DNA of 64,000 bases. It comes from Candidatus Thalassospirochaeta sargassi. Lineage in GTDB: Bacteria > Spirochaetota > Spirochaetia > UBA9216. A program made the position numbers and the translations under genes. The notes under the pieces were generated by a model. The model was not told the DNA's origin, made no database searches, and was given only the letters and a program-made list of their open reading frames with translations. This document shows positions 1 through 64,000 of this stretch, one piece after another (the first letter of the stretch is position 1; every line of letters starts with the position of its first letter). Where the stretch lies: assembly GCA_028532855.1 (NCBI GenBank), contig JAQQAL010000007.1, forward strand, positions 1-64,000, in the 5' to 3' direction.

Positions 1-186
1 TTCTGTTTCTGTTTCTGTTTCTGTTTCTGTTTCTGTTTCTGTTTCTGTTTCTGTTTCTGTTTCTGTTTCTGTTTCTGTTTCTGTTTCTGTTTCTGTTTCT
101 GTTTCTGTTTCTGTTTCTATTTCTGTTTCTATTTCTGTTTCTATTTCTGTTTCTATTTCTGTTTCTGTTTCTATTTCTGTTTCTAT
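1..186. repeat. Hexanucleotide tandem repeat, 31 units
   Basis: Thirty-one consecutive 6-base units run from the left edge; the array may continue beyond it. Units are TTCTGT with interspersed TTCTAT variants, the variants gathered at the inner end (from about position 115). On the minus strand the units read ACAGAA or ATAGAA, which in the open frame gives Thr-Glu or Ile-Glu. A change by whole units would alter length but not frame. Confidence 0.97.
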
Positions 187-347
187 TTCAGGTTGTTCAC
201 CAGAACCTGGTAATAATTTAGATAAGTCTATAATGTCTGAATCAGGTACGGATTCTTCGGCGGGTGGATTATCTAAAGTTTTTTTTTTGTGTCTTCTATC
301 TGGAGGGCCCTCGATAGAAGGCCTCCATTAAAATTTGCATTACTCAT
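1..347 (-). CDS. Acidic Thr-Glu repeat protein, partial, apparent -1 frameshift at an A10 tract
   Basis: An ATG at 345-347 overlaps the stop codon of the upstream acidic protein (TAATG). Its frame runs only 24 codons to a TAG just after an A10 tract (279-288). The -1 frame, entered if one A is re-read or added, then stays open to the window edge: a short stretch ending in PGSGEQPE, followed by a long Ile-Glu/Thr-Glu repeat. I find no ATG, GTG or TTG in that second frame upstream of the tract, so a shift at A10, a sequencing error, or decay of the gene are the ways to explain it. The protein continues off the left edge. Function unknown; the composition is as acidic as that of its neighbour. 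Confidence 0.5.
293..320. repeat. Inverted repeat before the A10 tract
   Basis: A perfect 8-base inverted repeat (CTTCTATC at 293-300, GATAGAAG at 313-320) encloses a self-complementary GAGGGCCCTC core. In minus-strand mRNA the hairpin lies 5' of the A10 tract and inside the short reading frame. It is not a normal terminator: on the minus strand it is followed by A residues, and on the plus strand the T tract lies before it. Confidence 0.6.
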
Positions 348-2929
348 TACTGATTTAACCCCAATTCATCGAATAATTTTTTATATACATCGAAATGTTC
401 GGATTTCGCGAATTCCTCAATCTTATCATTAGGAAGAGATTCAAGAAGGTGATCCATATAGGATAATACGGATTTAATCTCAGTTTTCAAACCATCGGGT
501 AGGTTAGAGAGCGCATCGTCATCGGATGATGTTCTTTCATTTTCAACCGATGAAACAGAATCATCAAGTGAAATAGATTCACCGTCAAGTTCAATTTCAT
601 TTGTCAGGTCAGAAAGATCATCTTCAATTGAAGGAGCGGGCTGTGAAACTCCTTCTTCTTCCACTGCAATATCATCAAGTGAAGCAGCGTCGAAGGTAAA
701 GTCATCATCAAGAGAAAGTTCATCCTCAGGAATTTCGAGACTCATACCGGAATCTAATGAAGGTGCATTATCAGCTGCTTCATCAAAGGTTACATCACTG
801 AAGGATACGTCATCCAGGGAAAGCTCTTCTTCATCAATCGAATCTTCAAAACCTTCGAGAGTTAGATCATCAGAGTTGAATCCTGCTGGCTCATTATCTG
901 CTATCACTTCAGAAGAATCTTCTTCCACAGCAGAATCCTGAGGAAGAAAATTTTCATCAAGAGAAAGTTCTTCTTCGAGGCTTAGATCTTCAAGATTGAG
1001 TTCTTCTTCTAACACTTCTTCATCTACTGCAATATTTTCAAGTACAGTATCTTCCTCGCCGGCTTCCTGTACTATAGAAACATCATCTATATCAAGTTCT
1101 TCATCAATAGGCTGGCCGTCAATGGTTACATCGTCAAGAACAAGTTCGTCCTCTACTGCGGTTTCTTCGTCGATACTGATGTCTTCAAGGCCAAGTTCGT
1201 CCTCTTCAGAAGGTTCTTCGTCGATACTGATGTCTTCAAGGACAAGTTCGTCCTCTACAGCGGTTTCTTCGTCGATACTGATGTCTTCAAGGACAAGTTC
1301 GTCCTCTTCAGAAGGTTCTTCGTCGATACTGATGTCTTCAAGGACAAGTTCGTCCTCTACTTCGGGGTCCTCTACAGCGGGTTCTTCGTCGATGCTGATG
1401 TCTTCAAGAACGAGTTCGTCCTCTTCAGAAGGTTTTTCGTCGATACTGATGTCTTCAAGAACGAGTTCGTCCTCTTCAGAAGGTTTTTCGTCGATACTGA
1501 TGTCTTCAAGAACGAGTTCGTCCTCTTCAGAAGGTTCTTCGTCGATATTGATGTCTTCAAGGACAAGTTCGTCCTCTACAGCGGGGTCCTCTAAAGCGGT
1601 TTCTTCGTCGATACTGATGTCTTCAAGAACGAGTTCGTCCTCTTCAGAAGGTTCTTCGTCGATACTGATGTCATCAAGGACAAGTTCGTCCTCTACTTCG
1701 GGGTCCTCTACAGCGGGTTCTTCGTCGATGCTGATGTCTTCAAGAACAAGTTCGTCCTCTACAGCGGGGGCCTCTAAAGCGGTTTCTTCGTCGATACTGA
1801 TGTCCTCAAGGACAAGTTCGTCCTCTACAGCGGGTTCCTCTACATCAGTATCTTCCTTGTTAAAACCGGAAAGTAGTTCTTCTGTGTCGTTCTGGTTGAA
1901 ATCTTCAGTCAAAGAATCATCATTGAGGAGGGCTTCAACATCGCTGTCGGTTATTTCTTCTGATGCAAAGGGTTCTTCAGGCTCGGCATCTTCGAAATCA
2001 AGATCAATTAATGAAGTTTCTTCAGTGTTCTCTTCGAACCCGGCTAAAGTATCTTCTTCAGGGGCTTCAGAAACCATTCCGCTTTCTTCGGTTATGTCAG
2101 CTGTGTTGAGAATGTTGTCAAGTTCATCTCCTGTGAGGGCAATGGTTTCATCCTCATCATCTTCAAAAAAGCCTGTAGAATCGTCGGTCGCAGATTCTTC
2201 TGATACAGGCGCTGCTGTTTTAATGGTCGAAAGTTCATTTTTCAGATCAGAAAGATCATGTTTTATGGAAAGAAGTTCCTCTTCAATTTTTAAAAGTATC
2301 GATTTTGAAGAATCGCTTTCAAGATCATTTTCAGAAACTGTACTGGTAAATGATTCTACATTTTCAGAGATGTTGCTCTCAACATCAGCTAAATCAGCTT
2401 CAAGTGCGTCTAAATCATTAAATTCAGGTTCTTTGACAATATCGATTTTATCGTCTACAGGTTCTTCATCAAAATCTATATCGGGTAGGTGAGAACCGTC
2501 ATCAAGTGAAATGTCTTCAAATGATTCTTCATCAATAATTGTGGATTCTGATTCTGCCTCGGGGAGACTGGTATCTTCAAAATCTTCGAGGATGAAATCT
2601 TCACGAAGTTCTTCAGACTCGATCCTATCAGCGTCAGAAATTTTCTCCGAATACTCTTCTGATTCTGATTCCTCAAGTGAACCAAGAAGTTCTTCTTCTT
2701 CTTCAGTCAGGAGTTCATTTTCATCCGAATCAAAGTCGTCTTCTATATCGAGATCTTCAAGTGCAAACTCTTCATCTCTATTCTCTGCGTCTGTGATGTC
2801 TTCTGGTCCAGTCTTTACCCAGACACCGTATTTTTCAAGATCACTATCACTCTCTTTGGGATCTATAGTTGTATTAAAATCATCGTCAAGCTCATCAATA
2901 GATAGATCAATATCATCAAAAGCGGCCAT
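347..2929 (-). CDS. Very acidic repeat-containing protein, function unknown
   Basis: An 860-residue protein dominated by Asp, Glu, Ser and Leu, with no signal peptide and no transmembrane segment, so probably cytoplasmic. Residues about 360-600 are a degenerate tandem repeat of the type EDELVLEDISIDEE, in units of roughly 13-23 residues, with linkers alternating between AVED, PSEE and PEVED forms. A coiled-coil-like stretch lies near residues 210-240 (LLKIEEELLSIKHDLSDL). The last 55 residues differ in style and look folded (helical, containing SLPNDKIEEFAKSEHFDVYK), so they may be the conserved functional part. The start is supported by GGAGTG just upstream. The next frame begins at its stop codon. 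The Ser-rich open frame on the other strand is an artefact of this composition. Confidence 0.85.
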   Translation of the reverse strand: MAAFDDIDLSIDELDDDFNTTIDPKESDSDLEKYGVWVKTGPEDITDAENRDEEFALEDLDIEDDFDSDENELLTEEEEELLGSLEESESEEYSEKISDADRIESEELREDFILEDFEDTSLPEAESESTIIDEESFEDISLDDGSHLPDIDFDEEPVDDKIDIVKEPEFNDLDALEADLADVESNISENVESFTSTVSENDLESDSSKSILLKIEEELLSIKHDLSDLKNELSTIKTAAPVSEESATDDSTGFFEDDEDETIALTGDELDNILNTADITEESGMVSEAPEEDTLAGFEENTEETSLIDLDFEDAEPEEPFASEEITDSDVEALLNDDSLTEDFNQNDTEELLSGFNKEDTDVEEPAVEDELVLEDISIDEETALEAPAVEDELVLEDISIDEEPAVEDPEVEDELVLDDISIDEEPSEEDELVLEDISIDEETALEDPAVEDELVLEDINIDEEPSEEDELVLEDISIDEKPSEEDELVLEDISIDEKPSEEDELVLEDISIDEEPAVEDPEVEDELVLEDISIDEEPSEEDELVLEDISIDEETAVEDELVLEDISIDEEPSEEDELGLEDISIDEETAVEDELVLDDVTIDGQPIDEELDIDDVSIVQEAGEEDTVLENIAVDEEVLEEELNLEDLSLEEELSLDENFLPQDSAVEEDSSEVIADNEPAGFNSDDLTLEGFEDSIDEEELSLDDVSFSDVTFDEAADNAPSLDSGMSLEIPEDELSLDDDFTFDAASLDDIAVEEEGVSQPAPSIEDDLSDLTNEIELDGESISLDDSVSSVENERTSSDDDALSNLPDGLKTEIKSVLSYMDHLLESLPNDKIEEFAKSEHFDVYKKLFDELGLNQ
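1131..1848 (-). repeat. In-frame tandem repeats inside the acidic protein gene
   Basis: About 15 imperfect units share the core GTCGATACTGATGTCTTCAA plus a GACAAGTTCGTCCTC or GAACGAGTTCGTCCTC block. Unit length varies in multiples of three (the PSEE type is 51 bases), so gain or loss keeps the frame. Adjacent copies are nearly identical (for example 1432-1530), which points to recent unequal recombination or slippage. Confidence 0.9.
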
Positions 2930-3072
2930 TATTCACTCCTGCATAAAAAACACTGCTCATATTATCGGCAGTAACGCTTTATTAATGAATTATAATCCAA
3001 TTATATCAGAATAGAAAGTTACTTTCATTATAAAGACTTAAGAAAGAGACAAAAACAGCCGTTATAGCAATT

Positions 3073-3501
3073 ATGAAAGGAAGAATTAGATTCATTGTTT
3101 CTGCTTACATTGTTATTATAAGTCTGATTATTTTTAACCTTTTCACCAGCACTGACGGAATACTTTCATACGTCGAATTAAGTGAATATAAAGCTGCTTT
3201 AGAACAGAATATTTCTGAATTAGGCAGCATAAACAACAGCCTCGTCAAGGACTCCGATAAATTAATTAAACAGCCGGATGAGATTAAAATCCAGGCGCGA
3301 GAATTGGGATGGGTAGAGCCGCGAGAGGGTATTATTGTTGTTAAGGGCTGGCGTTATGATAAATCCGGCTATTCGATGGGGCGTCTCTTAAGTAGAGAAC
3401 GCACAGGTAATATAGAGAATTACAGTAATCTGATTATATCAGTTTTAATAGGATTGTCTTTTTATATTCTGACAGGGTTTTTTAGAAAACAGGAAATATA
3501 A
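3073..3501 (+). CDS. FtsB/DivIC-like septum formation initiator protein
   Basis: A 142-residue protein with an N-terminal transmembrane segment (about residues 7-25), a helical heptad-like region (30-65), a short domain around residues 70-95 resembling the DivIC/FtsB tail (QARELGWVEPREGIIVVKGW), and a second hydrophobic segment (about 117-137). FtsB/DivIC proteins are bitopic divisome scaffolds that pair with FtsL and FtsQ. The second C-terminal membrane segment is unusual for the family, which normally has one. The gene stands alone, divergent from the acidic repeat gene and convergent with the DUF1015 gene. Confidence 0.6.
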   Translation: MKGRIRFIVSAYIVIISLIIFNLFTSTDGILSYVELSEYKAALEQNISELGSINNSLVKDSDKLIKQPDEIKIQARELGWVEPREGIIVVKGWRYDKSGYSMGRLLSRERTGNIENYSNLIISVLIGLSFYILTGFFRKQEI

Positions 3502-3582
3502 AAAAACTAAAAAAAATTCAAATTAATTGGAAATTCACTGCTTAATAGCCTAAACTGAAAGTAAGGCAACACTTTCTCCTGT

Positions 3583-3626
3583 GAACGTGGAAGTCCGTGA
3601 GTAAGCACGATTAAGCTTCCACGTTC
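3583..3626. terminator. Hairpin between convergent genes
   Basis: A perfect 11-bp inverted repeat (GAACGTGGAAG at 3583-3593, CTTCCACGTTC at 3616-3626) with a small inner stem (CGTG/CACG). It sits between two convergent genes and probably ends or stabilises transcripts from both sides. The plus-strand flank is T-rich only some bases further on (3637-3653), so it is not a textbook rho-independent terminator. Confidence 0.5.
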
Positions 3627-3639
3627 GCATCTAATTTAC

Positions 3640-4974
3640 CTATTTTATTTTTCTTGCTTCAACGTAGAATCTTTTTTCAAAAGCCTCACCCATTGAAAAA
3701 GTCTTTCTGGGAAAGGCTCCGTCGTCAATCACAGTCTGAAAGAAGGTGTTTTTGGCTATCGCCGGTAAGAACAATCCGATATTAGATGGTTTTCGGCCTA
3801 GTTCATCGGTTACATCAACACCATGAATGTAATCAACACTTGAAGCAGGGTTTTCCGACAGATATTCGTCTATAAAATTCTGAAATGTTCCGGCAGCTAT
3901 GGATGTGTCGGGGCTTAAGGATTCAATTATCCCGTAGCCGTTAGCTGTAGAGTATCCACAGGTCTGAAGCTCAGGTGATGAATCTGTTATTTTCATTACC
4001 TCATCAAGACTTTCTTTTTCGGTTATCCGGAATTTTCCGGAAACCTCGGCTTTATTCAGGAAATCAGCAGGACTGCAGTTGAATACAGCACGATGTATTG
4101 CTTCGAATTGAATGCCTTCAGAATAAATATTTACAAGTTCAACAAGTGCCCAGCGTGAAGGATGAGTCATGAGTTCAGCAGAGTCTACATTCTCTTTTTT
4201 GTAGTTTTCCCATATTGTTTTTGCTGTGGCAAGAGAATGATTTCCGTCGCCCATTGCAAATAGAAATGCATTATCGCTGTTGTATTTGGCCTTCATTGTT
4301 TCGGTGGAGCCGAGTATAGCAAGAGCTTCTGCAATTCGTGCAATATGCTTATCGGATTTGATTCGGTAACCGCTTAAATGTCCGCTTCCCATCATAAGTT
4401 CAAAATCGTAAACAGAATCAAGATTGTCGGTTTCTTCAATGAAAGGTTCAATCAAACTCATTTCTGGATCATCGATAAGAACCATTATATGAGGGAGCTC
4501 AAGCTCGGCATTTTCTCTGATCTTTACACGAGGAGGAATTCTTTCGATGATGGTTCCCTCGGTGGCACGCACAAGACTGGTAGAGTCTGAACTGAAATCG
4601 TACTGTTCCAGATCTATAGATGCAATTAGACCCCATCGGCTTGCTGAAACAGGAGTATCACGCTTGACCAGAATGAATCCCTCCTCAGGTTCAGAAAAAA
4701 CACCTGATTCGACGTAGTCGTGCATATTTCTGTTGATGGATTCTATCCGCTTTTCGGGATTATCCTCTTCAAGATAGCATTCGGGGTAGACGAGATTAAG
4801 AGTTGTCGGGGTGTCCTCAGTGAACTCAGCTACTTTTTCCCAATAATCCTGCTGTGAACTGTACTGATCGCATGCTATTACAGCCCATTTATCCATAATG
4901 TTTTGTTCGGCGGGCAGAAGGATTTCAGGAACCTTTATACCCAGTTTACCAAGAATTTCTATGCTGTTTTTCAT
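3640..4974 (-). CDS. DUF1015 family protein
   Basis: 444 residues, the usual length for DUF1015 (bacterial proteins of unproven function, often found near serine biosynthesis genes). Family-typical stretches include DKWAVIACDQYSSQQDYW near the N terminus, FAMGDGNHSLATAK in the middle and YIHGVDVTDELG toward the C terminus. The GDGNHS segment is conserved in the family and looks like an active-site loop. No signal peptide, so cytoplasmic. It is a single-gene unit, divergent from the gene at 5050. In this window serC lies about 14 kb away rather than adjacent. The biochemical role cannot be stated. Confidence 0.85.
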   Translation of the reverse strand: MKNSIEILGKLGIKVPEILLPAEQNIMDKWAVIACDQYSSQQDYWEKVAEFTEDTPTTLNLVYPECYLEEDNPEKRIESINRNMHDYVESGVFSEPEEGFILVKRDTPVSASRWGLIASIDLEQYDFSSDSTSLVRATEGTIIERIPPRVKIRENAELELPHIMVLIDDPEMSLIEPFIEETDNLDSVYDFELMMGSGHLSGYRIKSDKHIARIAEALAILGSTETMKAKYNSDNAFLFAMGDGNHSLATAKTIWENYKKENVDSAELMTHPSRWALVELVNIYSEGIQFEAIHRAVFNCSPADFLNKAEVSGKFRITEKESLDEVMKITDSSPELQTCGYSTANGYGIIESLSPDTSIAAGTFQNFIDEYLSENPASSVDYIHGVDVTDELGRKPSNIGLFLPAIAKNTFFQTVIDDGAFPRKTFSMGEAFEKRFYVEARKIK

Positions 4975-5049
4975 GCCTACATTCTAATGAATTAAAGATT
5001 TCTTGAATAGCTCCTTTACAGCCCGAAAACCATCTGATACTTTTAATCT

Positions 5050-5922
5050 GTGCCTAAATCAACAGTCTCTATATTTCTGGATCACCTTCCACCTACAGCG
5101 GAGCGGCTTTGCGCATTACCTATCGAAGCAGCCGGTAAAGATTTTGAGGGTTTGGAGCTGAAGCTTATTGATAATTTTCCATGGGATTTTGAGTGCAGAA
5201 TGAAGAGCTGCACAAGTTATGACGAAATTGCGATAGGATTTGTGTCTGAACAGTGTAAAGCACTTGGTCTTAATCTATATTTGAGGTTTCCTTGTGAGGA
5301 TGACTTCGCCAGAATCCTGCGACTTCGAGGATACCGGAAATTTATAAAAAGGGATAGTGGGAAGATAATAATCGACAGCGAAGCGGTTGGATTTAAGCAC
5401 CTGATTGAATCCGTTGCCGAAGATGCAGCGGCTCTGCTGCCGTCATTGAAATTCTTCACGTTTCCACCTGTGACGGCAGAAAGCGGATATACAGAAATTG
5501 TTTCCGATATACTTATAAATGCCGGCTATAAAACTGCTGCGGGCTGCTGTGAGGCTGATTGGCTGTCGGCTGATGAGTTTCTATGCGGTGCAGATTCAAT
5601 TGTTGTTGCAGAATATAGAAGTCTGAAGGATTCGTATCAAGACTACTGTATTGCTTGTGAGGAGTTGAGACTTTCTATTATAATGTCTCAGCTTTCAAGT
5701 ATGCCTCCGGCGGCCGGTCGAAAAACTCCCGGGCGTCTGGTTAATGATCTGCACATCAACAGAAAGGCCTTTGACAATAACTCCGCAACCTTCAGGAAGA
5801 TTGCCGCAGGAAGGATTGAACCGGACTGGCTTGATTTAATGTTGCGCGCTATGAAGCTCGCCGCTGATGAACTGCTTCACAGCCTTGAAGACAGGGCAAG
5901 ACAGAGTGGCCTGCTTAATTGA
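5050..5922 (+). CDS. Hypothetical protein upstream of ilvD
   Basis: 290 residues from a GTG start (no strong ribosome binding site). I do not recognise it. It has no signal peptide or membrane segment. Several cysteines occur in the middle (AAGCCEADW, YCIACEELR), which could bind a metal or be structural. The C-terminal 60 residues are helical and basic (NRKAFDNNSATFRKIAAGR). It lies 73 bases before the ilvD start on the same strand, so co-transcription is possible, but a promoter-like sequence sits between them. Confidence 0.65.
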   Translation: MPKSTVSIFLDHLPPTAERLCALPIEAAGKDFEGLELKLIDNFPWDFECRMKSCTSYDEIAIGFVSEQCKALGLNLYLRFPCEDDFARILRLRGYRKFIKRDSGKIIIDSEAVGFKHLIESVAEDAAALLPSLKFFTFPPVTAESGYTEIVSDILINAGYKTAAGCCEADWLSADEFLCGADSIVVAEYRSLKDSYQDYCIACEELRLSIIMSQLSSMPPAAGRKTPGRLVNDLHINRKAFDNNSATFRKIAAGRIEPDWLDLMLRAMKLAADELLHSLEDRARQSGLLN

Positions 5923-5941
5923 TACTTAAGTAATTGAAGTA

Positions 5942-5970
5942 TTGCTGAATCTGATAAAAAACGCTATTCT
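5942..5970 (+). promoter_or_regulatory. Possible ilvD promoter
   Basis: TTGCTG (5942-5947), a 17-base spacer, then TATTCT (5965-5970). The predicted start is about 20 bases before the ilvD ATG, leaving room for the AAGGAG at 5983-5988. No leader peptide or attenuator is visible. Confidence 0.4.
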
Positions 5971-5995
5971 TTATTTGATATCAAGGAGTAATTTT

Positions 5996-7831
5996 ATGAG
6001 TATACCTTTAAGAAGTAACGATACAACACAGGGCAGACGAATGGCAGGTGCGCGCAGTCTGTGGCGTGCAAACGGAATGAAACCCGAGCATTTTGGAAAA
6101 CCGGTGATAGGTATCGCCAATTCATTTACGCAGATGGTGCCAGGACATGTACACCTTCATGAAATCGGTCAGAAGGTCAAAAAACTAATTGAATCGAAGG
6201 GCTGCTTCGCGGCTGAGTTTAATACAATCGCAATTGACGACGGAATAGCCATGGGACATACCGGAATGCTGTATTCTCTACCGTCGCGTGAACTTATAGC
6301 GGACAGCGTTGAATATATGTGTAATGCGCATCGAATTGACGCCCTGGTCTGCATAAGCAATTGCGATAAGATTACCCCGGGTATGCTAATTGCTGCCATG
6401 AGACTGAATATTCCCGTTGTGTTTGTTTCAGGCGGGCCTATGGAAGCCGGTGATATCGCCGGCAAACCTGCTGATCTTGTTGATGTAATGGTAAAAGGCG
6501 GCGACGACAGTGTCAGCGACGCGGATCTTGCGGCATACGAAGAATCAGGCTGTCCCACATGCGGTTCATGTTCGGGAATGTTTACTGCAAACTCGATGAA
6601 CTGCCTTAATGAAGCGTTGGGTCTAGCCCTGCCTGGTAACGGTACGGTTGTAGCAACTCACAGTAACCGCTTAGGCTTGTTTGAGCGAGCAGCAGAGCTG
6701 ATAGTGGAGCTTGCAGACAGATATTACAATAAGGGTGACAAATCGGTCCTGCCTAGGAGTATTTGCACAAAGGCTGTTTTTGAGAATGCAATGTCGCTTG
6801 ATATAGCTATGGGCGGCTCGACTAATACAGTGCTCCATCTCCTGGCTATTGCCAATGAGGCTGGAGTTGATTTTACTGTTGAAGATATAGACAGGCTATC
6901 TAGAAAGGTTCCCTGCATTTCGAAGGTTGCACCGAATTCAAGCTATCACATTCAGGATGTTAACCGTGCCGGCGGTATTCTGGGTATTCTCGGTGAGCTT
7001 GACAGGGCCGGGCTTATTGATACAAGTGTAGGCCGTGTTGATTTCGGAAGCCTGAAAGATGCTCTGGATTATTATGATATTATGCGTCCCGGACATAGCG
7101 AAAAAGCTGATAATCTGTATAAGAGCGCGCCAGGTAATATAGGGCGTAACCTGGTGATGGGTTCTCAGTCATCATCCTACAAGGCTCTGGATGACGACAG
7201 GGCTGGTGGTTGTATAAGAAGTGCTGAAAACTGTTATTACCCCGATGGTGGACTTGCAGTACTTTTTGGAAACATTGCTGAAAAGGGCTGTATTGTCAAG
7301 ACTGCGGGTGTGGATTCTTCTATTTATCAATTTTCCGGTACCGCAAGGGTGTTTGAAAGCCAGGAAGAATCATGTGACGGTATTCTTGACGGTGAGGTTA
7401 ATGAGGGAGACGTTGTAATTATCCGTTATGAGGGCCCGAAGGGGGGGCCGGGAATGCAGGAGATGCTTTATCCTACTTCATATCTCAAGTCTAGAAAAAT
7501 CGATAAGCACTGTGCGCTTTTAACTGACGGCAGATTTTCAGGCGGCACGTCAGGTCTTTCAATTGGACATGTTTCACCGGAAGCGGCAGCCGGCGGGGCT
7601 ATTGCGCTTGTAGAAAGTGGAGATACAATTGAGATCGATATTCCCAACAGAATAATTAATCTGGCTGTCAGCGATGAAGTCCTTGCAAAACGAAGAGCTG
7701 CTGAAGAAGACAGAGGGAAAGATGCTTTTACGCCAAAAAAACGGGACCGGGTTATATCAACTGCTTTGAAGGCCTATAGTATATTTGCGACATCTGCTGA
7801 TAAGGGTGCTGTGAGGGTACTTCCTGAGTAG
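5996..7831 (+). CDS. ilvD: Dihydroxy-acid dehydratase
   Basis: 611 residues, close to the usual IlvD length. The enzyme dehydrates 2,3-dihydroxy-3-methylbutanoate and its ethyl homologue to the 2-oxo acids of the valine, isoleucine and leucine pathways, using an iron-sulfur cluster and Mg. Visible signatures: the N-terminal [32 protein letters not shown] and [20 protein letters not shown] with cluster cysteines, and [20 protein letters not shown] near the C terminus. The ATG at 5996 is chosen because an AAGGAG precedes it and the family begins here; an upstream in-frame start would add an 18-residue tail. No other branched-chain gene is present in the window. Confidence 0.97.
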
Positions 7832-7855
7832 GGAGTTAAAAAGGGTAGGTCGGAA

Positions 7856-8002
7856 CTAAACGCAGACAAGGTTTCTGCGGTGTTCTTCAACCCTTCGTGC
7901 TGTAGTGAGGGTCCTGTAGAGTTCTTCGAGTTCTGCGGGATCCTTTTCTTTTTCAATGGTTTCTTCAAGAAACATTATAAGTTCAGTTATCGCATTGCCC
8001 AT
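7856..8002 (-). CDS. Small helical protein, 48 residues, unknown
   Basis: ATG at 8002 preceded by AGAAGGAGAG at good spacing, giving MGNAITELIMFLEETIEK and ending VEEHRRNLVCV. It is highly charged and predicted helical (EKEKDPAELEELYRTL), with no export signal. It is convergent with ilvD (25 bases apart) and divergent from the UPF0316 gene. The good ribosome binding site and codon pattern make it more credible than the other open frames here. Function unknown; it could be a small regulatory or structural partner. Confidence 0.6.
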   Translation of the reverse strand: MGNAITELIMFLEETIEKEKDPAELEELYRTLTTARRVEEHRRNLVCV

Positions 8003-8102
8003 TCGAATCTCTCCTTCTAAATTATTATCGGTTTGTACCTACATTTTTTTCAATAAATATGCTTCAATTATTGTGATTTTACTAAAATAAAGGGGAAAGC
8101 TC

Positions 8103-8621
8103 ATGGAAGCGCTGCTGATTTCAGGTGTAATCGTATTTTTGGGTCGTATTTTACAGGATATAGTATTCAATTTTAAAATAGAGATGTTCAACCGGGGTAA
8201 GCTTTCCGGTGTTTTCGGGATTAATTTTATTGAAAGTATTATCGGTATGACGGTTATTGCAATGGTTGTAGGATATATTGATGACGATCCCAGGCTTCTG
8301 CTGTTTCTTGGTTTAGGCTCGTCGGTTGGCGGTATGATTGTTATTCAGATACGAACTTTGATGAATCGGCGCCTTGAAGGGCAGCGCCGGTATTATGCCA
8401 GGGTTTCTTATGTGGGCAATGAGGATCTTGTGGAGATTCTCAAGAACGATGAGTTCATTTTTACCGTTGAAACCCGTGAATTTATTGATGGAATGAAGCG
8501 TACTATCATTGAAGGTTCACTTGAGAACAGGGCTCGTAAAGAATTGTTCAAAGAGCACTTAAAAGGGCGTCCGGATAAACTGGTTACTATAATTCCCGCT
8601 TCCGAGGTTTACTGGGTTTAG
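8103..8621 (+). CDS. UPF0316 / DUF2179 membrane protein
   Basis: 172 residues. Two or three hydrophobic segments (about residues 3-20, 38-60 and 65-85) are followed by a cytoplasmic DUF2179-type domain (from about 100: VSYVGNEDLVEILKNDEFIF ... ASEVYWV). The family is widespread in Firmicutes and spirochaetes; no reaction is established. The ribosome binding site AAGGGGAA sits 7 bases before the ATG. It is convergent with the U32 gene eight bases downstream, so transcription must end inside or between them. Confidence 0.8.
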   Translation: MEALLISGVIVFLGRILQDIVFNFKIEMFNRGKLSGVFGINFIESIIGMTVIAMVVGYIDDDPRLLLFLGLGSSVGGMIVIQIRTLMNRRLEGQRRYYARVSYVGNEDLVEILKNDEFIFTVETREFIDGMKRTIIEGSLENRARKELFKEHLKGRPDKLVTIIPASEVYWV

Positions 8622-8629
8622 GAAGTCCT

Positions 8630-9868
8630 TTATTTCCAGGATTCTTTAGCGCTCGCCTTCTTTCTGACTATGAAACCTTCTTCAACGGGTGCGTCGGTTG
8701 TGATTGTGTATTTTTTACCATGGTCTGCCTGCTCAACAGGCAGGCCGTCTTCATCGTAGACCATGTAATATTCGTCGGTTACAAACAAAATATCCGGTCC
8801 AATAAACTCAAGCGGCTCAGCCGGACGAATCTGATTTTTTACAATAAGTTCCCATTGGTTTTCAGCGATCTTTCTGCCTATCATCCCCATGAAAATGTAT
8901 TCACGCTGGTATGATTTCTCGGTAGGTGTTTCAATATCTTCCCTGCCGAAATAAAAGCCTGTTGAAAACTCCCGATGACTTACCTTTTCGAGTTCTTTCC
9001 TGAAACCGGAAAGTTCATCTGTTGAAACCGCCCCGCCTTCCAGCGCATCCACAGCCTTGCGGTAGGCCCTGGTAACAATAGATGTATAGTAAATTGATTT
9101 CATCCGGCCCTCGATTTTAAGTGAGTCAACTCCTGCATCTTTGAAGCCCTTAAGATGATCTATCATGCATATATCTTTGGATGAAAGAATGCTTGTGAAA
9201 CCGTCGCCTTCATAAACTGGATAATATTCCGCCGGGCGTTTGGCTTCTTCCAGGACGGTTCCGCCCTCCTGCAGCATGCGGTAGTCCCATCTGCACGAAT
9301 GCGAGCAGAGGCCCTGGTTGCCGCTGCGATCGGCCATCCATGAACTTAAAAAGCACCTTCCTGAGTATGCAAGACACATTGCGCCATGTACAAAACATTC
9401 AATCTCAACCTCGGGAACGGCAATCTTAATACGTTCAATTTCTTTGAGTGAGGTTTCACGTCCGAGAACAACTCTTGTAAATCCCATATCCCGATACATT
9501 TTGACTGCCTCTGAGTTAACACAGTTTGCCTGTGTGGATAGATGCAATTCTGTATTCGGAAAGCGTTTCTGAAGTTGGCGCACAATGCCTATGTCACTGA
9601 TGATGAATGCATCAAATGGATAGTTCGCAATATATTCGAGGTTTTCATCAAGCTTATCGAGGTCACCCTCGTGAAAATAAATATTCAAAGCTCCGTAGAG
9701 TTTTTTACCGCCCTTGATTTCGCGAATCAGCTTGTATTCTTCGTTCTTAAAGTTTTCAGCCTTTTGACGAAGAGAAAAATTTCTTATTCCGATATATGCC
9801 GCATCGGCACCGTAGATATATGCGTATTTTAGTTTTTCAACATTGCCTGCCGGGGAGAGAATTTCCAT
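8630..9868 (-). CDS. Peptidase U32 family protein (probable RNA hydroxylation factor)
   Basis: About 412 residues beginning MEILSPAGNVEKLK, as in the family. The U32 signature is clear: ECFVHGAMCLAYSGRCFLSS, then further cysteines in GLCSHSCRW, which in RlhA/TrhP-type members take part in prephenate-dependent hydroxylation of 23S rRNA or tRNA wobble uridine; a collagenase-like activity was the older assignment. Which RNA is the target cannot be told from sequence. An in-frame TTG at 9904 has a better-placed AGGAG, so a 12-residue longer form is possible. Cytoplasmic. Confidence 0.85.
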   Translation of the reverse strand: MEILSPAGNVEKLKYAYIYGADAAYIGIRNFSLRQKAENFKNEEYKLIREIKGGKKLYGALNIYFHEGDLDKLDENLEYIANYPFDAFIISDIGIVRQLQKRFPNTELHLSTQANCVNSEAVKMYRDMGFTRVVLGRETSLKEIERIKIAVPEVEIECFVHGAMCLAYSGRCFLSSWMADRSGNQGLCSHSCRWDYRMLQEGGTVLEEAKRPAEYYPVYEGDGFTSILSSKDICMIDHLKGFKDAGVDSLKIEGRMKSIYYTSIVTRAYRKAVDALEGGAVSTDELSGFRKELEKVSHREFSTGFYFGREDIETPTEKSYQREYIFMGMIGRKIAENQWELIVKNQIRPAEPLEFIGPDILFVTDEYYMVYDEDGLPVEQADHGKKYTITTDAPVEEGFIVRKKASAKESWK

Positions 9869-10026
9869 GAGGCGTAGAATAGCAGGAAAAACACGAAAAA
9901 TCAATCATTGAAACTCCTGCTCTGTATAAGAAAACAAAGGAAAGATTTTCCAGATAACGATTAGCCCAAATAGATAAAAATCAGCTATACAAAAGGTTCT
10001 CCATAAATTAGAATACTTTAAGAATT

Positions 10027-10929
10027 ATGCCTGATGTGAAAAAACAGCTTGCAATCATAATATTTTTATCATTACTCGCCGAATTTGCAGTTTTAGCCGA
10101 AACTATACCGGGGAAACAGGATTATCGTTATCAATGGCCTGTTTCCATATTTCCTGTAGAACAGCCCTATGGAAATGTTAAAAACATTATCGAGACCGCC
10201 TATACGATGGCGGATGATAACGGAAATCGTGAGTTCAAGTATGAGCTGATTCTCCGATATTCTGAAGATGGGCTTCTGATGGCCGAAGAGTATTATAATA
10301 AGGACGGCAGCCCCGGAAACAGTATAGAATACAGCTATGAGGATGGTCTCCTGGTTCTAAAAACCCAGCGTCACCCCGAGGTTATAAATCCCGATCGTGA
10401 AATCTTTACACACATGCCGGACGGTCGTATTATGATGGCTGAAAAAATATTTTCTACCGGAAATTATGGTTGGCGATTTCAGAACTCATACGATAACAAC
10501 GGCAGAATAATTCTCACAAGCAAATTTGACCGTTATTGGAAATGGAAACTTGTTTACAGCAGGATGTTCGGATATAACGAGCGGGGACTGCTTTCATCGA
10601 CTGAAGGCTTCGGAATGGAGTCTGAACTGCTCTGGCGGGATGAGTATTTCTATGATGATGAAGACAGGTTGGTTAAGTCGGTGAAGTATAATCCGCAGGA
10701 CGAACTAGTCGTCAGCATATTCAATGAATATGATGAACGCGGAAATTATACCAGACGTGAGTTTTTTGATGCTACCGATAGTTCCTTCGCTGTTTATTCA
10801 TACGGCTGGGATTATGATGATATGGGTAACTGGATAGCAAAGGTTATTGGACGCGAGGTGGAAGGCAGTAGATCGGCATACCTGGTACCTGATTCTATGA
10901 TTAGCCGGGTAATCGAATATTACGAATAA
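10027..10929 (+). CDS. Exported protein with YD/RHS-like repeats, unknown
   Basis: 300 residues with a signal peptide (hydrophobic residues 8-24, likely cut after VLAE). The rest is a chain of β-strand repeats with a Tyr-x-x-(Asn/Asp)-Gly pattern, for example SYDNNGRIIL, FGYNERGLLS, EYDERGNYTR and DYDDMGNW, similar in style to RHS/YD or MORN-type repeats. Such proteins are usually periplasmic or surface-exposed; no enzyme motif is visible. It is convergent with capA and overlaps its 3' end by 29 bases. Confidence 0.7.
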   Translation: MPDVKKQLAIIIFLSLLAEFAVLAETIPGKQDYRYQWPVSIFPVEQPYGNVKNIIETAYTMADDNGNREFKYELILRYSEDGLLMAEEYYNKDGSPGNSIEYSYEDGLLVLKTQRHPEVINPDREIFTHMPDGRIMMAEKIFSTGNYGWRFQNSYDNNGRIILTSKFDRYWKWKLVYSRMFGYNERGLLSSTEGFGMESELLWRDEYFYDDEDRLVKSVKYNPQDELVVSIFNEYDERGNYTRREFFDATDSSFAVYSYGWDYDDMGNWIAKVIGREVEGSRSAYLVPDSMISRVIEYYE

Positions 10930-12055
10930 AATAATCATGCATTAAAATGTAACGCTCAAGAAAGTAGGTCATCCATGGTTCGGGTACGGCCTGATGTGTC
11001 AGATCCTCAAGAGGGGTTATCACGACATCGCGGTTGGTTGTCATGATATTTGCGATAGGTATTGCCCTTATGTCTTCAAAAACAGGGTTTTCCCCGTCAA
11101 AGCTTATGTCTGCCTGAATTATTGCGGAATCGCCGGTATATGACCACTCCTCTTCCGGCAGTACCGGGTCGGCAATGCGGCCCTGACCCGAAATGAAGTT
11201 GCCCAGTGAATACATAATCAGACTGTTTCCGTTTTTATGTTCATACAATTCTACGGGCTGAATTACATGTGGATGATGTCCCCATATAATATCAACCCCG
11301 GCGGATGACAGGTTATGAAAAAGCTCCGTCTTCTTTTGTACTGGGGTGGTGTAGTATTCGCGGCCGCCGTGGTAGGCTAATACGAACAGATCATATTCAG
11401 AGACGATAGTAGATATCCACTCAACAAACTGTTCTGACTCTTCAGTATCTCTGAAATCTACCAGCAGCATATGTCCCGGTTCAGGCACAGTATTTGAGAA
11501 CTGTGAAACTGAAAGATATCCTATCTTCCAGCCGTTTTGATATATTGTAACCGGTTTAAAATCGATTTCCGGATTCTGTTTGGCTCCGGAGAAGTAAATC
11601 CGTCTGTTGTGTTCGAGCCGGTAGCGGTTAACCATGGAGTTGACAGCCTTGACTGTAGATTTAAGCCCTTGCGTTCCCTGATCACCGGTATGATTATTGG
11701 CGAGAGAAAGTACATCTACCCCTGCATCAATAGCGGCCATTACATATTCCGGATGAATGTTGAATACAGGATAACTTGCCTGTGGTATTTCGGGGTTTAC
11801 TGGAAACTCTACATTGCAGAATGTGAGGCTGTCGTTCATCATTATCTTTTCAATGTCGCGGTATATAAGCGAATAATCATCCATCGAATAATTAATGATG
11901 TGGGCCATCATATCCCCGGTGAAGCTTAAAACAAGCTCTTTTTTAACCGGCGGGGCACAGCTGGCGCATTTTTCGACTTCCTCGGCATTGAGAACCGGCG
12001 CAAAAGCTGCTAATGCTGTTAGAGTAGCAGTAAAAAGCCTAAAAAATCTTTTCAA
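10901..12055 (-). CDS. CapA-family (poly-γ-glutamate synthesis-type) metallophosphatase-like protein
   Basis: 384 residues, signal peptide at 1-24, then a CapA/PGA_cap domain: SFTGDMMAHI, FCNVEFPV, DVLSLANNHTGDQG, IWGHHPHVIQPVE and YSLGNFISG are the calcineurin-like metal-binding blocks. CapA proteins act at the envelope, classically with capB/C in polyglutamate capsule export; no capB or capC is here, so that role is unsupported. A CxxC (CASC, residue about 31) follows the signal peptide. The TTG start lies inside the 3' end of lon (17-base overlap), indicating translational coupling. Confidence 0.85.
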   Translation of the reverse strand: MKRFFRLFTATLTALAAFAPVLNAEEVEKCASCAPPVKKELVLSFTGDMMAHIINYSMDDYSLIYRDIEKIMMNDSLTFCNVEFPVNPEIPQASYPVFNIHPEYVMAAIDAGVDVLSLANNHTGDQGTQGLKSTVKAVNSMVNRYRLEHNRRIYFSGAKQNPEIDFKPVTIYQNGWKIGYLSVSQFSNTVPEPGHMLLVDFRDTEESEQFVEWISTIVSEYDLFVLAYHGGREYYTTPVQKKTELFHNLSSAGVDIIWGHHPHVIQPVELYEHKNGNSLIMYSLGNFISGQGRIADPVLPEEEWSYTGDSAIIQADISFDGENPVFEDIRAIPIANIMTTNRDVVITPLEDLTHQAVPEPWMTYFLERYILMHDYFIRNIRLPG

Positions 12056-14378
12056 TTACTTCTTCCATTGTTTCCACCGGGTGAAAACTGATCCCTTTCT
12101 TTATGTGATCAGGAATCTCGGCGAGATCCCTCTCGTTTGCCTTCGGGATAAGTATTGTTTTTATGCCGGCACGGCGGGCGGCTATAGTCTTTTCTTTAAG
12201 GCCGCCTATGGGCAGAACTTTGCCTATGAGGGACATTTCTCCTGTCATGGCGAGTTTTTTTCTGAGCATTTTACCGGTGGCGAGCGAGAGAAGGGCGGAG
12301 GCCATTGTTATGCCGGCCGACGGACCGTCCTTTGGGGTGGCGCCTTCGGGAATATGCAGATGTATCATGTTCTGTGAAAAGTAATCGGCGGAGACGCCAT
12401 ACTTCCGGGCAATATGGCGAACATAGGTGTATGCTATGCCGGCTGACTCCTGCATTACCTTGCCCATCTGTCCTGTGAGCTTTATACCTTCCTTTCCCGG
12501 GACGTTGATAGCCTCGATGAATAAGGTGTCGCCGCCGAAGTTGGTCCATGCGAGTCCGATTGCTGTCCCCGGTTGTGAGACGACCTTCACCTCGTCTTCC
12601 CGGAATACAGGTTTGCCGAGGTATTCTTCAAGGTTCTCCGGTTCAATCTGGAATGGTGCCTTCTCTTTTTCGAGGACCACCTTACGGGCTATCTTTCGAT
12701 GTATCTTATCAAGAGCCTTTTCATAGTTTCTCATGCCGGCCTCGCGTGCATAGTTCACGGCGATGGCAGAGAGCGCTTTCGCGCTGTATTTAACATCCTT
12801 TCGCTTAAGACCCGTTTTCTGTATAGATTTGGGTATTAGATATTTCTTTGCGATAGTAGTCTTTTCTTTTTCAATATAACCCGAGAGCCTGATAATCTCC
12901 ATTCGATCAAGCAGGGGTCTTGGAATGGTATCCAGAGTATTCGCTGTGGCAATAAACAGGATATTGGAAATATCAAACGGCAGATCAAGGTAGTGATCCC
13001 TGAAGGCAATATTCTGTTCAGGATCAAGAACCTCGAGGAGTGCTGAGGACGGGTCGCCCTGGTAGGATGCGCCCATCTTGTCTATTTCGTCAATCATGAA
13101 TACAGGGTTGCTTGTTTTTACTATTTTAAGCCCCTGTATTACCTTTCCGGGCATTGCCCCGACATAGGTTCTCCTGTGTCCCTTTATTTCAGCTTCATCA
13201 CGCATACCACCTACACTGAAGCGGAAAAACTCTTTGTTCAGAGCGGATGCAATCGATTTACCAATCGATGTTTTACCTACACCCGGAGCCCCGACAAGGC
13301 ATATTATTGAACCCTTGTTGTCTTTTTTGAGTTTACGTACTGCGAGATATTCAAGAATTCGCTCTTTAACATCTTCAAGACCGTAGTGATCACGATCAAG
13401 TATGGCCGCGGCCTCTTTCATGTCGTATTCTTCGGGTTCCGGGGCATGCCAGGGGAGCGACACTATAGTATCGAGATAATTTCTGGTTACGACAAACTCG
13501 GAAGAGTTCGGATCCATCAGTTTAAACTTCTCGAGCTCCTGTTCAACCTGTTCCTTTATCTCTCCGGTAAAGCTGAACTTTTCAATAGCTTCTGAAAAGC
13601 GAAGATATTCACCGCTTTTAGCATCGACGGGCATGCCCAGTTCCTGTTTAATTGCCTTGAGTTCCTCTTTCAGGAAATATTCACGCTGATTTTTTTCAAT
13701 TTTTTCATTAATTTGATTCTGAATCTTTCGCTGAATCTTCATCAGTTCCTGTTCTTTCTTTATATACACAAGAACCGATTCGAGTCTTTTCTGGACATCG
13801 AGTGTTTCAAGAATTTTCTGCTGGTCATCCCTGTCTATATTCAGGATGGAACTGAAAAAATCAGCAATTTTTCCGGGCTGATCAATATTAACCATAGACA
13901 GTCTCATTTCTTCGGAGAAAAGAGGGTTGTCTTCAGACAGCTGTTTCATTTCGCTTATGATTGAACGGGTCAGTGCTTTGACTTCGATTGTGTCAACATT
14001 CTCATCATCAAGATAATCCACAGCAGCAAGGTAGGGCGTTTTTTCCGAGAGGTACTTCTTTACCTTGAATCTCTTCAGGGTCGATATGAATACATTTATT
14101 CCGCCGTCGGGCAGGTTTATTTTTTTTACAATTTTCCCTACTGTTCCGACTCTATGAAGATCGTCCACAGAAGGGGCTTCATTTTCCTCATCCTTAATCC
14201 TCAGAAGTCCAATAAGGCTGTTTTCGGACAAACTCTGATCGATAACGGCGATATCCTGTTCGGATTCTATCATCATTGGTGTGAAAATTCCCGGGAACAC
14301 CGGTTTTCCCATTGTCGGTATAACAAACAACCGGTTTGGGAGTAATTGATCTGCAGGTACAATCTGTTTATCTGGCAT
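12039..14378 (-). CDS. lon: ATP-dependent protease La
   Basis: 779 residues, almost exactly the E. coli length. N-terminal LAN domain (residues 10-210), a long coiled coil around 215-260, the AAA+ module with Walker A GAPGVGKTS (about 361) and Walker B VFMIDEIDK, and the C-terminal peptidase with Ser about 685 in TPKDGPSAG and Lys about 728 in LKEKTIAARR. Lon degrades misfolded and regulatory proteins in the cytoplasm. It is the first gene before capA, which it overlaps. A promoter with a palindrome over its -35 element lies in the divergent region with recO. Confidence 0.98.
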   Translation of the reverse strand: MPDKQIVPADQLLPNRLFVIPTMGKPVFPGIFTPMMIESEQDIAVIDQSLSENSLIGLLRIKDEENEAPSVDDLHRVGTVGKIVKKINLPDGGINVFISTLKRFKVKKYLSEKTPYLAAVDYLDDENVDTIEVKALTRSIISEMKQLSEDNPLFSEEMRLSMVNIDQPGKIADFFSSILNIDRDDQQKILETLDVQKRLESVLVYIKKEQELMKIQRKIQNQINEKIEKNQREYFLKEELKAIKQELGMPVDAKSGEYLRFSEAIEKFSFTGEIKEQVEQELEKFKLMDPNSSEFVVTRNYLDTIVSLPWHAPEPEEYDMKEAAAILDRDHYGLEDVKERILEYLAVRKLKKDNKGSIICLVGAPGVGKTSIGKSIASALNKEFFRFSVGGMRDEAEIKGHRRTYVGAMPGKVIQGLKIVKTSNPVFMIDEIDKMGASYQGDPSSALLEVLDPEQNIAFRDHYLDLPFDISNILFIATANTLDTIPRPLLDRMEIIRLSGYIEKEKTTIAKKYLIPKSIQKTGLKRKDVKYSAKALSAIAVNYAREAGMRNYEKALDKIHRKIARKVVLEKEKAPFQIEPENLEEYLGKPVFREDEVKVVSQPGTAIGLAWTNFGGDTLFIEAINVPGKEGIKLTGQMGKVMQESAGIAYTYVRHIARKYGVSADYFSQNMIHLHIPEGATPKDGPSAGITMASALLSLATGKMLRKKLAMTGEMSLIGKVLPIGGLKEKTIAARRAGIKTILIPKANERDLAEIPDHIKKGISFHPVETMEEVIEKIF

Positions 14379-14413
14379 AACTCATCCTGTAAAAGTTTTC
14401 TGCTTGTAATTAA

Positions 14414-14446
14414 ATTATACAGCATAATGAATTGTAGTAAACTACA
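14414..14446 (-). promoter_or_regulatory. lon promoter with palindromic operator candidate
   Basis: On the minus strand, TTTACT (14441-14436), a 16-base spacer and TATAAT (14419-14414) form a sigma-70-type promoter 36 bases before lon. The perfect 14-base palindrome TGTAGTAAACTACA (14433-14446) covers the -35 element, a typical repressor position. It also lies in the shared upstream region of recO. Confidence 0.55.
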
Positions 14447-14504
14447 CTAGTTAAAATATCTAAAAAAAATCCAAAAGGCGAGTAAAATCCGATTAAAAAT
14501 GGGG

Positions 14505-14510
14505 TATAAT
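14505..14510 (+). promoter_or_regulatory. Possible recO -10 element
   Basis: TATAAT ends 8 bases before the recO ATG, so a transcript from it would have almost no leader. No good -35 hexamer is seen 16-18 bases upstream, and no ribosome binding site precedes the ATG. Confidence 0.4.
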
Positions 14511-14518
14511 GGAAACAG

Positions 14519-15349
14519 ATGAATCGTAACTACACTACTGAAGCCGTTGTCCTGAAAACCAGAAGATTTGGAGATTTTCATAAATCGGTAATTATTCTCA
14601 GTCCCGAGTTCGGAATAATCGAAGCCACTGCGCATGGTGCTTACAAGGGCAGGAGCCGTTTAAGCAGTATAACTGATCCTTTCTGTGTTTCTGTTTTTGA
14701 TTTGTATCATAATCCTGTGAAGGATGTATGGAAGATAAATGGATGTGAATCCAGGGTGATAAACAGCAGAATAAGAGAGAATTTACACGCGATGTATAAC
14801 GCTTCGTTCTGGTCTGAGCTGATTTTGAAGAGCCATGCCTCGGGAGCTGATTTCAGAAATGTCTATCCTCTGTATACTGACGCTCTTGACTTCCTTGAAA
14901 AAAATAATAATCGCGGAACATCTGCGACAATCCATTTTCTGTACAGATTTCTGATCAACTCAGGTTTCATAACGGACTTTACTGAATGTGGTCACTGCGG
15001 AGCTGCCTTAGGCAGTGGAGCAGCCTCGGCTGAGCCGCAGGCGAGGCGCAGAGACAGCGGAGCTGCCTTAGGCAGTGGAGCTGGAAGCAGAGGAGGTACG
15101 TTATCGTTTTCGCCGGTCGAAGGCTGTTTCTTGTGTCCATCCTGCGGTTCAACGGGGCTGCCCTGTCTCAGCTACGAAGACGCGCTCTATCTGCAGGATT
15201 CATTATCACTTCACCTTGCAGAAGCGGCCGGAAAAAGGTTAGATTTACGTACTGAAAAAGAAATTAGAAATATGTTGTTGGCTGTGTTGAAGAGTATTAT
15301 CGATACACCGCTGAACACCCTGGATTATATAGATTATGGTATGGAATAA
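14519..15349 (+). CDS. recO: DNA repair protein RecO
   Basis: 276 residues. N-terminal OB fold (residues 1-80: TTEAVVLKTRRFGDFHKSV, AHGAYKGRS), helical C-terminal domain and a zinc-finger-type Cys pair set (CGHCG ... CFLCPSCG). RecO loads RecA on SSB-coated single strands with RecR. The zinc loop is interrupted by about 35 low-complexity residues (AALGSGA twice) encoded by a GC-rich palindromic repeat; RecO proteins normally have a short loop here. recJ begins 14 bases before its stop, so the two repair genes are translationally coupled. Confidence 0.9.
   Translation: MNRNYTTEAVVLKTRRFGDFHKSVIILSPEFGIIEATAHGAYKGRSRLSSITDPFCVSVFDLYHNPVKDVWKINGCESRVINSRIRENLHAMYNASFWSELILKSHASGADFRNVYPLYTDALDFLEKNNNRGTSATIHFLYRFLINSGFITDFTECGHCGAALGSGAASAEPQARRRDSGAALGSGAGSRGGTLSFSPVEGCFLCPSCGSTGLPCLSYEDALYLQDSLSLHLAEAAGKRLDLRTEKEIRNMLLAVLKSIIDTPLNTLDYIDYGME
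14997..15081. repeat. Palindrome-rich GC insert within recO
   Basis: A 25-base direct repeat (14997-15021 and 15057-15081), spaced exactly 60 bases, each copy holding the inverted repeat CTGCCTTAGGCAG. Between the copies is another inverted repeat (GCCTCG/CGAGGC around GGCTGAGCC). The stretch is in frame and clearly more GC-rich than the rest of the gene. Confidence 0.85.
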
Positions 15350-17444
15350 AAAAAACATCAGCGCCGATAAGGTTCGTGAAATATCAGGCCGGTTCGGCAT
15401 AGATCTGCTTCCTGCGTCAATTTTCGTCAGGCGGGGAATAACGGATTTTACAAAATTAAAATTCTATCTTGAAGATGATCTTCAGTATCTTCACAGTCCA
15501 TTCAATTTTGAAGAAATGGAAGAGATTATAGACAGGATAAAACTTGCCGCGTCAGAGGGCGAGAAGGTAAAGATCTTCGGAGACAGGGATGTCGACGGAA
15601 TTACCTCGACAGTCCTGCTCTATAATGAGCTTACGTCCATGGGTATCGAAGCAAGCTGGCGTCTCCCTGAGGGAGATGATCCCTATGGACTCACAATCCA
15701 GGCGGTTGATGAGTTTCGGGAAGTCGACGGAAGTCTGCTGATTACCGTTGACTGTGGTATATCGAATTATAATGAAATCAAGCATGCTGCTGACCTTGGA
15801 ATAGATACGATTGTTATAGACCATCATAACAGCCCGGAGGTTCTTCCGCCGGCTTACGGTATTATAAACCCGAAGATGGAAGACAGTTGTTATCCTTTTA
15901 TGCATCTCGCAGGCTGTGGTGTTGTTTCAAAGGTAGTCTGGGCATTACGTTTTTCAAGGCTCGATTTGTACAACCAGGAATTCTGCATGCTGAATATAAG
16001 ACCCGGGAATGAGTCTTACATCCTGGAAGCGGTCAGGGTGAAGAATCTTGTAGCCGGAGAGCGGATAACCGAAACCCTGGTGCCCGGCATGGTCGATCTG
16101 GCCAATTCCAGGCTGCTCGATTTTCTTCAGCTGCAGATAATTGTATATGATGCAGAACCGCAGAAGAAGATGCTTCAGCGGATATTTGGAAACAATACAG
16201 ATATTCACCTTGTTGATGCAGCGCCTGAAATATGGAAGGTGTTTCCATCGCTTCAGGGCAAGAGCCTTTTGAAGATGCGCGACGGCAGCAGGATGGTTAA
16301 ATACAGCCAGGATTCGCCGGGAGAGGTAGATGTCTTTCTGAATCTGTTTGCTGCTTTTATCTATAAGCGTGAAGAGAGTCTTTCCAGCGGATTTGAAAAA
16401 GAGCTTGATCTTGTAGCCCTGGGTACTATCGCAGACCTGATGCCCCTTGAGGATGAAAACAGAATTATCGTTAAACGCGGTATGCAGCAGATTATGAAAA
16501 CGCAGAGGCCGGGCTTAAGAACCCTCTTGGCTTCAAGGAATCTTCTTGCAAAAACACTGAGTACGACCGACATCGGCTGGCAGCTTACTCCGACTATTAA
16601 CGCCACCGGGCGAATGGGTGTGCCTTCAAAGGCTGTTGAACTTCTGCTTGGTACTGATGCTGAGGAGATAAACAGACTTACTGAAGAGGTAGGAAGTCTC
16701 AACCGGAAACGGAAAAAACTTGGCGAAGATGTTTGGGCTAAGGTTCTCCCCTCAGCCAAGCGAAGTTATCAGGATCTTGAGGCCAAGCTGGTTATAGTTG
16801 CCGATAAGTCGATGAACCGCGGAATAACCGGGATAATTGCTTCAAGACTTGCAAGTTTTTTCGGTGTACCGGCTATTGCAGTTTCAATTATGGATGATAA
16901 GGCTGTAGGCTCGGTCCGCAGTGCCATGCAGATAAATGTAAAGGATTTTATTGCCGGTGCTTCTGATCTGTTCATCGACTATGGCGGACATGATTTCGCC
17001 GCGGGGTTCAGCCTTAAACTGTCGAAGTTCGCTGAGTTTACAGCGAGGATAGAGCAGCTGGCTCCTAAGCTGAAGGGCGCTGATACGGCTGAGGCTTCGA
17101 TAAAGATAGATGCTGAACTTCCTCCCTCCTATCTGAACCCCGACCTTATTAAAACAGTCGAGATGTTTGAACCCTACGGCGAGAACAATCCTCCGCTCAT
17201 ATTTCTTTCGCGCGGTGTGACAATTGAAAGCATGGAGCTGATGGGGAAGTCTGAACAGAAGCACCTGCGCCTGCTTTTCGCCGCCGGCAAATATAAATGG
17301 CCGGCAGTATACTGGAATGCCGCCGACAGGGCCAACAGGGATTTCAGCCGTGGAGATAAAGTAGACATTGTTTTTCGCCTCGGAAGAAATTATTTCATGA
17401 ATAAGGAAAGCCTTCAACTTACTGTTTTGGATCTTGAAAAATGA
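15336..17444 (+). CDS. recJ: Single-stranded-DNA-specific exonuclease RecJ
   Basis: 702 residues, longer than E. coli RecJ (577). DHH phosphoesterase core: FGDRDVDGITS (about residue 82), ITVDCGISNYNE, VIDHHNSPE (about 160) and the HLAGCGVVSK block; the DHHA1 domain carries DYGGHDFAAGFSL (about 548); a C-terminal OB fold follows. RecJ degrades single strands 5' to 3' in recombination and mismatch repair. About 100 extra residues between the DHH and DHHA1 parts (about 210-340) account for the greater length. Overlaps recO by 14 bases and the next gene by 4 (ATGA). Confidence 0.95.
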   Translation: MVWNKKNISADKVREISGRFGIDLLPASIFVRRGITDFTKLKFYLEDDLQYLHSPFNFEEMEEIIDRIKLAASEGEKVKIFGDRDVDGITSTVLLYNELTSMGIEASWRLPEGDDPYGLTIQAVDEFREVDGSLLITVDCGISNYNEIKHAADLGIDTIVIDHHNSPEVLPPAYGIINPKMEDSCYPFMHLAGCGVVSKVVWALRFSRLDLYNQEFCMLNIRPGNESYILEAVRVKNLVAGERITETLVPGMVDLANSRLLDFLQLQIIVYDAEPQKKMLQRIFGNNTDIHLVDAAPEIWKVFPSLQGKSLLKMRDGSRMVKYSQDSPGEVDVFLNLFAAFIYKREESLSSGFEKELDLVALGTIADLMPLEDENRIIVKRGMQQIMKTQRPGLRTLLASRNLLAKTLSTTDIGWQLTPTINATGRMGVPSKAVELLLGTDAEEINRLTEEVGSLNRKRKKLGEDVWAKVLPSAKRSYQDLEAKLVIVADKSMNRGITGIIASRLASFFGVPAIAVSIMDDKAVGSVRSAMQINVKDFIAGASDLFIDYGGHDFAAGFSLKLSKFAEFTARIEQLAPKLKGADTAEASIKIDAELPPSYLNPDLIKTVEMFEPYGENNPPLIFLSRGVTIESMELMGKSEQKHLRLLFAAGKYKWPAVYWNAADRANRDFSRGDKVDIVFRLGRNYFMNKESLQLTVLDLEK

Positions 17445-18364
17445 TGAAAAAAATATTTTTTATATTTCTATTCATGGCGGCTGCTGTTGTTGCTGTTTTT
17501 CCGTTTGTGCTGCATGTGCCGGCTGAATCAGTCCAGGGCGGGGTGATAACAGTCTTAATTGAGGATGCCCTGCCCGGTGAAGCCTTTGAGTTTGAGCTTG
17601 TTCAGGGCGATGATGTTCATTCAAGAACGAATGCATTCCAAACTGATGTGTCGGTTGAGGACCTGTTTGTCGGCCTATTGGGGGTGCCGTCAACGCTTAG
17701 ACCAGGAGCGTGCAGGGTGAGCGCTGTTTCTGCCGATGGTGAGGTTCATAGCTCCGTTATCAGGATCGTACAGAAAACCTTCATAAGCGAAGATATTCCA
17801 TTAAGTCGATCAATGTCGAGCCTGAGACAGTCAGATGATATCAGAAAGGCTGAACAGTGGCGCAATTTGCTGGTTATACTGAAAACCGCAGACAGTGAGC
17901 ATGTATTCGAGGATGGCGGGCTTGATTTGCCCGTTAAAGATTATCTAAGAACATCATCATTTTATGGCGATAGAAGACGTTTTGTCTATGATGACGGGAC
18001 AACGGCGCGCTCAATTCATAATGGAATCGATTATTCAGCAGAACCAGGTACCCCTATCTATGCTGCAGGGAGAGGGCGTATTGCGTTTTCCGGGGAGAGA
18101 ATTATCTCCGGGCATACGGTTGTTATAGAGCATCTGCCGGGGGTATATTCGCTTTACTATCACATGAACAGCAGGACTGTAGATGAAAACGAAATGATAG
18201 AAGCCGGCGGTTTGATTGGTACCGTAGGTGCAACCGGGCTTGCTACAGGTGCGCATCTTCACTGGGAGGTTCGTGTTGGAGGTGTTGCAGTGGATCCGGA
18301 GCCGTTAATGACTGGCGACATCATTGACAAAGACTTTATTTTAAGTAATATAGAGGAACAATAA
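17441..18364 (+). CDS. M23 (LytM-type) peptidase, membrane-anchored or secreted
   Basis: 307 residues: hydrophobic N terminus (residues 4-22, signal anchor or signal peptide), a β-rich region (25-115), a short helical linker, then the M23 fold. Zinc ligands are visible as HNGIDYS (His and Asp near 193-197) and HLHWE (about 270), with the GxxG core [19 protein letters not shown]. Both catalytic sets are present, so it is likely an active peptidoglycan endopeptidase in the periplasm rather than a degenerate activator. Coupled to recJ by ATGA overlap; rpsU follows 11 bases later. Confidence 0.92.
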
Positions 18365-18375
18365 ACACAAAGGGG

Positions 18376-18594
18376 GTGATTGCTATCGCTCATGTTAATA
18401 TTGATGAAGGTGAACCGTTAGAAAAGGCTATCAAACGCTTTAAGAGAATGGTCGAAAAAGAGGGTATTATACGTGAATGGAAGAAGCGTGAATACTTTGA
18501 GAAACCTTCAACCATAAAGAATCGAAAAAAGAAAGCGATGGAGCGCAAGCAGATGAAAAAGCAGCGCAAAATCCAGAACATGAAGAATTACTAG
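18376..18594 (+). CDS. rpsU: 30S ribosomal protein S21
   Basis: About 70 residues, highly basic, with the S21 core [20 protein letters not shown] and the long Lys/Arg tail seen in spirochaete S21. S21 joins the 30S platform near the anti-Shine-Dalgarno. The coordinates use the only canonical start in frame, GTG at 18376, but that GTG lies inside AAAGGGGGTGATT, itself a near-perfect anti-SD match. Initiation at ATC (18385), giving (M)[10 protein letters not shown] as in other S21 proteins, or at ATT (18379), fits better. Last gene of the recO-recJ-M23 unit; a terminator follows. Confidence 0.92.
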
Positions 18595-18633
18595 CAATCC
18601 AGCCGTTGTCTGATTACAGCAGCGGTCGACTTG

Positions 18634-18673
18634 AAGAGGCTGTCCGATAAATTACGGATAGTCTCTTTTTTTG
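18634..18673 (+). terminator. Rho-independent terminator after rpsU
   Basis: Stem 18634-18646 / 18655-18667 (AAGAGGCTGTCCG with CGGATAGTCTCTT, two G-U pairs), 8-base loop and a run of T (18666-18672). Ends the recO-recJ-M23-rpsU transcript. Confidence 0.88.
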
Positions 18674-18769
18674 TTTGTAACTGACGGTAATGTAATTAGT
18701 TTAGGCTTATTATAATTGTAATGCTGAGCCGGTGAGAAAATTCTGCATATCTTATGCCTATTGTAAAAT

Positions 18770-18799
18770 TTGAAGAAAAATGCGATAAGTAGATATAAA
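18770..18799 (+). promoter_or_regulatory. Possible serC promoter
   Basis: TTGAAG (18770-18775), 18-base spacer and TATAAA (18794-18799). The ribosome binding site GGAGATAGG follows directly, so the leader would be very short. The rest of the 18674-18769 gap is AT-rich with nothing I recognise. Confidence 0.35.
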
Positions 18800-18816
18800 A
18801 TTATCGGAGATAGGAC

Positions 18817-19893
18817 ATGAGAAAGTATAACTTTTATGCCGGTCCTTCAACACTGCCTGTTGAGGTTCTGGAAGAGCTTAAAGAAAACATGGTCGATTAC
18901 AAGGGAATGGGAATGTCCCTTATTGAGACTAGCCACAGAAGTAAAGAGTATGATGAAGTTCATAACGATGCAGTAGGACTTGTTAAAGAACTGCTCGGTC
19001 TTCCTGATAACTACAAGGTTATGTTTCTCGGTGGAGGAGCCACACTGCAGTTTACAATGGTTCCGACAAATTTGATGATTGGGTCTCGAACTGCTGATTA
19101 TACTATAACCGGTTCATGGGCAAAAAAAGCATATTCTGATGCTGCCAAACTAGGCAATGCTGTAGCTGTCTATGACGGAAAAGATAATAAATATACTGAG
19201 CTTCCTTCCGAGGTAAGACTCAGCGAGGGCTCATCATATCTGCATATTACTTCAAACGAAACGATAGGCGGTCTGCAGTGGCAGGAATGGCCCGAAACAG
19301 GTGATGTTCCTCTGGTTGCAGATATGTCCAGTGATATCCTGTCCCGCCCGCTTCCTGTTGAGAAGTTCGGACTTATTTATGCAGGTGCCCAGAAGAATCT
19401 TGGTCCTGCCGGTACTACGCTGGTTATAGCACGCGAAGATTTGCTTGAGAGAAGTGCGGCTAACAATCCTACCGCATATCTTGATTATTCAATTCATGCT
19501 GATAAAAATTCACTTTATAATACACCTCCTGTATTCAGCATCTATGCTGTAATGCTTGTTCTGAAAAGACTGAAAGCTCTAGGAGGACTATATGCCGTAG
19601 AGAAGGTTAATCGTGAAAAAGCAGGATTAATTTATGATGTGATCGACTCGAGCAACGGTTTTTATAATTGTCCTGTCCAGAAAGAGAACAGATCCATGAT
19701 GAATATTGTTTTCACAATGGAAAACGAGGATCTTGAGAAAGATTTTGTTTTAAAGGCGACAGAAGCAGGAATGGTTGGATTAAAAGGTCATAGAAGTGTT
19801 GGCGGATGTCGTGCTTCAGTGTATAATTCTATGCCTATTGAAGGTGCTAAAGCACTCGCAGATTTTATGAAGGATTTTGCTGCCGGTAAATGA
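18817..19893 (+). CDS. serC: Phosphoserine aminotransferase
   Basis: 358 residues, full length for SerC. Converts 3-phosphohydroxypyruvate and glutamate to phosphoserine, with PLP. Opening RKYNFYAGPSTLPVEVLEEL, the FLGGGATLQFTMVP cofactor loop, the Schiff-base lysine in YAGAQKNLGPAGTT (about residue 192) and the C-terminal LKGHRSVGGCRASVYNSMP are all typical. Homodimer, cytoplasmic. The Lrp-type regulator gene overlaps its stop by 4 bases (ATGA), which suggests amino-acid-responsive control of serine synthesis. No serA or serB is present in the window. Confidence 0.96.
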   Translation: MRKYNFYAGPSTLPVEVLEELKENMVDYKGMGMSLIETSHRSKEYDEVHNDAVGLVKELLGLPDNYKVMFLGGGATLQFTMVPTNLMIGSRTADYTITGSWAKKAYSDAAKLGNAVAVYDGKDNKYTELPSEVRLSEGSSYLHITSNETIGGLQWQEWPETGDVPLVADMSSDILSRPLPVEKFGLIYAGAQKNLGPAGTTLVIAREDLLERSAANNPTAYLDYSIHADKNSLYNTPPVFSIYAVMLVLKRLKALGGLYAVEKVNREKAGLIYDVIDSSNGFYNCPVQKENRSMMNIVFTMENEDLEKDFVLKATEAGMVGLKGHRSVGGCRASVYNSMPIEGAKALADFMKDFAAGK

Positions 19894-20333
19894 AGTTTGA
19901 TGAAATAAACCTCCAGATTATTAAACACCTTAAAGACGGAAGAAAGTCGTTCAAGGTTATTGCTGATGAACTCTCAGTAACCGAGAACACTGTGCGTGCA
20001 CGTGTTAACAGGCTTGTAGAAGAGGGCGTTTTGAATATAAGCGGTCTGGTTAACCCTGAGAATATTCCGGGGCATCAGACTGCCATTATAGGCGTCAAAA
20101 TCACGAACATGCGTCTGGTCGAGAAGGGGGAGGAGTTTAGCAAACTCAACGGTGTTATTTCAGTAGCCGTGGTAACCGGAAGGTACGACCTCATTGTTCA
20201 GGTGCTTTTAAATGATGATTCCAGTCTTCTGGAATTCTACACAAATGAAGTGACGAAGATAGACGATGTACAGGATGTAGAAACGTTTATTGTTTATAAA
20301 GGTTATAATATTAACGTTCCATATATACTATAA
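19890..20333 (+). CDS. Lrp/AsnC family transcriptional regulator
   Basis: 147 residues: N-terminal winged helix (residues 4-60; IIKHLKDGRKSFKVIADEL, VTENTVRARVNRL) and C-terminal RAM ligand domain (65-145; VAVVTGRYDLIVQVLLND). Members form octameric feast/famine regulators that sense amino acids. Its translational coupling to serC and the 14-base distance to the next gene make these two the obvious candidate targets, but no operator was identified. Length and domain order are standard. Confidence 0.93.
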   Translation: MKFDEINLQIIKHLKDGRKSFKVIADELSVTENTVRARVNRLVEEGVLNISGLVNPENIPGHQTAIIGVKITNMRLVEKGEEFSKLNGVISVAVVTGRYDLIVQVLLNDDSSLLEFYTNEVTKIDDVQDVETFIVYKGYNINVPYIL

Positions 20334-20347
20334 ACTTGAGGGGTATC

Positions 20348-21331
20348 ATGGCAAATCTTAAAACGAAATACATGGGCTTGGAGCTTGAGTCTCCTGTTAT
20401 TGCAGCAAGTTCGGGACTGACGGCGAATGTGGACAAGGTTAAAGAACTTGAACAGGCCGGAGCCGGAGCGGTTGTACTGAAATCGCTTTTTGAAGAACAA
20501 ATTCTGTATGACAGCAACAAAATGACTGAAGGCTATAATAAAGAAATACATGCTGATGCGGTTGATTTTTTCAATGGTATGAGCAATAGTTACTTTCTTG
20601 ATGAGTATCTTACTCTCGTTGAAGAATGTAAAAAGGCTGTCAATATTCCTGTTATTGCAAGCGTTAACTGTGTTTCCAACGGTGCATGGCTTAAATATGC
20701 CAAGCGGTTCGAGACTGTCGGAGCAGATGCACTTGAGCTGAATGCGTTTACAATTCCGGTGAATAAAAAACTCAGCAGTGAAGATTATGAGAAACAGTAT
20801 TACGAACTTGCGGAAGGTATCAAAAAAGCTTTGAATATCCCCGTTGCAATGAAGATGAGTACTCATTTTACTAGTCTTGCACGGGTTCTTGATAATTTGG
20901 CTGACCTGGGAATAAACGGACTGGTGTTATTTAACAGGTTTTACAGACCTGATATTGATATTGACAGTCTTAAAATGACGCATGCTCCTATATTCAGTGC
21001 GGCTGAAGAGATGGCGATGTCGCTGAAATGGGTCGCGCTTCTTTCCGGAGAACTGAGTGCTGATATTGCCGCATCTACCGGTATTTATGATTCAAAAGGT
21101 GTGATAAAACAGCTTCTTGCCGGCGCAAAGGCTGTACAGTTATGTTCAACATTGTATAAAAATGGAACAGGTTTAATCGGTGATATTAACAAAGAAGTTG
21201 CTGCCTGGATGGATGATAAGGGATTTGATTCAATTACGGACTTCAACGGAATACTGTGCCAGGAAGAAAGTGATAATCCTGAAGTCTATGAAAGAGCGCA
21301 GTACATGAAGGCTGCGGTCGGAATCAGCTGA
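20348..21331 (+). CDS. Dihydroorotate dehydrogenase-like flavoprotein
   Basis: 327 residues from the ATG at 20348, with TGAGGGG upstream; a TTG four codons earlier is less likely. TIM-barrel FMN fold as in PyrD class 1: KYMGLELESPVIAASSGLTA, GAGAVVLKSLFEEQI, IPVIASVNCVSNGAW, VAMKMSTHFT and GAKAVQLCSTLYKNG. This subgroup (DHOD-like, separate from true PyrD) occurs in many anaerobes and its substrate is not established. No pyrimidine gene is nearby. It lies between an Lrp regulator and a small membrane protein that shares its last base. Confidence 0.82.
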   Translation: MANLKTKYMGLELESPVIAASSGLTANVDKVKELEQAGAGAVVLKSLFEEQILYDSNKMTEGYNKEIHADAVDFFNGMSNSYFLDEYLTLVEECKKAVNIPVIASVNCVSNGAWLKYAKRFETVGADALELNAFTIPVNKKLSSEDYEKQYYELAEGIKKALNIPVAMKMSTHFTSLARVLDNLADLGINGLVLFNRFYRPDIDIDSLKMTHAPIFSAAEEMAMSLKWVALLSGELSADIAASTGIYDSKGVIKQLLAGAKAVQLCSTLYKNGTGLIGDINKEVAAWMDDKGFDSITDFNGILCQEESDNPEVYERAQYMKAAVGIS

Positions 21332-21606
21332 TGAATCTCAGCATTTTCGAAATGCTGATGTTAATCTGTTTCGGGGCTGCATGGCCCCTGAACATATATA
21401 AATCAATCAGATCAACATCAACAAAAGGTAAAAGTCTCCTGTTTCTATACGTAATAGGTATAGGCTATGTTTGTGGAATCCTTCATAAGATCTATTTTAA
21501 TTACGACATGGTAATCTTTCTCTATATTCTGAATCTCCTGATGGTTACATTTGATATTATTCTATACTATCGAAACAGGAGAATCGAAAAAGCACAGGAG
21601 GTATAG
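21331..21606 (+). CDS. Small PQ-loop-like membrane protein
   Basis: 91 residues with three hydrophobic helices (about residues 5-22, 36-56 and 58-80). The first helix ends in WPLNIYKSIRSTSTKGKS, which matches the PQ-loop/SemiSWEET pattern (Pro-x-x-Tyr-Lys ... Ser-Thr-Lys-Gly) with a Leu where the family Gln would be. SemiSWEETs are dimeric sugar carriers of about this size; other PQ-loop proteins move amino acids. The start ATG overlaps the stop of the preceding gene (TGATG). Substrate cannot be inferred. Confidence 0.7.
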   Translation: MNLSIFEMLMLICFGAAWPLNIYKSIRSTSTKGKSLLFLYVIGIGYVCGILHKIYFNYDMVIFLYILNLLMVTFDIILYYRNRRIEKAQEV

Positions 21607-22548
21607 ATGAATATCGCAATAGTCGGAATGGGAGGCGTAGGCGGTTACTGCGGCTGCAGAATTGCATCTTCACTCAACACAAGCCCCGACGATAAATGCT
21701 ATTTTATTGCCCGGGGGCCGCATCTCGAGGCTATCAAAAAGAGTGGGCTTTTTCTTGAATCAGCCGATGGTCAGTTTATATGCAATCCGGAACTTGCTAC
21801 CGATAATTTTGAAGAACTTCCTGAACTTGATATTGTAATAATTGCTGTTAAAAGCTATGAGCTTGAGAATGTCGTCAAACAGCTTGTGCCGAAAATAAAA
21901 ACCGATACAGTTATAATCCCTCTCTTAAACGGTGCCGATATTCATACCCGAGTGAGGTCTGTAATTAAGACAGGTATTGTTCTGCCTTCGTGCGTTTATA
22001 TAATTTCTTTCATTGAACAGCCGGGCAGGGTTGTTCAGAAGAGCACATCATGCGTTATTCATTCCGGGGCTGAAAATGAGGGAGATGACAGGAAGGATTC
22101 AGTTAAAGCTGCTGTCAGGATGTTTAAAACTGCGGGTATCAGGTTTGAATGGCATGAGGACCCATGGCTCGAAATATGGCGCAAATTTCTGTTCATAGCT
22201 TCATTCGGCCTGGTTACTGCAGATAATGATGCTGTTGTGGGGAAGGTTATGGAATCAGCAGAGATGAGCGACAGTATCAAAAAGATTATTTCAGAGTTAA
22301 GACTTATCGCTGCAGCTGAGGGAGTAGAACTTACCGACGAAATATGCGAAAAAGCATACACCCTTGGGTATAAATTCGACTACGACTCAACTACTTCTTT
22401 TCAGCGTGATTTCAGAATAAAAGGTAAGCCTGATGAGAGGGAGATCTTCGGAGCCGCAATGATAAAAGCTGGTGAAAAATACGGAATAGAAACTCCTGAA
22501 ATAACCAGACTTTATACCGAAATCTGTGAAAAAAAACCGGAGAGTTGA
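21607..22548 (+). CDS. Ketopantoate reductase (PanE/ApbA) family protein
   Basis: 313 residues. N-terminal Rossmann motif MNIAIVGMGGVGGYCG, NADPH-binding region, VKSYELENV and PLLNGADIH blocks, and a helical C-terminal domain with FLFIASFGLVTADNDAVVGK and an ASN-type block replaced by STTSFQRDF. PanE makes pantoate for coenzyme A; many PanE-fold homologues reduce other 2-oxo acids, and no panB or panC is here, so the exact substrate is uncertain. An AGGAGG precedes the ATG. Its last codons lie inside the terminator of the convergent phn transcript. Confidence 0.85.
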   Translation: MNIAIVGMGGVGGYCGCRIASSLNTSPDDKCYFIARGPHLEAIKKSGLFLESADGQFICNPELATDNFEELPELDIVIIAVKSYELENVVKQLVPKIKTDTVIIPLLNGADIHTRVRSVIKTGIVLPSCVYIISFIEQPGRVVQKSTSCVIHSGAENEGDDRKDSVKAAVRMFKTAGIRFEWHEDPWLEIWRKFLFIASFGLVTADNDAVVGKVMESAEMSDSIKKIISELRLIAAAEGVELTDEICEKAYTLGYKFDYDSTTSFQRDFRIKGKPDEREIFGAAMIKAGEKYGIETPEITRLYTEICEKKPES

Positions 22549-22557
22549 ACTCTCCGG
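22530..22557 (-). terminator. Terminator of the phnDCE transcript, overlapping the panE-family 3' end
   Basis: A perfect 8-bp stem CCGGAGAG/CTCTCCGG (22537-22544, 22550-22557), loop of five, followed on the minus strand by a run of T (22536-22529). The panE-family TGA lies in the loop. Confidence 0.9.
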
Positions 22558-22579
22558 CAGAAATTAAATATTTCTAATC

Positions 22580-24091
22580 TTATACAAACCTTTCTCGAAT
22601 CTTCGAACTGACGTAGTCTAGGATTGCAACTGTAATGGCAATAAACCATACCGCAATACCGGCTGATTTATAATCAAGAAGCCTTATGTACTGAACAAGC
22701 AGGAAGCCTATTCCGCCTCCGCCTACCATACCGATAACTGTGGACATTCGTACGTTGATATCCCAGCGATAGATTGTAAAGGAGACAAACGGCGGTATCA
22801 TCTGCGGTACTACAGCAAACATGATTGTCTGCAGCCGATTGGCGCCAGTCGCCTGTATTGCCTCTATGGGGCCCGGATCAATGCTCTCGATTGATTCGGA
22901 ATAGAGTTTTCCAAGTGCCGCAATTGTATGAATTGTTAATGCTATAATTCCAGCGAACGGGCCGAGTCCGACCCAAACAACCGCAATGAGCGCCCAAATC
23001 ATCGGTTCGATAGACCTCGTTATATTAAATATAGTTCTGATGATGTAATATATGGTCACAGTAATCCACGAGCCCGACATCAGGTTTCTTGCCGCAAGAA
23101 AACTCAAAGGTATGGCAAAAATAATACCGAAGAAGGTAGCCATCATACCCATGAAAATCGTTTCCAGCATCAGCACAATTGTCAGGCGCAGCGGTTCAGA
23201 TGCTTTAACAGGACCTACCTCCGATATTTGTCGCGCCTGAACATGGTGAATCTGTTGACCTACTGCGCTAGGCGGTGTAAGCCGGTAAGGGATTACTAGG
23301 TCAAAACTGAATCCTCCTGAAGCGTCGGTAGTCAGGGTGACGTATTTCCCATTTTGCCGAGGTCGAAATTCGTTTCCGACAGAATCTTCCCAGTATATAA
23401 ATGTTTCTGTGTCGGGTTCAAAACCACTGCCTTCAAGATGGATTGTATCACCGAGTATCATATTATTATCTGCGTCGAGGGTGGACATCTTGCCATAAGT
23501 CGGCGTCGATTTAATATACGGCTCACCTTCAATATATTCAGGAATAGGCGGGGGATTTTTAGTATCGTCGACAAGGATCGCTGCTTCGGCAGTAACTGAA
23601 GAAGTATCTCGGGTTACAGCGGCTTCCCATGGCCATAGAATCCTTGATAAAGGAGGCCAGGCTTCTGGAAATTCTCTAATCATTTTACCGACATTTATTT
23701 CACTAATCTGCCAACCCAATGAGAAGAACATTACAAGAATCAAGACAAATATACCAAGGCTTTTATCAGCTGAGCCTCCAGCTGTCTTAAATGCATCGTA
23801 TATAATCCAGAGCCAGAGAGCGAATATAGCCAGACAGATAAAGATGATGAAAAAAGGTTCCCGGCTGAAGGATTTAGCTAATCTATCAGCTATGCCTATC
23901 TCTCTGTGAGCAATAACAGCCAGACGCCATATGAATAATCCCATGATACTGACTAAAGAAAAAAACAGAAGCAGCCCTCGCCTGATTCTAAACGACAGCA
24001 GCTGACCGAGACCGGGTATGATTGCAGATAATACCGCCGCGGCAACCGGCGGTACGAGCGGTTTAATTTTTTTCGTGTTTGTATTACTCAT
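22580..24091 (-). CDS. phnE: Phosphonate-type ABC transporter permease with extra N-terminal region
   Basis: 503 residues, nearly twice the usual PhnE length. The C-terminal 220 residues are the permease (ETIFMGMMATFFGIIFAIP, and the coupling loop EAIQATGANRLQTIMFAVVP). The N-terminal 280 residues add about four membrane helices, starting with a TM2-like IPGLGQLLSFRIRRG, and a periplasmic β domain (about 185-285) with an IPT/TIG-like GDTIHLEGSGFEPDTETF. The role of this domain is unknown; it could contact the binding protein. phnC overlaps its start by 8 bases. Substrate may be phosphonate, phosphite or phosphate esters: no C-P lyase genes are present. Confidence 0.87.
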   Translation of the reverse strand: MSNTNTKKIKPLVPPVAAAVLSAIIPGLGQLLSFRIRRGLLLFFSLVSIMGLFIWRLAVIAHREIGIADRLAKSFSREPFFIIFICLAIFALWLWIIYDAFKTAGGSADKSLGIFVLILVMFFSLGWQISEINVGKMIREFPEAWPPLSRILWPWEAAVTRDTSSVTAEAAILVDDTKNPPPIPEYIEGEPYIKSTPTYGKMSTLDADNNMILGDTIHLEGSGFEPDTETFIYWEDSVGNEFRPRQNGKYVTLTTDASGGFSFDLVIPYRLTPPSAVGQQIHHVQARQISEVGPVKASEPLRLTIVLMLETIFMGMMATFFGIIFAIPLSFLAARNLMSGSWITVTIYYIIRTIFNITRSIEPMIWALIAVVWVGLGPFAGIIALTIHTIAALGKLYSESIESIDPGPIEAIQATGANRLQTIMFAVVPQMIPPFVSFTIYRWDINVRMSTVIGMVGGGGIGFLLVQYIRLLDYKSAGIAVWFIAITVAILDYVSSKIRERFV

Positions 24092-24875
24092 CTGCCCCTC
24101 CGCTTATTGAACCAGCGTTTACTCTAACAGCTTCTTCGCCGTAGATTTCCTTGAACTGGTTATCGGTCATTTTACGAATGTCGGCATTGCTTCCCTCATA
24201 AACAAGGTTGCCGCCGCGCAGTCCTATAACCCTCGAAGAGTACTGCTGCACCAGATCAAGGTAATGCAGGCTGCACATAATTGTAATATTGCGCTGTTTA
24301 TTTATATCCTCAAGATATCCAAGAATCGAATGCGCGAGAACAGGGTCAAGACTTGCTACCGGCTCATCGGCAAGAATCATGCTCGGCTCCTGCATTAGAG
24401 CCCTCGCAATACCTACTCGCTGCTGCTGGCCCCCTGAGAGCTCGTCGGCACGTTTCTCGGCCTGGTCTGTTATACCTACCATTTCAAGGGCTTCATACGC
24501 CCTCTTGCGGTCTTCAGAAGGGAAATGATGAAGTATGCTTGACCAGGGACTGACATATCCGAGTCGTCCTGAAAGCACGTTGGTTAGAACGCTTGAGCGT
24601 TTCACAAGATTGAAATGCTGAAAGATCATGCCTATCTGACGACGGATTTCTCTGAGATCACGCCCGTCAGCCTTTGCAACATCCTTCCCATTCCATAGAA
24701 TTTCACCATCAGTGGGCTCAATGAGCCTGTTTATACACCTTAAAAGGGTGGATTTACCGGAACCGGATAAGCCAATTATTACAAGAAATTCGCCGTCTTC
24801 AACCTTGAAGCTTACGTTCTTGAGGGCTTCGGTTCCGTCATCATATATCTTTGTCAGATTCCGGATTTCAAGCAT
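24084..24875 (-). CDS. phnC: Phosphonate-type ABC transporter ATPase
   Basis: 263 residues from the ATG at 24875 (a GTG one codon earlier would sit against the GGAGG). Walker [11 protein letters not shown]-loop MIFQHFNLV, signature [15 protein letters not shown] and Walker [14 protein letters not shown], then the switch His in CSLHYLDL. It powers import through the permease encoded downstream, whose start it overlaps. Full length for PhnC. A terminator-like hairpin ends directly before its ribosome binding site, so its expression is probably lower than that of phnD. Confidence 0.94.
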
Positions 24876-24884
24876 CACGCCTCC

Positions 24885-24914
24885 AAAAAAAAGAGACTGC
24901 CCGGAAGCAGTCTC
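24885..24914 (-). terminator. Intercistronic terminator between phnD and phnC
   Basis: On the minus strand GAGACTGC/GCAGTCTC (24914-24907, 24900-24893) with a six-base loop, then T8 (24892-24885), then immediately the phnC GGAGG. It should end part of the transcripts after phnD, or attenuate phnCE. Confidence 0.88.
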
Positions 24915-24929
24915 ATATGAGAAATTTTA

Positions 24930-25835
24930 TTATTTGTTTAGATCTTCGATACTGAGACCAGAAGCCTGGAGTACCTGTCTGAAAGGATCGTAGAAATTGT
25001 CACTGTGTTCCTCGAGCTCGTTCCACTGGTAAGCAGTATTAAGTGCTTCTTTTCCTTCTTCGGTTGCTGCAATCTTAAGAAGCGCTTCTGTGATGCTTGT
25101 TTTCATTTCTTCAGGCATGCTGGGAATAAACTGAACGCCGTCGTTGGGGATATCTGTAGTAAGCCCGATTACAACTACCTTTTCCATTACATCGGGGTAG
25201 TCTTCTTCAATTCTTGTTCTTGCATCAACATAGGTAGCCCCTGCATCAACATCCCCGTTATAGACAGCTGCAACTACACCGTCATGGCTTCCGGCGTCTA
25301 CAACACCTGAGAGCCCTGTATCCGGGTCTACTCCTGCAGCGCGCATTGTAAGCATTGGGATAATCCATCCGCTTGTAGAAAGAGGATCAGGTCTGCCGAA
25401 GGTTTTTCCTTCAAGTTGAGATACATCAGAGATACCACTGTCGGCTCTTGCGATGATCTGGCCGTTGTATGTGGGGCTTCCGTATCTAACTGCGACTAGT
25501 TCAGCTTCTGCTACACCGCGTTCGGCTGCCATTACATAGGCGAAGGTTGCAAGTGATGCCATGTGTGCCTCTGGAGGATCACTTGAAAGGGCTTCGATAA
25601 CGCCTGCGTATTCGGTTGCTACATTTGTCTCAAAGAAGAGACCGGTTTCATCATGAAGCATGTCGGCAACTGCCTGGGCTCCTGAAGCAACTCTTTCCAT
25701 TTCACCTGAAGGGACGAAGGACCAGACAATGGGGTTTTCTTCGCTTCCAAGTTCAGCTTCTTTTTTACAGCCTGTAACCATCACAAGGGTCATAACTGCG
25801 AGTAGAATCAAAGATACTGAAAAAATCTTTTTCAT
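24930..25835 (-). CDS. phnD: Phosphonate-type ABC transporter substrate-binding lipoprotein
   Basis: 301 residues from the ATG at 25835, placed 5 bases after TTGGAGG. Lipoprotein signal with lipobox VTGC, so it is tethered to the membrane facing the periplasm. PhnD/PtxB-like fold: PIVWSFVPSGEMERVASGA at the N terminus, FGRPDPLSTSGWIIPMLTM (the Ser/Thr ligand loop) and AGATYVDARTRIEEDYPD. Binds a phosphorus oxyanion or phosphonate for import. First gene of the unit, with its own promoter, and separated from phnC by a terminator. Confidence 0.92.
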   Translation of the reverse strand: MKKIFSVSLILLAVMTLVMVTGCKKEAELGSEENPIVWSFVPSGEMERVASGAQAVADMLHDETGLFFETNVATEYAGVIEALSSDPPEAHMASLATFAYVMAAERGVAEAELVAVRYGSPTYNGQIIARADSGISDVSQLEGKTFGRPDPLSTSGWIIPMLTMRAAGVDPDTGLSGVVDAGSHDGVVAAVYNGDVDAGATYVDARTRIEEDYPDVMEKVVVIGLTTDIPNDGVQFIPSMPEEMKTSITEALLKIAATEEGKEALNTAYQWNELEEHSDNFYDPFRQVLQASGLSIEDLNK

Positions 25836-25864
25836 AAATGCCTCCAATAGATTTTTAACAATTT

Positions 25865-25893
25865 ATTATATGCCCGGCTTTGAGAATGTGCAA
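25865..25893 (-). promoter_or_regulatory. Promoter of the phnDCE unit
   Basis: On the minus strand TTGCAC (25893-25888), 17-base spacer, TATAAT (25870-25865): a strong sigma-70-type promoter about 30 bases before phnD. No recognisable Pho box overlaps it. Confidence 0.75.
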
Positions 25894-25993
25894 TCTGATA
25901 AAGAAGATTTAGAGAAAAAAATCTTTGCCCGGGCTTAATTGTAAATTATGAACATACTTGCAGATGGTCAATGAATAGGATATTATTCGGATT

Positions 25994-27148
25994 ATGGCGC
26001 ATGAAGAATATCTTAAAGAATTTGACGATATACGACCCTACAATGACAAAGAGTTTTTCAAAGTCACAAGAAGGCTATCTAACAATAAATATTTGAAGAG
26101 TTTCATAAGCAATCTCAGATGGCCCAATTGTCCAAAGTTTCTTATGCCCCTTGCGGAACTCAGCGTGAGGTTGTATTTCAGACGAGAGATCAGGAAAGTT
26201 GATAATATTCAGGATTTTCAGCGGGAGCTTATCATAGGTAGACTTCTGCAGTGGGTGGTTGATAAAACCACCTCCGGGTTGACCTCCTCAGGCCTTGAAG
26301 AGTTAGATATGAGCAAGTCCTATCTTTTCGTATCAAATCACAGGGATATAGTGCTTGATGCCTCATTTATAAATTATTTCATTTCACATGAAGGCTATGA
26401 TACTACTCAGATAGCTTTCGGAGATAATCTACTGATAAATGAATTCGTCAGTGATCTCATAAGAATCAACCGTTCTTTCATCGTTAAGAGAAATCTTCCA
26501 CCGCGTGAGCAGATTAAAGCATCGATTACACTTTCTAAATATATAAATTATACCCTTGAAAACGGTGAGTCTATATGGATTGCACAGAAAGAGGGGCGTT
26601 CTAAAGACGGCTCGGATCAGACTAACCCGGCTGTAATAAAGATGTTTTTTCTTTCTCAGCGCAAGCGCGGTGTAGACTTTTCAGATTTCATAAATAAATG
26701 CCGGATTATACCGGTGTCTCTTTCTTATGAACTTGACCCCTGCGACACTCTTAAGGGGTGGGAGATGTACCGTAAAGAAACCCGTGACGTGGGAGAGAAG
26801 ACTCAGACTATGGATCTTGTGAGCATGTGGGCCGGGATGAAAGGTGCGAAGGGAAGGGTACATGTTCATTTCGGACAGCCGCTTCAAGGGAAATTTGAAA
26901 ACGACAAGGATGTAGCCCTTGCTCTGGATCGTGAAATCCACCGGGGTTATAAGCTGTGGCCCAGTAATTATATCTCGTATGACGAGCTTCATAAATCAGG
27001 GAAATACGCGGATCGCTATAGCGAAGAAGAAAGACAGGAATTTCTTTCACGGTTCAAACACCTTGGAGAACCGGTTATACATAAGGTCCTCAGTATGTAT
27101 GCCAGACCTGTTCTGAATCAGGAAGAAGCCGTTTTCTCAGCGGGATGA
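25994..27148 (+). CDS. PlsC-like acyltransferase family protein
   Basis: 384 residues. The acyltransferase block I is NHRDIVLD (residues about 115-122, HX4D) and block III is AQKEGRSKDGSD (about 198); RINRSFIVKR lies between, as in glycerol-phosphate acyltransferases. There is no clear membrane helix. Families of this type transfer acyl chains to lysophospholipids or related acceptors at the inner membrane face. The C-terminal 100 residues are not part of the core and I do not recognise them. The next gene, a lipoprotein, starts inside its stop codon (ATGATG overlap), so they form one unit. Confidence 0.8.
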   Translation: MAHEEYLKEFDDIRPYNDKEFFKVTRRLSNNKYLKSFISNLRWPNCPKFLMPLAELSVRLYFRREIRKVDNIQDFQRELIIGRLLQWVVDKTTSGLTSSGLEELDMSKSYLFVSNHRDIVLDASFINYFISHEGYDTTQIAFGDNLLINEFVSDLIRINRSFIVKRNLPPREQIKASITLSKYINYTLENGESIWIAQKEGRSKDGSDQTNPAVIKMFFLSQRKRGVDFSDFINKCRIIPVSLSYELDPCDTLKGWEMYRKETRDVGEKTQTMDLVSMWAGMKGAKGRVHVHFGQPLQGKFENDKDVALALDREIHRGYKLWPSNYISYDELHKSGKYADRYSEEERQEFLSRFKHLGEPVIHKVLSMYARPVLNQEEAVFSAG

Positions 27149-27831
27149 TGAAGAGGCTTGTTCCGGCATTATTCATTACCGCGGCATTGTGTTCCGGCTG
27201 CGGAAATAATCCGCCTGAACTCAAACAGATATACAATCAGATAAACTTTATAAATACTCCCGGTTCGGACACTGTTCTAGCTGAAATGGTGGTCTACATC
27301 AATACTGATGATGAAGACGGCAGCGATGATATTATTTCAATGAATGTGATTCATGAGAAAAGTGAGCTGTACTGGACCGCCGACAGTGACAGCTGGATTG
27401 AGCGCGACAGTCGCGGTATGAAATGGAGCGGCTCTCATCATATAAGCATGCCAGACGGCGGATTACTGCCGGCCGGCGAATATCGCGTGTTGATTACCGA
27501 TAAAGCGGGGGAGCGGGATGAAGATACTATCTTCGTACCGCTTATAAAGAATGTTCCCGATGTCCGAAGTTTTCCTGAAATAATGTTCGCCGATGAGGGG
27601 ACCTTTGAACTGAAAAGTCCCGAAAGCGGCAATACAATCTCGTTCTATGACCCGGCCGGCAGGCTGTTAGGGGCATATCGGGCGACTGCCGGTCTTGTGA
27701 ATATAGAAAGCTTGCGGGACGGTACATCAGTTTTAAAAAAATACAGAACTGTAACGGCAGCTTATTATAACAACAGGATAGGCGCCGGAATTGTATCCGG
27801 GCCCTATGCAAGACCTGAGAATTCTAAATAA
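27145..27831 (+). CDS. Predicted lipoprotein, unknown
   Basis: 228 residues with a lipoprotein signal (MMKRLVPALFITAALCSGC, Cys at 19). The mature part is β-rich and acidic, with a Trp-rich central stretch (YWTADSDSWIERDSRGMKW) and a mid-protein GGLLPAGEYRVLITDKAGE block similar to Ig-like or bacterial surface β domains. No enzymatic motif. Probably anchored in the periplasm or outer membrane. Start codon overlaps the stop of the acyltransferase gene, so the two are co-translated. Confidence 0.72.
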   Translation: MMKRLVPALFITAALCSGCGNNPPELKQIYNQINFINTPGSDTVLAEMVVYINTDDEDGSDDIISMNVIHEKSELYWTADSDSWIERDSRGMKWSGSHHISMPDGGLLPAGEYRVLITDKAGERDEDTIFVPLIKNVPDVRSFPEIMFADEGTFELKSPESGNTISFYDPAGRLLGAYRATAGLVNIESLRDGTSVLKKYRTVTAAYYNNRIGAGIVSGPYARPENSK

Positions 27832-27879
27832 AACAAAAAAAACTGCATCTTTTCATTTAGAAGTCAATCATAAATCGTC

Positions 27880-29229
27880 TTATATTTTTTTTAACATTGC
27901 CTGAAGTTTTTCTTTGCTGATCAGATTTACAGGACGGCTTTCCGAGAATTCCCTGGCTTTTCTGGAGAATCCTGAGCTGGTGACTATCATGCCCCGGCTT
28001 ACTGACGCCTTCTTCATCGCCTCATGGATTGCACGGGTCTGTGCCTCCTGAACGAGTTCAGGCACCCTCAAATACCATATCATAAGCGGGAGTTTCTTGG
28101 CACCACGCCATTTTGTCTCAGAATCGACTGCAATAACCTGGCAGCCGTTCTGAACCTCGCTTGTGTCACGGATGCTCATATTCATTGCTATAGTGAGTTT
28201 TTTGCAGATTTCTATAAACTCATTCCGACCGGCTGTTAGATAATCCTTCATCATATCATCAGTTCTAAGATCCTGATACTGACTTAGTTTTTCACCGACA
28301 TCCTTGAAAGTGGGTTTTTTAGCGTATACAAGCTCCCACTGCTCAATAGCCTTGTCTATATCCCGCCTCTGTTCGTAGCAATGTGCAAGGAAGTACCTCG
28401 CAAAGAGTATTTCCTGTCCGTGATTATCCGAATTTGCTATAGTCCGTTCGAGTTCGGTTATCGCTCTGTCATAGTTTTTAACGTTTATATAGCAGATTCC
28501 GCGTTCCAGAAGTGATTTTATTTTCAGTTCCGGATCTCTCTGTGATTTTTCAAAGGCGTTCAGGGCTCCGGCAAAGTCTTTTTTGTCTTTCAGCATCTTG
28601 CCGATGAAGAAATTAGCCTTATGATTTTCGGGATTATATCTCAGCGCAAGGTCAAGTTCAGTTTTTGCTTCCCCATGTCTTTTATTTCGGTAATAGATGC
28701 TGCCAAGCTTGAAATGAGCATCGGTATGCTGAGGGTTGAGTTCAATTGCTTTTTTGAAATGCTGAACAGCGCTGTCGGTTTTGTTGCGGTATTCAAAGAG
28801 GCTCCCGGCCTGATAAAACCATTCAGGTTCATCCGGTTCGAGTCTGATTAGAAGCAGATACTCCTTCAGCGCTTCTTCCGGCTGATTAAAATCGTTATAT
28901 AAACCGGCAATGGTTTTCCTGAAATCAACTTCTTTTAGAATGCCTGAAAAATCCCCGAATTCGTTGATTTTTTTCATTTCCATCAGCGCCAATTCTGATT
29001 TACCGTCGCCGAGGTATGAAAGTCCCAGAAGGTAATGAACCTCATAATTACGAGGCTCATTCGTAAGAAGCTGTTTAGCCTGTTTTATTGCAGCAGAATA
29101 TTTACCCTGCTTGTAGAGATCATGAATACCTGCTACCTTTCTAGGTGCCAGTACTGATCTGAGTATGAAGATAAGTGTAACGGCAGCCGCGCTGCCGACG
29201 ATAATAATTATAAGAAATACTGGTGCCAT
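27880..29229 (-). CDS. Membrane-anchored TPR protein with degenerate Mrr-like domain
   Basis: 449 residues: one N-terminal membrane helix (3-25), about eight TPR units (35-300, for example KQGKYSAAIKQAKQLLTNEP and NPQHTDAHFKLGSIYYRNKR), and a C-terminal domain (330-449) resembling the Mrr/RecB nuclease fold (SRGMIVTSSGFSRKAREFSE). The catalytic Gln-x-Lys strand seen in Mrr reads MIWYLR here, so nuclease activity is unlikely; the domain may bind nucleic acid or protein. It should face the cytoplasm. Divergent from the TPR gene at 29303. Confidence 0.75.
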   Translation of the reverse strand: MAPVFLIIIIVGSAAAVTLIFILRSVLAPRKVAGIHDLYKQGKYSAAIKQAKQLLTNEPRNYEVHYLLGLSYLGDGKSELALMEMKKINEFGDFSGILKEVDFRKTIAGLYNDFNQPEEALKEYLLLIRLEPDEPEWFYQAGSLFEYRNKTDSAVQHFKKAIELNPQHTDAHFKLGSIYYRNKRHGEAKTELDLALRYNPENHKANFFIGKMLKDKKDFAGALNAFEKSQRDPELKIKSLLERGICYINVKNYDRAITELERTIANSDNHGQEILFARYFLAHCYEQRRDIDKAIEQWELVYAKKPTFKDVGEKLSQYQDLRTDDMMKDYLTAGRNEFIEICKKLTIAMNMSIRDTSEVQNGCQVIAVDSETKWRGAKKLPLMIWYLRVPELVQEAQTRAIHEAMKKASVSRGMIVTSSGFSRKAREFSESRPVNLISKEKLQAMLKKI

Positions 29230-29302
29230 AGATACTCCAGTTAAGAGATTAATCTGTTATTAACTGAGTGTCAAATGTTCTGCCGGAAAAAATGGGGTTT
29301 GA

Positions 29303-30001
29303 ATGAAAAAAAATCTGTTAATCCTTACAGCATTTATCTTTATCGGCCGCCTTGGAGCCGAAAGTCTGTTTGAACAGGGTGAAGACCTGCTGCTGAATAA
29401 TCAGCTGACTGAGGCTGCAATGATGTTTGAAGCATCGCTTGAAGAGGATGATTCGAATGCGGACGCCTATCTTTATCTCGGGTATATCTACGAAGTAAAA
29501 CAAGACTATGAATCAGCCATAGGGGTTTTATCCCGGGGTGCCGAGAAAGCCTCTGGTAAAAAGGAACAGATATATTTTAATCTTGGAAACAACTACTTCA
29601 AGGCTGAAGATTTTGACACTGCCGCCATGATTTATTCAAAGGCCATGCAGAGCAGGAGCGGCTATGCCGAGCCCTATCTGAACAGGGCAAATTGCAGGGT
29701 TCGAACATCAGAATACAGTCTTGCAATAAGAGACTACAATTTGTTTCTGAATATGAAACCTGACGACCCTCAGCGTCCTCAGATTGAAAAAATGATCTCA
29801 ATGCTTGAATTGACTCTTGTTGAGGAGGAAAACCGTCGAAAAGATGAGGAACAGCGCAGGCTGGCCGAGGAAGCAAGGCAGAAAGCACTGCTTGATTCAG
29901 TATTGAATTCTCTCAGTAATGCCGGCTCGGATACTACAAACTTATCGGCTGAGTCCGAGAATATCGAAGATATTGAGATAGAATTAGACATAGAGGATTA
30001 A
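29303..30001 (+). CDS. Exported TPR protein
   Basis: 232 residues with a signal peptide (1-18, cut after GRLGAES or nearby). About four TPRs between residues 20 and 155 (ADAYLYLGYIYEVKQDYESA, KKEQIYFNLGNNYFKAEDFD), then a charged coiled coil (170-200, EEENRRKDEEQRRLAEEARQ) and an acidic tail ending IEIELDIED. Periplasmic scaffold of unknown partner. The next TPR gene starts one base after its stop and shares the same coiled-coil style, so the two likely work together. Confidence 0.75.
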   Translation: MKKNLLILTAFIFIGRLGAESLFEQGEDLLLNNQLTEAAMMFEASLEEDDSNADAYLYLGYIYEVKQDYESAIGVLSRGAEKASGKKEQIYFNLGNNYFKAEDFDTAAMIYSKAMQSRSGYAEPYLNRANCRVRTSEYSLAIRDYNLFLNMKPDDPQRPQIEKMISMLELTLVEEENRRKDEEQRRLAEEARQKALLDSVLNSLSNAGSDTTNLSAESENIEDIEIELDIED

Positions 30002-30002
30002 A

Positions 30003-31925
30003 ATGGACAGAAGAATTATAATAATTATAGCAGCTGTCGTACTTATTGCTGCAGCTTTGCTTCTTTTTTTTCTTGTAGGCTCCGGCGGTGACGGCAGTGA
30101 GTTGACTGCAGCCGAGCTTGAGTACCAGAAGATAAGGTCTAATACCCTTATTCTTGCTGAAGATTACATGGAAAAGGGCGATTTCCAGCGTGCTCTTGAT
30201 CTTCTTGATGAGCTTCTGATTCAGGATGCAGGCGATGAAGAAGTCAGGGAGCTGCGCGACAGGGTACTGGCGGCACGAGAGGCTGATGAATCTGAAGAGG
30301 AGCTGGCTGATAAACAGCAGCAGGATGATCTGGTTGAAACCCTTGAGGATCTAGGTGAGTCAATAAGTAATCAGACGCCCGTTGTGACTATAAATGAGCA
30401 GAAAGATACCTCGGAAGAAGATCAGCGCAGGCTGGAGCAGCAGCTTGCCGAGCTTGAAGAACAGAAGCGACTGGCTGAAGAACGAAAAAAAGAGGAAGAA
30501 GCCCGTCTCGCGGCCCTGTCTGAGGCTGAGAGAGAAAAGTCTGAGAAGGTCAGGCAGCTGATTGATGAGGGTGTCAGGAAAATGGAAAATGAAGAATATG
30601 CCGATGCCCGTGACAGTTTTGATGAAGCTATCGAACTAAGTCCCCGTGAGGCTGAAGCCTATGCCCATAAGGGGGAATCTTATTTTCAGGAAGATAAATC
30701 GAATCAGATTAACATAAGAGAAGCCGTTGAATATGCAAATAAGGCGGTGGATTATGATAAATCTCTCTGGATCCCGCATAACACCCTCGGCAAAATTTAT
30801 GTTGAAACTAAAAATTATACCGAGGCCATCAAGGAATTCAAGGAAGCAACAAGGCTGAACCCCGAAAATACCGATATCCTCTACGAACTGGGAAAGGTTC
30901 AGTACAGAGCAGGACAGTATAATGATGCAAGAATGTCTTTTGAAGGGGTGATTCACCTTGATCCGACACACCACAGGGCTTATTACAATCTTGGTGCATC
31001 TTTTCTTAAACTGGGCAAGGCTTCATCGGCACTTGATGCATATCAGAAGGCTATTGCCGCGAATCCTTCCTATGATTCAGCTTATTTCGCGGCCGGCAAT
31101 CTGCTTAACCAGGCCGGTCAGCTGTCCCAGGCGGAAACATATTTAAAGAAAGCAGCTACATTGAAACCTGATAACGTTAAATATCTTGATGTACTTTCGG
31201 TAGTATTATACAAGGAAGGAAAGTATTCGGACGCAGAGAAATATCTGGAAAAGTCACTGGGTCTTGTTCCTGATTCGGCTGAGACTAATTACAATATGGC
31301 TCTGACTCTGATGAAACAGGATCGATATGCCGACGCCCTTAACTACTCGGTAAAATCCGTACAGGGAGCATCTTCGAATGCCGGGTATTTATATACTCTG
31401 GGCGAGATTAGCGAAGCACTGGGGGACAGAACCAACGCGGTCGCCTTTTACGAAAAGGCTGCTGGCCTTGATTCATCTTATCTGCTGCCGAGGATCAACC
31501 TTGGTAAGATATATGATGAGACAGGTGAATACGATAAGGCCCTCGAACACCTCGTAAACGCCTACAAGCTTGCTCCGGAATCGCTGGAGGTTAACAACAA
31601 TCTCGGAAATGTTTATCTTCACACCGAACTCTATGAAGACAGCATAAAGCACTACAAAAAGGCTATCGAGAAAAAACCGAATGCAACCCTGATCAGGTAC
31701 CACCTTGCTATTGCATATATTGAGACTGATCAGCAGGATCCTGCTGTTAAAACCCTGAGTGAACTGATAAAGGTTGACCCCAACTATTGGGATGCCTATT
31801 ATCGTCTCGGTCATCTGATGTTCAAGGCCGGGGACGAAGAAGGGGCTTCATCGGTATTCAAGGCATTGCTTGACAAGAATCCCGATTATGAGAAAAGGGA
31901 TGAAATAGAGGAGCTTATCCTATAA
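30003..31925 (+). CDS. Membrane-anchored TPR protein, large
   Basis: 640 residues: N-terminal membrane helix (5-27), TPR-like pair (45-85), charged coiled coil (about 130-180, EEQKRLAEERKKEEEARLAA), then a long array of about eleven TPRs (185-630; NPENTDILYELGKVQYRAGQ and DPTHHRAYYNLGASFLKLGK are examples). The topology puts the TPR array in the periplasm. It follows the preceding TPR gene by one base. Such paired TPR proteins in spirochaetes often scaffold envelope complexes; the partner here is unknown. mutL is convergent 17 bases later. Confidence 0.78.
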   Translation: MDRRIIIIIAAVVLIAAALLLFFLVGSGGDGSELTAAELEYQKIRSNTLILAEDYMEKGDFQRALDLLDELLIQDAGDEEVRELRDRVLAAREADESEEELADKQQQDDLVETLEDLGESISNQTPVVTINEQKDTSEEDQRRLEQQLAELEEQKRLAEERKKEEEARLAALSEAEREKSEKVRQLIDEGVRKMENEEYADARDSFDEAIELSPREAEAYAHKGESYFQEDKSNQINIREAVEYANKAVDYDKSLWIPHNTLGKIYVETKNYTEAIKEFKEATRLNPENTDILYELGKVQYRAGQYNDARMSFEGVIHLDPTHHRAYYNLGASFLKLGKASSALDAYQKAIAANPSYDSAYFAAGNLLNQAGQLSQAETYLKKAATLKPDNVKYLDVLSVVLYKEGKYSDAEKYLEKSLGLVPDSAETNYNMALTLMKQDRYADALNYSVKSVQGASSNAGYLYTLGEISEALGDRTNAVAFYEKAAGLDSSYLLPRINLGKIYDETGEYDKALEHLVNAYKLAPESLEVNNNLGNVYLHTELYEDSIKHYKKAIEKKPNATLIRYHLAIAYIETDQQDPAVKTLSELIKVDPNYWDAYYRLGHLMFKAGDEEGASSVFKALLDKNPDYEKRDEIEELIL

Positions 31926-31942
31926 GAGGCTCCTGTATACAG

Positions 31943-33766
31943 TTAAAAGGTCCTGCCGAACATTTTAAACAGCTGGTCTCTTGAGATCAGCTGTATCAGC
32001 GGCCTGCCGTGCGGGCATCGCTGATTATCCATTTCAAGTACTGCTTGGGCTATCTCGATAGCCGAAATGTTGTCGATTGAGTCACCGTCTTTTATGGCCG
32101 TACGGCATGATATCATGGCGTACAGCTCCCTTTTAAGCTCTTCCGCATCATTAACAGCATTTTTAAAAAAACTCAATATTTCGTCCTCCATTCCGCTGCA
32201 GAGAGAGGGTAGAGAGTTTATCAGCCATTCGCCGTCTGAAATCTTTTGCAGTTCAAAGCCCAGGGCGGTATAATCATCAAGGTTTCGCTCGAGTGATATC
32301 TCCTCGTCGCGCTCAAGATTTAGCGACATTGGAACAAGCAGTTCCTGACGCTCAGGATTCTTCCTGCTGAGGTTGTTGTATATTATACGCTCATGTGCCG
32401 CATGCTGATCAATAAGCATGAGATTCTCGCCATGTTCAAAAATAAGAAAAAGATTGAAAATCTGTCCAAGATAAACGAGCGGTGTTGAATGGGTTGTTGA
32501 ATGGGTATGTTGCTGTTCCGCAGACCCTGTATCCACTAGTGCTTTTCCGATTTTATCAATGCTTTCAATCCTGAATATGCTTTCTCTCTCAGATGCAGCT
32601 GATTCGGAGGCTCCTGAAGTAGGTCTTTTTACTGAGTTTAAGCTGATCCTGTGAACTCTGTTATTTATAATCGGCGGTCGGCCGGTTTCCGGAAGATCAA
32701 GCTTCTGCTGCCTTAGCTCAGGAGTTTTCCTGTCGAAAGCTGGAAGTTCAGCTTTGAATGAATTGCGATCACGCAGAAAACCTCCTACAGCCTCGGTGAC
32801 TATATGATGGATGCCGGGCAGATTTCGAAACTTGACCTCGCGTTTGGCCGGGTGTATGTTGAAATCTACATGTTCCGGCGGAATTTCAAGAAATAAAAAA
32901 CAAACAGGGTGGCATCCGCCGGGAAGATAAGAAGAGTAGGCGTAATCGACAGCCTGAACCAGGGAATAATCGCTTATCCGGCGGTTATTTATGAATACGT
33001 GTATATATTTTCTGTCTTTACGATAGAGTGTGGGGGTTCCGAGTGCCGCCGACACCTTGATGCCGTCGTTCTCCAGGTTGAACGACTGGAGAAATTCGGG
33101 CCTGAACAGGCTTCCCCAGGCTGACAAAACCCTCTGCCTGATATCCGCCGCGGGCATAAACAGTTTAAGCTTGCCGTTGTTGAAATACCTGAAATTGATG
33201 TCAGTCTGCGGCAGAGCCTTCTCGATGAACATCGTCCTGCACTGCGCCGCCTCAGCTGATGAACTCTTGAGAAAATTCCTCCGTCCGGGCATTGAATAGA
33301 ATAAATCGCGTACGCTAATGACCGTCCCCGGGGCGCCGCGGCTTCTGCTGAGATTACGCAGGCTTCCGTCTGAAATTTCCAGCTTGTTGCCCGGCTCGTC
33401 AGCAGATACAGCACTGATAATAGACAGTCGCGAACATGAGGCAATACTGGAAAGTGCCTCGCCGCGGAATCCCAGTGTGTTTGTGGAATAAATATCTTCG
33501 AAATCAGTTATCTTGCTAGTCGCATGCGGAAGAAAGCATTTTTTAAGATCTTCTTCATCCATGCCGGAACCGTTGTCGACGACACGAATTTCTTCAATTC
33601 CTCCGCTTTGGATGTAGAGGCTGATATCGGTTGCTCCGGCATCAATTGAATTGTCTAACAGTTCCCTGACAACTGCCTGCGGACGGTCAATAACCTCGCC
33701 CGCGGCAATTCGCCGGGCAACTGAATCCCGGAGAATGTTAATTCTCCGGGTAGTTGTTTTATTCAT
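31943..33766 (-). CDS. mutL: DNA mismatch repair protein MutL
   Basis: 607 residues. N-terminal GHKL ATPase: RIAAGEVIDRPQAVVRELLD, NSIDAGATDI, VVDNGSGMDEEDL, HATSKI and NTLGFRGEALSSI. Linker rich in Ser at 340-410. C-terminal dimerisation and endonuclease region with DQHAAHERIIYN and MDNQRCPHGRP. In nicking MutL proteins the first motif ends with a second Glu (DQHAxxExxxxE); here an Asn is in that place, so the nicking activity may be altered. No mutS is in the window. It is last in a minus-strand run behind three exported protein genes. Confidence 0.95.
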   Translation of the reverse strand: MNKTTTRRINILRDSVARRIAAGEVIDRPQAVVRELLDNSIDAGATDISLYIQSGGIEEIRVVDNGSGMDEEDLKKCFLPHATSKITDFEDIYSTNTLGFRGEALSSIASCSRLSIISAVSADEPGNKLEISDGSLRNLSRSRGAPGTVISVRDLFYSMPGRRNFLKSSSAEAAQCRTMFIEKALPQTDINFRYFNNGKLKLFMPAADIRQRVLSAWGSLFRPEFLQSFNLENDGIKVSAALGTPTLYRKDRKYIHVFINNRRISDYSLVQAVDYAYSSYLPGGCHPVCFLFLEIPPEHVDFNIHPAKREVKFRNLPGIHHIVTEAVGGFLRDRNSFKAELPAFDRKTPELRQQKLDLPETGRPPIINNRVHRISLNSVKRPTSGASESAASERESIFRIESIDKIGKALVDTGSAEQQHTHSTTHSTPLVYLGQIFNLFLIFEHGENLMLIDQHAAHERIIYNNLSRKNPERQELLVPMSLNLERDEEISLERNLDDYTALGFELQKISDGEWLINSLPSLCSGMEDEILSFFKNAVNDAEELKRELYAMISCRTAIKDGDSIDNISAIEIAQAVLEMDNQRCPHGRPLIQLISRDQLFKMFGRTF

Positions 33767-33779
33767 ACGTTGTTTATAT

Positions 33780-36239
33780 TTAGAAAGACACCCTCATGTC
33801 AACAGACATCGCAAAGCTTGTGTTCAGAGTACCGTCGTCGTTTATGACAAGGTCGCCGTCATCATCACGCTCATATGTTGTTGCGAACTGAAGTGCAATA
33901 TCAAGTGAGTCATCAAATGGATAAACAAGCTCGCCGGAAAAGATTGTGTCTGAATCGAAGAGCTGAAAGTCCTGTGTTCCGGCAACAGCATCCTGAATGC
34001 TGTCTACAAGGCCTGTTCGGGAATAAGAAACGGAACCGTACAGGCCCAGTACAGGAATTACATCCTCCATCAGCATTGCCGTCAGGCTGAATGAGTCTTG
34101 AGCGGAGAAGTCAAATGAGCCGTCATCGTTTATGCTCCACGGCCAGTAATAGCCGCCGCCGACTTTAACTGCATCAAATAAGTTGATTGAAAGATCTCCG
34201 TAGATTCCCATTGTGTATTCCTGGTAATCGGAGTCGAGCGGTGCAGCAATATAATCAAGCAGTTCATAATACTGTGACGTCTTATTAGTAAGATAATCAT
34301 TAGCATAGAAACTCGGGGTGAATACCCCCTTGCTGAAGCGGTATTCGAGTCTGTATTCAAAGTTTAGAATATTACCGAAGAATCCGCCGATAAGTCCGTA
34401 ATTGTTAAGAGCGGAGATAAAATCAGGTTGATCGCTGTTGTAGATTGTTTCCCAATGCCAGACATCATCCTCGTAGAGCACAAAGCCGGCAGCTTCTGCA
34501 AAGAAGGTAAGGTTGATAGGATCAATCGGCAGGCCTATGTCGAAGGCTCCGTTAAGAACTAATGGATCAAAGAGTCCGGTTGTATCCTCAATCTCTGAAT
34601 CCGGATTGATGTCTGTAATTCCGGAGAGCCCGAATGCAAGCGGGAACTTTTCTCCGCCGGGAATGTAGACAAGTCTTCCACCGAAAATTGTAGGATCTGC
34701 AGCATCGTCAAGGACTCCTTCAAAACCGAATTTTTCAAAGGTTACGCCGGTGTTGATTCCGACCTTTCTGACTGCTGGAAATTCAATGTTATTTGAAAAA
34801 TCGCGCATCAGAATTCCGTAGCCGATAGTCATATTATCAAGGTTTCCGAATTTGAAGTAGAAATCATCCCCGTTGTCGCCCCACTGCAGGTAATTTATTT
34901 TAAGAAAAAGGTCGCTCATAATATCGAATAAGATTTCCGAGGTTCCCTCCTGATCGGTACCGAATGACCATTCATTATTCTCAGCAGGCCAGTACCAGCT
35001 TTCCCAATCAAAGAGATTGTCCTGGTATATTACCGGTAGATAGAGTTTTGCTCTGAACTCGCCAATTTCAAACTCAGGCTGTATAACCGCCTTTGCGTAG
35101 GTTTCACCGTCGATGAGGATTGAGCCTATCTCAAAGCCTAGCATATCGAAGAGGTTATCAAAGAATTCACCCACAGCAGTCGGTTCTTCATCTTCTTCTG
35201 TTTCCTCTTCTTCCTCCTGATCTTCACCTTGATCATCAGTATCAGGTCTAGGATCTCCAGTCAGGAAGGCTGCAGCCGAGCCTGATCTTGAGAGCTGGGG
35301 AGTCTCTCGAACAGATTTCTCTTCTATCCCGTTATCAGTTGTTTCAAGAGCCTTGCCGTCGGAGGATGCATCATCAGCTTTTTCTGCGTTTTCAGGTCCG
35401 TCAGAGGGAGTTTCATCAGCTTCGCCGTCATCATCCGGGTCACCTGTACCATCGTCAGCTGCGTCGTCGGCAGGCTGTTCATCATCAGAACCGTCTTCAG
35501 CAGCAGATTCTTCCTCCCCATCATCGGCCTGATCATCGGCAGGATCTTCAGCCTGTTCAGCCGGGTCTGATTTTACTGTATGACCTGGGACCTGTGCTGG
35601 ATCAGTTCCCCTGAAGTCCATTCCGCTGAATATTGACGACAGGCTCTGGGCACTCGCTGCTGTTGCCTGAAATGTTTCGGCAAAAACATCAGCAAGCTGA
35701 CCGGCTGATACATTTAAAGTTTCACCGGAAAGCAGGCTTGAAAATTCAACCTTACCTTCGTTAACGGCGACAACCCCAATCGAATCAATTACAAAGTCGG
35801 TTCCGCGAACTCCGCAGACCGCTGATTGAGTTATTATCGAATAATTCTCATATCCTAAACCGGCACGTGCGGCAATAACTCTTAATTTTCCGTTGAAAAG
35901 TGAAAAGTCGTTTGATTCATCAGCTGAAGTCTGGAAGGCTTCTATCTGAAAAACCGAGTTTTCGGATATTTTCAGGATTGAGCCGTTAGGATCAAGCTGA
36001 ATCTCTGCACTGGTATTATAGGTTTTAATCGTGGATCCTGGAAAAAGCTCCATGCCCATAAAAACCTCGCCGACGTAATCACCCGTACTGTCAAATACCT
36101 CAAGTTCAAAATCATCATCGTAGTAAACGAGGAAGGCAGTAGGGCTGCTGCTGTTCTGTGCCGTAAGAGGTGCGGCGAAAATAATAAATAATGCCAGCAC
36201 AAAACCGGCAGTTGTAAAAATCTTTTTGTTACAATTCAT
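33780..36239 (-). CDS. FecR-domain protein fused to an outer-membrane barrel
   Basis: 819 residues: signal peptide (1-27), FecR-like domain (about 55-190; KISENSVFQIEAF, GVRGTDFVIDSIGVVAVNEG), a very acidic linker (about 215-345), then a β-barrel region of about 450 residues ending in Phe (SMSVDMRVSF-type end; the last residue is F), as expected for outer-membrane assembly. The barrel resembles that of the neighbouring 458-residue protein (shared YLKINYLQWGDNGDDFYFKF-like and TIFGGRLVYIPG segments). FecR domains here are likely periplasmic binding modules. Function unknown. Confidence 0.75.
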   Translation of the reverse strand: MNCNKKIFTTAGFVLALFIIFAAPLTAQNSSSPTAFLVYYDDDFELEVFDSTGDYVGEVFMGMELFPGSTIKTYNTSAEIQLDPNGSILKISENSVFQIEAFQTSADESNDFSLFNGKLRVIAARAGLGYENYSIITQSAVCGVRGTDFVIDSIGVVAVNEGKVEFSSLLSGETLNVSAGQLADVFAETFQATAASAQSLSSIFSGMDFRGTDPAQVPGHTVKSDPAEQAEDPADDQADDGEEESAAEDGSDDEQPADDAADDGTGDPDDDGEADETPSDGPENAEKADDASSDGKALETTDNGIEEKSVRETPQLSRSGSAAAFLTGDPRPDTDDQGEDQEEEEETEEDEEPTAVGEFFDNLFDMLGFEIGSILIDGETYAKAVIQPEFEIGEFRAKLYLPVIYQDNLFDWESWYWPAENNEWSFGTDQEGTSEILFDIMSDLFLKINYLQWGDNGDDFYFKFGNLDNMTIGYGILMRDFSNNIEFPAVRKVGINTGVTFEKFGFEGVLDDAADPTIFGGRLVYIPGGEKFPLAFGLSGITDINPDSEIEDTTGLFDPLVLNGAFDIGLPIDPINLTFFAEAAGFVLYEDDVWHWETIYNSDQPDFISALNNYGLIGGFFGNILNFEYRLEYRFSKGVFTPSFYANDYLTNKTSQYYELLDYIAAPLDSDYQEYTMGIYGDLSINLFDAVKVGGGYYWPWSINDDGSFDFSAQDSFSLTAMLMEDVIPVLGLYGSVSYSRTGLVDSIQDAVAGTQDFQLFDSDTIFSGELVYPFDDSLDIALQFATTYERDDDGDLVINDDGTLNTSFAMSVDMRVSF

Positions 36240-36251
36240 TGGTACCTCCTG

Positions 36252-37628
36252 TTAAAAAAGCTCGATGGAACAGCTTAGAGATGAGCTGACGTCAAAATCG
36301 TCCCAGCTGAGTCCGGCAACCTCATCATCGAGGTAGAGCATGTCATATGAAAGTGTTACAACGGCCGCGCCGGCATTATAATTAATCGCCATATTAATCA
36401 TACTGTCCTCAGCGCTTACAAGGTCCGCCCAGCTGTTGATAAACTTTTTGTCGTATTCGGCGGAAAAAGAGAAATCAGGAATTAGACCTTCTTCTACGGT
36501 AAGCGCAGCGTTCAGGTGAGGGTAGTCAAGATAGGTGTGATTGTCCTCACTGTCGGTAGGTATTGCGGTAAAAGGACCGTCAACAGTTGCACTGAAAATA
36601 AGCTGGTCATCAAGCACTGAAAAACCTGTACTGCCGAGATAAGACATTCCGCCTTCGATTACTACACCCTGGTAATGGAATATATCGTATTTAACTCCAC
36701 GATAAATATCATAGGTGTTGTCGAAATAAGCCGGTATGAAGTTGTCGCCTAAAATACGGAGCTGGAACATATAAGGAAGTATTCCGATTAATCTTCCTCC
36801 GAAGCCGACCATTCCGCCCATGTTTTCACCCTGAACGGCGAAATCACCGAAGAGCGACAGGCTTGCTATCTGTAAAGTGATAACAGGAAGGATTAGATCG
36901 GTGCCGTAGATGAATACAGTATCAGCAGCGGCCCCGCCGTTGGTATCGGTATCATAATATTCACTGCGCAAATCAGGCGTGCGATCTGTGGCTCCGGTAA
37001 AGCCCCATTCGAGGTTTTTTATGATGGGTACACCTGTCCAGAGCATAGGTCTTGTGTACAGTCTGCCGCCGAAGACATCAAATCTGGCCAGGTTGCCTAT
37101 AAATGATTCAAAGCCTATATACGGAAAGTTAAAGAGCTGCGCATCCAAATCGAAATTGATGCCGGCTATATCTTCATCAGGCTGAAAGAGGGTGTTTGAA
37201 TAACTGCTTACTATAAACCCTGTTCCTATCGTAGCATCATCGATATCGCCTAATTTAAGATAGAATGGATCGCCCTTGTAAGCCCATCGGACATATGTGA
37301 TTTTAGGCAGATATAGATCAAGGATTGTTTGATCATCCTGTGGAACCCAGTCTTCCTCTCTTATTTCAAAACCGTCTTCAAAGCGGTAATGGAGTACAAG
37401 ATCAAGACCAATTCCGAACTTTCCAATGGCTAAATCAGGTTGAAGTGCGAGGGACTGAAATGTCTCCGGATCTCCGCCATCTTCTTCTGCGTCAAATGTG
37501 TCAACACCCAGCAGCAGGCCCAGACCGAAATCAGCCGCTGATTCATCGTCAGCAAAAACAGAAAAGTTCAGAACAAACAAGCCTGCAATAATTAAAAGAA
37601 ACAATATTTTGTTTATTCTCATAGTCAA
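36252..37628 (-). CDS. Outer-membrane β-barrel protein
   Basis: 458 residues with a signal peptide (1-27), all-β amphipathic strands and a C-terminal Phe (SSSLSCSIELF), so a likely outer-membrane barrel. Blocks such as GDPFYLKLGDIDDATIG and RFDVFGGRLYTRP line up with the barrel part of the next protein, so the two are paralogues; this one lacks the FecR domain and linker. Loops are acidic. No known porin or transporter motif. Twelve bases separate it from the FecR-barrel gene. Confidence 0.75.
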   Translation of the reverse strand: MTMRINKILFLLIIAGLFVLNFSVFADDESAADFGLGLLLGVDTFDAEEDGGDPETFQSLALQPDLAIGKFGIGLDLVLHYRFEDGFEIREEDWVPQDDQTILDLYLPKITYVRWAYKGDPFYLKLGDIDDATIGTGFIVSSYSNTLFQPDEDIAGINFDLDAQLFNFPYIGFESFIGNLARFDVFGGRLYTRPMLWTGVPIIKNLEWGFTGATDRTPDLRSEYYDTDTNGGAAADTVFIYGTDLILPVITLQIASLSLFGDFAVQGENMGGMVGFGGRLIGILPYMFQLRILGDNFIPAYFDNTYDIYRGVKYDIFHYQGVVIEGGMSYLGSTGFSVLDDQLIFSATVDGPFTAIPTDSEDNHTYLDYPHLNAALTVEEGLIPDFSFSAEYDKKFINSWADLVSAEDSMINMAINYNAGAAVVTLSYDMLYLDDEVAGLSWDDFDVSSSLSCSIELF

Positions 37629-37681
37629 ATTCTCCTTATCATTAAGTATATACCTTTACATTGTATTAAACAATTTGAATA

Positions 37682-40600
37682 CTAGTAAATGATACTTCCG
37701 CTGATACCGAAACTCAAGCCGAAAGTTGAAACTTTTTCATTATCCGTATTGTCAAACTCATAGCCTGCAAGACCATAGGCAGAGAGTGTGAATGTGCCCG
37801 GAAGCTGTAGACTTGTAGTGTGTTTCAGCTCTGTACTGAAGGTATCTTCGAAATTGAGGGTTAATTTTTCTTCATTGGTTATAATCTGAAAGCTTTCTTC
37901 CTCATCGGTAAAAAGCGGAAGATTCAGAGGTTTTTCAGGGACGGTACTCCATACGTACATAAGTTCGGATGTGACGGATGATGTCGTGTCTTCTATCTGA
38001 AACGGAAGATATATATCAGTACCGACAGATAATATATCATCGTCATGACCAAAAAGTGATAATCCAAGGTCGATAATCAGATCCATGTAGAAATCCGAAG
38101 TGAAGGGCTCATAGATTTCTGTTTCAACCGACCAGTTAAGCTCATCGGAAAAATAGAAATCAAAAACAGGGTAAACTCCTGCTGAGCCGAACAAATTCAG
38201 AGCAGCACTTCGCCATATTCCACTCCATTGCGTAGTATCTTCGGTATCGCTGTAATCTTTCTCGGTTTCTCTAATCACTGTTATTTCAACAGAATACGGA
38301 AGCAGCAGATCCATGAGTCTGCTGCTGTAGTTCCGACTCAGGCTGATTGATACTTCATTTATGAACTCTGCTGTATTGAAACCGGCAGCCAGCGATGAAT
38401 TGTAGACATATAAAGGTAGATCAGGGCTGAAAAGTTCGTAAAAAGGAATTGATTTATACAGGAAATCTGCTGATGCAAAGCTGGTGAACATTCTGCTTAT
38501 ATCAGTAGTGAAGGCTGTAGAGGCTGTGGGCTGACCGAAAGATGCTGTTCTCTCATAGCTCAGTTCTGCTTTTATGCTGTCGTATCCGGCTTTAAAGGTG
38601 AACGGCAATAAGAATACAGCTGAGAGAGAATCGTCGGCGTCACTGTCTGCGCCGGTGTCTGCAGTTAGATTACAATCCATGTTGATTCCGGCATTTTCAC
38701 CGCTGACTGCGGAAGAAAGAGTGAATCCCGTCTTACGTTCTTCAAGTTCGGTATATCCGAAATTGCCGGCAAGTGCGGTAGCAGTGTACCAGCCTGCAAA
38801 ATAATTTGACGTGCCAATATCATAATCCTGCTCGGCAAGAAGGAAATCAGCTCCGATGTCCAGGTCGAAAATTTTATATTCAGTCCTTAAGCCGGCGTTC
38901 CATGACCGCTGGAGCTGTGTATCGTCGACTGAAGAGCTGAAACCGGCGTCAACCAAGAAAGTATCCGAACCGAAGGAAAGAGTGTTAGATTTATAAAATG
39001 AATTATCATCCGAATCCGAAAGACTGTATTCATCGGTGAGGCTGAAACCGGCAGCTGGAACAGGGATTTCAAGACAGTGGCCGGCAGTTATTTCTACATT
39101 GTCAGACCCGGATACTGAAAGATCAACTGCGATGGGGGCACCCAGGAACGAGGTTGAAGCATCAGTAGTGAAGCTGCATTCGGCGTTGTTGCTGAAAATA
39201 TTCTCGGCATAGTCTTCATATACCAGGGATGCAGATTGATTGAGGTACAGCGGACCGATAATTTCAATCTCACCTGCTGTTAGCAGGGGCTTTTTATAGC
39301 TGAGTTCGAAAGACTCATTTATACCGCTGACGGCCTTAAGCACCGGGTCTCCGAGATAGATTTCATCGATTAATATAACTCCTGAATCAGTCCCCTGTGT
39401 ATACAGCTCCATCCTGTATAAATCAGTCGCTTCTTCATCGAAGATAAGTTCAGCACCGTCGACGGTTTCTCCGTTTACGGTAATGGCCGCCGTGCTGCCG
39501 CCAACCGGCAGACTGACCTCAACCATCTTCCAGTCGGTACCGGTTTCAAGGGGAAGCCTCAGCTTTATTCCAAGATCATCTGAGTCTGTGAAAATGAAAT
39601 TAAGGAATGCTTCTTCACCTGATGATTCAGTGAGTTCCGGACAATGATAAAAGAACGTAAGTTCAGCGTAATCTTCCGACGAAACCGGCGTGATATATGA
39701 GTAAAGTTTCCAGTCTTCGGTCCATTCGACCCTCATCAGGCTGTTGTCGTCATCTGATGTGAGGGTGGGAGATGAGAGGCTTGATTCAGGCTCTTCGGAT
39801 GAGGATATATCCGCCTCAAGGGTGTCGGAGAACTCCGGGGAGCTGAAGCCTGCATCATCGCTTGCTGCGAATGAGCTTCCTTCAATCGTAAAATCGTCAA
39901 ACAGTATTCTGCCTCTTCGATCTGAGGCCGCGGTGTTAACTGCGGTTATTCGGATGAACTCTGCATTGTTCAGCCTGCTTTTTGCTGTGTCGCCGGAATC
40001 GTCAGAAAAGTAATAGCAGAAGCGCTGCCAGTCCTGATCGGGTTTTGTAATATTGGAAAAGCGTACGATAGCTGATGTTTTATCAACGTCGAGAAAGCCG
40101 TTGCCGTTGATGTCTTCGGAATCAATCTGCCCGTTGCCTCCGCTTAGATAGTCTCCTCCTACGAGTGTTCCGTCTGGGGAATTGGGATCATTGAATGTAT
40201 AGCCGGTAGATGTCAGCGATGCTTCTTCATCGATGGTTCCGTCACCGTCAAGATCTTCACCGACAGAGCCGATTTCAAGGTACAGTTCTATATCACTCAG
40301 GTCAGCGTCCGTTTTGCAGTCGAAAGATATTGCCCTTGCACTGCTTAAATCGAGATTGTCCTCGTAGGCTGCGAGGGGGATCTGCACGCCGACCCAGCTG
40401 TCTTCATCAGGTAAAACGTAGTCCATTATCAGTATATCCGTGCTGCGGTCGTCGGTTGTCGCTGATGCAGTGTATGGCCCTGCATTGTACATGTCTTCGG
40501 TGGTGGAATCCTCCGGATAAAAAATCATGCTGTCGTCCAGAACCGTTGAATAATCCTGGAGATAATAGCTCAGCCCCGAATCAATTCGATATTCCCTGTA

Positions 40601-42322
40601 TACAAGCTGACCGCGATCCTCAAGAGACAGGCTTTCATCGTCTGCTATTGAATCAGAAAGGCTTGCGGGAAATATGTTGTCGCTGTCGATTGAAACCTCA
40701 AGCAGGTTATCGGTCCCGTTTTTAAGCAGAAGTCTTCCGGCTGAGTTTTCTACGAGTATTTTTGCTCCTATATCAAGGTCGGCGGCAATACTCAGTGGTG
40801 AGTCAGGGGTATCGCCTGTGCTGTCGAATGAAAGACCTGCTGATATTCCACCGTAAGCGCTTGTTTCCTCTCCGGGTACGGCATAGGAGTCGGAAATATT
40901 CCATCTGATACCGGAATTAATGTTAGCACTGAGGCTGTCGGTTAGAGTGAAGCGGTTCGCGGAAGCAAAAAGGAGGTCTCCTCCGTCGGAGCCGGTGACT
41001 TTTCGATATATTATCTCAATTCGGTCGTTATCACCCGGATCGGTTTCGAAGGTTATGATGCCGCCTGATTCACTCCAGTCCCAGGTTTCTACACCATTTA
41101 TATAAATTCGGATAGAGTCTTCTACCGGATCATCTATCGAATACGAGGATACGGTTTCCCTGACCCTGAAAAAAAGGCTTTTTGAACAGCCATGGTCACA
41201 GTCTGAAGCGTTGGCACCGTAAACATCCTCTGATTCGGCAAGAACAGCCTCCAGGGGGTAATACTTACTCCCGCCTGATGCCTGGCCTATAATAACAAGA
41301 CCGTCATCGGCAAAGATTTCGGCCTCCAGCTCAAGACCTTCCGAGGCTGTTTCTGCGGTTTCGGCCAGGTAAACCCGCGTCTGCCAGTCTTCATCCGGCA
41401 GGACGGTGCTTAAATCGTAGAGAGAGGCTGCTTCATAATCAGAAAAAATACCAGGCTCCCACAGCAGTAGAATGTCGTCATCCCAACCTGTCAAATCAGA
41501 ATAAACAAGAACCGCGCCGTCCGGCTCATCCTCAAGCAGCAGTCTGCCGGTTGATGCATTGTAGGAATAATCTGAACTATCAAACTCTTCAAAGTGGCGG
41601 CTGTCGTATTCAAGACTTCCGTCACTGCTTTCAACATAAAAGACTGCATCAGAAGGTGTATCTGGAATATAGAACAGGCGTCCGTCCAGATAATCGGAGG
41701 GTTCTCGTTCGATTTCTACAAGCAGGTCATCCCCGATATAAAGTTTGCTTATCTCCTCCTGCGGGTCAAACCGGAATAGCAGTTCATGTTCTGACCAAAG
41801 GCCTTCAAATAATGAATAGACACCGTAAGAGTCGGAATCACCGCCGGGTATGTAGAAAAAATCAGAGCTGTCAGCATCATCGCTGAGATTAATTTCCATA
41901 TTTCCGGCAGATACCTCTTTGACGAATTCATCATCATCTCCAATGTACCCCAGCCGGAAGGTTGAATCCTCAAATTCGTCGGTGAAGGCTGATTCAAAAA
42001 GGAGCTTATCAAGGATAAGTAGTGAGATTGTAAAATCCGGAGACTGAGAGAATGTGAAGCCTTCAGAAATTCCTGAATAGCTGTAGGTGTCTGTAAACCC
42101 TGTTCCCGGAACCCACCCGAAGCCTGTTGAACCACTCAGCTCAACCTGCCAGGTTCCGCTTAAAAAAAGATCGACATCTTCGTCATCAATATCTATACTG
42201 TAAAAAGACGAGGCATCCTCTTCCTGCGGTAGGATCGTGTCATCACCGGCGGCGGTTGTAAGACAAACCGACAGAAAAATAAAAAGAAATGTCGAAAAGC
42301 GGTGCTGCACTGTCATTGTCAT
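37682..42322 (-). CDS. Giant surface protein with Ca-type loops and C-terminal barrel
   Basis: About 1546 residues from ATG 42322 (signal peptide MTMTVQHRFSTFLFIFLSVC); an open frame extends to a TTG at 42397 but would hide the signal. Upstream half: β-sandwich modules with acidic loops; two Ca-binding-like loops (DLDGDGTIDEE and DINGNGFLDVD) near residues 715-770; jelly-roll-like stretches around 770-1030. Downstream half (1060-1546): alternating strands typical of an outer-membrane barrel, ending in GISGSIIY with a terminal aromatic. Not recognised as a known family. First of three exported protein genes on this strand. Confidence 0.65.
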   Translation of the reverse strand: MTMTVQHRFSTFLFIFLSVCLTTAAGDDTILPQEEDASSFYSIDIDDEDVDLFLSGTWQVELSGSTGFGWVPGTGFTDTYSYSGISEGFTFSQSPDFTISLLILDKLLFESAFTDEFEDSTFRLGYIGDDDEFVKEVSAGNMEINLSDDADSSDFFYIPGGDSDSYGVYSLFEGLWSEHELLFRFDPQEEISKLYIGDDLLVEIEREPSDYLDGRLFYIPDTPSDAVFYVESSDGSLEYDSRHFEEFDSSDYSYNASTGRLLLEDEPDGAVLVYSDLTGWDDDILLLWEPGIFSDYEAASLYDLSTVLPDEDWQTRVYLAETAETASEGLELEAEIFADDGLVIIGQASGGSKYYPLEAVLAESEDVYGANASDCDHGCSKSLFFRVRETVSSYSIDDPVEDSIRIYINGVETWDWSESGGIITFETDPGDNDRIEIIYRKVTGSDGGDLLFASANRFTLTDSLSANINSGIRWNISDSYAVPGEETSAYGGISAGLSFDSTGDTPDSPLSIAADLDIGAKILVENSAGRLLLKNGTDNLLEVSIDSDNIFPASLSDSIADDESLSLEDRGQLVYREYRIDSGLSYYLQDYSTVLDDSMIFYPEDSTTEDMYNAGPYTASATTDDRSTDILIMDYVLPDEDSWVGVQIPLAAYEDNLDLSSARAISFDCKTDADLSDIELYLEIGSVGEDLDGDGTIDEEASLTSTGYTFNDPNSPDGTLVGGDYLSGGNGQIDSEDINGNGFLDVDKTSAIVRFSNITKPDQDWQRFCYYFSDDSGDTAKSRLNNAEFIRITAVNTAASDRRGRILFDDFTIEGSSFAASDDAGFSSPEFSDTLEADISSSEEPESSLSSPTLTSDDDNSLMRVEWTEDWKLYSYITPVSSEDYAELTFFYHCPELTESSGEEAFLNFIFTDSDDLGIKLRLPLETGTDWKMVEVSLPVGGSTAAITVNGETVDGAELIFDEEATDLYRMELYTQGTDSGVILIDEIYLGDPVLKAVSGINESFELSYKKPLLTAGEIEIIGPLYLNQSASLVYEDYAENIFSNNAECSFTTDASTSFLGAPIAVDLSVSGSDNVEITAGHCLEIPVPAAGFSLTDEYSLSDSDDNSFYKSNTLSFGSDTFLVDAGFSSSVDDTQLQRSWNAGLRTEYKIFDLDIGADFLLAEQDYDIGTSNYFAGWYTATALAGNFGYTELEERKTGFTLSSAVSGENAGINMDCNLTADTGADSDADDSLSAVFLLPFTFKAGYDSIKAELSYERTASFGQPTASTAFTTDISRMFTSFASADFLYKSIPFYELFSPDLPLYVYNSSLAAGFNTAEFINEVSISLSRNYSSRLMDLLLPYSVEITVIRETEKDYSDTEDTTQWSGIWRSAALNLFGSAGVYPVFDFYFSDELNWSVETEIYEPFTSDFYMDLIIDLGLSLFGHDDDILSVGTDIYLPFQIEDTTSSVTSELMYVWSTVPEKPLNLPLFTDEEESFQIITNEEKLTLNFEDTFSTELKHTTSLQLPGTFTLSAYGLAGYEFDNTDNEKVSTFGLSFGISGSIIY

Positions 42323-42324
42323 AG

Positions 42325-42348
42325 AGTATATCGTGTTTTCTGCAATTT
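42325..42348 (-). promoter_or_regulatory. Possible promoter of the surface-protein gene
   Basis: On the minus strand TTTATC (about 42354-42349), an 18-base spacer and TATACT (42330-42325). The predicted start falls between the two closely spaced ATGs at 42322 and 42316, so the mRNA could begin almost at the second ATG. Confidence 0.3.
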
Positions 42349-42405
42349 GATAAACAAAAACCCTGAATATTGATTTTTTGAGGAATTTGGACGACAATTA
42401 GACAA

Positions 42406-43341
42406 ATGATAATTAATGAATCTGATAAACAAAAAGCTACAGCCTTTATACAGCGTTTAATGGCGAACCCTGCATTGAAAAGTTTTTCTCTGCTTCAGAG
42501 GGAAGAGCAGATTATTCAATTCTTAACGGTAAATTCCAGGCAGTTATATCCGACACTTTCATCACAGGCCTTTTTCCCGGGAAAGAGCTGGGACAGCATT
42601 TGTGCTATTCTTGTGTCGGTATTGTATGAACTAACTGATAATGAGGTTCTTCCTGATATACGTTTGCTGATTAACAGGCTTGATTTCACCTTTTTCACCT
42701 TTCTAAGACCATCGAATTTGGATGAAGGACAGGCAAAGCAGGTGGTTATGGATTTTCTACAGAAAATGCTGGCTAATGAGCAGGCAAGACGAATCTTTAC
42801 CGGTTCGCTTGCCGCGGTGAACTATAATATTGTCAAGAAATATACAGCTGAGATTTATCGGCGGAAGAAATACATACATTTTGAACTCTTAAAGGTTGAA
42901 AAGCTGAAAATGGGAGAGCGTGAGGTTGAAAACATGATCAACCTGGTAATGCTTCTGAAGCCGATGATATATTTGTTTTCTCAGCAGGCTAACGTGATGA
43001 AAAATACTGCAAATGGTAATATCTTCCCATGCAGTTTCACAGAAACCCTCGCAAAAAATCTGTCGGCAAAGGCTCAAGCAGTACCGCCGCAGGTATTCAG
43101 CAGCTCGATGAACGCTAATGCATCTTTTGCGGATAATTCTAAACTTGAAGCATCGGCTCGGCTCGGTAATGTTTTTTCAGCCATGTGCAGAAACTACAAA
43201 CCCGACACTAAAAAGGACAGGGGAGCCGATACCGCGATGAAAAGCTGGATAAACGTAGCGCGGAAAAACTATAAGTTTTACGGTTATGATATAAAGATGC
43301 TTGATGAATTATATAATATAGCTGCAGATAACGGATGGTAG
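42406..43341 (+). CDS. Hypothetical protein
   Basis: 311 residues, basic and helical, without signal peptide or membrane segment. I do not recognise a family. Helical blocks include TAFIQRLMANPALKSFSLLQ, FLRPSNLDEGQAKQVVMDF and a C-terminal VARKNYKFYGYDIKMLDELY. The gene ends 7 bases before the voltage-sensor-like gene, and ylxP follows that, so all three may form one unit. It could be a cytoplasmic partner of the membrane receptor, which is inference from position only. The start region is divergent from the giant surface protein gene. Confidence 0.65.
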   Translation: MIINESDKQKATAFIQRLMANPALKSFSLLQREEQIIQFLTVNSRQLYPTLSSQAFFPGKSWDSICAILVSVLYELTDNEVLPDIRLLINRLDFTFFTFLRPSNLDEGQAKQVVMDFLQKMLANEQARRIFTGSLAAVNYNIVKKYTAEIYRRKKYIHFELLKVEKLKMGEREVENMINLVMLLKPMIYLFSQQANVMKNTANGNIFPCSFTETLAKNLSAKAQAVPPQVFSSSMNANASFADNSKLEASARLGNVFSAMCRNYKPDTKKDRGADTAMKSWINVARKNYKFYGYDIKMLDELYNIAADNGW

Positions 43342-43348
43342 GAAAGTA

Positions 43349-44440
43349 ATGGATAGAAAAAATTATCAGGTTTTAGAAAATATCGTACTTGCGGCAATAT
43401 TTTTTGTCCTCGTGCAGACCTTTGTTGAAGATCTCGCGATTGTTGCGGGGTGGAGCTGGGATGTCAGGAGGATTCTGATTCTTACCGGGTTGGGATTTGA
43501 TCTGTTTTTTACAATTGAATTTCTAACCAGACTGTACAGGGCTATTGCCCGGGGCAGTGTCCGGGAATATATTGTTCTAAGACGAGGCTGGATTGACTTG
43601 CTCGCATCCGTTCCCCTTCTGCTGCTGAGTTCCGGGCCGTCCGCAATTGCGGTTCTGATGGGCGGAGGGGCAATTACAGGGGCTGCCGGGATTCTGAATG
43701 TTCTGAAGGTTGTAAAAGCAGTAAGAATTGCACGAATACTCAGGCTGCTCAGGGTTCTGAAAATATTCAAACAGATCAAAAATACCGACTCTGCAATGGC
43801 CCAGCGCCATATCTCCAAGATTACCACAATGGGTGTAGCTGTTTTTGTAGGAATACTTCTGTTTGCTTCTATCTTTGTTCAGATGCTTGGACTGCCGACT
43901 GCAGCAAGCGAGAATGAAAAAATTATTTCCGAGGTGATGATAGCCTATGAAACAAATCCGGATTTAGCTGAGTCATGCAGTGATCTGCTCATAGTTAAAA
44001 AAAGCGGAGAGACAGTATTTACCCGATATGATAATGATTTCTATAAAATGAATTTCGGATTCAACGATTATGTTTACGCTGAGTATATGGGGTGGGAATT
44101 CTTTTTCGATATAAGGGGAGTAGAAAAGGTGCAGTCGATGGATAATCTGCTGTTCTTTGTAATTATTCTTGCCCTTGTGCTGGCATATACTCTTTTTTAC
44201 AGTCCGCATTTCGCTATTACTGTGAGTGACCCTATTCATGTTATGCGCAGAGGGCTTGAAGAGAAATCATACAATTTTGAGGTTAAAATCAATCCTGAAT
44301 ATGCCGGTGATGATATATTCAAACTGGCTGAGAATTACAATAACATTTACCTGCCGTTAAAGGACAGGACTCAGGCCGAGGACTTACCCGATGCGGATTC
44401 TCTTGAATTGAAGTTCGATGATATAAAGAATATGTTTTAA
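43349..44440 (+). CDS. Voltage-sensor-like membrane protein with HAMP-like tail
   Basis: 363 residues. Four N-terminal helices (about 10-145) form a voltage-sensor-type domain: FDLFFTIEFLTRLYRAIARG (acidic S3-like pattern) and the positively charged S4-like VRIARILRLLRVLKIFKQIK. A fifth helix (about 165-185) and a sixth (about 268-285) enclose a soluble region of about 80 residues (AASENEKIISEVMIAYE onward) that must face outside. The end (VSDPIHVMRRGLEEKSYNF ... ENYNNIYLPL) resembles a HAMP. No pore-filter sequence (TVGYG type) is visible, so it is more likely a receptor than a channel. Confidence 0.7.
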   Translation: MDRKNYQVLENIVLAAIFFVLVQTFVEDLAIVAGWSWDVRRILILTGLGFDLFFTIEFLTRLYRAIARGSVREYIVLRRGWIDLLASVPLLLLSSGPSAIAVLMGGGAITGAAGILNVLKVVKAVRIARILRLLRVLKIFKQIKNTDSAMAQRHISKITTMGVAVFVGILLFASIFVQMLGLPTAASENEKIISEVMIAYETNPDLAESCSDLLIVKKSGETVFTRYDNDFYKMNFGFNDYVYAEYMGWEFFFDIRGVEKVQSMDNLLFFVIILALVLAYTLFYSPHFAITVSDPIHVMRRGLEEKSYNFEVKINPEYAGDDIFKLAENYNNIYLPLKDRTQAEDLPDADSLELKFDDIKNMF

Positions 44441-44727
44441 TGACGGTATCAATGATACAATTTGTTTTCGAGCTTCCTGAGGTCGAAAACATAAAAGATA
44501 AACGGAGGATTGTTAAATCCTTCAAGGAAAAAATAATTAAGAAATTTAATGTTACAGCCGCTGAGGTGGATCTGCAGGATTCATTGAGATTCACACAGAT
44601 AGGTGCGGCTGTAGTTTCTAATTCTGCAACATACGGTGAAAAGGTGATGCAGAAAATTCTCAGCTTTGCCGAGGATGAAGTCCCCGGACGACTACATGAT
44701 GTAGAAATATATTCAGAAAGCTACTAA
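44440..44727 (+). CDS. YlxP / DUF503 family protein
   Basis: 95 residues, full length. Small αβ protein with the DUF503 pattern: FELPEVENIKDKRRIVKSFK, IIKKFNVTAAEVDLQDS and AAVVSNSATYGEKVMQKIL. In many bacteria the gene lies near ribosome-binding factor A and a link to translation has been proposed; here it instead overlaps the stop codon of the receptor gene (TAATG) and runs tail to tail with the ComFB gene 3 bases away. Function unproven. Confidence 0.85.
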   Translation: MTVSMIQFVFELPEVENIKDKRRIVKSFKEKIIKKFNVTAAEVDLQDSLRFTQIGAAVVSNSATYGEKVMQKILSFAEDEVPGRLHDVEIYSESY

Positions 44728-44730
44728 TGA

Positions 44731-45441
44731 TTATTTCGGAATAATTTCTTCAGGCTCATTTTTATCAAATAGATAGATTGGTTCCACCTTGAATATTCTG
44801 TTAACCTCTGTTGAACTGACAAACTGATCCTCTGCATCAAGCTCAAGGTTGACAAAGTGTTTGACAGGTTTATATCCCTCCGCAGCAAGTTCAAGCTGCA
44901 GTGAAAATGATTTTTTCTCTGCAGCGCTTCCGGCCTTGACTGAGCGGGGCCAGAAAAGAAAATCTCCCTCAGTCTCCTCGACAAGGGGGCTGGGATTGCT
45001 CCAGCGGCTGGCATGCATCGGCACAAGAACGCCGTCCATTTTAAGTGAGATTGAAGTTCCCGTAATCGGTGCAAAAGTTTTACCGTCAATAACCTTTCCC
45101 TTGATAATAGGAAAATTATAAAGCGGCGGCTCAGGAATCTCATAATCCGGCTCCGGAGAATCGTTGCGATTATGTGCTCCCACCTGTTTGATTCCTTCAT
45201 TCACAAGTGCAGCAATGTCGGCAATTATCTGGGGTTTATCTATAACTGTTTTACCTATGTGCGCGAGACCTCTTGAAGAGGTTGCATAAATAGGCGGTAT
45301 TCGATTAAGAACATAGCATACTACGTCAGTCCGGCAGTGGTCGGAATCACAGCAGCCTGCCTGCTTGATGTAATCAGGATCAGAGAAAATTTCCTCAACT
45401 GTATCTATTACGAGTTCTTCCATCAGATTGTGTATGTCCAT
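44731..45441 (-). CDS. ComFB-domain protein with β-rich C-terminal domain
   Basis: 236 residues. Residues 1-95 match the ComFB family (NLMEELVIDTVEEIFSD, GCCDSDHCRTDVVCYVLNRI, PPIYATSSRGL), with a Cys-rich loop. ComFB-type domains have been reported as cyclic-dinucleotide receptors in cyanobacteria. Residues 120-225 form a carboxypeptidase-regulatory-like β domain (VIDGKTFAPITGTSISLK). No export signal, so cytoplasmic. An AGGAGG sits 6 bases before its ATG, next to the stop of the upstream gene. The combination with a β domain is unusual. Confidence 0.75.
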   Translation of the reverse strand: MDIHNLMEELVIDTVEEIFSDPDYIKQAGCCDSDHCRTDVVCYVLNRIPPIYATSSRGLAHIGKTVIDKPQIIADIAALVNEGIKQVGAHNRNDSPEPDYEIPEPPLYNFPIIKGKVIDGKTFAPITGTSISLKMDGVLVPMHASRWSNPSPLVEETEGDFLFWPRSVKAGSAAEKKSFSLQLELAAEGYKPVKHFVNLELDAEDQFVSSTEVNRIFKVEPIYLFDKNEPEEIIPK

Positions 45442-45879
45442 TCAGTCCTCCTGATTTTCTGCATTTATTTCAATAGTTTCTTTTATATCATCAACGCAGA
45501 AAAGAAAATCCTTAAGCGTCTCTTTTAAAGAATAGTAGTTAAGGCCTGCAAAGTAAACCTTTGAGAAAACGGAAAAATTAAAATCTTCAAATTTCTGTAT
45601 ATTCATGTAACAACCGTATTCATAACAGATCTTAAGCATTTCTTCCAGGCGCTCCTGGATGAATGAGGCCATACGAGGCGAAAATGAGAATGTGAATGCA
45701 ATTTCAAGAAATTTACTGTCATCATCAATAAAAAAACCGCCGCAGAACTCCGATTCCTTCTCGAATCCGGCAGAAAATGTATTGTCGCTTATTTCGCCCT
45801 CAGTCAGATCATAACCGAGTTCTTTAAATAGTACATTTACACGTCTTATTCTTTCTTTCATAAGCTTGGTATACTTCAT
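45442..45879 (-). CDS. Hypothetical protein upstream of the ComFB gene
   Basis: 145 residues, αβ, acidic; a Tyr-rich C-terminal half (KICYEYGCYMNIQKFEDF, GLNYYSLKETLKDFLF). No family recognised, no export signal. Its stop codon is adjacent to the ComFB start, so the two are almost certainly one transcript and may interact. A short gap with an AT-rich sequence separates it from ttcA at 45932, which is on the same strand upstream. Confidence 0.7.
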   Translation of the reverse strand: MKYTKLMKERIRRVNVLFKELGYDLTEGEISDNTFSAGFEKESEFCGGFFIDDDSKFLEIAFTFSFSPRMASFIQERLEEMLKICYEYGCYMNIQKFEDFNFSVFSKVYFAGLNYYSLKETLKDFLFCVDDIKETIEINAENQED

Positions 45880-45931
45880 GATGTTTCCTTATATATTAAT
45901 GTATTATGTAATCTGTTAATTGACAAGAAAC

Positions 45932-46699
45932 TTAATCAACTTTATGCAGATCATTAAAATCGTCTTTTTCGTTCCAGAATGCATTGTAGATGTGCTCCCT
46001 GCTCAGTTTATCGATATGACTTAGACTGCTGATTATGGGTTTTACCTGACTGCGAATGTTTGTTTCATTATAAGGACAGGGTGATTTACAGACCGGGAAT
46101 TCAAGATTATCTGATAATCTGCTGACCGCGCTTTCACGAACCTCGCACATGGGTCTGATAATGTGAAGTTTCCCATGGAAAAACTCCTGAACAGGCAGCA
46201 TCGTAGTAAAACGACCGCGGAAACACAGGTTTATCATTGTAGTTTCTACTATATCATCAAGGTGATGCCCGAGTGCGACCTTTGAAAATCCGCGTTCTTC
46301 AGCAATGTCGAATAGAATCCGTTTTCTGTTGCGTGAACACAGGTAGCAGTTGAAGTTATCAACATAGCTGCCCGGAAACATTTTAACGGTTACGGTTTCA
46401 AAAGGGACATCTATGGATTTAAAAAACTCAACCAGCGCTTTCTGCTGTTCGTCAGTCAATGGATACTCTTCCCAGTTGATGTGAACCGCATGAAGGTCAT
46501 ATTTTATAGGCAGCCATCGTTTACGAAGTGAAAGGGCGAAGGCAAGTGCAAGTGAATCCTTTCCTCCGGAGATTCCGAGTAACACACGATCATTTTCTTC
46601 AACCATGTTAAACCGGTTTATTCCCTTACCTGTCTGTTTTACAAATCTCATAACCCAGGGAGGAATGCTGCCGTGGAATATATCTGAAGTAATGCTCAT
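45932..46699 (-). CDS. ttcA: tRNA 2-thiocytidine biosynthesis TtcA-like protein
   Basis: 255 residues from the ATG at 46699. PP-loop SGGKDS at residues 44-49, the two CxxC pairs CYLCSRNRKR and CKSPCPYNET that bind an iron-sulfur cluster, and the RPMCEVRE block. TtcA thiolates cytidine 32 in certain tRNAs. Start choice: the ATG overlaps the stop of the HD-domain gene (TGATG), and the usual family start fits; a longer frame to 46729 has no support. An upstream gene series (aconitase, HD, ttcA) forms one unit. Confidence 0.9.
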   Translation of the reverse strand: MSITSDIFHGSIPPWVMRFVKQTGKGINRFNMVEENDRVLLGISGGKDSLALAFALSLRKRWLPIKYDLHAVHINWEEYPLTDEQQKALVEFFKSIDVPFETVTVKMFPGSYVDNFNCYLCSRNRKRILFDIAEERGFSKVALGHHLDDIVETTMINLCFRGRFTTMLPVQEFFHGKLHIIRPMCEVRESAVSRLSDNLEFPVCKSPCPYNETNIRSQVKPIISSLSHIDKLSREHIYNAFWNEKDDFNDLHKVD

Positions 46700-47934
46700 C
46701 AGTTGAAAAGTCCGTCGGCATGTCTGCATCCGGCAACATCAGCTTCTGGAACATATACACGTATTTTCCTGAGTGAGGAGGTGAAGCCTTCAACAACCGG
46801 TCCTGAGAACACTGATTCGGAATCTATATAGGTTGTCCGGCTGCCACCGGATACAACGGGCAGGTTGACCTCAAACGAAATGGGTTCAGGAATATCGATG
46901 ATCAGATCAGAACAGCCGCAGTTAGAAGTATTATTCTTTTCAAACTCGGTTCTTGCTTCAAGGCTGCATAATGATTGATGCAGGCTGTTGTCGGCTGAAA
47001 AAGGCACTTCATAAACACATTTATATAAATTACGTTTGTTAACAGCGGTTATAAGCTGCATTACCGGATGAAAATCACCGGTGTATCGGTTGAAGAAGTC
47101 ATTGTCGGTGAGACCGTAAAGATCATCATTGTTTATAATTCCCTCAGTAAGCGCTGTAATTACAGCTTTCTTTATCATTGCAGTGGCAATTCGTACTGTT
47201 TTATGCCAGTAAACTGTTCGGTACATAAGGTATTTCGAAAACAGGACATTCTCTACGGCGGTTATTCCCTGGCTGTTTATCCCTATTCCACTTTCGGTGG
47301 GAACAATCTTCGAGATGGCAAAATCTGTATCCTGTATGCCGTATGGAACACCGCAGAAGAATGCGTCGCGGTTCAGATAGTCGAGTTTATCCGGATCAAG
47401 GACACCGGAGAGAATGTTTCTGAAAAAGATTACTTCTTTGTCGTTTTCATGCGGCATTTCAAAATTAACAATTGCCGCTGTTTTTTTCGCAGAAGCTCCT
47501 ATTACGTTTTCAATGCAGCTGCAAAGCGGCTCGGACAGGATAATTTCGCCTGTAAGAACCTCATGATCCTTAAGCGGCAGTTCCTTAAGCGAGTGTGCAT
47601 AGGGAAAATGTCCCAGGTCGTGAAGCAGGGCTGCGCATAAAAACGATTTAACGCCTTCAAGCGTAAGCACGATGCAGTCGGGATGACCGACGAGTCTGCT
47701 GATTATCCGCCTTGCAAGGTGAAACACACCAAGGCTGTGGCTGAGTCGTGTATGCGTTGCTCCCGGGTATACATGGTAGGCGGGGCCCAGCTGTTTAATA
47801 CCCGCAAGTTTCTGAAAGGGTTCAAGGCTTACAAGCTGTTTGAACCCTTTTGATAAAAATATATTCTGCCACAGCGGATCCCTGATAGGTTCGGTGAAAT
47901 CGCTGTTAAGATACTTTAAAATACTGTCTTTCAA
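46699..47934 (-). CDS. HD-domain phosphohydrolase
   Basis: 411 residues. Metal-binding HD motif set: HTRLSHSLGVFHLARR, ALLHDLGHFPYAHSL and DPDKLDYLNRDAFFCG. Matches the SAMHD1/YdhJ-like group of dNTP triphosphohydrolase relatives; the true substrate is not known for most. Cytoplasmic. Overlaps aconitase by 4 bases upstream and ttcA by one base downstream. The C-terminal 150 residues are less conserved and include NCGCSDLIIDIP, a possible metal site. Confidence 0.87.
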   Translation of the reverse strand: MKDSILKYLNSDFTEPIRDPLWQNIFLSKGFKQLVSLEPFQKLAGIKQLGPAYHVYPGATHTRLSHSLGVFHLARRIISRLVGHPDCIVLTLEGVKSFLCAALLHDLGHFPYAHSLKELPLKDHEVLTGEIILSEPLCSCIENVIGASAKKTAAIVNFEMPHENDKEVIFFRNILSGVLDPDKLDYLNRDAFFCGVPYGIQDTDFAISKIVPTESGIGINSQGITAVENVLFSKYLMYRTVYWHKTVRIATAMIKKAVITALTEGIINNDDLYGLTDNDFFNRYTGDFHPVMQLITAVNKRNLYKCVYEVPFSADNSLHQSLCSLEARTEFEKNNTSNCGCSDLIIDIPEPISFEVNLPVVSGGSRTTYIDSESVFSGPVVEGFTSSLRKIRVYVPEADVAGCRHADGLFN

Positions 47935-49862
47935 CTTCGGCTCTTTGTATAGTTAAGAAGGCCGCCCTCAAGAATTATTTCAAGCTGACGATCAGCCATA
48001 TCGTGCTCAATATTGAATTCTTTTCCATTACTCTTGTTTACAGCTTTCAGGGTCCGGGTTTTCTGAACACCTTCACGAAGGTTATCAATTACAATTACGT
48101 CGCCCTCTGAAATCAAATCGTAATCTGCAGTATCTGCGAAGGTGAAGGGGATGATACCGAAATTGATGAGGTTAGCCTTATGTATTCTGGCAAAGCTCTT
48201 AGTTATAACAGCCTTGACGCCGAGGTACATTGGTGCAAGGGCAGCATGCTCACGGCTTGACCCCTGACCGTAGTTTTCGCCGCCGACGATAACACCGTTC
48301 CCTGCTTTTTTTGCCTTATCATGGAACTCCGGGGCAAGGGCTTCAAAAACGTGTTTGGATATCTCAGGGATATTGGAACGCAGTGGTAGAATCTTTGCTC
48401 CTGCAGGCATGATATGGTCGGTGGTGATATTGTCCCCGGTCTTCAGAAGGACTGGAGCCTCAAGCTTTTCGTACATTGCGTCCGCCTTGGGGCAGGGTTT
48501 GATATTCGGTCCGCGGACAATCTGAACTTCAGCTGCATCGGTTTCGCCCAGAGGCTTGATAATCATATTGTCGTCAATTTCTATAAATGAGGTATAATCC
48601 TTCCTGCTGATTGAAGCGAAGTCGCGCGGGTCTGTTATTACGCCTGTGAGAGCGGTTGCCGCAGCTGTTTCAGGAGATACGAGATAAACCTCAGCATCCG
48701 CTGTTCCGCTGCGTCCCTTGAAGTTTCTGTTGAAGGTCCGCACTGTTACGCCGCCGCTGGTGGGGGAAAAGCCCATTCCGATACATGCTCCGCAGGCGCT
48801 TTCAAGAATTCGTGCACCGGATGATACAAGCTTTTTAATAATGCCTGCTTCAATACCGCTGTTGATAACCTGTCTTGAGCCCGGTGATATACCTAATGAA
48901 AGGTTTTCGGCTATTGTTTTACCGTCAAGAATGTCGGCTGCAATCCCTAAGTCGTTTATTGATGAATTTGTACATGAGCCAATGGCAACCTGATTAACCG
49001 GAAGCCCGGCAATTTCGCTGACCTTTTTTACATTATCAGGCATGTGCGGCAGGGCTACCATGGGAACAACCTCGTCGAGATTGATTTCAATTACCTTGCA
49101 GTATTCTGCATCGTTATCAGCAGAGAGTTCCTTCCATAGCTCCTCGCGCTTCTGGAGCCTAAGAAAGGCTTTTGTTTCATCATCTGAAGGGAATACTGAG
49201 GTTGTCGCACCAAGTTCGGCTCCCATATTCGTTATAGTGGCACGTTCAGGGACGCTGAGGCTCTTAACACCCTCGCCGTAGTATTCGTATACGCGGCCTA
49301 CGCCGCCCTTGACCGTTTCAAGCTGCAGTACGGTGAGGATGATATCCTTTGCGCTGCACATCGGCTGAAGGCTGCCTGTCAAATGAACACCGATAACCTC
49401 TGGGGACTTGAGATAGAAGGGAGCTCCAGCCATCGCTGCAGCTACGTCGAGTCCGCCTGCACCGATTGAGATCATTCCAAGCCCCCCTCCTGTAGGGGTA
49501 TGAGAATCCGACCCGAGAAGGGTCTTGCCAGGAACGCCGAATCGTTCGAGGTGTATCTGATGACAGATCCCGTTGCCGGGACGGGAAAAATGGAGGCCGA
49601 ATTTAGCGGCTGCCGACTGCAGAAAGCGATGGTCGTCCATATTTCTGTAGTCAGTCTGAAGAGTATTGTGATCAACATAAGACACCGAAAGCTCGGTTTT
49701 AATTCGTGAGATATCCATGGATTCAAACTGCAGATAGACCATCGTACCGGTAGCATCCTGAGTAAGAGTCTGGTCAATTTTTATTCCTATTTCATTCCCG
49801 GCTTTGAGCTCTCCGGATACAAGATGTTCTTTGAGTATTTTTTCAGTTAGAGTAAGTCCCAC
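47931..49862 (-). CDS. acn: Aconitate hydratase
   Basis: 643 residues, the compact type found in anaerobes and spirochaetes. Isomerises citrate to isocitrate through cis-aconitate with a [4Fe-4S] cluster. Cluster cysteines: GSCTNSSINDLG and ESACGACIGMGFSPTSGG; the GSDSHTPTGGGLGM and NYGQGSSREHAALAP motifs are standard. The C-terminal swivel domain is fused as usual. The next gene starts inside its stop (4-base overlap). No citrate synthase or isocitrate dehydrogenase is in the window, so whether a cycle runs is not known. A good promoter precedes it. Confidence 0.96.
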   Translation of the reverse strand: MGLTLTEKILKEHLVSGELKAGNEIGIKIDQTLTQDATGTMVYLQFESMDISRIKTELSVSYVDHNTLQTDYRNMDDHRFLQSAAAKFGLHFSRPGNGICHQIHLERFGVPGKTLLGSDSHTPTGGGLGMISIGAGGLDVAAAMAGAPFYLKSPEVIGVHLTGSLQPMCSAKDIILTVLQLETVKGGVGRVYEYYGEGVKSLSVPERATITNMGAELGATTSVFPSDDETKAFLRLQKREELWKELSADNDAEYCKVIEINLDEVVPMVALPHMPDNVKKVSEIAGLPVNQVAIGSCTNSSINDLGIAADILDGKTIAENLSLGISPGSRQVINSGIEAGIIKKLVSSGARILESACGACIGMGFSPTSGGVTVRTFNRNFKGRSGTADAEVYLVSPETAAATALTGVITDPRDFASISRKDYTSFIEIDDNMIIKPLGETDAAEVQIVRGPNIKPCPKADAMYEKLEAPVLLKTGDNITTDHIMPAGAKILPLRSNIPEISKHVFEALAPEFHDKAKKAGNGVIVGGENYGQGSSREHAALAPMYLGVKAVITKSFARIHKANLINFGIIPFTFADTADYDLISEGDVIVIDNLREGVQKTRTLKAVNKSNGKEFNIEHDMADRQLEIILEGGLLNYTKSRS

Positions 49863-49893
49863 AGTTGTCTCCTTGATTGTTGTTTACAGTATT

Positions 49894-49939
49894 ATAATAC
49901 AGATCAAGCATTGACGAGTCAATTCGCTTCTGGTAGCAT
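49894..49939. promoter_or_regulatory. Divergent promoters for acn and the lipoprotein gene
   Basis: Minus strand: TTGACT (49922-49917), 17-base spacer, TATTAT (49899-49894), for acn. Plus strand: TTGACG (49911-49916), 17-base spacer, TAGCAT (49934-49939), for the lipoprotein gene. The two -35 elements overlap back to back within the palindrome TTGACGAGTCAA (49911-49922). Confidence 0.6.
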
Positions 49940-49946
49940 TTTGTTA

Positions 49947-50612
49947 ATGAAAAAGAAGATATGTAAAGTAGGCATCCTTTTAATTCTCCCTGCAGTTATA
50001 TTAATTTCTACATCATGTACCCGCAGCAGCACCGGGGAAGACAGTATTGAAAAAGCCATAAGGGAAGTAGAATCCGCTAAACCATCTTCTGAATATAAAC
50101 AGGATCCTGTTTCAGAGGAGGACGTATCATTATCTTTTTCCGGAATATCTGAAATTGAAGGCCGTGATTTTCTACTGTTCCCCCAGATGCAGGAAGAGCT
50201 GGTTTTTCCTGCTGATTTTATTATTGGGGAACTGCAGTCTTCATTTGAAAAAGATGGGGAGATTCCTGCAATTTTTTCAACAGCTGATGATTTTCTTTCA
50301 TCGGTTGCTACCGGTGAACCTGATTACAGTCTGGTTCTGGATGAAAAGAAAGAGTTTATACACAGAAATATCGAATACGGGTTTAAACAGGCAGAACCTG
50401 AGAATTACAAAATAGGACGTATCAATACTGCAGATACCCCTGCCAGGGCCGCCGTAAGGTTAGAAGCTGCAGGTGGAAATGCCGCAGGTATGATCTATTT
50501 TTCAAAAGACGGCGGATGGAAAGTCCACGATTTACATATAAATTTTTCAGATATGAATGAAGCTGGAGAGCCGGAAAACACTGACTGGTATCCGACAGAA
50601 AGGCTTATGTAG
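49947..50612 (+). CDS. Predicted lipoprotein, unknown
   Basis: 221 residues from the ATG at 49947, whose signal MKKKICKVGILLILPAVILI is followed by the lipobox STSC. Mature part acidic and αβ; an N-terminal stretch (EKAIREVESAKPSSEYK) and a C-terminal β portion (RAAVRLEAAGGNAAGMIYF, SKDGGWKVHDLHIN) that resembles small periplasmic binding or DUF4878-like folds. The ATG lies 7 bases after a -10-like TAGCAT, so the mRNA may be nearly leaderless. The PilZ gene follows 8 bases downstream, suggesting one unit. Confidence 0.7.
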   Translation: MKKKICKVGILLILPAVILISTSCTRSSTGEDSIEKAIREVESAKPSSEYKQDPVSEEDVSLSFSGISEIEGRDFLLFPQMQEELVFPADFIIGELQSSFEKDGEIPAIFSTADDFLSSVATGEPDYSLVLDEKKEFIHRNIEYGFKQAEPENYKIGRINTADTPARAAVRLEAAGGNAAGMIYFSKDGGWKVHDLHINFSDMNEAGEPENTDWYPTERLM

Positions 50613-50620
50613 GGGTTAAA

Positions 50621-51835
50621 ATGGGAAGTACAATAAGCAGAATTGAACGGGAGTTCATCATAAAGGCCCTGGATGAGAACAAATTTGCGCTCAGAATGCA
50701 TGGCAACAGGGTAGAGGCAGAAGTTGTTATTCTGAATTTTGAGGATGAAGAATACATTGAGGTTTTTTCCAAAGATCGGGCCCTGGGAGAATTTGAAAAA
50801 GGTGAAAAAATAAGACTGTTTTTCTCATATTACGGTCATATAATGACATTCAACACAAAAATTTTAAGCTGTGATGAAGAGAAGGCAAAGCTTGAATACC
50901 CCGAGCGGGTCTTAAAAAACCTGCAGAGAAAGTATGAGCGTGTAGAACCGCCAAGCGGGGTTGATCTGATGTTTACAGTTGATAACGTGAAGGTAGAGCT
51001 GAAATTTCCTGAATCGGGACAGTTTGTAAGGCTTGAAGACTTTACATACAGTGATACTTTCGATACTTCGAGTCTTGATAAGCTGATCACGGATTTCAGA
51101 GTTATTATTTCAAATCACTGCGACAAGAACCGGATTGTTATGTTCAGAGACAGAGAGCCGGACAGTTTTGAAGAAAAGCTGGTTGCTGAGAACGGCAGGG
51201 TGTTCTTTCTGCAGTCAATTTATGAAGGTATGACCGTCCCCGACACTGAAGAGGAAATTGATATTATTGAAAAATCGGAGCTTAAACCGGAAGATATAGA
51301 AACCCTCCTTGCAGATATGAAGAAGCAGGGTGTGTATTCAGTTCTATACTGTCCCATCCTCTATCATGAATATACCGCGGGATACATCTTCTTATGTAAT
51401 GAAAGGAACAAGAAGATAGAGATTGATACTCTGGAATACGTTTACCAGTTTTCAAAGATTCTGGCATGGAGTCTTGATAAGAATAATTATTTTTCAGGAG
51501 GTCAGACTAAGGCGCAGGATTTCAATTCAAGTATAATTGATATCAGTGCATCGGGTTTGATGTTTGCGGACTCATCGGAAGGTTTAAGCGATGTGCTGAA
51601 TATTTACACAGATCTCAATCTTGAACTTAGAATTGGTCAGCGTCGAATGGTGATATTTTCAAGGGTAATGAGGAAATTTCATAATAAGGGAACGACCTTT
51701 TACGGTGTTCAATTTATGGATATTAATCCTGAAGATTTCAGATATCTATTTGAATATGTGTACGGCAGGGTTTTTACTGAAGAAGACAGCTCATTATGGG
51801 AAGGCGGATCAAGGCCTCCTACACTTGAGTTGTAG
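50621..51835 (+). CDS. PilZ-domain protein
   Basis: 404 residues. N-terminal β domain (5-110; FALRMHGNRVEAEVVILNF) ending in RKYERVEPP, a YcgR-N-like arrangement; a GAF-like central part (about 165-290; VYSVLYCPILYHEYTAGYIF); C-terminal PilZ domain (about 300-395; SIIDISASGLMFA, and YGVQFMDIN). The c-di-GMP-binding RxxxR before the PilZ core could be the RRMV/RKF region or the earlier RKYER; not certain. Probably a c-di-GMP effector for motility or adhesion. The next gene starts 19 bases after its stop. Confidence 0.8.
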   Translation: MGSTISRIEREFIIKALDENKFALRMHGNRVEAEVVILNFEDEEYIEVFSKDRALGEFEKGEKIRLFFSYYGHIMTFNTKILSCDEEKAKLEYPERVLKNLQRKYERVEPPSGVDLMFTVDNVKVELKFPESGQFVRLEDFTYSDTFDTSSLDKLITDFRVIISNHCDKNRIVMFRDREPDSFEEKLVAENGRVFFLQSIYEGMTVPDTEEEIDIIEKSELKPEDIETLLADMKKQGVYSVLYCPILYHEYTAGYIFLCNERNKKIEIDTLEYVYQFSKILAWSLDKNNYFSGGQTKAQDFNSSIIDISASGLMFADSSEGLSDVLNIYTDLNLELRIGQRRMVIFSRVMRKFHNKGTTFYGVQFMDINPEDFRYLFEYVYGRVFTEEDSSLWEGGSRPPTLEL

Positions 51836-51854
51836 AATTGCCGATATAATAGCT

Positions 51855-54611
51855 ATGAAAGGAATCTTCATTGTATTAGAAATAAGTAATCTTCAGCAAT
51901 ACCTGATAGTAGATGCACCGGCAGCAAATGACATGGTAAAAAACTGTGAGCGCTGCATGAACAGTGCTCTGCGGGCTGAAATGATAATTGCCGGCTCTTT
52001 TCTCATCTTTTCAATTCAAGCTGAGCTGGATAATGCTGCGGCTGCCACAGAAGCAGCTGAAAACCTGCTGGAGATAATTAACGGATATTCTGAAGAAATA
52101 CATGAATATTCCATGATGATGCTATACCGGAAAAACAGCAGTTCTGAAAAAATTGAGGAAGAGCTGAAGCAGACATATTTCACAATAGCAGTGGACAGAG
52201 CTCTTTTAATAGAGAACCGGGTGGCTGAAGCCGCCGGGGTTAAAAGTCTTGATGATTCAGTGCCCGGATTTAAGACCCTCAGAGCTGATGAACATTTTTC
52301 TAAAACAGAAGATTCGGAGAAACTCAGACACCTTACTAATCCGGCTGAGGTATCAAAGCTTGTAAGGCTGATGGTTCCCGAGCTTGGCATAGAGCCGGGA
52401 CCTCAAAAGTTCATACTTTCCGGAGGCAGTGAACTTATTGTCCGTCTTCACATTAATGAGGCTGTCAACGAGGCATCAGGAAAGGGACGCGCCGAAGCAA
52501 TCTATATAGATATTCTTGATGATGAAACCGATGTTACCAGTCCCTTTTTAAGGAGCATAGATAAAAATCTGATTCCAATGGTAGAGGGATATCTCGAGGG
52601 TGTTGAATTGAAAACCTGGCGTGCGGGAAAATACAGGTTTGAACATAATAATTCGGATTATCCGGAGGAGTACTTTTTCAGCACATACTGTCTGTATCTG
52701 AAAGGTGTTCTTAGATCGTTCAAAGAGGCTCTGCAGCCCCCGGTTATTATTTTTACGGGCTTAAAAAAGACTTCCGATACCTTTTTGAGATACGCGGTGA
52801 GAATTCTGGAATATCTTAACGAAGACTCTAGTCCTTTCGTTTTCATTATCGGTGAAGATAATGAGATAGATTTTAAATTATATGATTATTTCAGCGACAC
52901 TCGTGAAGTACGCTGCGGCGAGAGAATAGAAGCCCCTGACCGGGCAGGTAAACTTAGTTATTTGAATTCCAGACTTCTTTATATTCTTGATTTATTTGAA
53001 GGCATTTTTGAAGCTGTTATGATGGAGGACTTTTTGATCAAACTGGGCTTCAGTCAATCTGAAATTGCCCTCGGTCTTCGTACACTGGAAAGTGAAGGCT
53101 GTATTATTGTAAGCCGATATGTGAAGGTCGTCAGAACCAGAAGTCTAAGCAAGCTTGCTGATAAGATCTCTGAAAAAGAAGAGATCTTCAACACTATGGC
53201 GGTATTCCTATCTGAGAACATATATTCAGGAAGAACCATGGATTATGGTCGTTCAGCCGTAAAACTTGCCGGAGCGTCTGATATGATGCAGGTAGGGGCT
53301 GCGGTTTTCAAATGTCTTACGGTTATGCTTGATTACGGTCGAAGTTCTTTCGTCCTGAATTATCTGGCGGAGTACAAACAGCTGGTGCCGGTACTCTCCG
53401 ATGCGCTTGAACTCCGATGCTTTCTTATTGAATATAATAAGACTGCAGGGCTGAATGTTCTGAAAGGATTTCCGGATAACCCTGAATCACCAACTGATAT
53501 GAATAATTCATTGCTGCTGCTTGAGGCTTCAAGATATTTTTATGCGATGAGCGATTATCAGCGCGCGCTTGATTATGTTAAAAAGGTGCTGATTTTTCTG
53601 CAGGAGGGTGATTTCCCAAGGCTTGAAGGGACAGTATTTATCGAGCTGGGGGTTCTTATGCTGTGTAAAGGAAAGCTTCTAGAATCCTCAGAGTATCTCA
53701 ATCTGGCCGTTGAGAAGCTTACCGGCTGCGGAGATGATTTCAACCTGATGAAGGCATATTTGTTTACCGCAGTTCAGCAGTATATATGGGGAAGTCTTGA
53801 TGCTTCTTTGGAATCAACAGATAAATCCCTGGACATAGCAGACAATTCGGGTCGTAAAGAGTGGCAGTTTTATATTGAATTCTTTAAATGCAGACTCTTT
53901 TTTGAGCTAGGCCGGTATTATGATGCTGAAAAACTCCTATCTGATTGTCTGCTCCGAAGTGAAATTTATCGCGATGATGAGCGAAAAAAAATATTTTCCG
54001 CATGGACGGCCAGGGCTTGTATCTATCAGGGAAAGATTTACCGCGGTATAAACATGCTTCTGTCGCTGAATGAAGACCCAGAGGTACTGTTTTTTCTGTC
54101 CGAAGCATACTACTTCAACGGGAATATGGAAAAGGCTGTTGAGAGCATCGAGAAAGCAGGCAGTGAAGAGGCCTATTTTAACCTTGGATTCATGCCGCTC
54201 GAGCAGATAACCTGGAAAAACGGTTTTACCTCGATAGAAGGCAGAGTTCTTAGAAGTGATAAGGGCACTGGAGTGCTGCTGCATAATATAAAAGCATTGC
54301 AGGCTTTTCTGCTGGGCCTGACAGGCAACAGGGAGTACGGCACGGAAATACTCTTCACCCTGACCAGGGATGAAAAGATTTCAGAAAATGATCCTTACAA
54401 CCGCCTGTATTTCTATCTGTATTGTCAGCTGCTTGAAATCAGACAAAACACTGCAATGGTTGATAAGCTTACGCTTATAAGCAAGGCGTTGAAATATCTT
54501 CAGCAGACTTCAAGCCGAATAAACAATCCCCGGGTAAGGCAGCAGTTCATGCTTAAAAACTATTGGAACTCAAGGCTGGTTTCCGAAGCTCAGAAAGAAA
54601 AACTTATCTGA
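51855..54611 (+). CDS. Large STAND-like/TPR protein
   Basis: 918 residues from ATG 51855; the frame extends upstream into the PilZ gene but with no support. N-terminal 120 residues form a small αβ domain; residues about 180-430 recall a STAND or AAA_16 ATPase (PVIIFTGLKKTSDTFLRYAV, PFVFIIGEDNEIDF) but no Walker A is visible, so the ATP site is absent or degenerate. Residues about 430-500 look like a winged helix (IKLGFSQSEIALGLRTLES). From 530 on, TPR-like repeats (DYQRALDYVKKVLIFLQEG, GKLLESSEYLNLAVEKL). Function unknown; probably a regulator or scaffold. Confidence 0.72.
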   Translation: MKGIFIVLEISNLQQYLIVDAPAANDMVKNCERCMNSALRAEMIIAGSFLIFSIQAELDNAAAATEAAENLLEIINGYSEEIHEYSMMMLYRKNSSSEKIEEELKQTYFTIAVDRALLIENRVAEAAGVKSLDDSVPGFKTLRADEHFSKTEDSEKLRHLTNPAEVSKLVRLMVPELGIEPGPQKFILSGGSELIVRLHINEAVNEASGKGRAEAIYIDILDDETDVTSPFLRSIDKNLIPMVEGYLEGVELKTWRAGKYRFEHNNSDYPEEYFFSTYCLYLKGVLRSFKEALQPPVIIFTGLKKTSDTFLRYAVRILEYLNEDSSPFVFIIGEDNEIDFKLYDYFSDTREVRCGERIEAPDRAGKLSYLNSRLLYILDLFEGIFEAVMMEDFLIKLGFSQSEIALGLRTLESEGCIIVSRYVKVVRTRSLSKLADKISEKEEIFNTMAVFLSENIYSGRTMDYGRSAVKLAGASDMMQVGAAVFKCLTVMLDYGRSSFVLNYLAEYKQLVPVLSDALELRCFLIEYNKTAGLNVLKGFPDNPESPTDMNNSLLLLEASRYFYAMSDYQRALDYVKKVLIFLQEGDFPRLEGTVFIELGVLMLCKGKLLESSEYLNLAVEKLTGCGDDFNLMKAYLFTAVQQYIWGSLDASLESTDKSLDIADNSGRKEWQFYIEFFKCRLFFELGRYYDAEKLLSDCLLRSEIYRDDERKKIFSAWTARACIYQGKIYRGINMLLSLNEDPEVLFFLSEAYYFNGNMEKAVESIEKAGSEEAYFNLGFMPLEQITWKNGFTSIEGRVLRSDKGTGVLLHNIKALQAFLLGLTGNREYGTEILFTLTRDEKISENDPYNRLYFYLYCQLLEIRQNTAMVDKLTLISKALKYLQQTSSRINNPRVRQQFMLKNYWNSRLVSEAQKEKLI

Positions 54612-54617
54612 AATATA

Positions 54618-54647
54618 TTGACACGGCAAGCAGTTTTCCGGTATATT
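54618..54647 (+). promoter_or_regulatory. Promoter of the tRNA gene
   Basis: Consensus TTGACA (54618-54623), 18-base spacer, TATATT (54642-54647), 15 bases before the mature tRNA 5' end. The -35 element lies just past the stop codon of the upstream gene. Confidence 0.8.
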
Positions 54648-54661
54648 CTGTCAAGCTAAAT

Positions 54662-54734
54662 GGTGGTGTAGCTCAGTTGGTAGAGCATTCGGCTCATATC
54701 CGAACGGTCAGGGGTTCAAGTCCCTTCGCCACTA
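54662..54734 (+). tRNA. tRNA-Met (anticodon CAT)
   Basis: 73 bases, full cloverleaf: acceptor 54662-54668 / 54727-54733 (G-U at pair 1-72 and T-G at pair 6), D stem GCTC/GAGC, anticodon stem TTCGG/CCGAA around CTCATAT, T arm with TTCAAGT loop, discriminator A. No encoded CCA. The G1 base is unlike an initiator tRNA. A lysidine-type tRNA-Ile cannot be fully ruled out. Confidence 0.95.
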
Positions 54735-54737
54735 ATT

Positions 54738-54770
54738 TAAACGTCCCGTAAATTCGGGACGTTTTTTTTT
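54738..54770 (+). terminator. Terminator after the tRNA gene
   Basis: Stem AACGTCCCG/CGGGACGTT around TAAATT, then nine T (54762-54770). Strong rho-independent type. Confidence 0.95.
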
Positions 54771-54816
54771 GCTGAACCGTCTCCCGCCTGATGCTATAAT
54801 ACTATCGGAGCTGTAA

Positions 54817-56304
54817 ATGAACGAATTCAAGTGTCTGGTCAAAGAGCATGGCCGGTTTCAAATAGAATTAAAACTTCGATACCCTGTGAAAAATATTATG
54901 AATAGATATTCACTTCAAATGTTTATCTATACACCACAGGTTCTTGCCGTTGATAAGAGGAATTATGGTACAACAGCATTTCTGAAAGATTTGAAGGTTA
55001 TGACGAGAATCTCAACTCCTGACATTATATTTACAAATATGGTCAGGGAGGACTGTGAAATCAGTCCTCTGTTCCGCATAAAGGCAGAGCTGAAGAATAT
55101 ATTGCTTGATAGAAAAAAACAGTCATATAATATCATTTACGAGCTGCGAACCCTGGCGAGTATTGTAAGGGTGCAGATGAGAAAGGCTCGTGTTTTTCTG
55201 ATTAAACGAATTGAGAAGCAAGAAGAGCCAGAACTGCTGGAAAACTGGTTTGAAGAATTCTGCAAAGACCTGGATGTTTTTCTAAATAATTTTCGTGATT
55301 TGAAAAAGGATTTTGTTAATCCAGATATCGACCAGGTGCTGAGAACAGCCTATGACTGGGCCGATGAATCAATAAGTCTGAATATACAGCGAGAACTGGG
55401 AATTATGCATAAATATTGTCGTGTTTCGGAAAATATGAACATTTTCTGTAGACGGCTTAATGACACGGTTTTAAATGAAATGAAGCATAGAAAACATCAT
55501 AATTATCCTTCAGCTGAAGCAGATATAAAGAAAAGAGTGTCAGGTGAAGCAATAGTTTATCGCCAGAGTGTCCTGAAGAAATGGTCACAATCTGTTATGT
55601 ATTTAAATAAAGAACAGAGTTTTCAGCCAGAAAGGATTACTCAGATAATTGCTGGAACAGCAGCAGCGGTGGCTATGAGTTTTGCAGTTGCAGCGACAAT
55701 ACTGACAAACCGCTACTTTCCTCAGAATACGGTGTTTTGGGGGCTTGCACTGGTATTTGCATACATTCTGAAGGATCGAATTAAAGAAACGCTACGTTCC
55801 GGGCTGAAGGTGATCTTCCCAATGGCTGTTGCCGATCGTATGAGTACCCTAAAGGATGCCGCAGTACAGAAACGGATAGGACACTATAAGTCGTTTGTCA
55901 GTTTTCATACCGCTGAAAATGTGCCTTATGATATAAACAAGGCCAGGGGGATGGAGAGAAAACCGTTTCAGGATATTCTGCCTTCGGAGAATGTTATCCT
56001 ATATAATCACATAATCAGGCTTGACGGAAAAAAGATATATAGAATTCACAAAAGGATAGACTCAATAACAGAGATTATCAGGCTGGAACTTCATAAGTTT
56101 ATCCAGCTGATGGATGATCCTGATCAACTTTACTATTACAGTGAAAATAATAATTTGCAGAAAAAAAGGCTCCGCAGGGTGTATCACATTAATCTGGTTA
56201 CCGTGCTTGCCGATAAAAGAAGTGGTGAGAAAAATACATATCACCACAGGCTCATTTTGAATCGAGACGGGCTGCTGCGTGTTGAGCATATAAAGCAGAA
56301 ATAA
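54817..56304 (+). CDS. Membrane protein, unknown
   Basis: 495 residues: long basic helical N-terminal region (1-270), two adjacent membrane helices (about 275-295 and 300-320; ITQIIAGTAAAVAMSFAVAA, VFWGLALVFAYILKDRI), then a cytoplasmic αβ part (330-495; NKARGMERKPFQDILPSENV, RRVYHINLVTVLADK). No known family recognised. The arrangement is like conserved hypothetical proteins of proteobacteria and spirochaetes. The gene follows the tRNA terminator and ends at the hairpin shared with the convergent PEGA gene. Confidence 0.65.
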   Translation: MNEFKCLVKEHGRFQIELKLRYPVKNIMNRYSLQMFIYTPQVLAVDKRNYGTTAFLKDLKVMTRISTPDIIFTNMVREDCEISPLFRIKAELKNILLDRKKQSYNIIYELRTLASIVRVQMRKARVFLIKRIEKQEEPELLENWFEEFCKDLDVFLNNFRDLKKDFVNPDIDQVLRTAYDWADESISLNIQRELGIMHKYCRVSENMNIFCRRLNDTVLNEMKHRKHHNYPSAEADIKKRVSGEAIVYRQSVLKKWSQSVMYLNKEQSFQPERITQIIAGTAAAVAMSFAVAATILTNRYFPQNTVFWGLALVFAYILKDRIKETLRSGLKVIFPMAVADRMSTLKDAAVQKRIGHYKSFVSFHTAENVPYDINKARGMERKPFQDILPSENVILYNHIIRLDGKKIYRIHKRIDSITEIIRLELHKFIQLMDDPDQLYYYSENNNLQKKRLRRVYHINLVTVLADKRSGEKNTYHHRLILNRDGLLRVEHIKQK

Positions 56305-56348
56305 AAAGGCTGTCCGACATTATGGTTAACTCATAAATTGGACAGCCT
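56302..56348 (-). terminator. Hairpin between convergent genes, terminator for the PEGA transcript
   Basis: AGGCTGTCC (56307-56315) pairs with GGACAGCCT (56340-56348), with a 24-base loop. On the minus strand it is followed by T5, so it is best read as the terminator of the PEGA transcript; it may also serve the plus strand. Confidence 0.7.
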
Positions 56349-56367
56349 GAAATTTACTGTAATACTG

Positions 56368-57402
56368 TCACTGCTTAATCAAAGTAAACCCGAAATTAAG
56401 CTCAAGCCTGTAGGATTCGCCGGCCCTTACATTGATTGTCTGTTGGCGTGCAAAGCCTCCTGATGTTATACGAATAGTATGCTGTCCCGGAGATAGTGTA
56501 AGGCTTGTTCCGTCCACTTCTGTTCCGTTGTCATAAATTTTTATCCTGTTTTCAAGATTATTCAATGTGTAGTTGAGAATGTCGTTGGGAATAATAACCT
56601 CAAGCCTACCGCTGCGCTGTCTAAGCTGAAAGTTCACCGACGAGGTTCTGCTGAACTGTACTGTCTTTTCCTCGGCAAAATAGCCCGGTGCATTAACCTT
56701 GATGCGGTAGGTGCCCGGCGGTAAGGTTGTCGTTAAATCTGTTTGGCCGGTAATCTGCCCATTAATATCACCGCCTTTGATAAAAACCCTTGCGCTCTCG
56801 ACATTGCTTGTTATAGTGAGGTTGTAGGTTTCCGCATCAAGATTGAAATTAACCGTCCTGTTGCCGGTGAGGTTTATTTCTTTTGTAAGCGGTGTATATC
56901 CTGCGGCGCTGACTGTTATACTGTAGCGGCCGAGGGGAATCTGGCTGCTGTAGGGGGCTGAGCCTATAACCTGCCCATTCACATCAATGCCCGTAATTAC
57001 AACCCTCGCATTGCGTGTATTTGATTTTACTGTGAGGCTGGCCTTAACCGGCGCCGCCTGGTCAAGCCTGAAGTTCAGGGTAGTGCTGTTATTAAGGTTG
57101 ACCGACTGCTGCTGTACCTCATACCCCTGAGCATAAACCTTAATGCTGTAAAAGCCTTTCTCAAGCTGAGCCGAGAAGGGGGCAGTCCCTGATAATTGAG
57201 GGCGGTTCTTATTATAGGCATCGAAAATCTCTACTTGTGCGTTTCTGACGTTACATTTAACCGTAAGGGTTGCCTTGCTCTCAGGCGCTCCAGAGTTTGA
57301 ACTGCCGGACCCTGTAAGCGAACCTGACCTCTGTGCGAGAACCGGAAAGGCTATAATAAAAAGTACAAAAAGAATGAATAATATTTTAGTCGGTTTTTTC
57401 AT
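56368..57402 (-). CDS. PEGA-domain exported protein
   Basis: 344 residues: signal peptide (1-24), Ser/Gly-rich linker, then four PEGA-like β domains at about 47-110, 118-190, 192-260 and 265-340. Each has a Pro-Gly or Gly-(x)-Tyr turn: LEKGFYSIKVYAQGYEV, IPLGRYSITVSAAGYTP, LPPGTYRIKVNAPGYFA and LSPGQHTIRITSGGFAR. PEGA repeats occur on surface or periplasmic proteins and bind to other proteins or sugars. The last strand ends in LNFGFTLIKQ. It follows the lipoprotein gene by three bases. Confidence 0.85.
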   Translation of the reverse strand: MKKPTKILFILFVLFIIAFPVLAQRSGSLTGSGSSNSGAPESKATLTVKCNVRNAQVEIFDAYNKNRPQLSGTAPFSAQLEKGFYSIKVYAQGYEVQQQSVNLNNSTTLNFRLDQAAPVKASLTVKSNTRNARVVITGIDVNGQVIGSAPYSSQIPLGRYSITVSAAGYTPLTKEINLTGNRTVNFNLDAETYNLTITSNVESARVFIKGGDINGQITGQTDLTTTLPPGTYRIKVNAPGYFAEEKTVQFSRTSSVNFQLRQRSGRLEVIIPNDILNYTLNNLENRIKIYDNGTEVDGTSLTLSPGQHTIRITSGGFARQQTINVRAGESYRLELNFGFTLIKQ

Positions 57403-57405
57403 GTT

Positions 57406-58404
57406 TTACTCCAGTGTGATGCTTTTAATAGAATCCGCATAGCCCGCAGAATAAATATATACTCCGCCGTCTCCGTTGTATAAGGTTTCATCGAAAACCA
57501 TATAAAAAATCTCGAGGGTTCGCTCCGCAGTATTCCAGGGGACGTACCAGGTTCCGTAGTGTGTATCACCATGCATCAGATCAACCTGGGCATATGAGGA
57601 TGGATCCTCCCCGTCTTCTCCTGTAAGGGTGTAATTATCATCAGCAGCTGTATCAGGATCATTGTATAAATCAAGATAGAATCTGATGTAATCTTCATCG
57701 TTAAACCAGTTGTTTGAATAGATACTCATTGTTTCTACTCTGGGTACATCCGAATCATCATCAGTATCAACGTCATTATCAAGATAGACCCCTGACGGAT
57801 CACCCTGATTAGCAAAATAAATATGATATCTGTCGTCCTCTGGTGTGTAAGTGGTATCTGTATAATCGGTTGCCCATGGAACAGTTTCATCTGCAGTTTC
57901 CGGTCCGTAAGTGCAGTTCAAATCAACATCTCTATCCACATTCTCCCAGCTGGCAATAATGGTGTATTGGCAGTCCTCATCCGCCGGATATGCATATAGG
58001 TCCTTTGAGGATGCACCGCTGTTGGTGATATCAATGTACCGGGGGACAAAGGTCCAGTCAGAATTGAAAGAAGAGTTGTACGTGCCGGTCAGTTTATAGC
58101 GGTTTGGTTCCGGGTTATAGAATGTGAAACTTCCGTTGGAACCCACTGTCGCCGTCATGTAAGCTGTTTCGAAGTATTTACCTGTGGATGAATTATAGGC
58201 GTACAGGCTCACAGATGTACCGACAAGGGTATCAGTGCCGTCACCCTGGTAATAGGCATCGGTCTTATCATATTTTACGTTTACAGCATTTGCTGTGTAA
58301 TTATCCAAACTGACGAAAAAACAGCCGCTTAATAGGGCTGTGCCAATAGCTATTGCGGTTACAACCGCAAAAATTGCAATAGATCTCTTTGTTTTCTGCT
58401 TCAT
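57406..58404 (-). CDS. Predicted lipoprotein with carboxypeptidase-regulatory-like domain
   Basis: 332 residues with lipobox LLSGC (Cys at 28). A β-sandwich near residues 60-130 (TSVSLYAYNSSTGKYFETAY, YKLTGTYNSSF) is carboxypeptidase-regulatory-like, followed by an acidic YfaP-like domain with ENVDRDVDLNCTYG and a calcium-binding-like VDTDDDSDVP. Surface or periplasmic; binds something unknown. Three bases from the PEGA gene, so one transcript. The two may form an envelope complex. Confidence 0.72.
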   Translation of the reverse strand: MKQKTKRSIAIFAVVTAIAIGTALLSGCFFVSLDNYTANAVNVKYDKTDAYYQGDGTDTLVGTSVSLYAYNSSTGKYFETAYMTATVGSNGSFTFYNPEPNRYKLTGTYNSSFNSDWTFVPRYIDITNSGASSKDLYAYPADEDCQYTIIASWENVDRDVDLNCTYGPETADETVPWATDYTDTTYTPEDDRYHIYFANQGDPSGVYLDNDVDTDDDSDVPRVETMSIYSNNWFNDEDYIRFYLDLYNDPDTAADDNYTLTGEDGEDPSSYAQVDLMHGDTHYGTWYVPWNTAERTLEIFYMVFDETLYNGDGGVYIYSAGYADSIKSITLE

Positions 58405-58514
58405 ATTTCAGTTTCCTCCTGAATCTGATTAACAATACGATAATTATAACACCTAAGATCTCTAATATCGTCCCTGTCTGTTGAAAAAAAACTAAAAATA
58501 ATGAAAATGAAATT

Positions 58515-59063
58515 ATGAACAAAGAAATCGAACTGAAGGCACATGTTTATGAACCGGAGGCTGTTAAAATGAGGCTTGAAAGCCTCTATGGAGCAGCTGA
58601 AGCTGTTTCCAAAGATGATATCTATTATATTTACCGGACAGAAATTGATAATGGACGGGGACAGCCTGTAAGGCTGAGGTCTGAAAACGGTAGGAATGTT
58701 GTTACGCTAAAACAAAAATCAGTTGAACACGGGATTGAAGTTAATAATGAGCTGGAGTTCGGGGTGGATATTCCGGAGAATTTCATCAAATATTTACAGC
58801 TCACCGGTGCTGACGAGTGGCTTACGAAGAAAAAGCGGGGCTGGAAATTTACATCAGATTATGACAGGAAAGCAGCTGTTATAGAACTCTGTGAGATTAC
58901 CGGTCTCGGATGGTTTCTTGAAATTGAGATTGTTCTTCAAGACCCCGACAAGCAGCAGATTGACGGGGCCGAAAGAGAAATACTGTCAATTCTTAAAAAA
59001 GCGGGCATTCCGGAGGATAGGATTGAACCCAGATACTATTCAGAGATGCTCGGCGCAGAATAA
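58515..59063 (+). CDS. CYTH-domain protein (class IV adenylate cyclase/thiamine-triphosphatase type)
   Basis: 182 residues with the CYTH signature EIELKAHV (ExExK, residues 4-8), the lysine/arginine series RLRSENGRNVVTLKQK and the late Glu strand WFLEIEIVLQ. Members hydrolyse inorganic or nucleoside triphosphates with Mg, or cyclise ATP; the reaction cannot be chosen from sequence. Cytoplasmic. Convergent with the chemoreceptor gene with no gap: the two stop codons abut. Confidence 0.85.
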   Translation: MNKEIELKAHVYEPEAVKMRLESLYGAAEAVSKDDIYYIYRTEIDNGRGQPVRLRSENGRNVVTLKQKSVEHGIEVNNELEFGVDIPENFIKYLQLTGADEWLTKKKRGWKFTSDYDRKAAVIELCEITGLGWFLEIEIVLQDPDKQQIDGAEREILSILKKAGIPEDRIEPRYYSEMLGAE

Positions 59064-61091
59064 TCAGAACTCAATAAAATCCGAATCTAGAACATCATCG
59101 GACGGATTAGGTTCTGCAGGCTCTACCGATTGCGCAGCCTCAATTTTTAGCTGCGGAGATTTTTCCTGCGGCCTTACAGCAGGAGAAGGCTGTCCGGAAA
59201 CCTGTCTCTGTACAGCGTATCCGTCCGCAGGCCCCGCTGTTGATCTTTGAACAGTCGTACCCCGCTGATTTTCATCAAGTTTAAAAAAGGTTATCAGTTC
59301 ACGAAGCTGTTGAGCCTGGGCGGTAAGCTCTTCAGACATCGAAGAAGCTTCCTCGGCTGAGGCTGCATTCTCCTGTATAACCTGATCAAGCTGATTCATG
59401 GCCTCGTTTATCTGTGCTGCGCCGGTATTCTGTTCACTGCTTGACGCACTTATTTCAGCAATTAAATCTGCTATTCTGCGGATATCCGGAACAATGGCAT
59501 TAATCCTCGATCCCGCGTTGTCAGCCTTGTGTACACTCTGGTTTGCCAGCTCGAGAATCTCCGAGGCTGCATTCTGACTTGTAGATGCAAGCTTTCCTAC
59601 TTCAGCAGCAACAACGGCAAAGCCCTTGCCGTGTTCGCCTGCACGTGCTGCTTCTATGGCTGCGTTCAATGACAGCAAGTTGGTCTGACGCGCGATTTCA
59701 CCGACTATCTTAATCTTTTCAGCTATCTCATTCATTGCGTTTACAGCATCAATAACCGCTGCACCGCCGTCTTCAGCATCCAAAGCTGCCTGAGACGATA
59801 TTCTTTCTGTTTCAGATGCGTTATCGGTATTCTGGTGGATATTGCTGCCCATCTCTTCTACAGATGCCGCAACCTCTTCTGCATTGGCCGCCTGTTCTGT
59901 TGCACCCTGTGAAAGCATTTCAGCGTTCTGTGCAAGCTGTTCGCTGCCTTCTGTGACCTGTATAGAAGCCTGATAGACATTGCCAACTATATGACGAAGT
60001 TTATCCCTCATGTTTTTCAGGGAAGCGGTGAGCTGTCCAATCTCATCATTGCGTTCAATATCTATATCCGAGTAGAGGATTCCTTCGCTTATATCAACAG
60101 CAAATTTTACACTCTTTTTTATTGGGACAGATAAGGTTCTGGAAAAAATTATATAGATTGAAATTGCAATTATAAAGGATATTATTGCAACAATAAAAAC
60201 AGAATTCCGTACTAGGATAACCGGCATGAGGTATTCATCATCCGGAATAGTTAAAAATACCCCCCAGTTAACATCGGGTACTATTGCAATACCTGCGGTC
60301 TTGGATTCACCATTGTATAAATAATTATCATAACCGCTTTCACCATTTTTGAATCTACGGGTAATCTCCTCCATGCCTTCCAGATCATCGAGACTGGTTT
60401 CAAATATCAGCGCCGGATCCGGATGCGACAGTATAAGGCTGTCAGCGTCTGTAACGAATGTATATCCGGTCTGGCCTACTTTTGAGTCTTTAACAAGCGG
60501 CCATAGAAAATCAAGTTCTATAATAAGCGCAACAGCGCCAATTATATCTGTGCCATCTGCAAAAACGGGGGCTGCGACAGCAAAAAAAGGTTTGCCGTTG
60601 GCACTGCTGATTGCAGGTTCACCGATATTTACGCTCCCTTTGATGGCGTTCAAAAAGTATGATCGCTCGGATAGATCAAGTCCAATACGATTATCAGATG
60701 AGGCCGCAATAACCTGACCCTCGGGGTTTATGATATTAATACCCATGTAGTTATCCCCAAGCCCCTCTACGGATACAAAATCTTCAAGTATTTCACTTAT
60801 CTCATAATCAAACCATGGGTCTCCATAGCCGTTTTCCCGGTAGTTGAGGAGGGCTGCCTTTGTCTCTCTGCGTCCTGCAATATCGAGAGCCATCCGCTCC
60901 TCAGATTTCAATATATTACGAATTGATAAAGCTATCTCCGAAGTTCTTTTTTCAAGTTGTTCATTTTCAAGATCACGCAGTCCCTCAGAAGCACGCTGAA
61001 CTGAGATATACCCGATTGCTGCTATGGGTACCAGAAGTATAATTGCACCGATTAGAACCAGTTTCTTACCAATATTAAAATTCCTGAACAT
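59064..61091 (-). CDS. Methyl-accepting chemotaxis protein with dCache sensor
   Basis: 675 residues from ATG 61091 (nine bases after AGGAGG). First membrane helix (about 10-30), periplasmic dCache-type domain (35-275; [36 protein letters not shown]), second helix (about 280-305), HAMP (about 310-360), and the coiled-coil signalling domain with the tip [20 protein letters not shown]. The tail has no CheR-binding pentapeptide (ends SDFIEF). It signals to CheA at the pole. Ligand unknown; dCache often binds amino or organic acids. Confidence 0.95.
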
Positions 61092-61160
61092 AAACACATT
61101 CCTCCTGAAATCAATAATGAAATTATAGGATACGGAAATCAGAAAATCAAATAACAGGAT

Positions 61161-61195
61161 AAAAAAGACCCGCCTGATTCAACGAATCAGACGGG
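61161..61195 (-). terminator. Terminator of the HTH-IIA transcript
   Basis: CCCGCCTGATTC (61169-61180) and GAATCAGACGGG (61184-61195) pair except for one mismatch; on the minus strand T6 follows at 61166-61161. Confidence 0.85.
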
Positions 61196-61215
61196 AAAAG
61201 GAGGTTGATTAAAAA

Positions 61216-61344
61216 ATGAGGTGTTTAGAAAACAGCAGGTGTTTAGACCTGCTTCGTAAAAAAGTCGAAACTTTTTCACGATCTAAAATATATAAAAACA
61301 ATCGAGCTGTTCAACGAACCGGCTCTTCATGTGTTTACAGATAA
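61216..61344 (+). CDS. Possible 42-residue protein
   Basis: ATG at 61216, eleven bases after AAGGAGGT, opens a short basic frame (MRCLENSRCLDLLRKK, ending SSCVYR) with three cysteines. It holds the hairpin AGCAGGT/ACCTGCT. It lies antisense to the 3' untranslated end of the HTH-IIA gene. Either a small gene or chance; I see no promoter. Confidence 0.25.
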   Translation: MRCLENSRCLDLLRKKVETFSRSKIYKNNRAVQRTGSSCVYR

Positions 61345-61359
61345 AAATATATCAACTTT

Positions 61360-62046
61360 CTATTCTTTTAGCAATATCCGAATGACATCTTTTGGTGATT
61401 CTACGGTTAAAAAGTCGTTAATTACATCATTATTTCTTAAAAAGGAGTTAATTTTGGAAATAATGCGCAAATGTGCAATTTCATTGTTTGTATATATAAG
61501 GAAAAATACTTTTGCCGGTTGACCGTCAGGAGCATCGAATTCAATCCCCTCACGACAGATTCCAACTACCACAACTGGTCTGCTGGAAGGATTTTCCTTG
61601 GGATTTCTGATGTGCGGCATTGCAACGCCGCGTCCAAGTGAGGTGCTTATCATGTTTTCTCTGGAAATAAGTTTTGCAACAAAGTCTTTATGATCACTTA
61701 TTAAACCAGCATCGAGCAGCGGTTTTGAAAGTTCGCTGAGCAAAGTTTCCGGATCTCCGGGGGGTAAATCCGTAAGAATAAAATCCTCAGCTGTCAGTCT
61801 TGATAGGGGTACACTATCAGCATCCTTCTGCATAAGGGTAGTAAGCTCATCGGTCTCTGTGCGATGCATCTTGCTGATAATCCATTGATCAATCAGGCCC
61901 TTGTCAAACCGCCATTGACTGGCAATTTTTACACAGGGAATTTCGTCCTTCTGAATCATACGAAGAACAGTCTTCTCAGCAACCTTGAGATAACTCGCTA
62001 TCTCAGAAAGTGTCATTAAATTTCCCGATAATGCCGTGTTTTCCAT
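61360..62046 (-). CDS. HTH-fused PTS IIA (PtsN-type) regulatory protein
   Basis: 228 residues: an excisionase-type HTH (10-58; MTLSEIASYLKVAEKTVLRM, IPCVKIASQWRFDKG) and a PTS EIIA fructose/nitrogen-type domain (82-228) with the phosphorylatable His145 in GVAMPHIRNP. Spirochaetes carry such fusions, where a phosphotransfer signal is thought to control DNA binding. No sugar permease is present nearby. A strong promoter (62086-62113) precedes it. Likely a carbon or nitrogen status regulator; targets unknown. Confidence 0.88.
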   Translation of the reverse strand: MENTALSGNLMTLSEIASYLKVAEKTVLRMIQKDEIPCVKIASQWRFDKGLIDQWIISKMHRTETDELTTLMQKDADSVPLSRLTAEDFILTDLPPGDPETLLSELSKPLLDAGLISDHKDFVAKLISRENMISTSLGRGVAMPHIRNPKENPSSRPVVVVGICREGIEFDAPDGQPAKVFFLIYTNNEIAHLRIISKINSFLRNNDVINDFLTVESPKDVIRILLKE

Positions 62047-62085
62047 TGGACTCCCGCAAATGTGTAGTTTTGTCTTACGTAGTCC

Positions 62086-62113
62086 ATTATAGTCTTTTTT
62101 AGTCCTTTGTCAA
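62086..62113 (-). promoter_or_regulatory. Promoter of the HTH-IIA gene
   Basis: On the minus strand TTGACA (62113-62108), 16-base spacer, TATAAT (62091-62086): near-consensus. Gives a leader of about 35 bases. Confidence 0.8.
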
Positions 62114-62123
62114 GCAGAAATAT

Positions 62124-63197
62124 TTACCAGGAGAATCTGATTTTAGAACTGTGAACATATTTTACACCAGGTCTGAGAATACATGAAGGAAATCCGGTCT
62201 GATTAGGTGCATCAGGGAAATTCTGAGTCTCAAGGCAGAGGCCGGAATTCTTCTTGTAGACATTTTCTCTGCCTGGTTCATTGTCCAGAAAATTACCTGA
62301 ATAAAACTGAACTCCAGGCTGTGTGGTATAGCATTCTATCTTTCGTCCGCTCGCAGGGGAGCTAAGTACAGCGTAGCTTTCCGCTTTATTAAGTGCAGCC
62401 ACCGCTTCAGTCGTACCCATTCCGTCCCGGTCCTCTGAATAGGCAGGGGTAACCCAGCTGTGATCAAAACCGCCGGCGGCATCAATATCCTCACCGATAC
62501 GTTTTTCAGATGTAAAATCGAAGGGTGTGCCGGCTACCTCGCGTAATTCGCCCAAAGGTATCTGTACATCATTTACAGGAATGTAGCGACTGCAGTTGAG
62601 TTTAAGCCGATGGTCGAGTATAGTCCCGCTGCCGGCGCCTGAAAGGTTCCAGTAAACGTGGTTGGTCAGGTTGACAGGGCTGGCCTTGTCGCATATAGCC
62701 TCATAGTCGAAATACAGCTCATTCTCTTCGGTCAGGGTGTATACCGCGGATATTTCCATCCGGCCCGGAAAGCCCTCTTCACCGTCGGCACTCACATAGG
62801 TAAATCTTACGCCGGCTCTGTCATCCTTTTTAAAGGGGAATATATCCCAGACACGGCGGTGAAAACCTTCGGGGCCCCCGTGAAGACTGTTTGGACCATT
62901 ATTAGCCTCGAGCTTGTATTTTGTGCCGTCCAGCTGGAATTCAGCCTTGCTGATACGGTTTCCGAAGCGCCCGACGGTACTCCCGAAGTAGGGATGCCCT
63001 GCTTCATAGGCTGCAAGATCAGCCTTACCAAGGGTAATCTCATCAATTTTTCCGTTTTTATCCGGAGTCTTGACAGATATCAGGGTCGCACCGTAGCTTA
63101 TGACTGAAAAAGACAAATAATTGCTGTTTGAAACGGTAACTATATCAATTCTGTCTCCGGCAGAGGTTTTTCCGTATGTGGATCCGTCTATCTTCAT
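62124..63197 (-). CDS. galM: Aldose 1-epimerase
   Basis: 357 residues, full length for GalM. Interconverts α and β anomers of aldoses. Family blocks: GSTVGRFGNRISKAEF, NGPNSLHGGPEGFHRRVWD (first His), LTNHVYWNLSG (catalytic His) and CLETQNFPDAPNQTGF (catalytic Glu). No export signal. The preceding AAA ATPase overlaps its start by four bases. Sugar substrate cannot be stated. Confidence 0.94.
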   Translation of the reverse strand: MKIDGSTYGKTSAGDRIDIVTVSNSNYLSFSVISYGATLISVKTPDKNGKIDEITLGKADLAAYEAGHPYFGSTVGRFGNRISKAEFQLDGTKYKLEANNGPNSLHGGPEGFHRRVWDIFPFKKDDRAGVRFTYVSADGEEGFPGRMEISAVYTLTEENELYFDYEAICDKASPVNLTNHVYWNLSGAGSGTILDHRLKLNCSRYIPVNDVQIPLGELREVAGTPFDFTSEKRIGEDIDAAGGFDHSWVTPAYSEDRDGMGTTEAVAALNKAESYAVLSSPASGRKIECYTTQPGVQFYSGNFLDNEPGRENVYKKNSGLCLETQNFPDAPNQTGFPSCILRPGVKYVHSSKIRFSW

Positions 63198-64000
63198 TCT
63201 TTGGTTTCTCCTAAAAGTGTTTTTAACTGCTTTATGTCGTTTACAATCCGGTTTTTATCAATACTGCGGAATTTATCCGGTATCATCTCACGGCTTGTAC
63301 ATTCAAGTACTGCAGCAAGGTTCTGAAGATCAATCTCATGCGGATAGGTAGGAGGAAGAAACTCCCTTGCAGTATTATCTATATCGATATCATTTATTAT
63401 AACGCGGTTATCAAGGGCTGCGTTGAATCTTGCTCTGATAAGAATGGCTTCAAGGTCGGCGCCGGAAAGTGTCAGCTGATACTTGCGAAGAGCGCGTGAA
63501 ACTGAGAATCCTGTAGTTTTCAGTTTAAGCTTCTGAAGCAGAATTGAAAATAATTCGTCTATCTCAGCGTCTGACTGGGGGAAAAACAGTGCAAGATGTT
63601 CCTCGGCGCGGCCCTGGCGTTTTAGGTCGATAGGGATTAAATCCGGGCGGTTGGTAGCAATAAACCAGATGATTCTGCCGCGGTAGGCTGTGTTGCCCAT
63701 GAAGTCGGCTATTCTCGCGAAAAGGCTCCCCCCCTGGCTGCGGCTGTTTTTGCTGCCGTAACCGAGCAGGGTGTCGGCTTCGTCTATAAGAACACCTACG
63801 GGCGACATGGCCTTGATGATGTTCATAACCTTGTCGAAGTTGGCGTCGGAGGCGCCCGCCCATCCTGCTTTGAATTTTACAATGGGAATGCCGACCTCTC
63901 CCGCGAAAGCGGTGACAAGGAAGGTCTTCCCGGTTCCTACTGGGCCTGCAATCAAATAACCCATAGGAAGCACCTCTAATTGACCCTTTTTTATCGCCTT
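63194..64000 (-). CDS. AAA ATPase, 3' part only
   Basis: The reading frame is open to the right edge, so the N terminus lies outside. Visible: Walker A AGPVGTGKT, pore-loop region KFKAGWAGASD, Walker B GVLIDEADTLLG, sensor-1 FIATNRPDLI with Arg finger RQGRAEEH, then a lid domain (about 170 residues) that ends GETKE. The pattern is like a cytoplasmic AAA of the FtsH/spastin group, with no protease domain after it. Overlaps galM by four bases. Substrate unknown. Confidence 0.85.
   Translation of the reverse strand, partial: KAIKKGQLEVLPMGYLIAGPVGTGKTFLVTAFAGEVGIPIVKFKAGWAGASDANFDKVMNIIKAMSPVGVLIDEADTLLGYGSKNSRSQGGSLFARIADFMGNTAYRGRIIWFIATNRPDLIPIDLKRQGRAEEHLALFFPQSDAEIDELFSILLQKLKLKTTGFSVSRALRKYQLTLSGADLEAILIRARFNAALDNRVIINDIDIDNTAREFLPPTYPHEIDLQNLAAVLECTSREMIPDKFRSIDKNRIVNDIKQLKTLLGETKE

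Follow-up and report, generated by a model that had tools for sequence, protein, structure and literature searches.

To our knowledge there are few cases of conserved programmed slippage other than those in mobile elements and viruses, and dnaX is the textbook example from bacteria. Slippage of the polymerase depends on the length of the run and ignores codon phase; for a ribosomal slip seven A's suffice, and a stimulator is usual but not obligatory. The homopolymer tracts of flagellin-modification genes in Campylobacter jejuni vary in length in the DNA itself. As a mechanism, slippage is already known from dnaX, type III secretion genes, tssM and IS elements. It yields products of two lengths in spa13 and tssM (PMC5009743; PMC4256274), and efficient transcriptional slippage in vivo has been described for runs of nine (PMC5009743; PMC1088944). 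We found no report of the gene analysed here, or of a slip site spanning a class of spirochaetes, in the open-access literature, supplementary tables aside. The gene family and its breadth appear to be new, and the family appears unusual both in this breadth and in the presence of both polarities.

The locus lies at the edge of the window, the 64,000-nucleotide stretch of Candidatus Thalassospirochaeta sargassi DNA that was analysed. All of its features are read on the minus strand:

347..2929, minus strand: upstream gene, found directly before the slip gene throughout the class; its product, an acidic repeat protein of 860 aa, has the conserved C-terminus SYMDHLLESLPNDKIEEFAKSEHFDVYKKLFDELGL.
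273..347, minus strand: leader ORF of 24 codons, MSNANFNGGLLSRALQIEDTKKKL followed by a stop, with a start that overlaps the stop of the upstream gene (TAATG) and a conserved GLLxRA motif.
293..320, minus strand: sequence that forms a hairpin on the 5' side of the run in the RNA, shared by genus relatives and not class-wide.
279..288, minus strand: A10 slip site, where an additional A in the mRNA, or a shift of the ribosome by -1, would join the leader and domain frames.
1..278, minus strand: -1 frame past the run, an acidic spacer TLDNPPAEESVPDSDIIDLSKLLPGSGEQPEIETE... leading to the domain, open to the window edge and going on in contig C25.
1..189, minus strand: (GAAACA/GAAATA)n array coding for (ET/EI)n, an in-frame acidic linker (31.5 copies of TTCTGT by TRF), with the contig break inside.

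The leader ATG at 347-345 overlaps the TAA stop of the upstream gene, and the leader ends with a TAG at 275-273, right after the A10 run at 288-279. These coordinates confirm the original prediction of a short, TAATG-coupled frame that stops behind an A10 run. The -1 frame was said to be open through a hexamer array of 31 units up to the window edge; this is also the case, with a match of 93% over the array at 1-189. Within the upstream acidic protein, a 51-nt tandem array encodes VEDELVLEDISIDEE-type repeats (window positions 1134-1844), and a 498-aa plus-strand ORF at 996-2492 is simply the complement of the low-complexity region of this gene.

Window position 1 is the start of contig C7 (G000:C7), so that the window edge is a contig end, and the 31.5 copies are the part of the array on the C7 side. 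The genome has the array at one further place only, the extreme end of contig C25, where about 20 further copies (G000:C25:83391-83511) continue in matching orientation and in the same frame. From there the ET frame runs into EDLPDSDEMGIFEEIDVMDEL... and the conserved domain, followed by two PF01973 genes. We infer that C7 and C25 carry a single gene with the A10 run near its 5' end, split between the contigs because the repeat was not spanned by short reads. Relatives have other acidic linkers or none, which rules out the array as a part of the switch. This comparison marks the array as a lineage-specific acidic linker outside the putative conserved device.

Of 60 close relatives, 20 have the domain, and a profile of it matched 127 of the 394 genomes in the class. 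In 103 loci, the window included, the beginning of the gene could be read. Forty-three of these have a run of at least nine A's and the domain in the -1 frame (slip-dependent, state S; 21 genera, 16 families). Eight, from four families, have such a run with the ATG in frame (state T), and 49, from 14 families, have no run of at least nine A's and one continuous frame (state C). The remaining three were unclear, two owing to N gaps and one lacking a clear start. The run is A10 in 39 of the slip-dependent genomes, A12 in two, and A9 and A11 in one each; their domain frame is always -1, and the other non-zero frame is never used. A run of at least nine A's (A9-A12) sits at the frame junction of all 43 slip-dependent homologues, whereas 49 of 49 homologues without such a run are continuous (Fisher p ~1e-20, to be read as an ordering rather than a probability, as the sequences are related). 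That the same run recurs in the same place in 16 families argues that the layout is beyond chance.

The position of the homologues is beyond doubt because the C-terminus of the upstream gene, with the consensus SYMDQLLESLPEEKIQEFARSEHFEVYKKLFEELGL, stands in front of nearly all of them. Most of the assemblies surveyed are metagenome bins; named assemblies from independent projects, scanned with this conserved C-terminus, give the same picture. On a tree of the homologues, used only for the clustering of states since its deep forks are weak and its long branches meet, the states change 15 times against a mean of 37.7 after shuffling. Six loci of the Treponema lineage are in state T, with a run of A10-A12 and the ATG in frame. 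In most state T homologues of this lineage the run is followed by KKK[NT]GLL or KKKNSLL, and slippage would therefore shorten the product. In Brucepastera parasyntrophica (L164; NZ_CP084606.1, ~6140-6600), an A9 run precedes a -1 frame that is open for 109 aa and then broken again; this homologue looks either decayed or doubly recoded.

We used ten disjoint pairs of slip-dependent relatives to compare substitutions by codon position. Before the run, positions 1, 2 and 3 of the ATG frame carry 65, 63 and 142 substitutions (third position, 142/270). In the spacer after the run, the positions of the -1 frame carry 21, 26 and 82 (82/129), and 19, 20 and 52 (52/91) where the tail of frame 0 still overlaps. 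The third-position excess passes from the ATG frame to the -1 frame at the run, which indicates that translation changes frame there. The length of the run is identical within all ten pairs. In the GC-rich families f14 and f41, AAA makes up 0% and 9% (few codons) of the Lys codons in the domain part, and A10 is kept.

Exact A10 runs were counted genome-wide in two sets of genomes around GC-rich slip-dependent members, chosen for high GC. The run in the slip gene is the sole exact A10 of the assembly in eight genomes from four families (f41, f40, f14 and f8) and one of two in three further genomes; other slip-dependent genomes hold 3-6 such runs and the window's own genome 12. Among the A10 runs taken from relatives for comparison, seven are outside the slip gene and one (L238) is within it. 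One of the eight, G013, is a single-contig genome in state T; since its sole A10 also lies inside the slip gene, both states seem to keep the run.

The codon-position test and the constant -1 sign in 16 families show coding upstream and downstream of the run, in frames offset by one and conserved between species. Together, the shared layout across families, the frame-specific substitutions and the sole A10 runs indicate that the junction is a selected, conserved frame transition rather than an error, a pseudogene or a phase switch. Independent assemblies of 16 families agree on the sign of the shift, which rules out assembly error as the only cause; for the family, the codon-position constraint on both sides of the run likewise rules out a pseudogene. 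The proposal that programmed slippage joins the two frames is strongly supported by this conservation of run, sign and codon positions across families.

A second A10 in the same genome (G000:C45:7487-7498; L234, run at 1502-1511) interrupts a tyrosine recombinase that looks to be of the integron type. Its 310-aa ORF reaches the run and ends there in SALAKKK and a stop; the catalytic C-terminus (HTLRHSFATSLIEAG...) is encoded in a different frame. The break may reflect slippage, phase variation or decay.

The leader motif MGLLx[KR]A or a close form is present in 42 of 42 slip-dependent relatives, 8 of 8 homologues in state T and 43 of 49 in state C. Its homology to the beginning of the continuous proteins argues that the leader is the N-terminus of the same protein rather than a separate gene. 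An arrangement of two genes, in which a small translated leader ORF is coupled to a downstream domain ORF that starts by itself, is hardly credible, even though a start codon of some kind is in frame in 20 of 42 slip-dependent relatives and the window's own gene has an ATG after the array. The latter also limits the original prediction, in which the -1 frame had no start of its own: this holds inside the window, but an in-frame ATG (MGIFEEID..., L013:15361) is found beyond the array on C25. In the other 22 of 42 relatives, however, the domain frame has no ATG, GTG or TTG before the run or from the run to ten codons into the domain, and a restart cannot replace the slip there. Immediately behind the run, the spacer codons are under constraint in the -1 frame, and where a lineage lacks the run, leader and domain form a single frame. 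Homologues that lack the first frame and have a start of their own for the second, which had been named as evidence against a joined gene, did not turn up; every slip-dependent homologue has the leader. The run had also been suggested to be a phase-variation switch, a contingency locus in which gain or loss of A's in the DNA turns the GAF/GGDEF-like protein encoded by the domain part on or off. The suggestion is in keeping with the place of the homopolymer, in the coding start of a gene with maf-like neighbours, and a homopolymeric-tract gene is described as modifying the flagellin glycan in Campylobacter (PMC3068675). Nevertheless, 39 of the 43 slip-dependent genomes have exactly A10 and the domain out of frame, the sign of the frame break never changes, and no lineage has scattered ON and OFF lengths; run length did not vary between these 43 genomes in step with such states. 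Genomes with a run and an in-frame ATG cluster by lineage, unlike ON states, and in genus g8 both A10 and A11 are in frame through compensating changes, which argues that the frame is selected rather than toggled. We consider phase variation very improbable.

As to polymerase or ribosome, the run starts in all three codon phases (26, 10 and 7 of the 43 slip-dependent genomes). No downstream structure that would stimulate the ribosome is consistent across the slip-dependent relatives (mean z -0.16), and a Shine-Dalgarno-like sequence, which as a stimulator would lie 10-14 nt upstream, occurs in a minority of them at varied distances, with no conserved element. In the window, the hairpin noted immediately 5' of the run is strong: the 45 nt upstream of the run have an MFE of -18.8 (z -4.3). 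It is weaker in two genus relatives (z -2.0 and -1.4) and does not extend class-wide (mean z -0.38). Slippage of the polymerase can be mediated by a stem-loop (Penno et al. 2015, as cited in PMC5009743). A length of A9-A10 agrees with the threshold published for slippage by RNA polymerase (PMC5009743; PMC1088944). Runs of 9-12 A's in any phase with no consistent stimulator favour slippage of RNA polymerase, which would most likely be the mechanism at the A10 run. The competing mechanism is programmed -1 ribosomal frameshifting on A_AAA_AAN within the run, by which both DNA and mRNA would stay A10. Every run, in all phases, contains a slippery heptamer X_XXY_YYZ, the sign of the shift is always -1, and A_AAA_AAG is a strong bacterial slip site (PMC5009743). 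In genes of Borrelia burgdorferi, A/T runs are not depleted, which was read as possible suppression of transcriptional slippage (PMC1088944); we counted this finding, as well as the A_AAA_AAN inside A10, against the polymerase. Yet the runs retain at least nine uninterrupted A's whatever their codon phase, although seven would be enough, and they do so even where a genome avoids AAA; neither an upstream Shine-Dalgarno sequence nor a downstream stem-loop is conserved, which lowers the case for the ribosome without closing it. Ribosomal frameshifting is in our estimate unlikely, with an appreciable chance of being correct.

The domain part has no match to a Pfam or NCBIfam family, GGDEF included. 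Its AlphaFold2 models show a GAF fold (pLDDT 91.7; Z 14.7, rmsd 3.3 over 158 residues to the PtsP GAF domain, 3ci6_B) and a GGDEF fold (pLDDT 91.0; Z 9.9, rmsd 3.5 over 126 residues to DgcZ, 4h54_B). The catalytic GG[DE]EF motif is absent from the consensus of the domain alignment. By these models the domain part is predicted to be a GAF and degenerate GGDEF-fold protein of the signalling type. In the window's own genome, the two genes downstream belong to PF01973 (MptE-like; E 1.2e-22 and 1.2e-30), and the second of them, on C25, has a Maf N-terminal domain in addition. PF01973 genes also adjoin the homologues in five further loci, and two Maf-like genes follow the slip gene in the neighbourhoods checked. 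Flagellin glycosylation is established in Treponema denticola (PMC9481697), and the gene order would suggest a role of the slip gene in flagellin modification.

Slippage is not needed in 49 of the 100 classified relatives and is therefore not essential to the function of the gene. With half of the family doing without it, its value must come from dosage or from the leader peptide rather than from domain activity as such. The comparison shows one gene in two frames, and we think it probable that a polymerase slip on A10 gives the full-length protein and controls its dosage. RNA polymerase would slip on the A10 run and add an A in a fraction of the mRNAs. The unslipped message would be translated into a leader peptide of about 15-90 residues and the +1 message into the full-length GAF/GGDEF-like protein. 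In this way the slip could keep the protein to a small and constant share of translation, in an operon that also encodes two Maf-type flagellin-modification glycosyltransferases. A few lineages would have re-set the frame; in these, the long form would come from the unslipped message and the short form from slippage. We infer that both products may matter. It is also conceivable, although rather doubtful, that the slip is regulated, with the +1 share set by the state of the cell (nucleotide pools, temperature, polymerase speed) and the leader competing through GLLxKA for the same partner. The run would then set the amount of the GAF/GGDEF-like protein and hence the level of flagellar glycosylation.

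If polymerase slippage for dosage control is correct, the locus would be a second chromosomal gene family with a slip site that is kept, lost and re-phased across a class, and is often the sole A10 of a GC-rich genome. The family would offer a natural data set on the rise and reversal of recoding. Standard gene calling would split or truncate the slip gene and hide the GAF/GGDEF-like part of a probable flagellin-glycosylation operon.

The encoded protein is most readily compared with PelD, the receptor of Pseudomonas aeruginosa composed of GAF and degenerate GGDEF domains, which has the same domain order and folds (Z 8.6, predicted model). Unlike PelD, to which it has no detectable sequence relation, the protein lacks the GGDEF motif, no c-di-GMP site has been established in it, and no membrane part is seen. 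The tract itself resembles those of Campylobacter jejuni, where Cj1295 and the maf genes combine homopolymers with flagellar glycosylation, in or beside the genes concerned (PMC3068675); here, in contrast, the tract stays at A10, with the same frame in every case. Transcriptional slippage in genes for envelope apparatus would be shared with the type III secretion genes spa13, spa33 and mxiA of Shigella and with tssM of Citrobacter rodentium (PMC5009743; PMC4256274). While these cases are known from one or a few species, the present site is found repeatedly within a whole class of bacteria. dnaX of Thermus thermophilus and Chlorobi is alike in its 9-10 A's, the change of frame by one, and a long and a short product, and both polarities, with either the long or the short form made by the slip, occur within one gene family as they do here (PMC3711429; PMC5009743). 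The two genes are unrelated, however, and the short product here would be a mere leader of 15-90 residues, with the slip giving or removing a whole folded protein.

Follow-up and report, generated by a model that had tools for sequence, protein, structure and literature searches.

The gene at positions 43349 to 44440 (forward strand) of the window, i.e., of the whole 64,000-nucleotide stretch of DNA that was analyzed, codes for a protein with the S1-S4 domain typical of voltage-gated channels, which raises the question of whether this protein is a channel or a receptor that could sense membrane potential and pass the signal to the cytoplasm. An earlier note on this DNA had favored the latter, reading the product as an S1-S4-type domain with an Arg-rich S4 that is followed by a helix, an outer domain, another helix, and a HAMP-like end, with no ion filter.

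The locus and its voltage-sensor domain

The open reading frame starts with an ATG, codes for 363 amino acids, and is present in a single copy in this genome. Its orthologs in four genomes of the same genus are 66 to 80% identical and retain the synteny as well, so the gene can be considered real; a chance or frameshifted open reading frame is ruled out by its conservation in 108 genomes. An origin from a phage or plasmid was also rejected, as no match was found among phages, plasmids, or viral contigs. In a scan that used the single sequence, rather than an alignment, as the query, the nearest named contigs were those of Spirochaeta sp. UBA9216 (80%), Spirochaetales bacterium SZUA-414 (75%), Spirochaetales bin_125 (70%), and “Candidatus Marispirochaeta associata” (49%).

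The sensor gene is preceded on the same strand by the gene for a 311-aa protein of an undescribed family (positions 42406 to 43341, referred to below as the 42406 protein), whose stop codon lies 7 bases from the sensor ATG, and is followed by a DUF503 gene (44440 to 44727, forward strand; Pfam DUF503, E = 5.4e-25), whose ATG overlaps the sensor stop codon. Given this short gap and the stop/start overlap, the three genes form, by position, one transcription unit. The DUF503 neighbor is kept in 18 of 23 loci, and the nearer relatives retain a larger block that consists of a large gene in the opposite orientation, the partner, the sensor, DUF503, a ComFB-like gene, and an HD-domain gene. In the window, the large gene (37685 to 42397, reverse strand) encodes a 1571-aa protein with no Pfam match; it is divergent from the sensor/partner pair and syntenic in nearly all of the neighborhoods analyzed. 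In many relatives, conserved synteny with this block was also seen for the gene of an 819-aa FecR-domain protein (33783 to 36239, reverse strand).

The Pfam family Ion_trans matches residues 12 to 199 of the sensor (E = 1.9e-9; 37.5 bits against a cut-off of 25) and was found in 26 of the 27 aligned members of the family. All four helices of a voltage sensor can be assigned on the forward strand: S1 (residues 10 to 33; positions 43376 to 43447), with the near-invariant acidic residue E27; S2 (residues 37 to 67; 43457 to 43549), with D51, F54, E57, and R61 of the predicted charge-transfer center; S3 (residues 80 to 104; 43586 to 43660), with the invariant D83; and S4 (residues 115 to 146; 43691 to 43786), with the sequence LNVLKVVKAVRIARILRLLRVLKIFKQIK, in which every third position is basic (K120-K123-R126-R129-R132-R135-K138-K141-K144). 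The charge-transfer residues of voltage-gated channels are the Phe and Glu of S2 and the Asp of S3. In a phylum-wide set of 47 relatives, all retain D51 and D83, 45 retain F54, and 44 retain E57; the S4 charges R126, R129, R132, and R135 are kept in 44 to 46. A review of voltage sensors (PMC10651576) gives 4 to 6 basic S4 residues for most channel sensors. The HAMP-like part and the helices S3, S4, S2, and S1 are the best-conserved regions of the family, with mean pairwise identities of 0.45 to 0.66. The sensor part of the AlphaFold2 model came nearest to the structure of the Ci-VSP voltage sensor in isolation (4g7v), with a target TM score of 0.66, which was not significant by E-value. Judging from these sequence features, the protein carries a complete S1-S4 unit and qualifies, at the sequence level, as a voltage-sensor domain.

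Such a unit could itself conduct, forming an Hv1-like voltage-gated proton pathway that is regulated by the tail. The conserved acidic residue in S1 (E27 or Asp) and the stand-alone character of the sensor unit would be in line with this, as would the capacity of isolated voltage sensors to leak, which is described in the same review (PMC10651576). According to that review, however, a leak usually goes with missing S4 charges, whereas the ladder seen here is complete and even extended; besides, a proton pathway would leave the signaling tail and the dedicated partner without an explanation. This makes a conducting S1-S4 domain very unlikely.

The region between S5 and S6

The S4 helix is followed by S5, or the first signaling helix (residues 149 to 180; positions 43793 to 43888), a putative outer domain (residues 181 to 258; 43889 to 44122), and S6, or the second signaling helix (residues 259 to 284; 44123 to 44200), all on the forward strand. 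In the outer domain, which spans 80 to 110 residues from S5 to S6 in the family, a helix is predicted to precede a β-β-α-β-β array, an order reminiscent of PAS and Cache domains. The AlphaFold2 model places helices at residues 149 to 180, 185 to 202, 229 to 235, and 256 to 293 and strand pairs at 213-218/221-225 and 241-246/249-254. This is a monomer model with a mean pLDDT of 64 (about 71 to 86 in the outer domain), and its quality is limited by the small size of the AlphaFold2 input alignments (7 rows for the sensor; 6 rows in the other alignment). The outer domain had no Pfam match and no fold match. A Foldseek comparison of the whole model with the PDB and viral structures returned nothing significant; the top matches included KCNQ1 chains, with an E-value of 0.13 and a poor superposition (rmsd of 17.7).

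The homology to Ion_trans, the order of six helices, and the presence, albeit insignificant, of KCNQ1 among these matches are what could be expected of a tetrameric six-helix channel with an unusual S5-S6 pore and the outer loop serving as a turret. However, the model shows no pore helix between S5 and S6. Among 79 relatives, the K-filter pattern was found in one protein and the Na/Ca-filter pattern in another, as can be expected by chance, and the same scan does recognize a true K channel that adjoins one of the relatives (locus L143). Moreover, two deep branches (L133 and L134) lack the outer domain altogether and connect S5 to S6 by only 8 to 10 residues, which makes a pore loop impossible there. 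The outer domain is also the least conserved large region of the protein (mean pairwise identity of 0.19), the reverse of what a channel pore shows. The absent filter and pore helix, together with the two branches that lack a pore loop, led to the rejection of the channel reading; the protein falls outside the definition of a voltage-gated channel, and a turreted pore of some unusual kind is extremely improbable.

The poor conservation of the outer domain also bears on the nature of the input. The S1-S4 domain might be a membrane anchor or a sensor of lipids, pH, or a ligand, in which case the outer domain would receive the real input, in the manner of an ordinary chemoreceptor. The receptor-like order of transmembrane helix, outer domain, transmembrane helix, and HAMP would suit such a role, and the Borrelia-type relatives described below retain the gene pair despite a degraded S4. 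That said, the gating charges and the charge-transfer center are among the best-conserved residues of the family, whereas the outer domain shows little conservation and can be missing altogether, and an S1-S4 domain that does not respond to voltage is therefore considered unlikely.

The HAMP-like tail and the putative partner protein

The segment after S6 (residues 285 to 342; positions 44201 to 44374, forward strand) was compared with HAMP domains at the profile level, since in single-sequence scans the Pfam HAMP family (PF00672) was not detected in any family member, even at E ≤ 1. As a reference, 30 Pfam-detected HAMP domains of this genome were aligned into a profile, to which tail residues 288 to 335 aligned by hhalign across the HAMP length. 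With a 26-row tail profile, the score was 25.2 (P = 2.9e-5), while the best of 200 column shuffles reached 22.0 and the reversed profile scored 10.6; with a 45-row profile, it rose to 28.7 (P = 3.4e-6), and none of 400 column shuffles reached this value (best, 14.7). Between S-D-P-I and L-A-x-x-Y-N, the alignment stays in register over 43 to 47 columns. When each was scored alone against the rest, the true HAMP domains of this genome gave 25.6 to 60.7, so the tail, at the level of the weakest ones, would be either a diverged HAMP or a look-alike near the lower limit of this range. In the monomer model, this part is a helix, a linker, and a helix at low confidence (pLDDT of about 37 to 65). By profile, the tail thus appears to have the helix-linker-helix register of a HAMP domain following a transmembrane helix, while the Pfam gathering score is not reached; for a tail that Pfam does not detect and that scores no better than the weakest true HAMPs, “HAMP-like” is the fitting label. 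Pfam detects no output domain after the HAMP-like part, and the protein ends about 20 residues beyond it.

The evidence bears out the build proposed in the earlier note: an S1-S4 domain with an Arg-rich S4, no ion filter, and a receptor-type order of transmembrane helix, outer domain, transmembrane helix, and HAMP-like end, the last of these as a diverged, Pfam-negative member rather than a clean family match. Neither of the outcomes that the note had named as contrary to its reading, a pore helix with a selectivity filter in a structure prediction or the lack of a HAMP-like fold at the end, was observed.

The partner candidate singled out in that note, the 42406 protein, has no Pfam, NCBIfam, or PDB profile match. 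Its AlphaFold2 model is all-helical (pLDDT of 81.7) and has no fold match in the PDB by Foldseek; no transmembrane-like stretch was found, and the protein is predicted to be soluble. Members of its family were detected in 94 of the 393 Spirochaetota genomes. At 71 of the 94 sensor places tallied (part of the Borreliaceae rows having been left out), a gene of this family is found on the same contig, always upstream of the sensor and in the same orientation, with a distance that in most cases does not exceed about 60 bases. This pairing holds in widely separated families.

A further link between the two proteins is provided by a conserved peptide at the C terminus of the sensor, LELKFDDIKNMF (residues 352 to 363; positions 44402 to 44437, forward strand), which is a proposed docking site. 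In most members, it is found at the extreme end of the protein, after a variable linker, and reads LSMDDLL or KSVLSVDDLL elsewhere. Of 55 proteins with an adjoining partner, 49 carry the motif, versus 5 of 22 others, the latter excluding two proteins that start at a contig edge (Fisher P = 3e-8, a value inflated by the relatedness of the genomes, which are not independent). As the peptide pattern was drawn from an alignment of the same family, this association is to be taken as a guide rather than a test. Four of the five peptide-bearing exceptions come from one genus and have no detectable partner; the fifth has its partner on another contig. Several of the partner-less proteins end directly after the HAMP-like helix, which, along with the peptide-partner association, suggests that the C-terminal peptide docks the 42406 protein. 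The upstream pairing and the peptide association offer strong genomic support for the earlier view of this protein as a candidate signaling partner.

Alternatively, the tail might not be a HAMP relative at all but an unrelated juxtamembrane docking segment, through which S6 would act on the bound 42406 protein directly. No family member has a HAMP domain recognized by Pfam, the output domain that usually follows HAMP is absent, and the YN-x-x-V and YN-x-x-x-L positions are very highly constrained, suggesting specific binding. Against this, the profile match preserves the HAMP spacing at a score unattained by the shuffled profiles, and the modeled tail is a helix, a linker, and a helix. A docking segment of unrelated origin therefore appears rather improbable, if less so than the other alternatives considered here.

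A paralogous subfamily of about 350 aa (L138, L147, L148, L150, L154, and L159 to L161), in which the protein ends right after the HAMP-like helix, has neither the C-terminal peptide nor an adjoining partner; some genomes encode both subfamilies. Degenerate relatives (L085, positions 5166 to 5993; L144, 8273 to 9175; and L157) have lost the HAMP-like part, several S4 charges, and the partner neighbor. As in L085 and L144, the HAMP-like part and an adjacent partner are both absent in G373.

A possible mechanism, its distribution, and related systems

The intact voltage sensor, the missing pore, the HAMP-like tail, the gene pair, and the peptide-partner correlation, all established at the level of sequence, are best accommodated by a non-channel sensor of membrane potential whose signal is relayed by S5/S6 and the HAMP-like tail to a dedicated partner in the cytoplasm, a reading to which we assign a probability of roughly 0.6. 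It is favored by the fact that almost all of the 47 relatives across the phylum have kept the gating charges and the charge-transfer residues. It is weakened by the sub-threshold HAMP match, the monomer model with a pLDDT of 64, and the lack of a known output domain after the tail, as well as by the four genomes of one genus that have the sensor and the peptide but no detectable partner. In such a protein, a change in membrane voltage would move S4 through the S2/S3 charge-transfer center, and the S4-S5 linker would hand this movement to S5 and S6, which would stand in for the two transmembrane helices that feed HAMP in a bacterial receptor. The HAMP-like tail, presumably in a dimer, would turn the helix movement into a cytoplasmic signal. 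The C-terminal peptide, perhaps along with the HAMP-like part, would engage the soluble helical 42406 protein, which would carry the signal on, possibly to motility or chemotaxis as the final output. The dispensable outer domain probably tunes the response via a periplasmic ligand or load.

Relatives of the sensor were found in 31 of the 60 nearest genomes and in 108 of the 393 Spirochaetota genomes sampled, representing several classes. These bacteria may read their own membrane voltage via a pore-less sensor. A more far-reaching proposal, an unrecognized phylum-wide signaling system in which a voltage sensor, a HAMP-type relay, and a dedicated effector of the 42406 family directly translate membrane potential into a signal in the cytoplasm, can be put forward only tentatively. 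In at least one lineage, the pair may operate without voltage sensing, as the S4 of the Borreliaceae type is shortened and E57 is absent. In the Borrelia-type pair (L081, positions 9328 to 10371 and 10368 to 11231, reverse strand), S4 has a 7-residue gap and E57 is lost; the pair adjoins CheA, CheW-like, CheX, and CheY-like genes on the opposite strand. The small genomes that carry the pair beside chemotaxis genes are those that we take to be Borreliaceae. BB0674 and BB0675, which we assume to be the Borrelia locus numbers for this neighborhood, are not named in any paper found in the literature.

These chemotaxis neighbors make a role in motility attractive. In old work on Spirochaeta aurantia from 1981 and 1983, membrane potential was reportedly implicated in chemotaxis, which is said to be blocked by voltage clamp; if the tentative phylum-wide system exists, it could be the sensor behind this block. 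FliG is encoded in 106 of the 108 sensor-bearing genomes (of the remaining two, one is 88% and the other 73% complete) versus 349 of 393 overall, by a comparison of genome lists by eye. This link is consistent but weak, since the named FliG-negative genomes come from one family and many FliG-bearing genomes have no sensor. Many flagellated genomes of the phylum, including those of one large family (f24, presumably Treponema), lack the sensor-partner pair, which therefore cannot be a universal spirochaete mechanism. With the phylum being mostly flagellated anyway and so many flagellated genomes without the pair, a motility role is not claimed here. According to a 2020 review (PMC7225975), the two cell ends may coordinate their fast reversals by a CheY-independent mechanism, the signal for which was listed there as open. 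The sensor-partner pair provides named genes for testing ideas about membrane potential and reversal coordination.

The accessible parts of two reviews (PMC10651576 and PMC13095418) divide the voltage-sensor proteins into channels, phosphatases, one proton exchanger, and one protozoan cyclase and mention no bacterial protein of the receptor type. No paper describing a voltage-sensing domain joined to a HAMP domain was found in the literature searched, which was open access and thus excluded most subscription journals. In the known non-channel sensors, such as Ci-VSP, S1-S4 is likewise coupled to a part that replaces an ion pore or is present in addition to one. However, these proteins are eukaryotic, with an enzyme or a transporter at their end, whereas the protein described here is bacterial and has two more transmembrane helices, an outer domain, a HAMP-like tail, and a separate partner protein. 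With the HAMP receptors, i.e., methyl-accepting chemotaxis proteins and sensor histidine kinases, it shares the order of a transmembrane helix, an outer domain of predicted PAS/Cache-like strand order, a transmembrane helix, and a HAMP-like tail. It differs from them in that S1-S4 precedes the first of these helices, no kinase, methyl-accepting, or cyclase output is present, and the HAMP is diverged and terminal. The Ion_trans channels NaChBac/NavAb and KvAP have homologous S1-S4 domains, including the charge ladder and the S2/S3 residues; in contrast to these channels, the 363-aa protein lacks the pore helix, filter, and pore loop, and S5 is connected to S6 by a small folded domain or, in some relatives, by a few residues. 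A protein that leads from a voltage sensor to a HAMP-like relay would directly connect membrane potential with signaling in bacteria at the molecular level.

Two further variants of the locus were noted. In one relative (L019, positions 1483 to 2991; L074), the protein continues past the HAMP-like tail with an extra C-terminal extension of ∼130 residues that is very rich in Asp, Glu, and Ser. In L143, the sensor gene (8538 to 9704, reverse strand) is followed on the same strand by that of the putative true K channel mentioned above (7117 to 8454), which has a TTVGYGD filter and a C terminus similar to that of cyclic-nucleotide channels.
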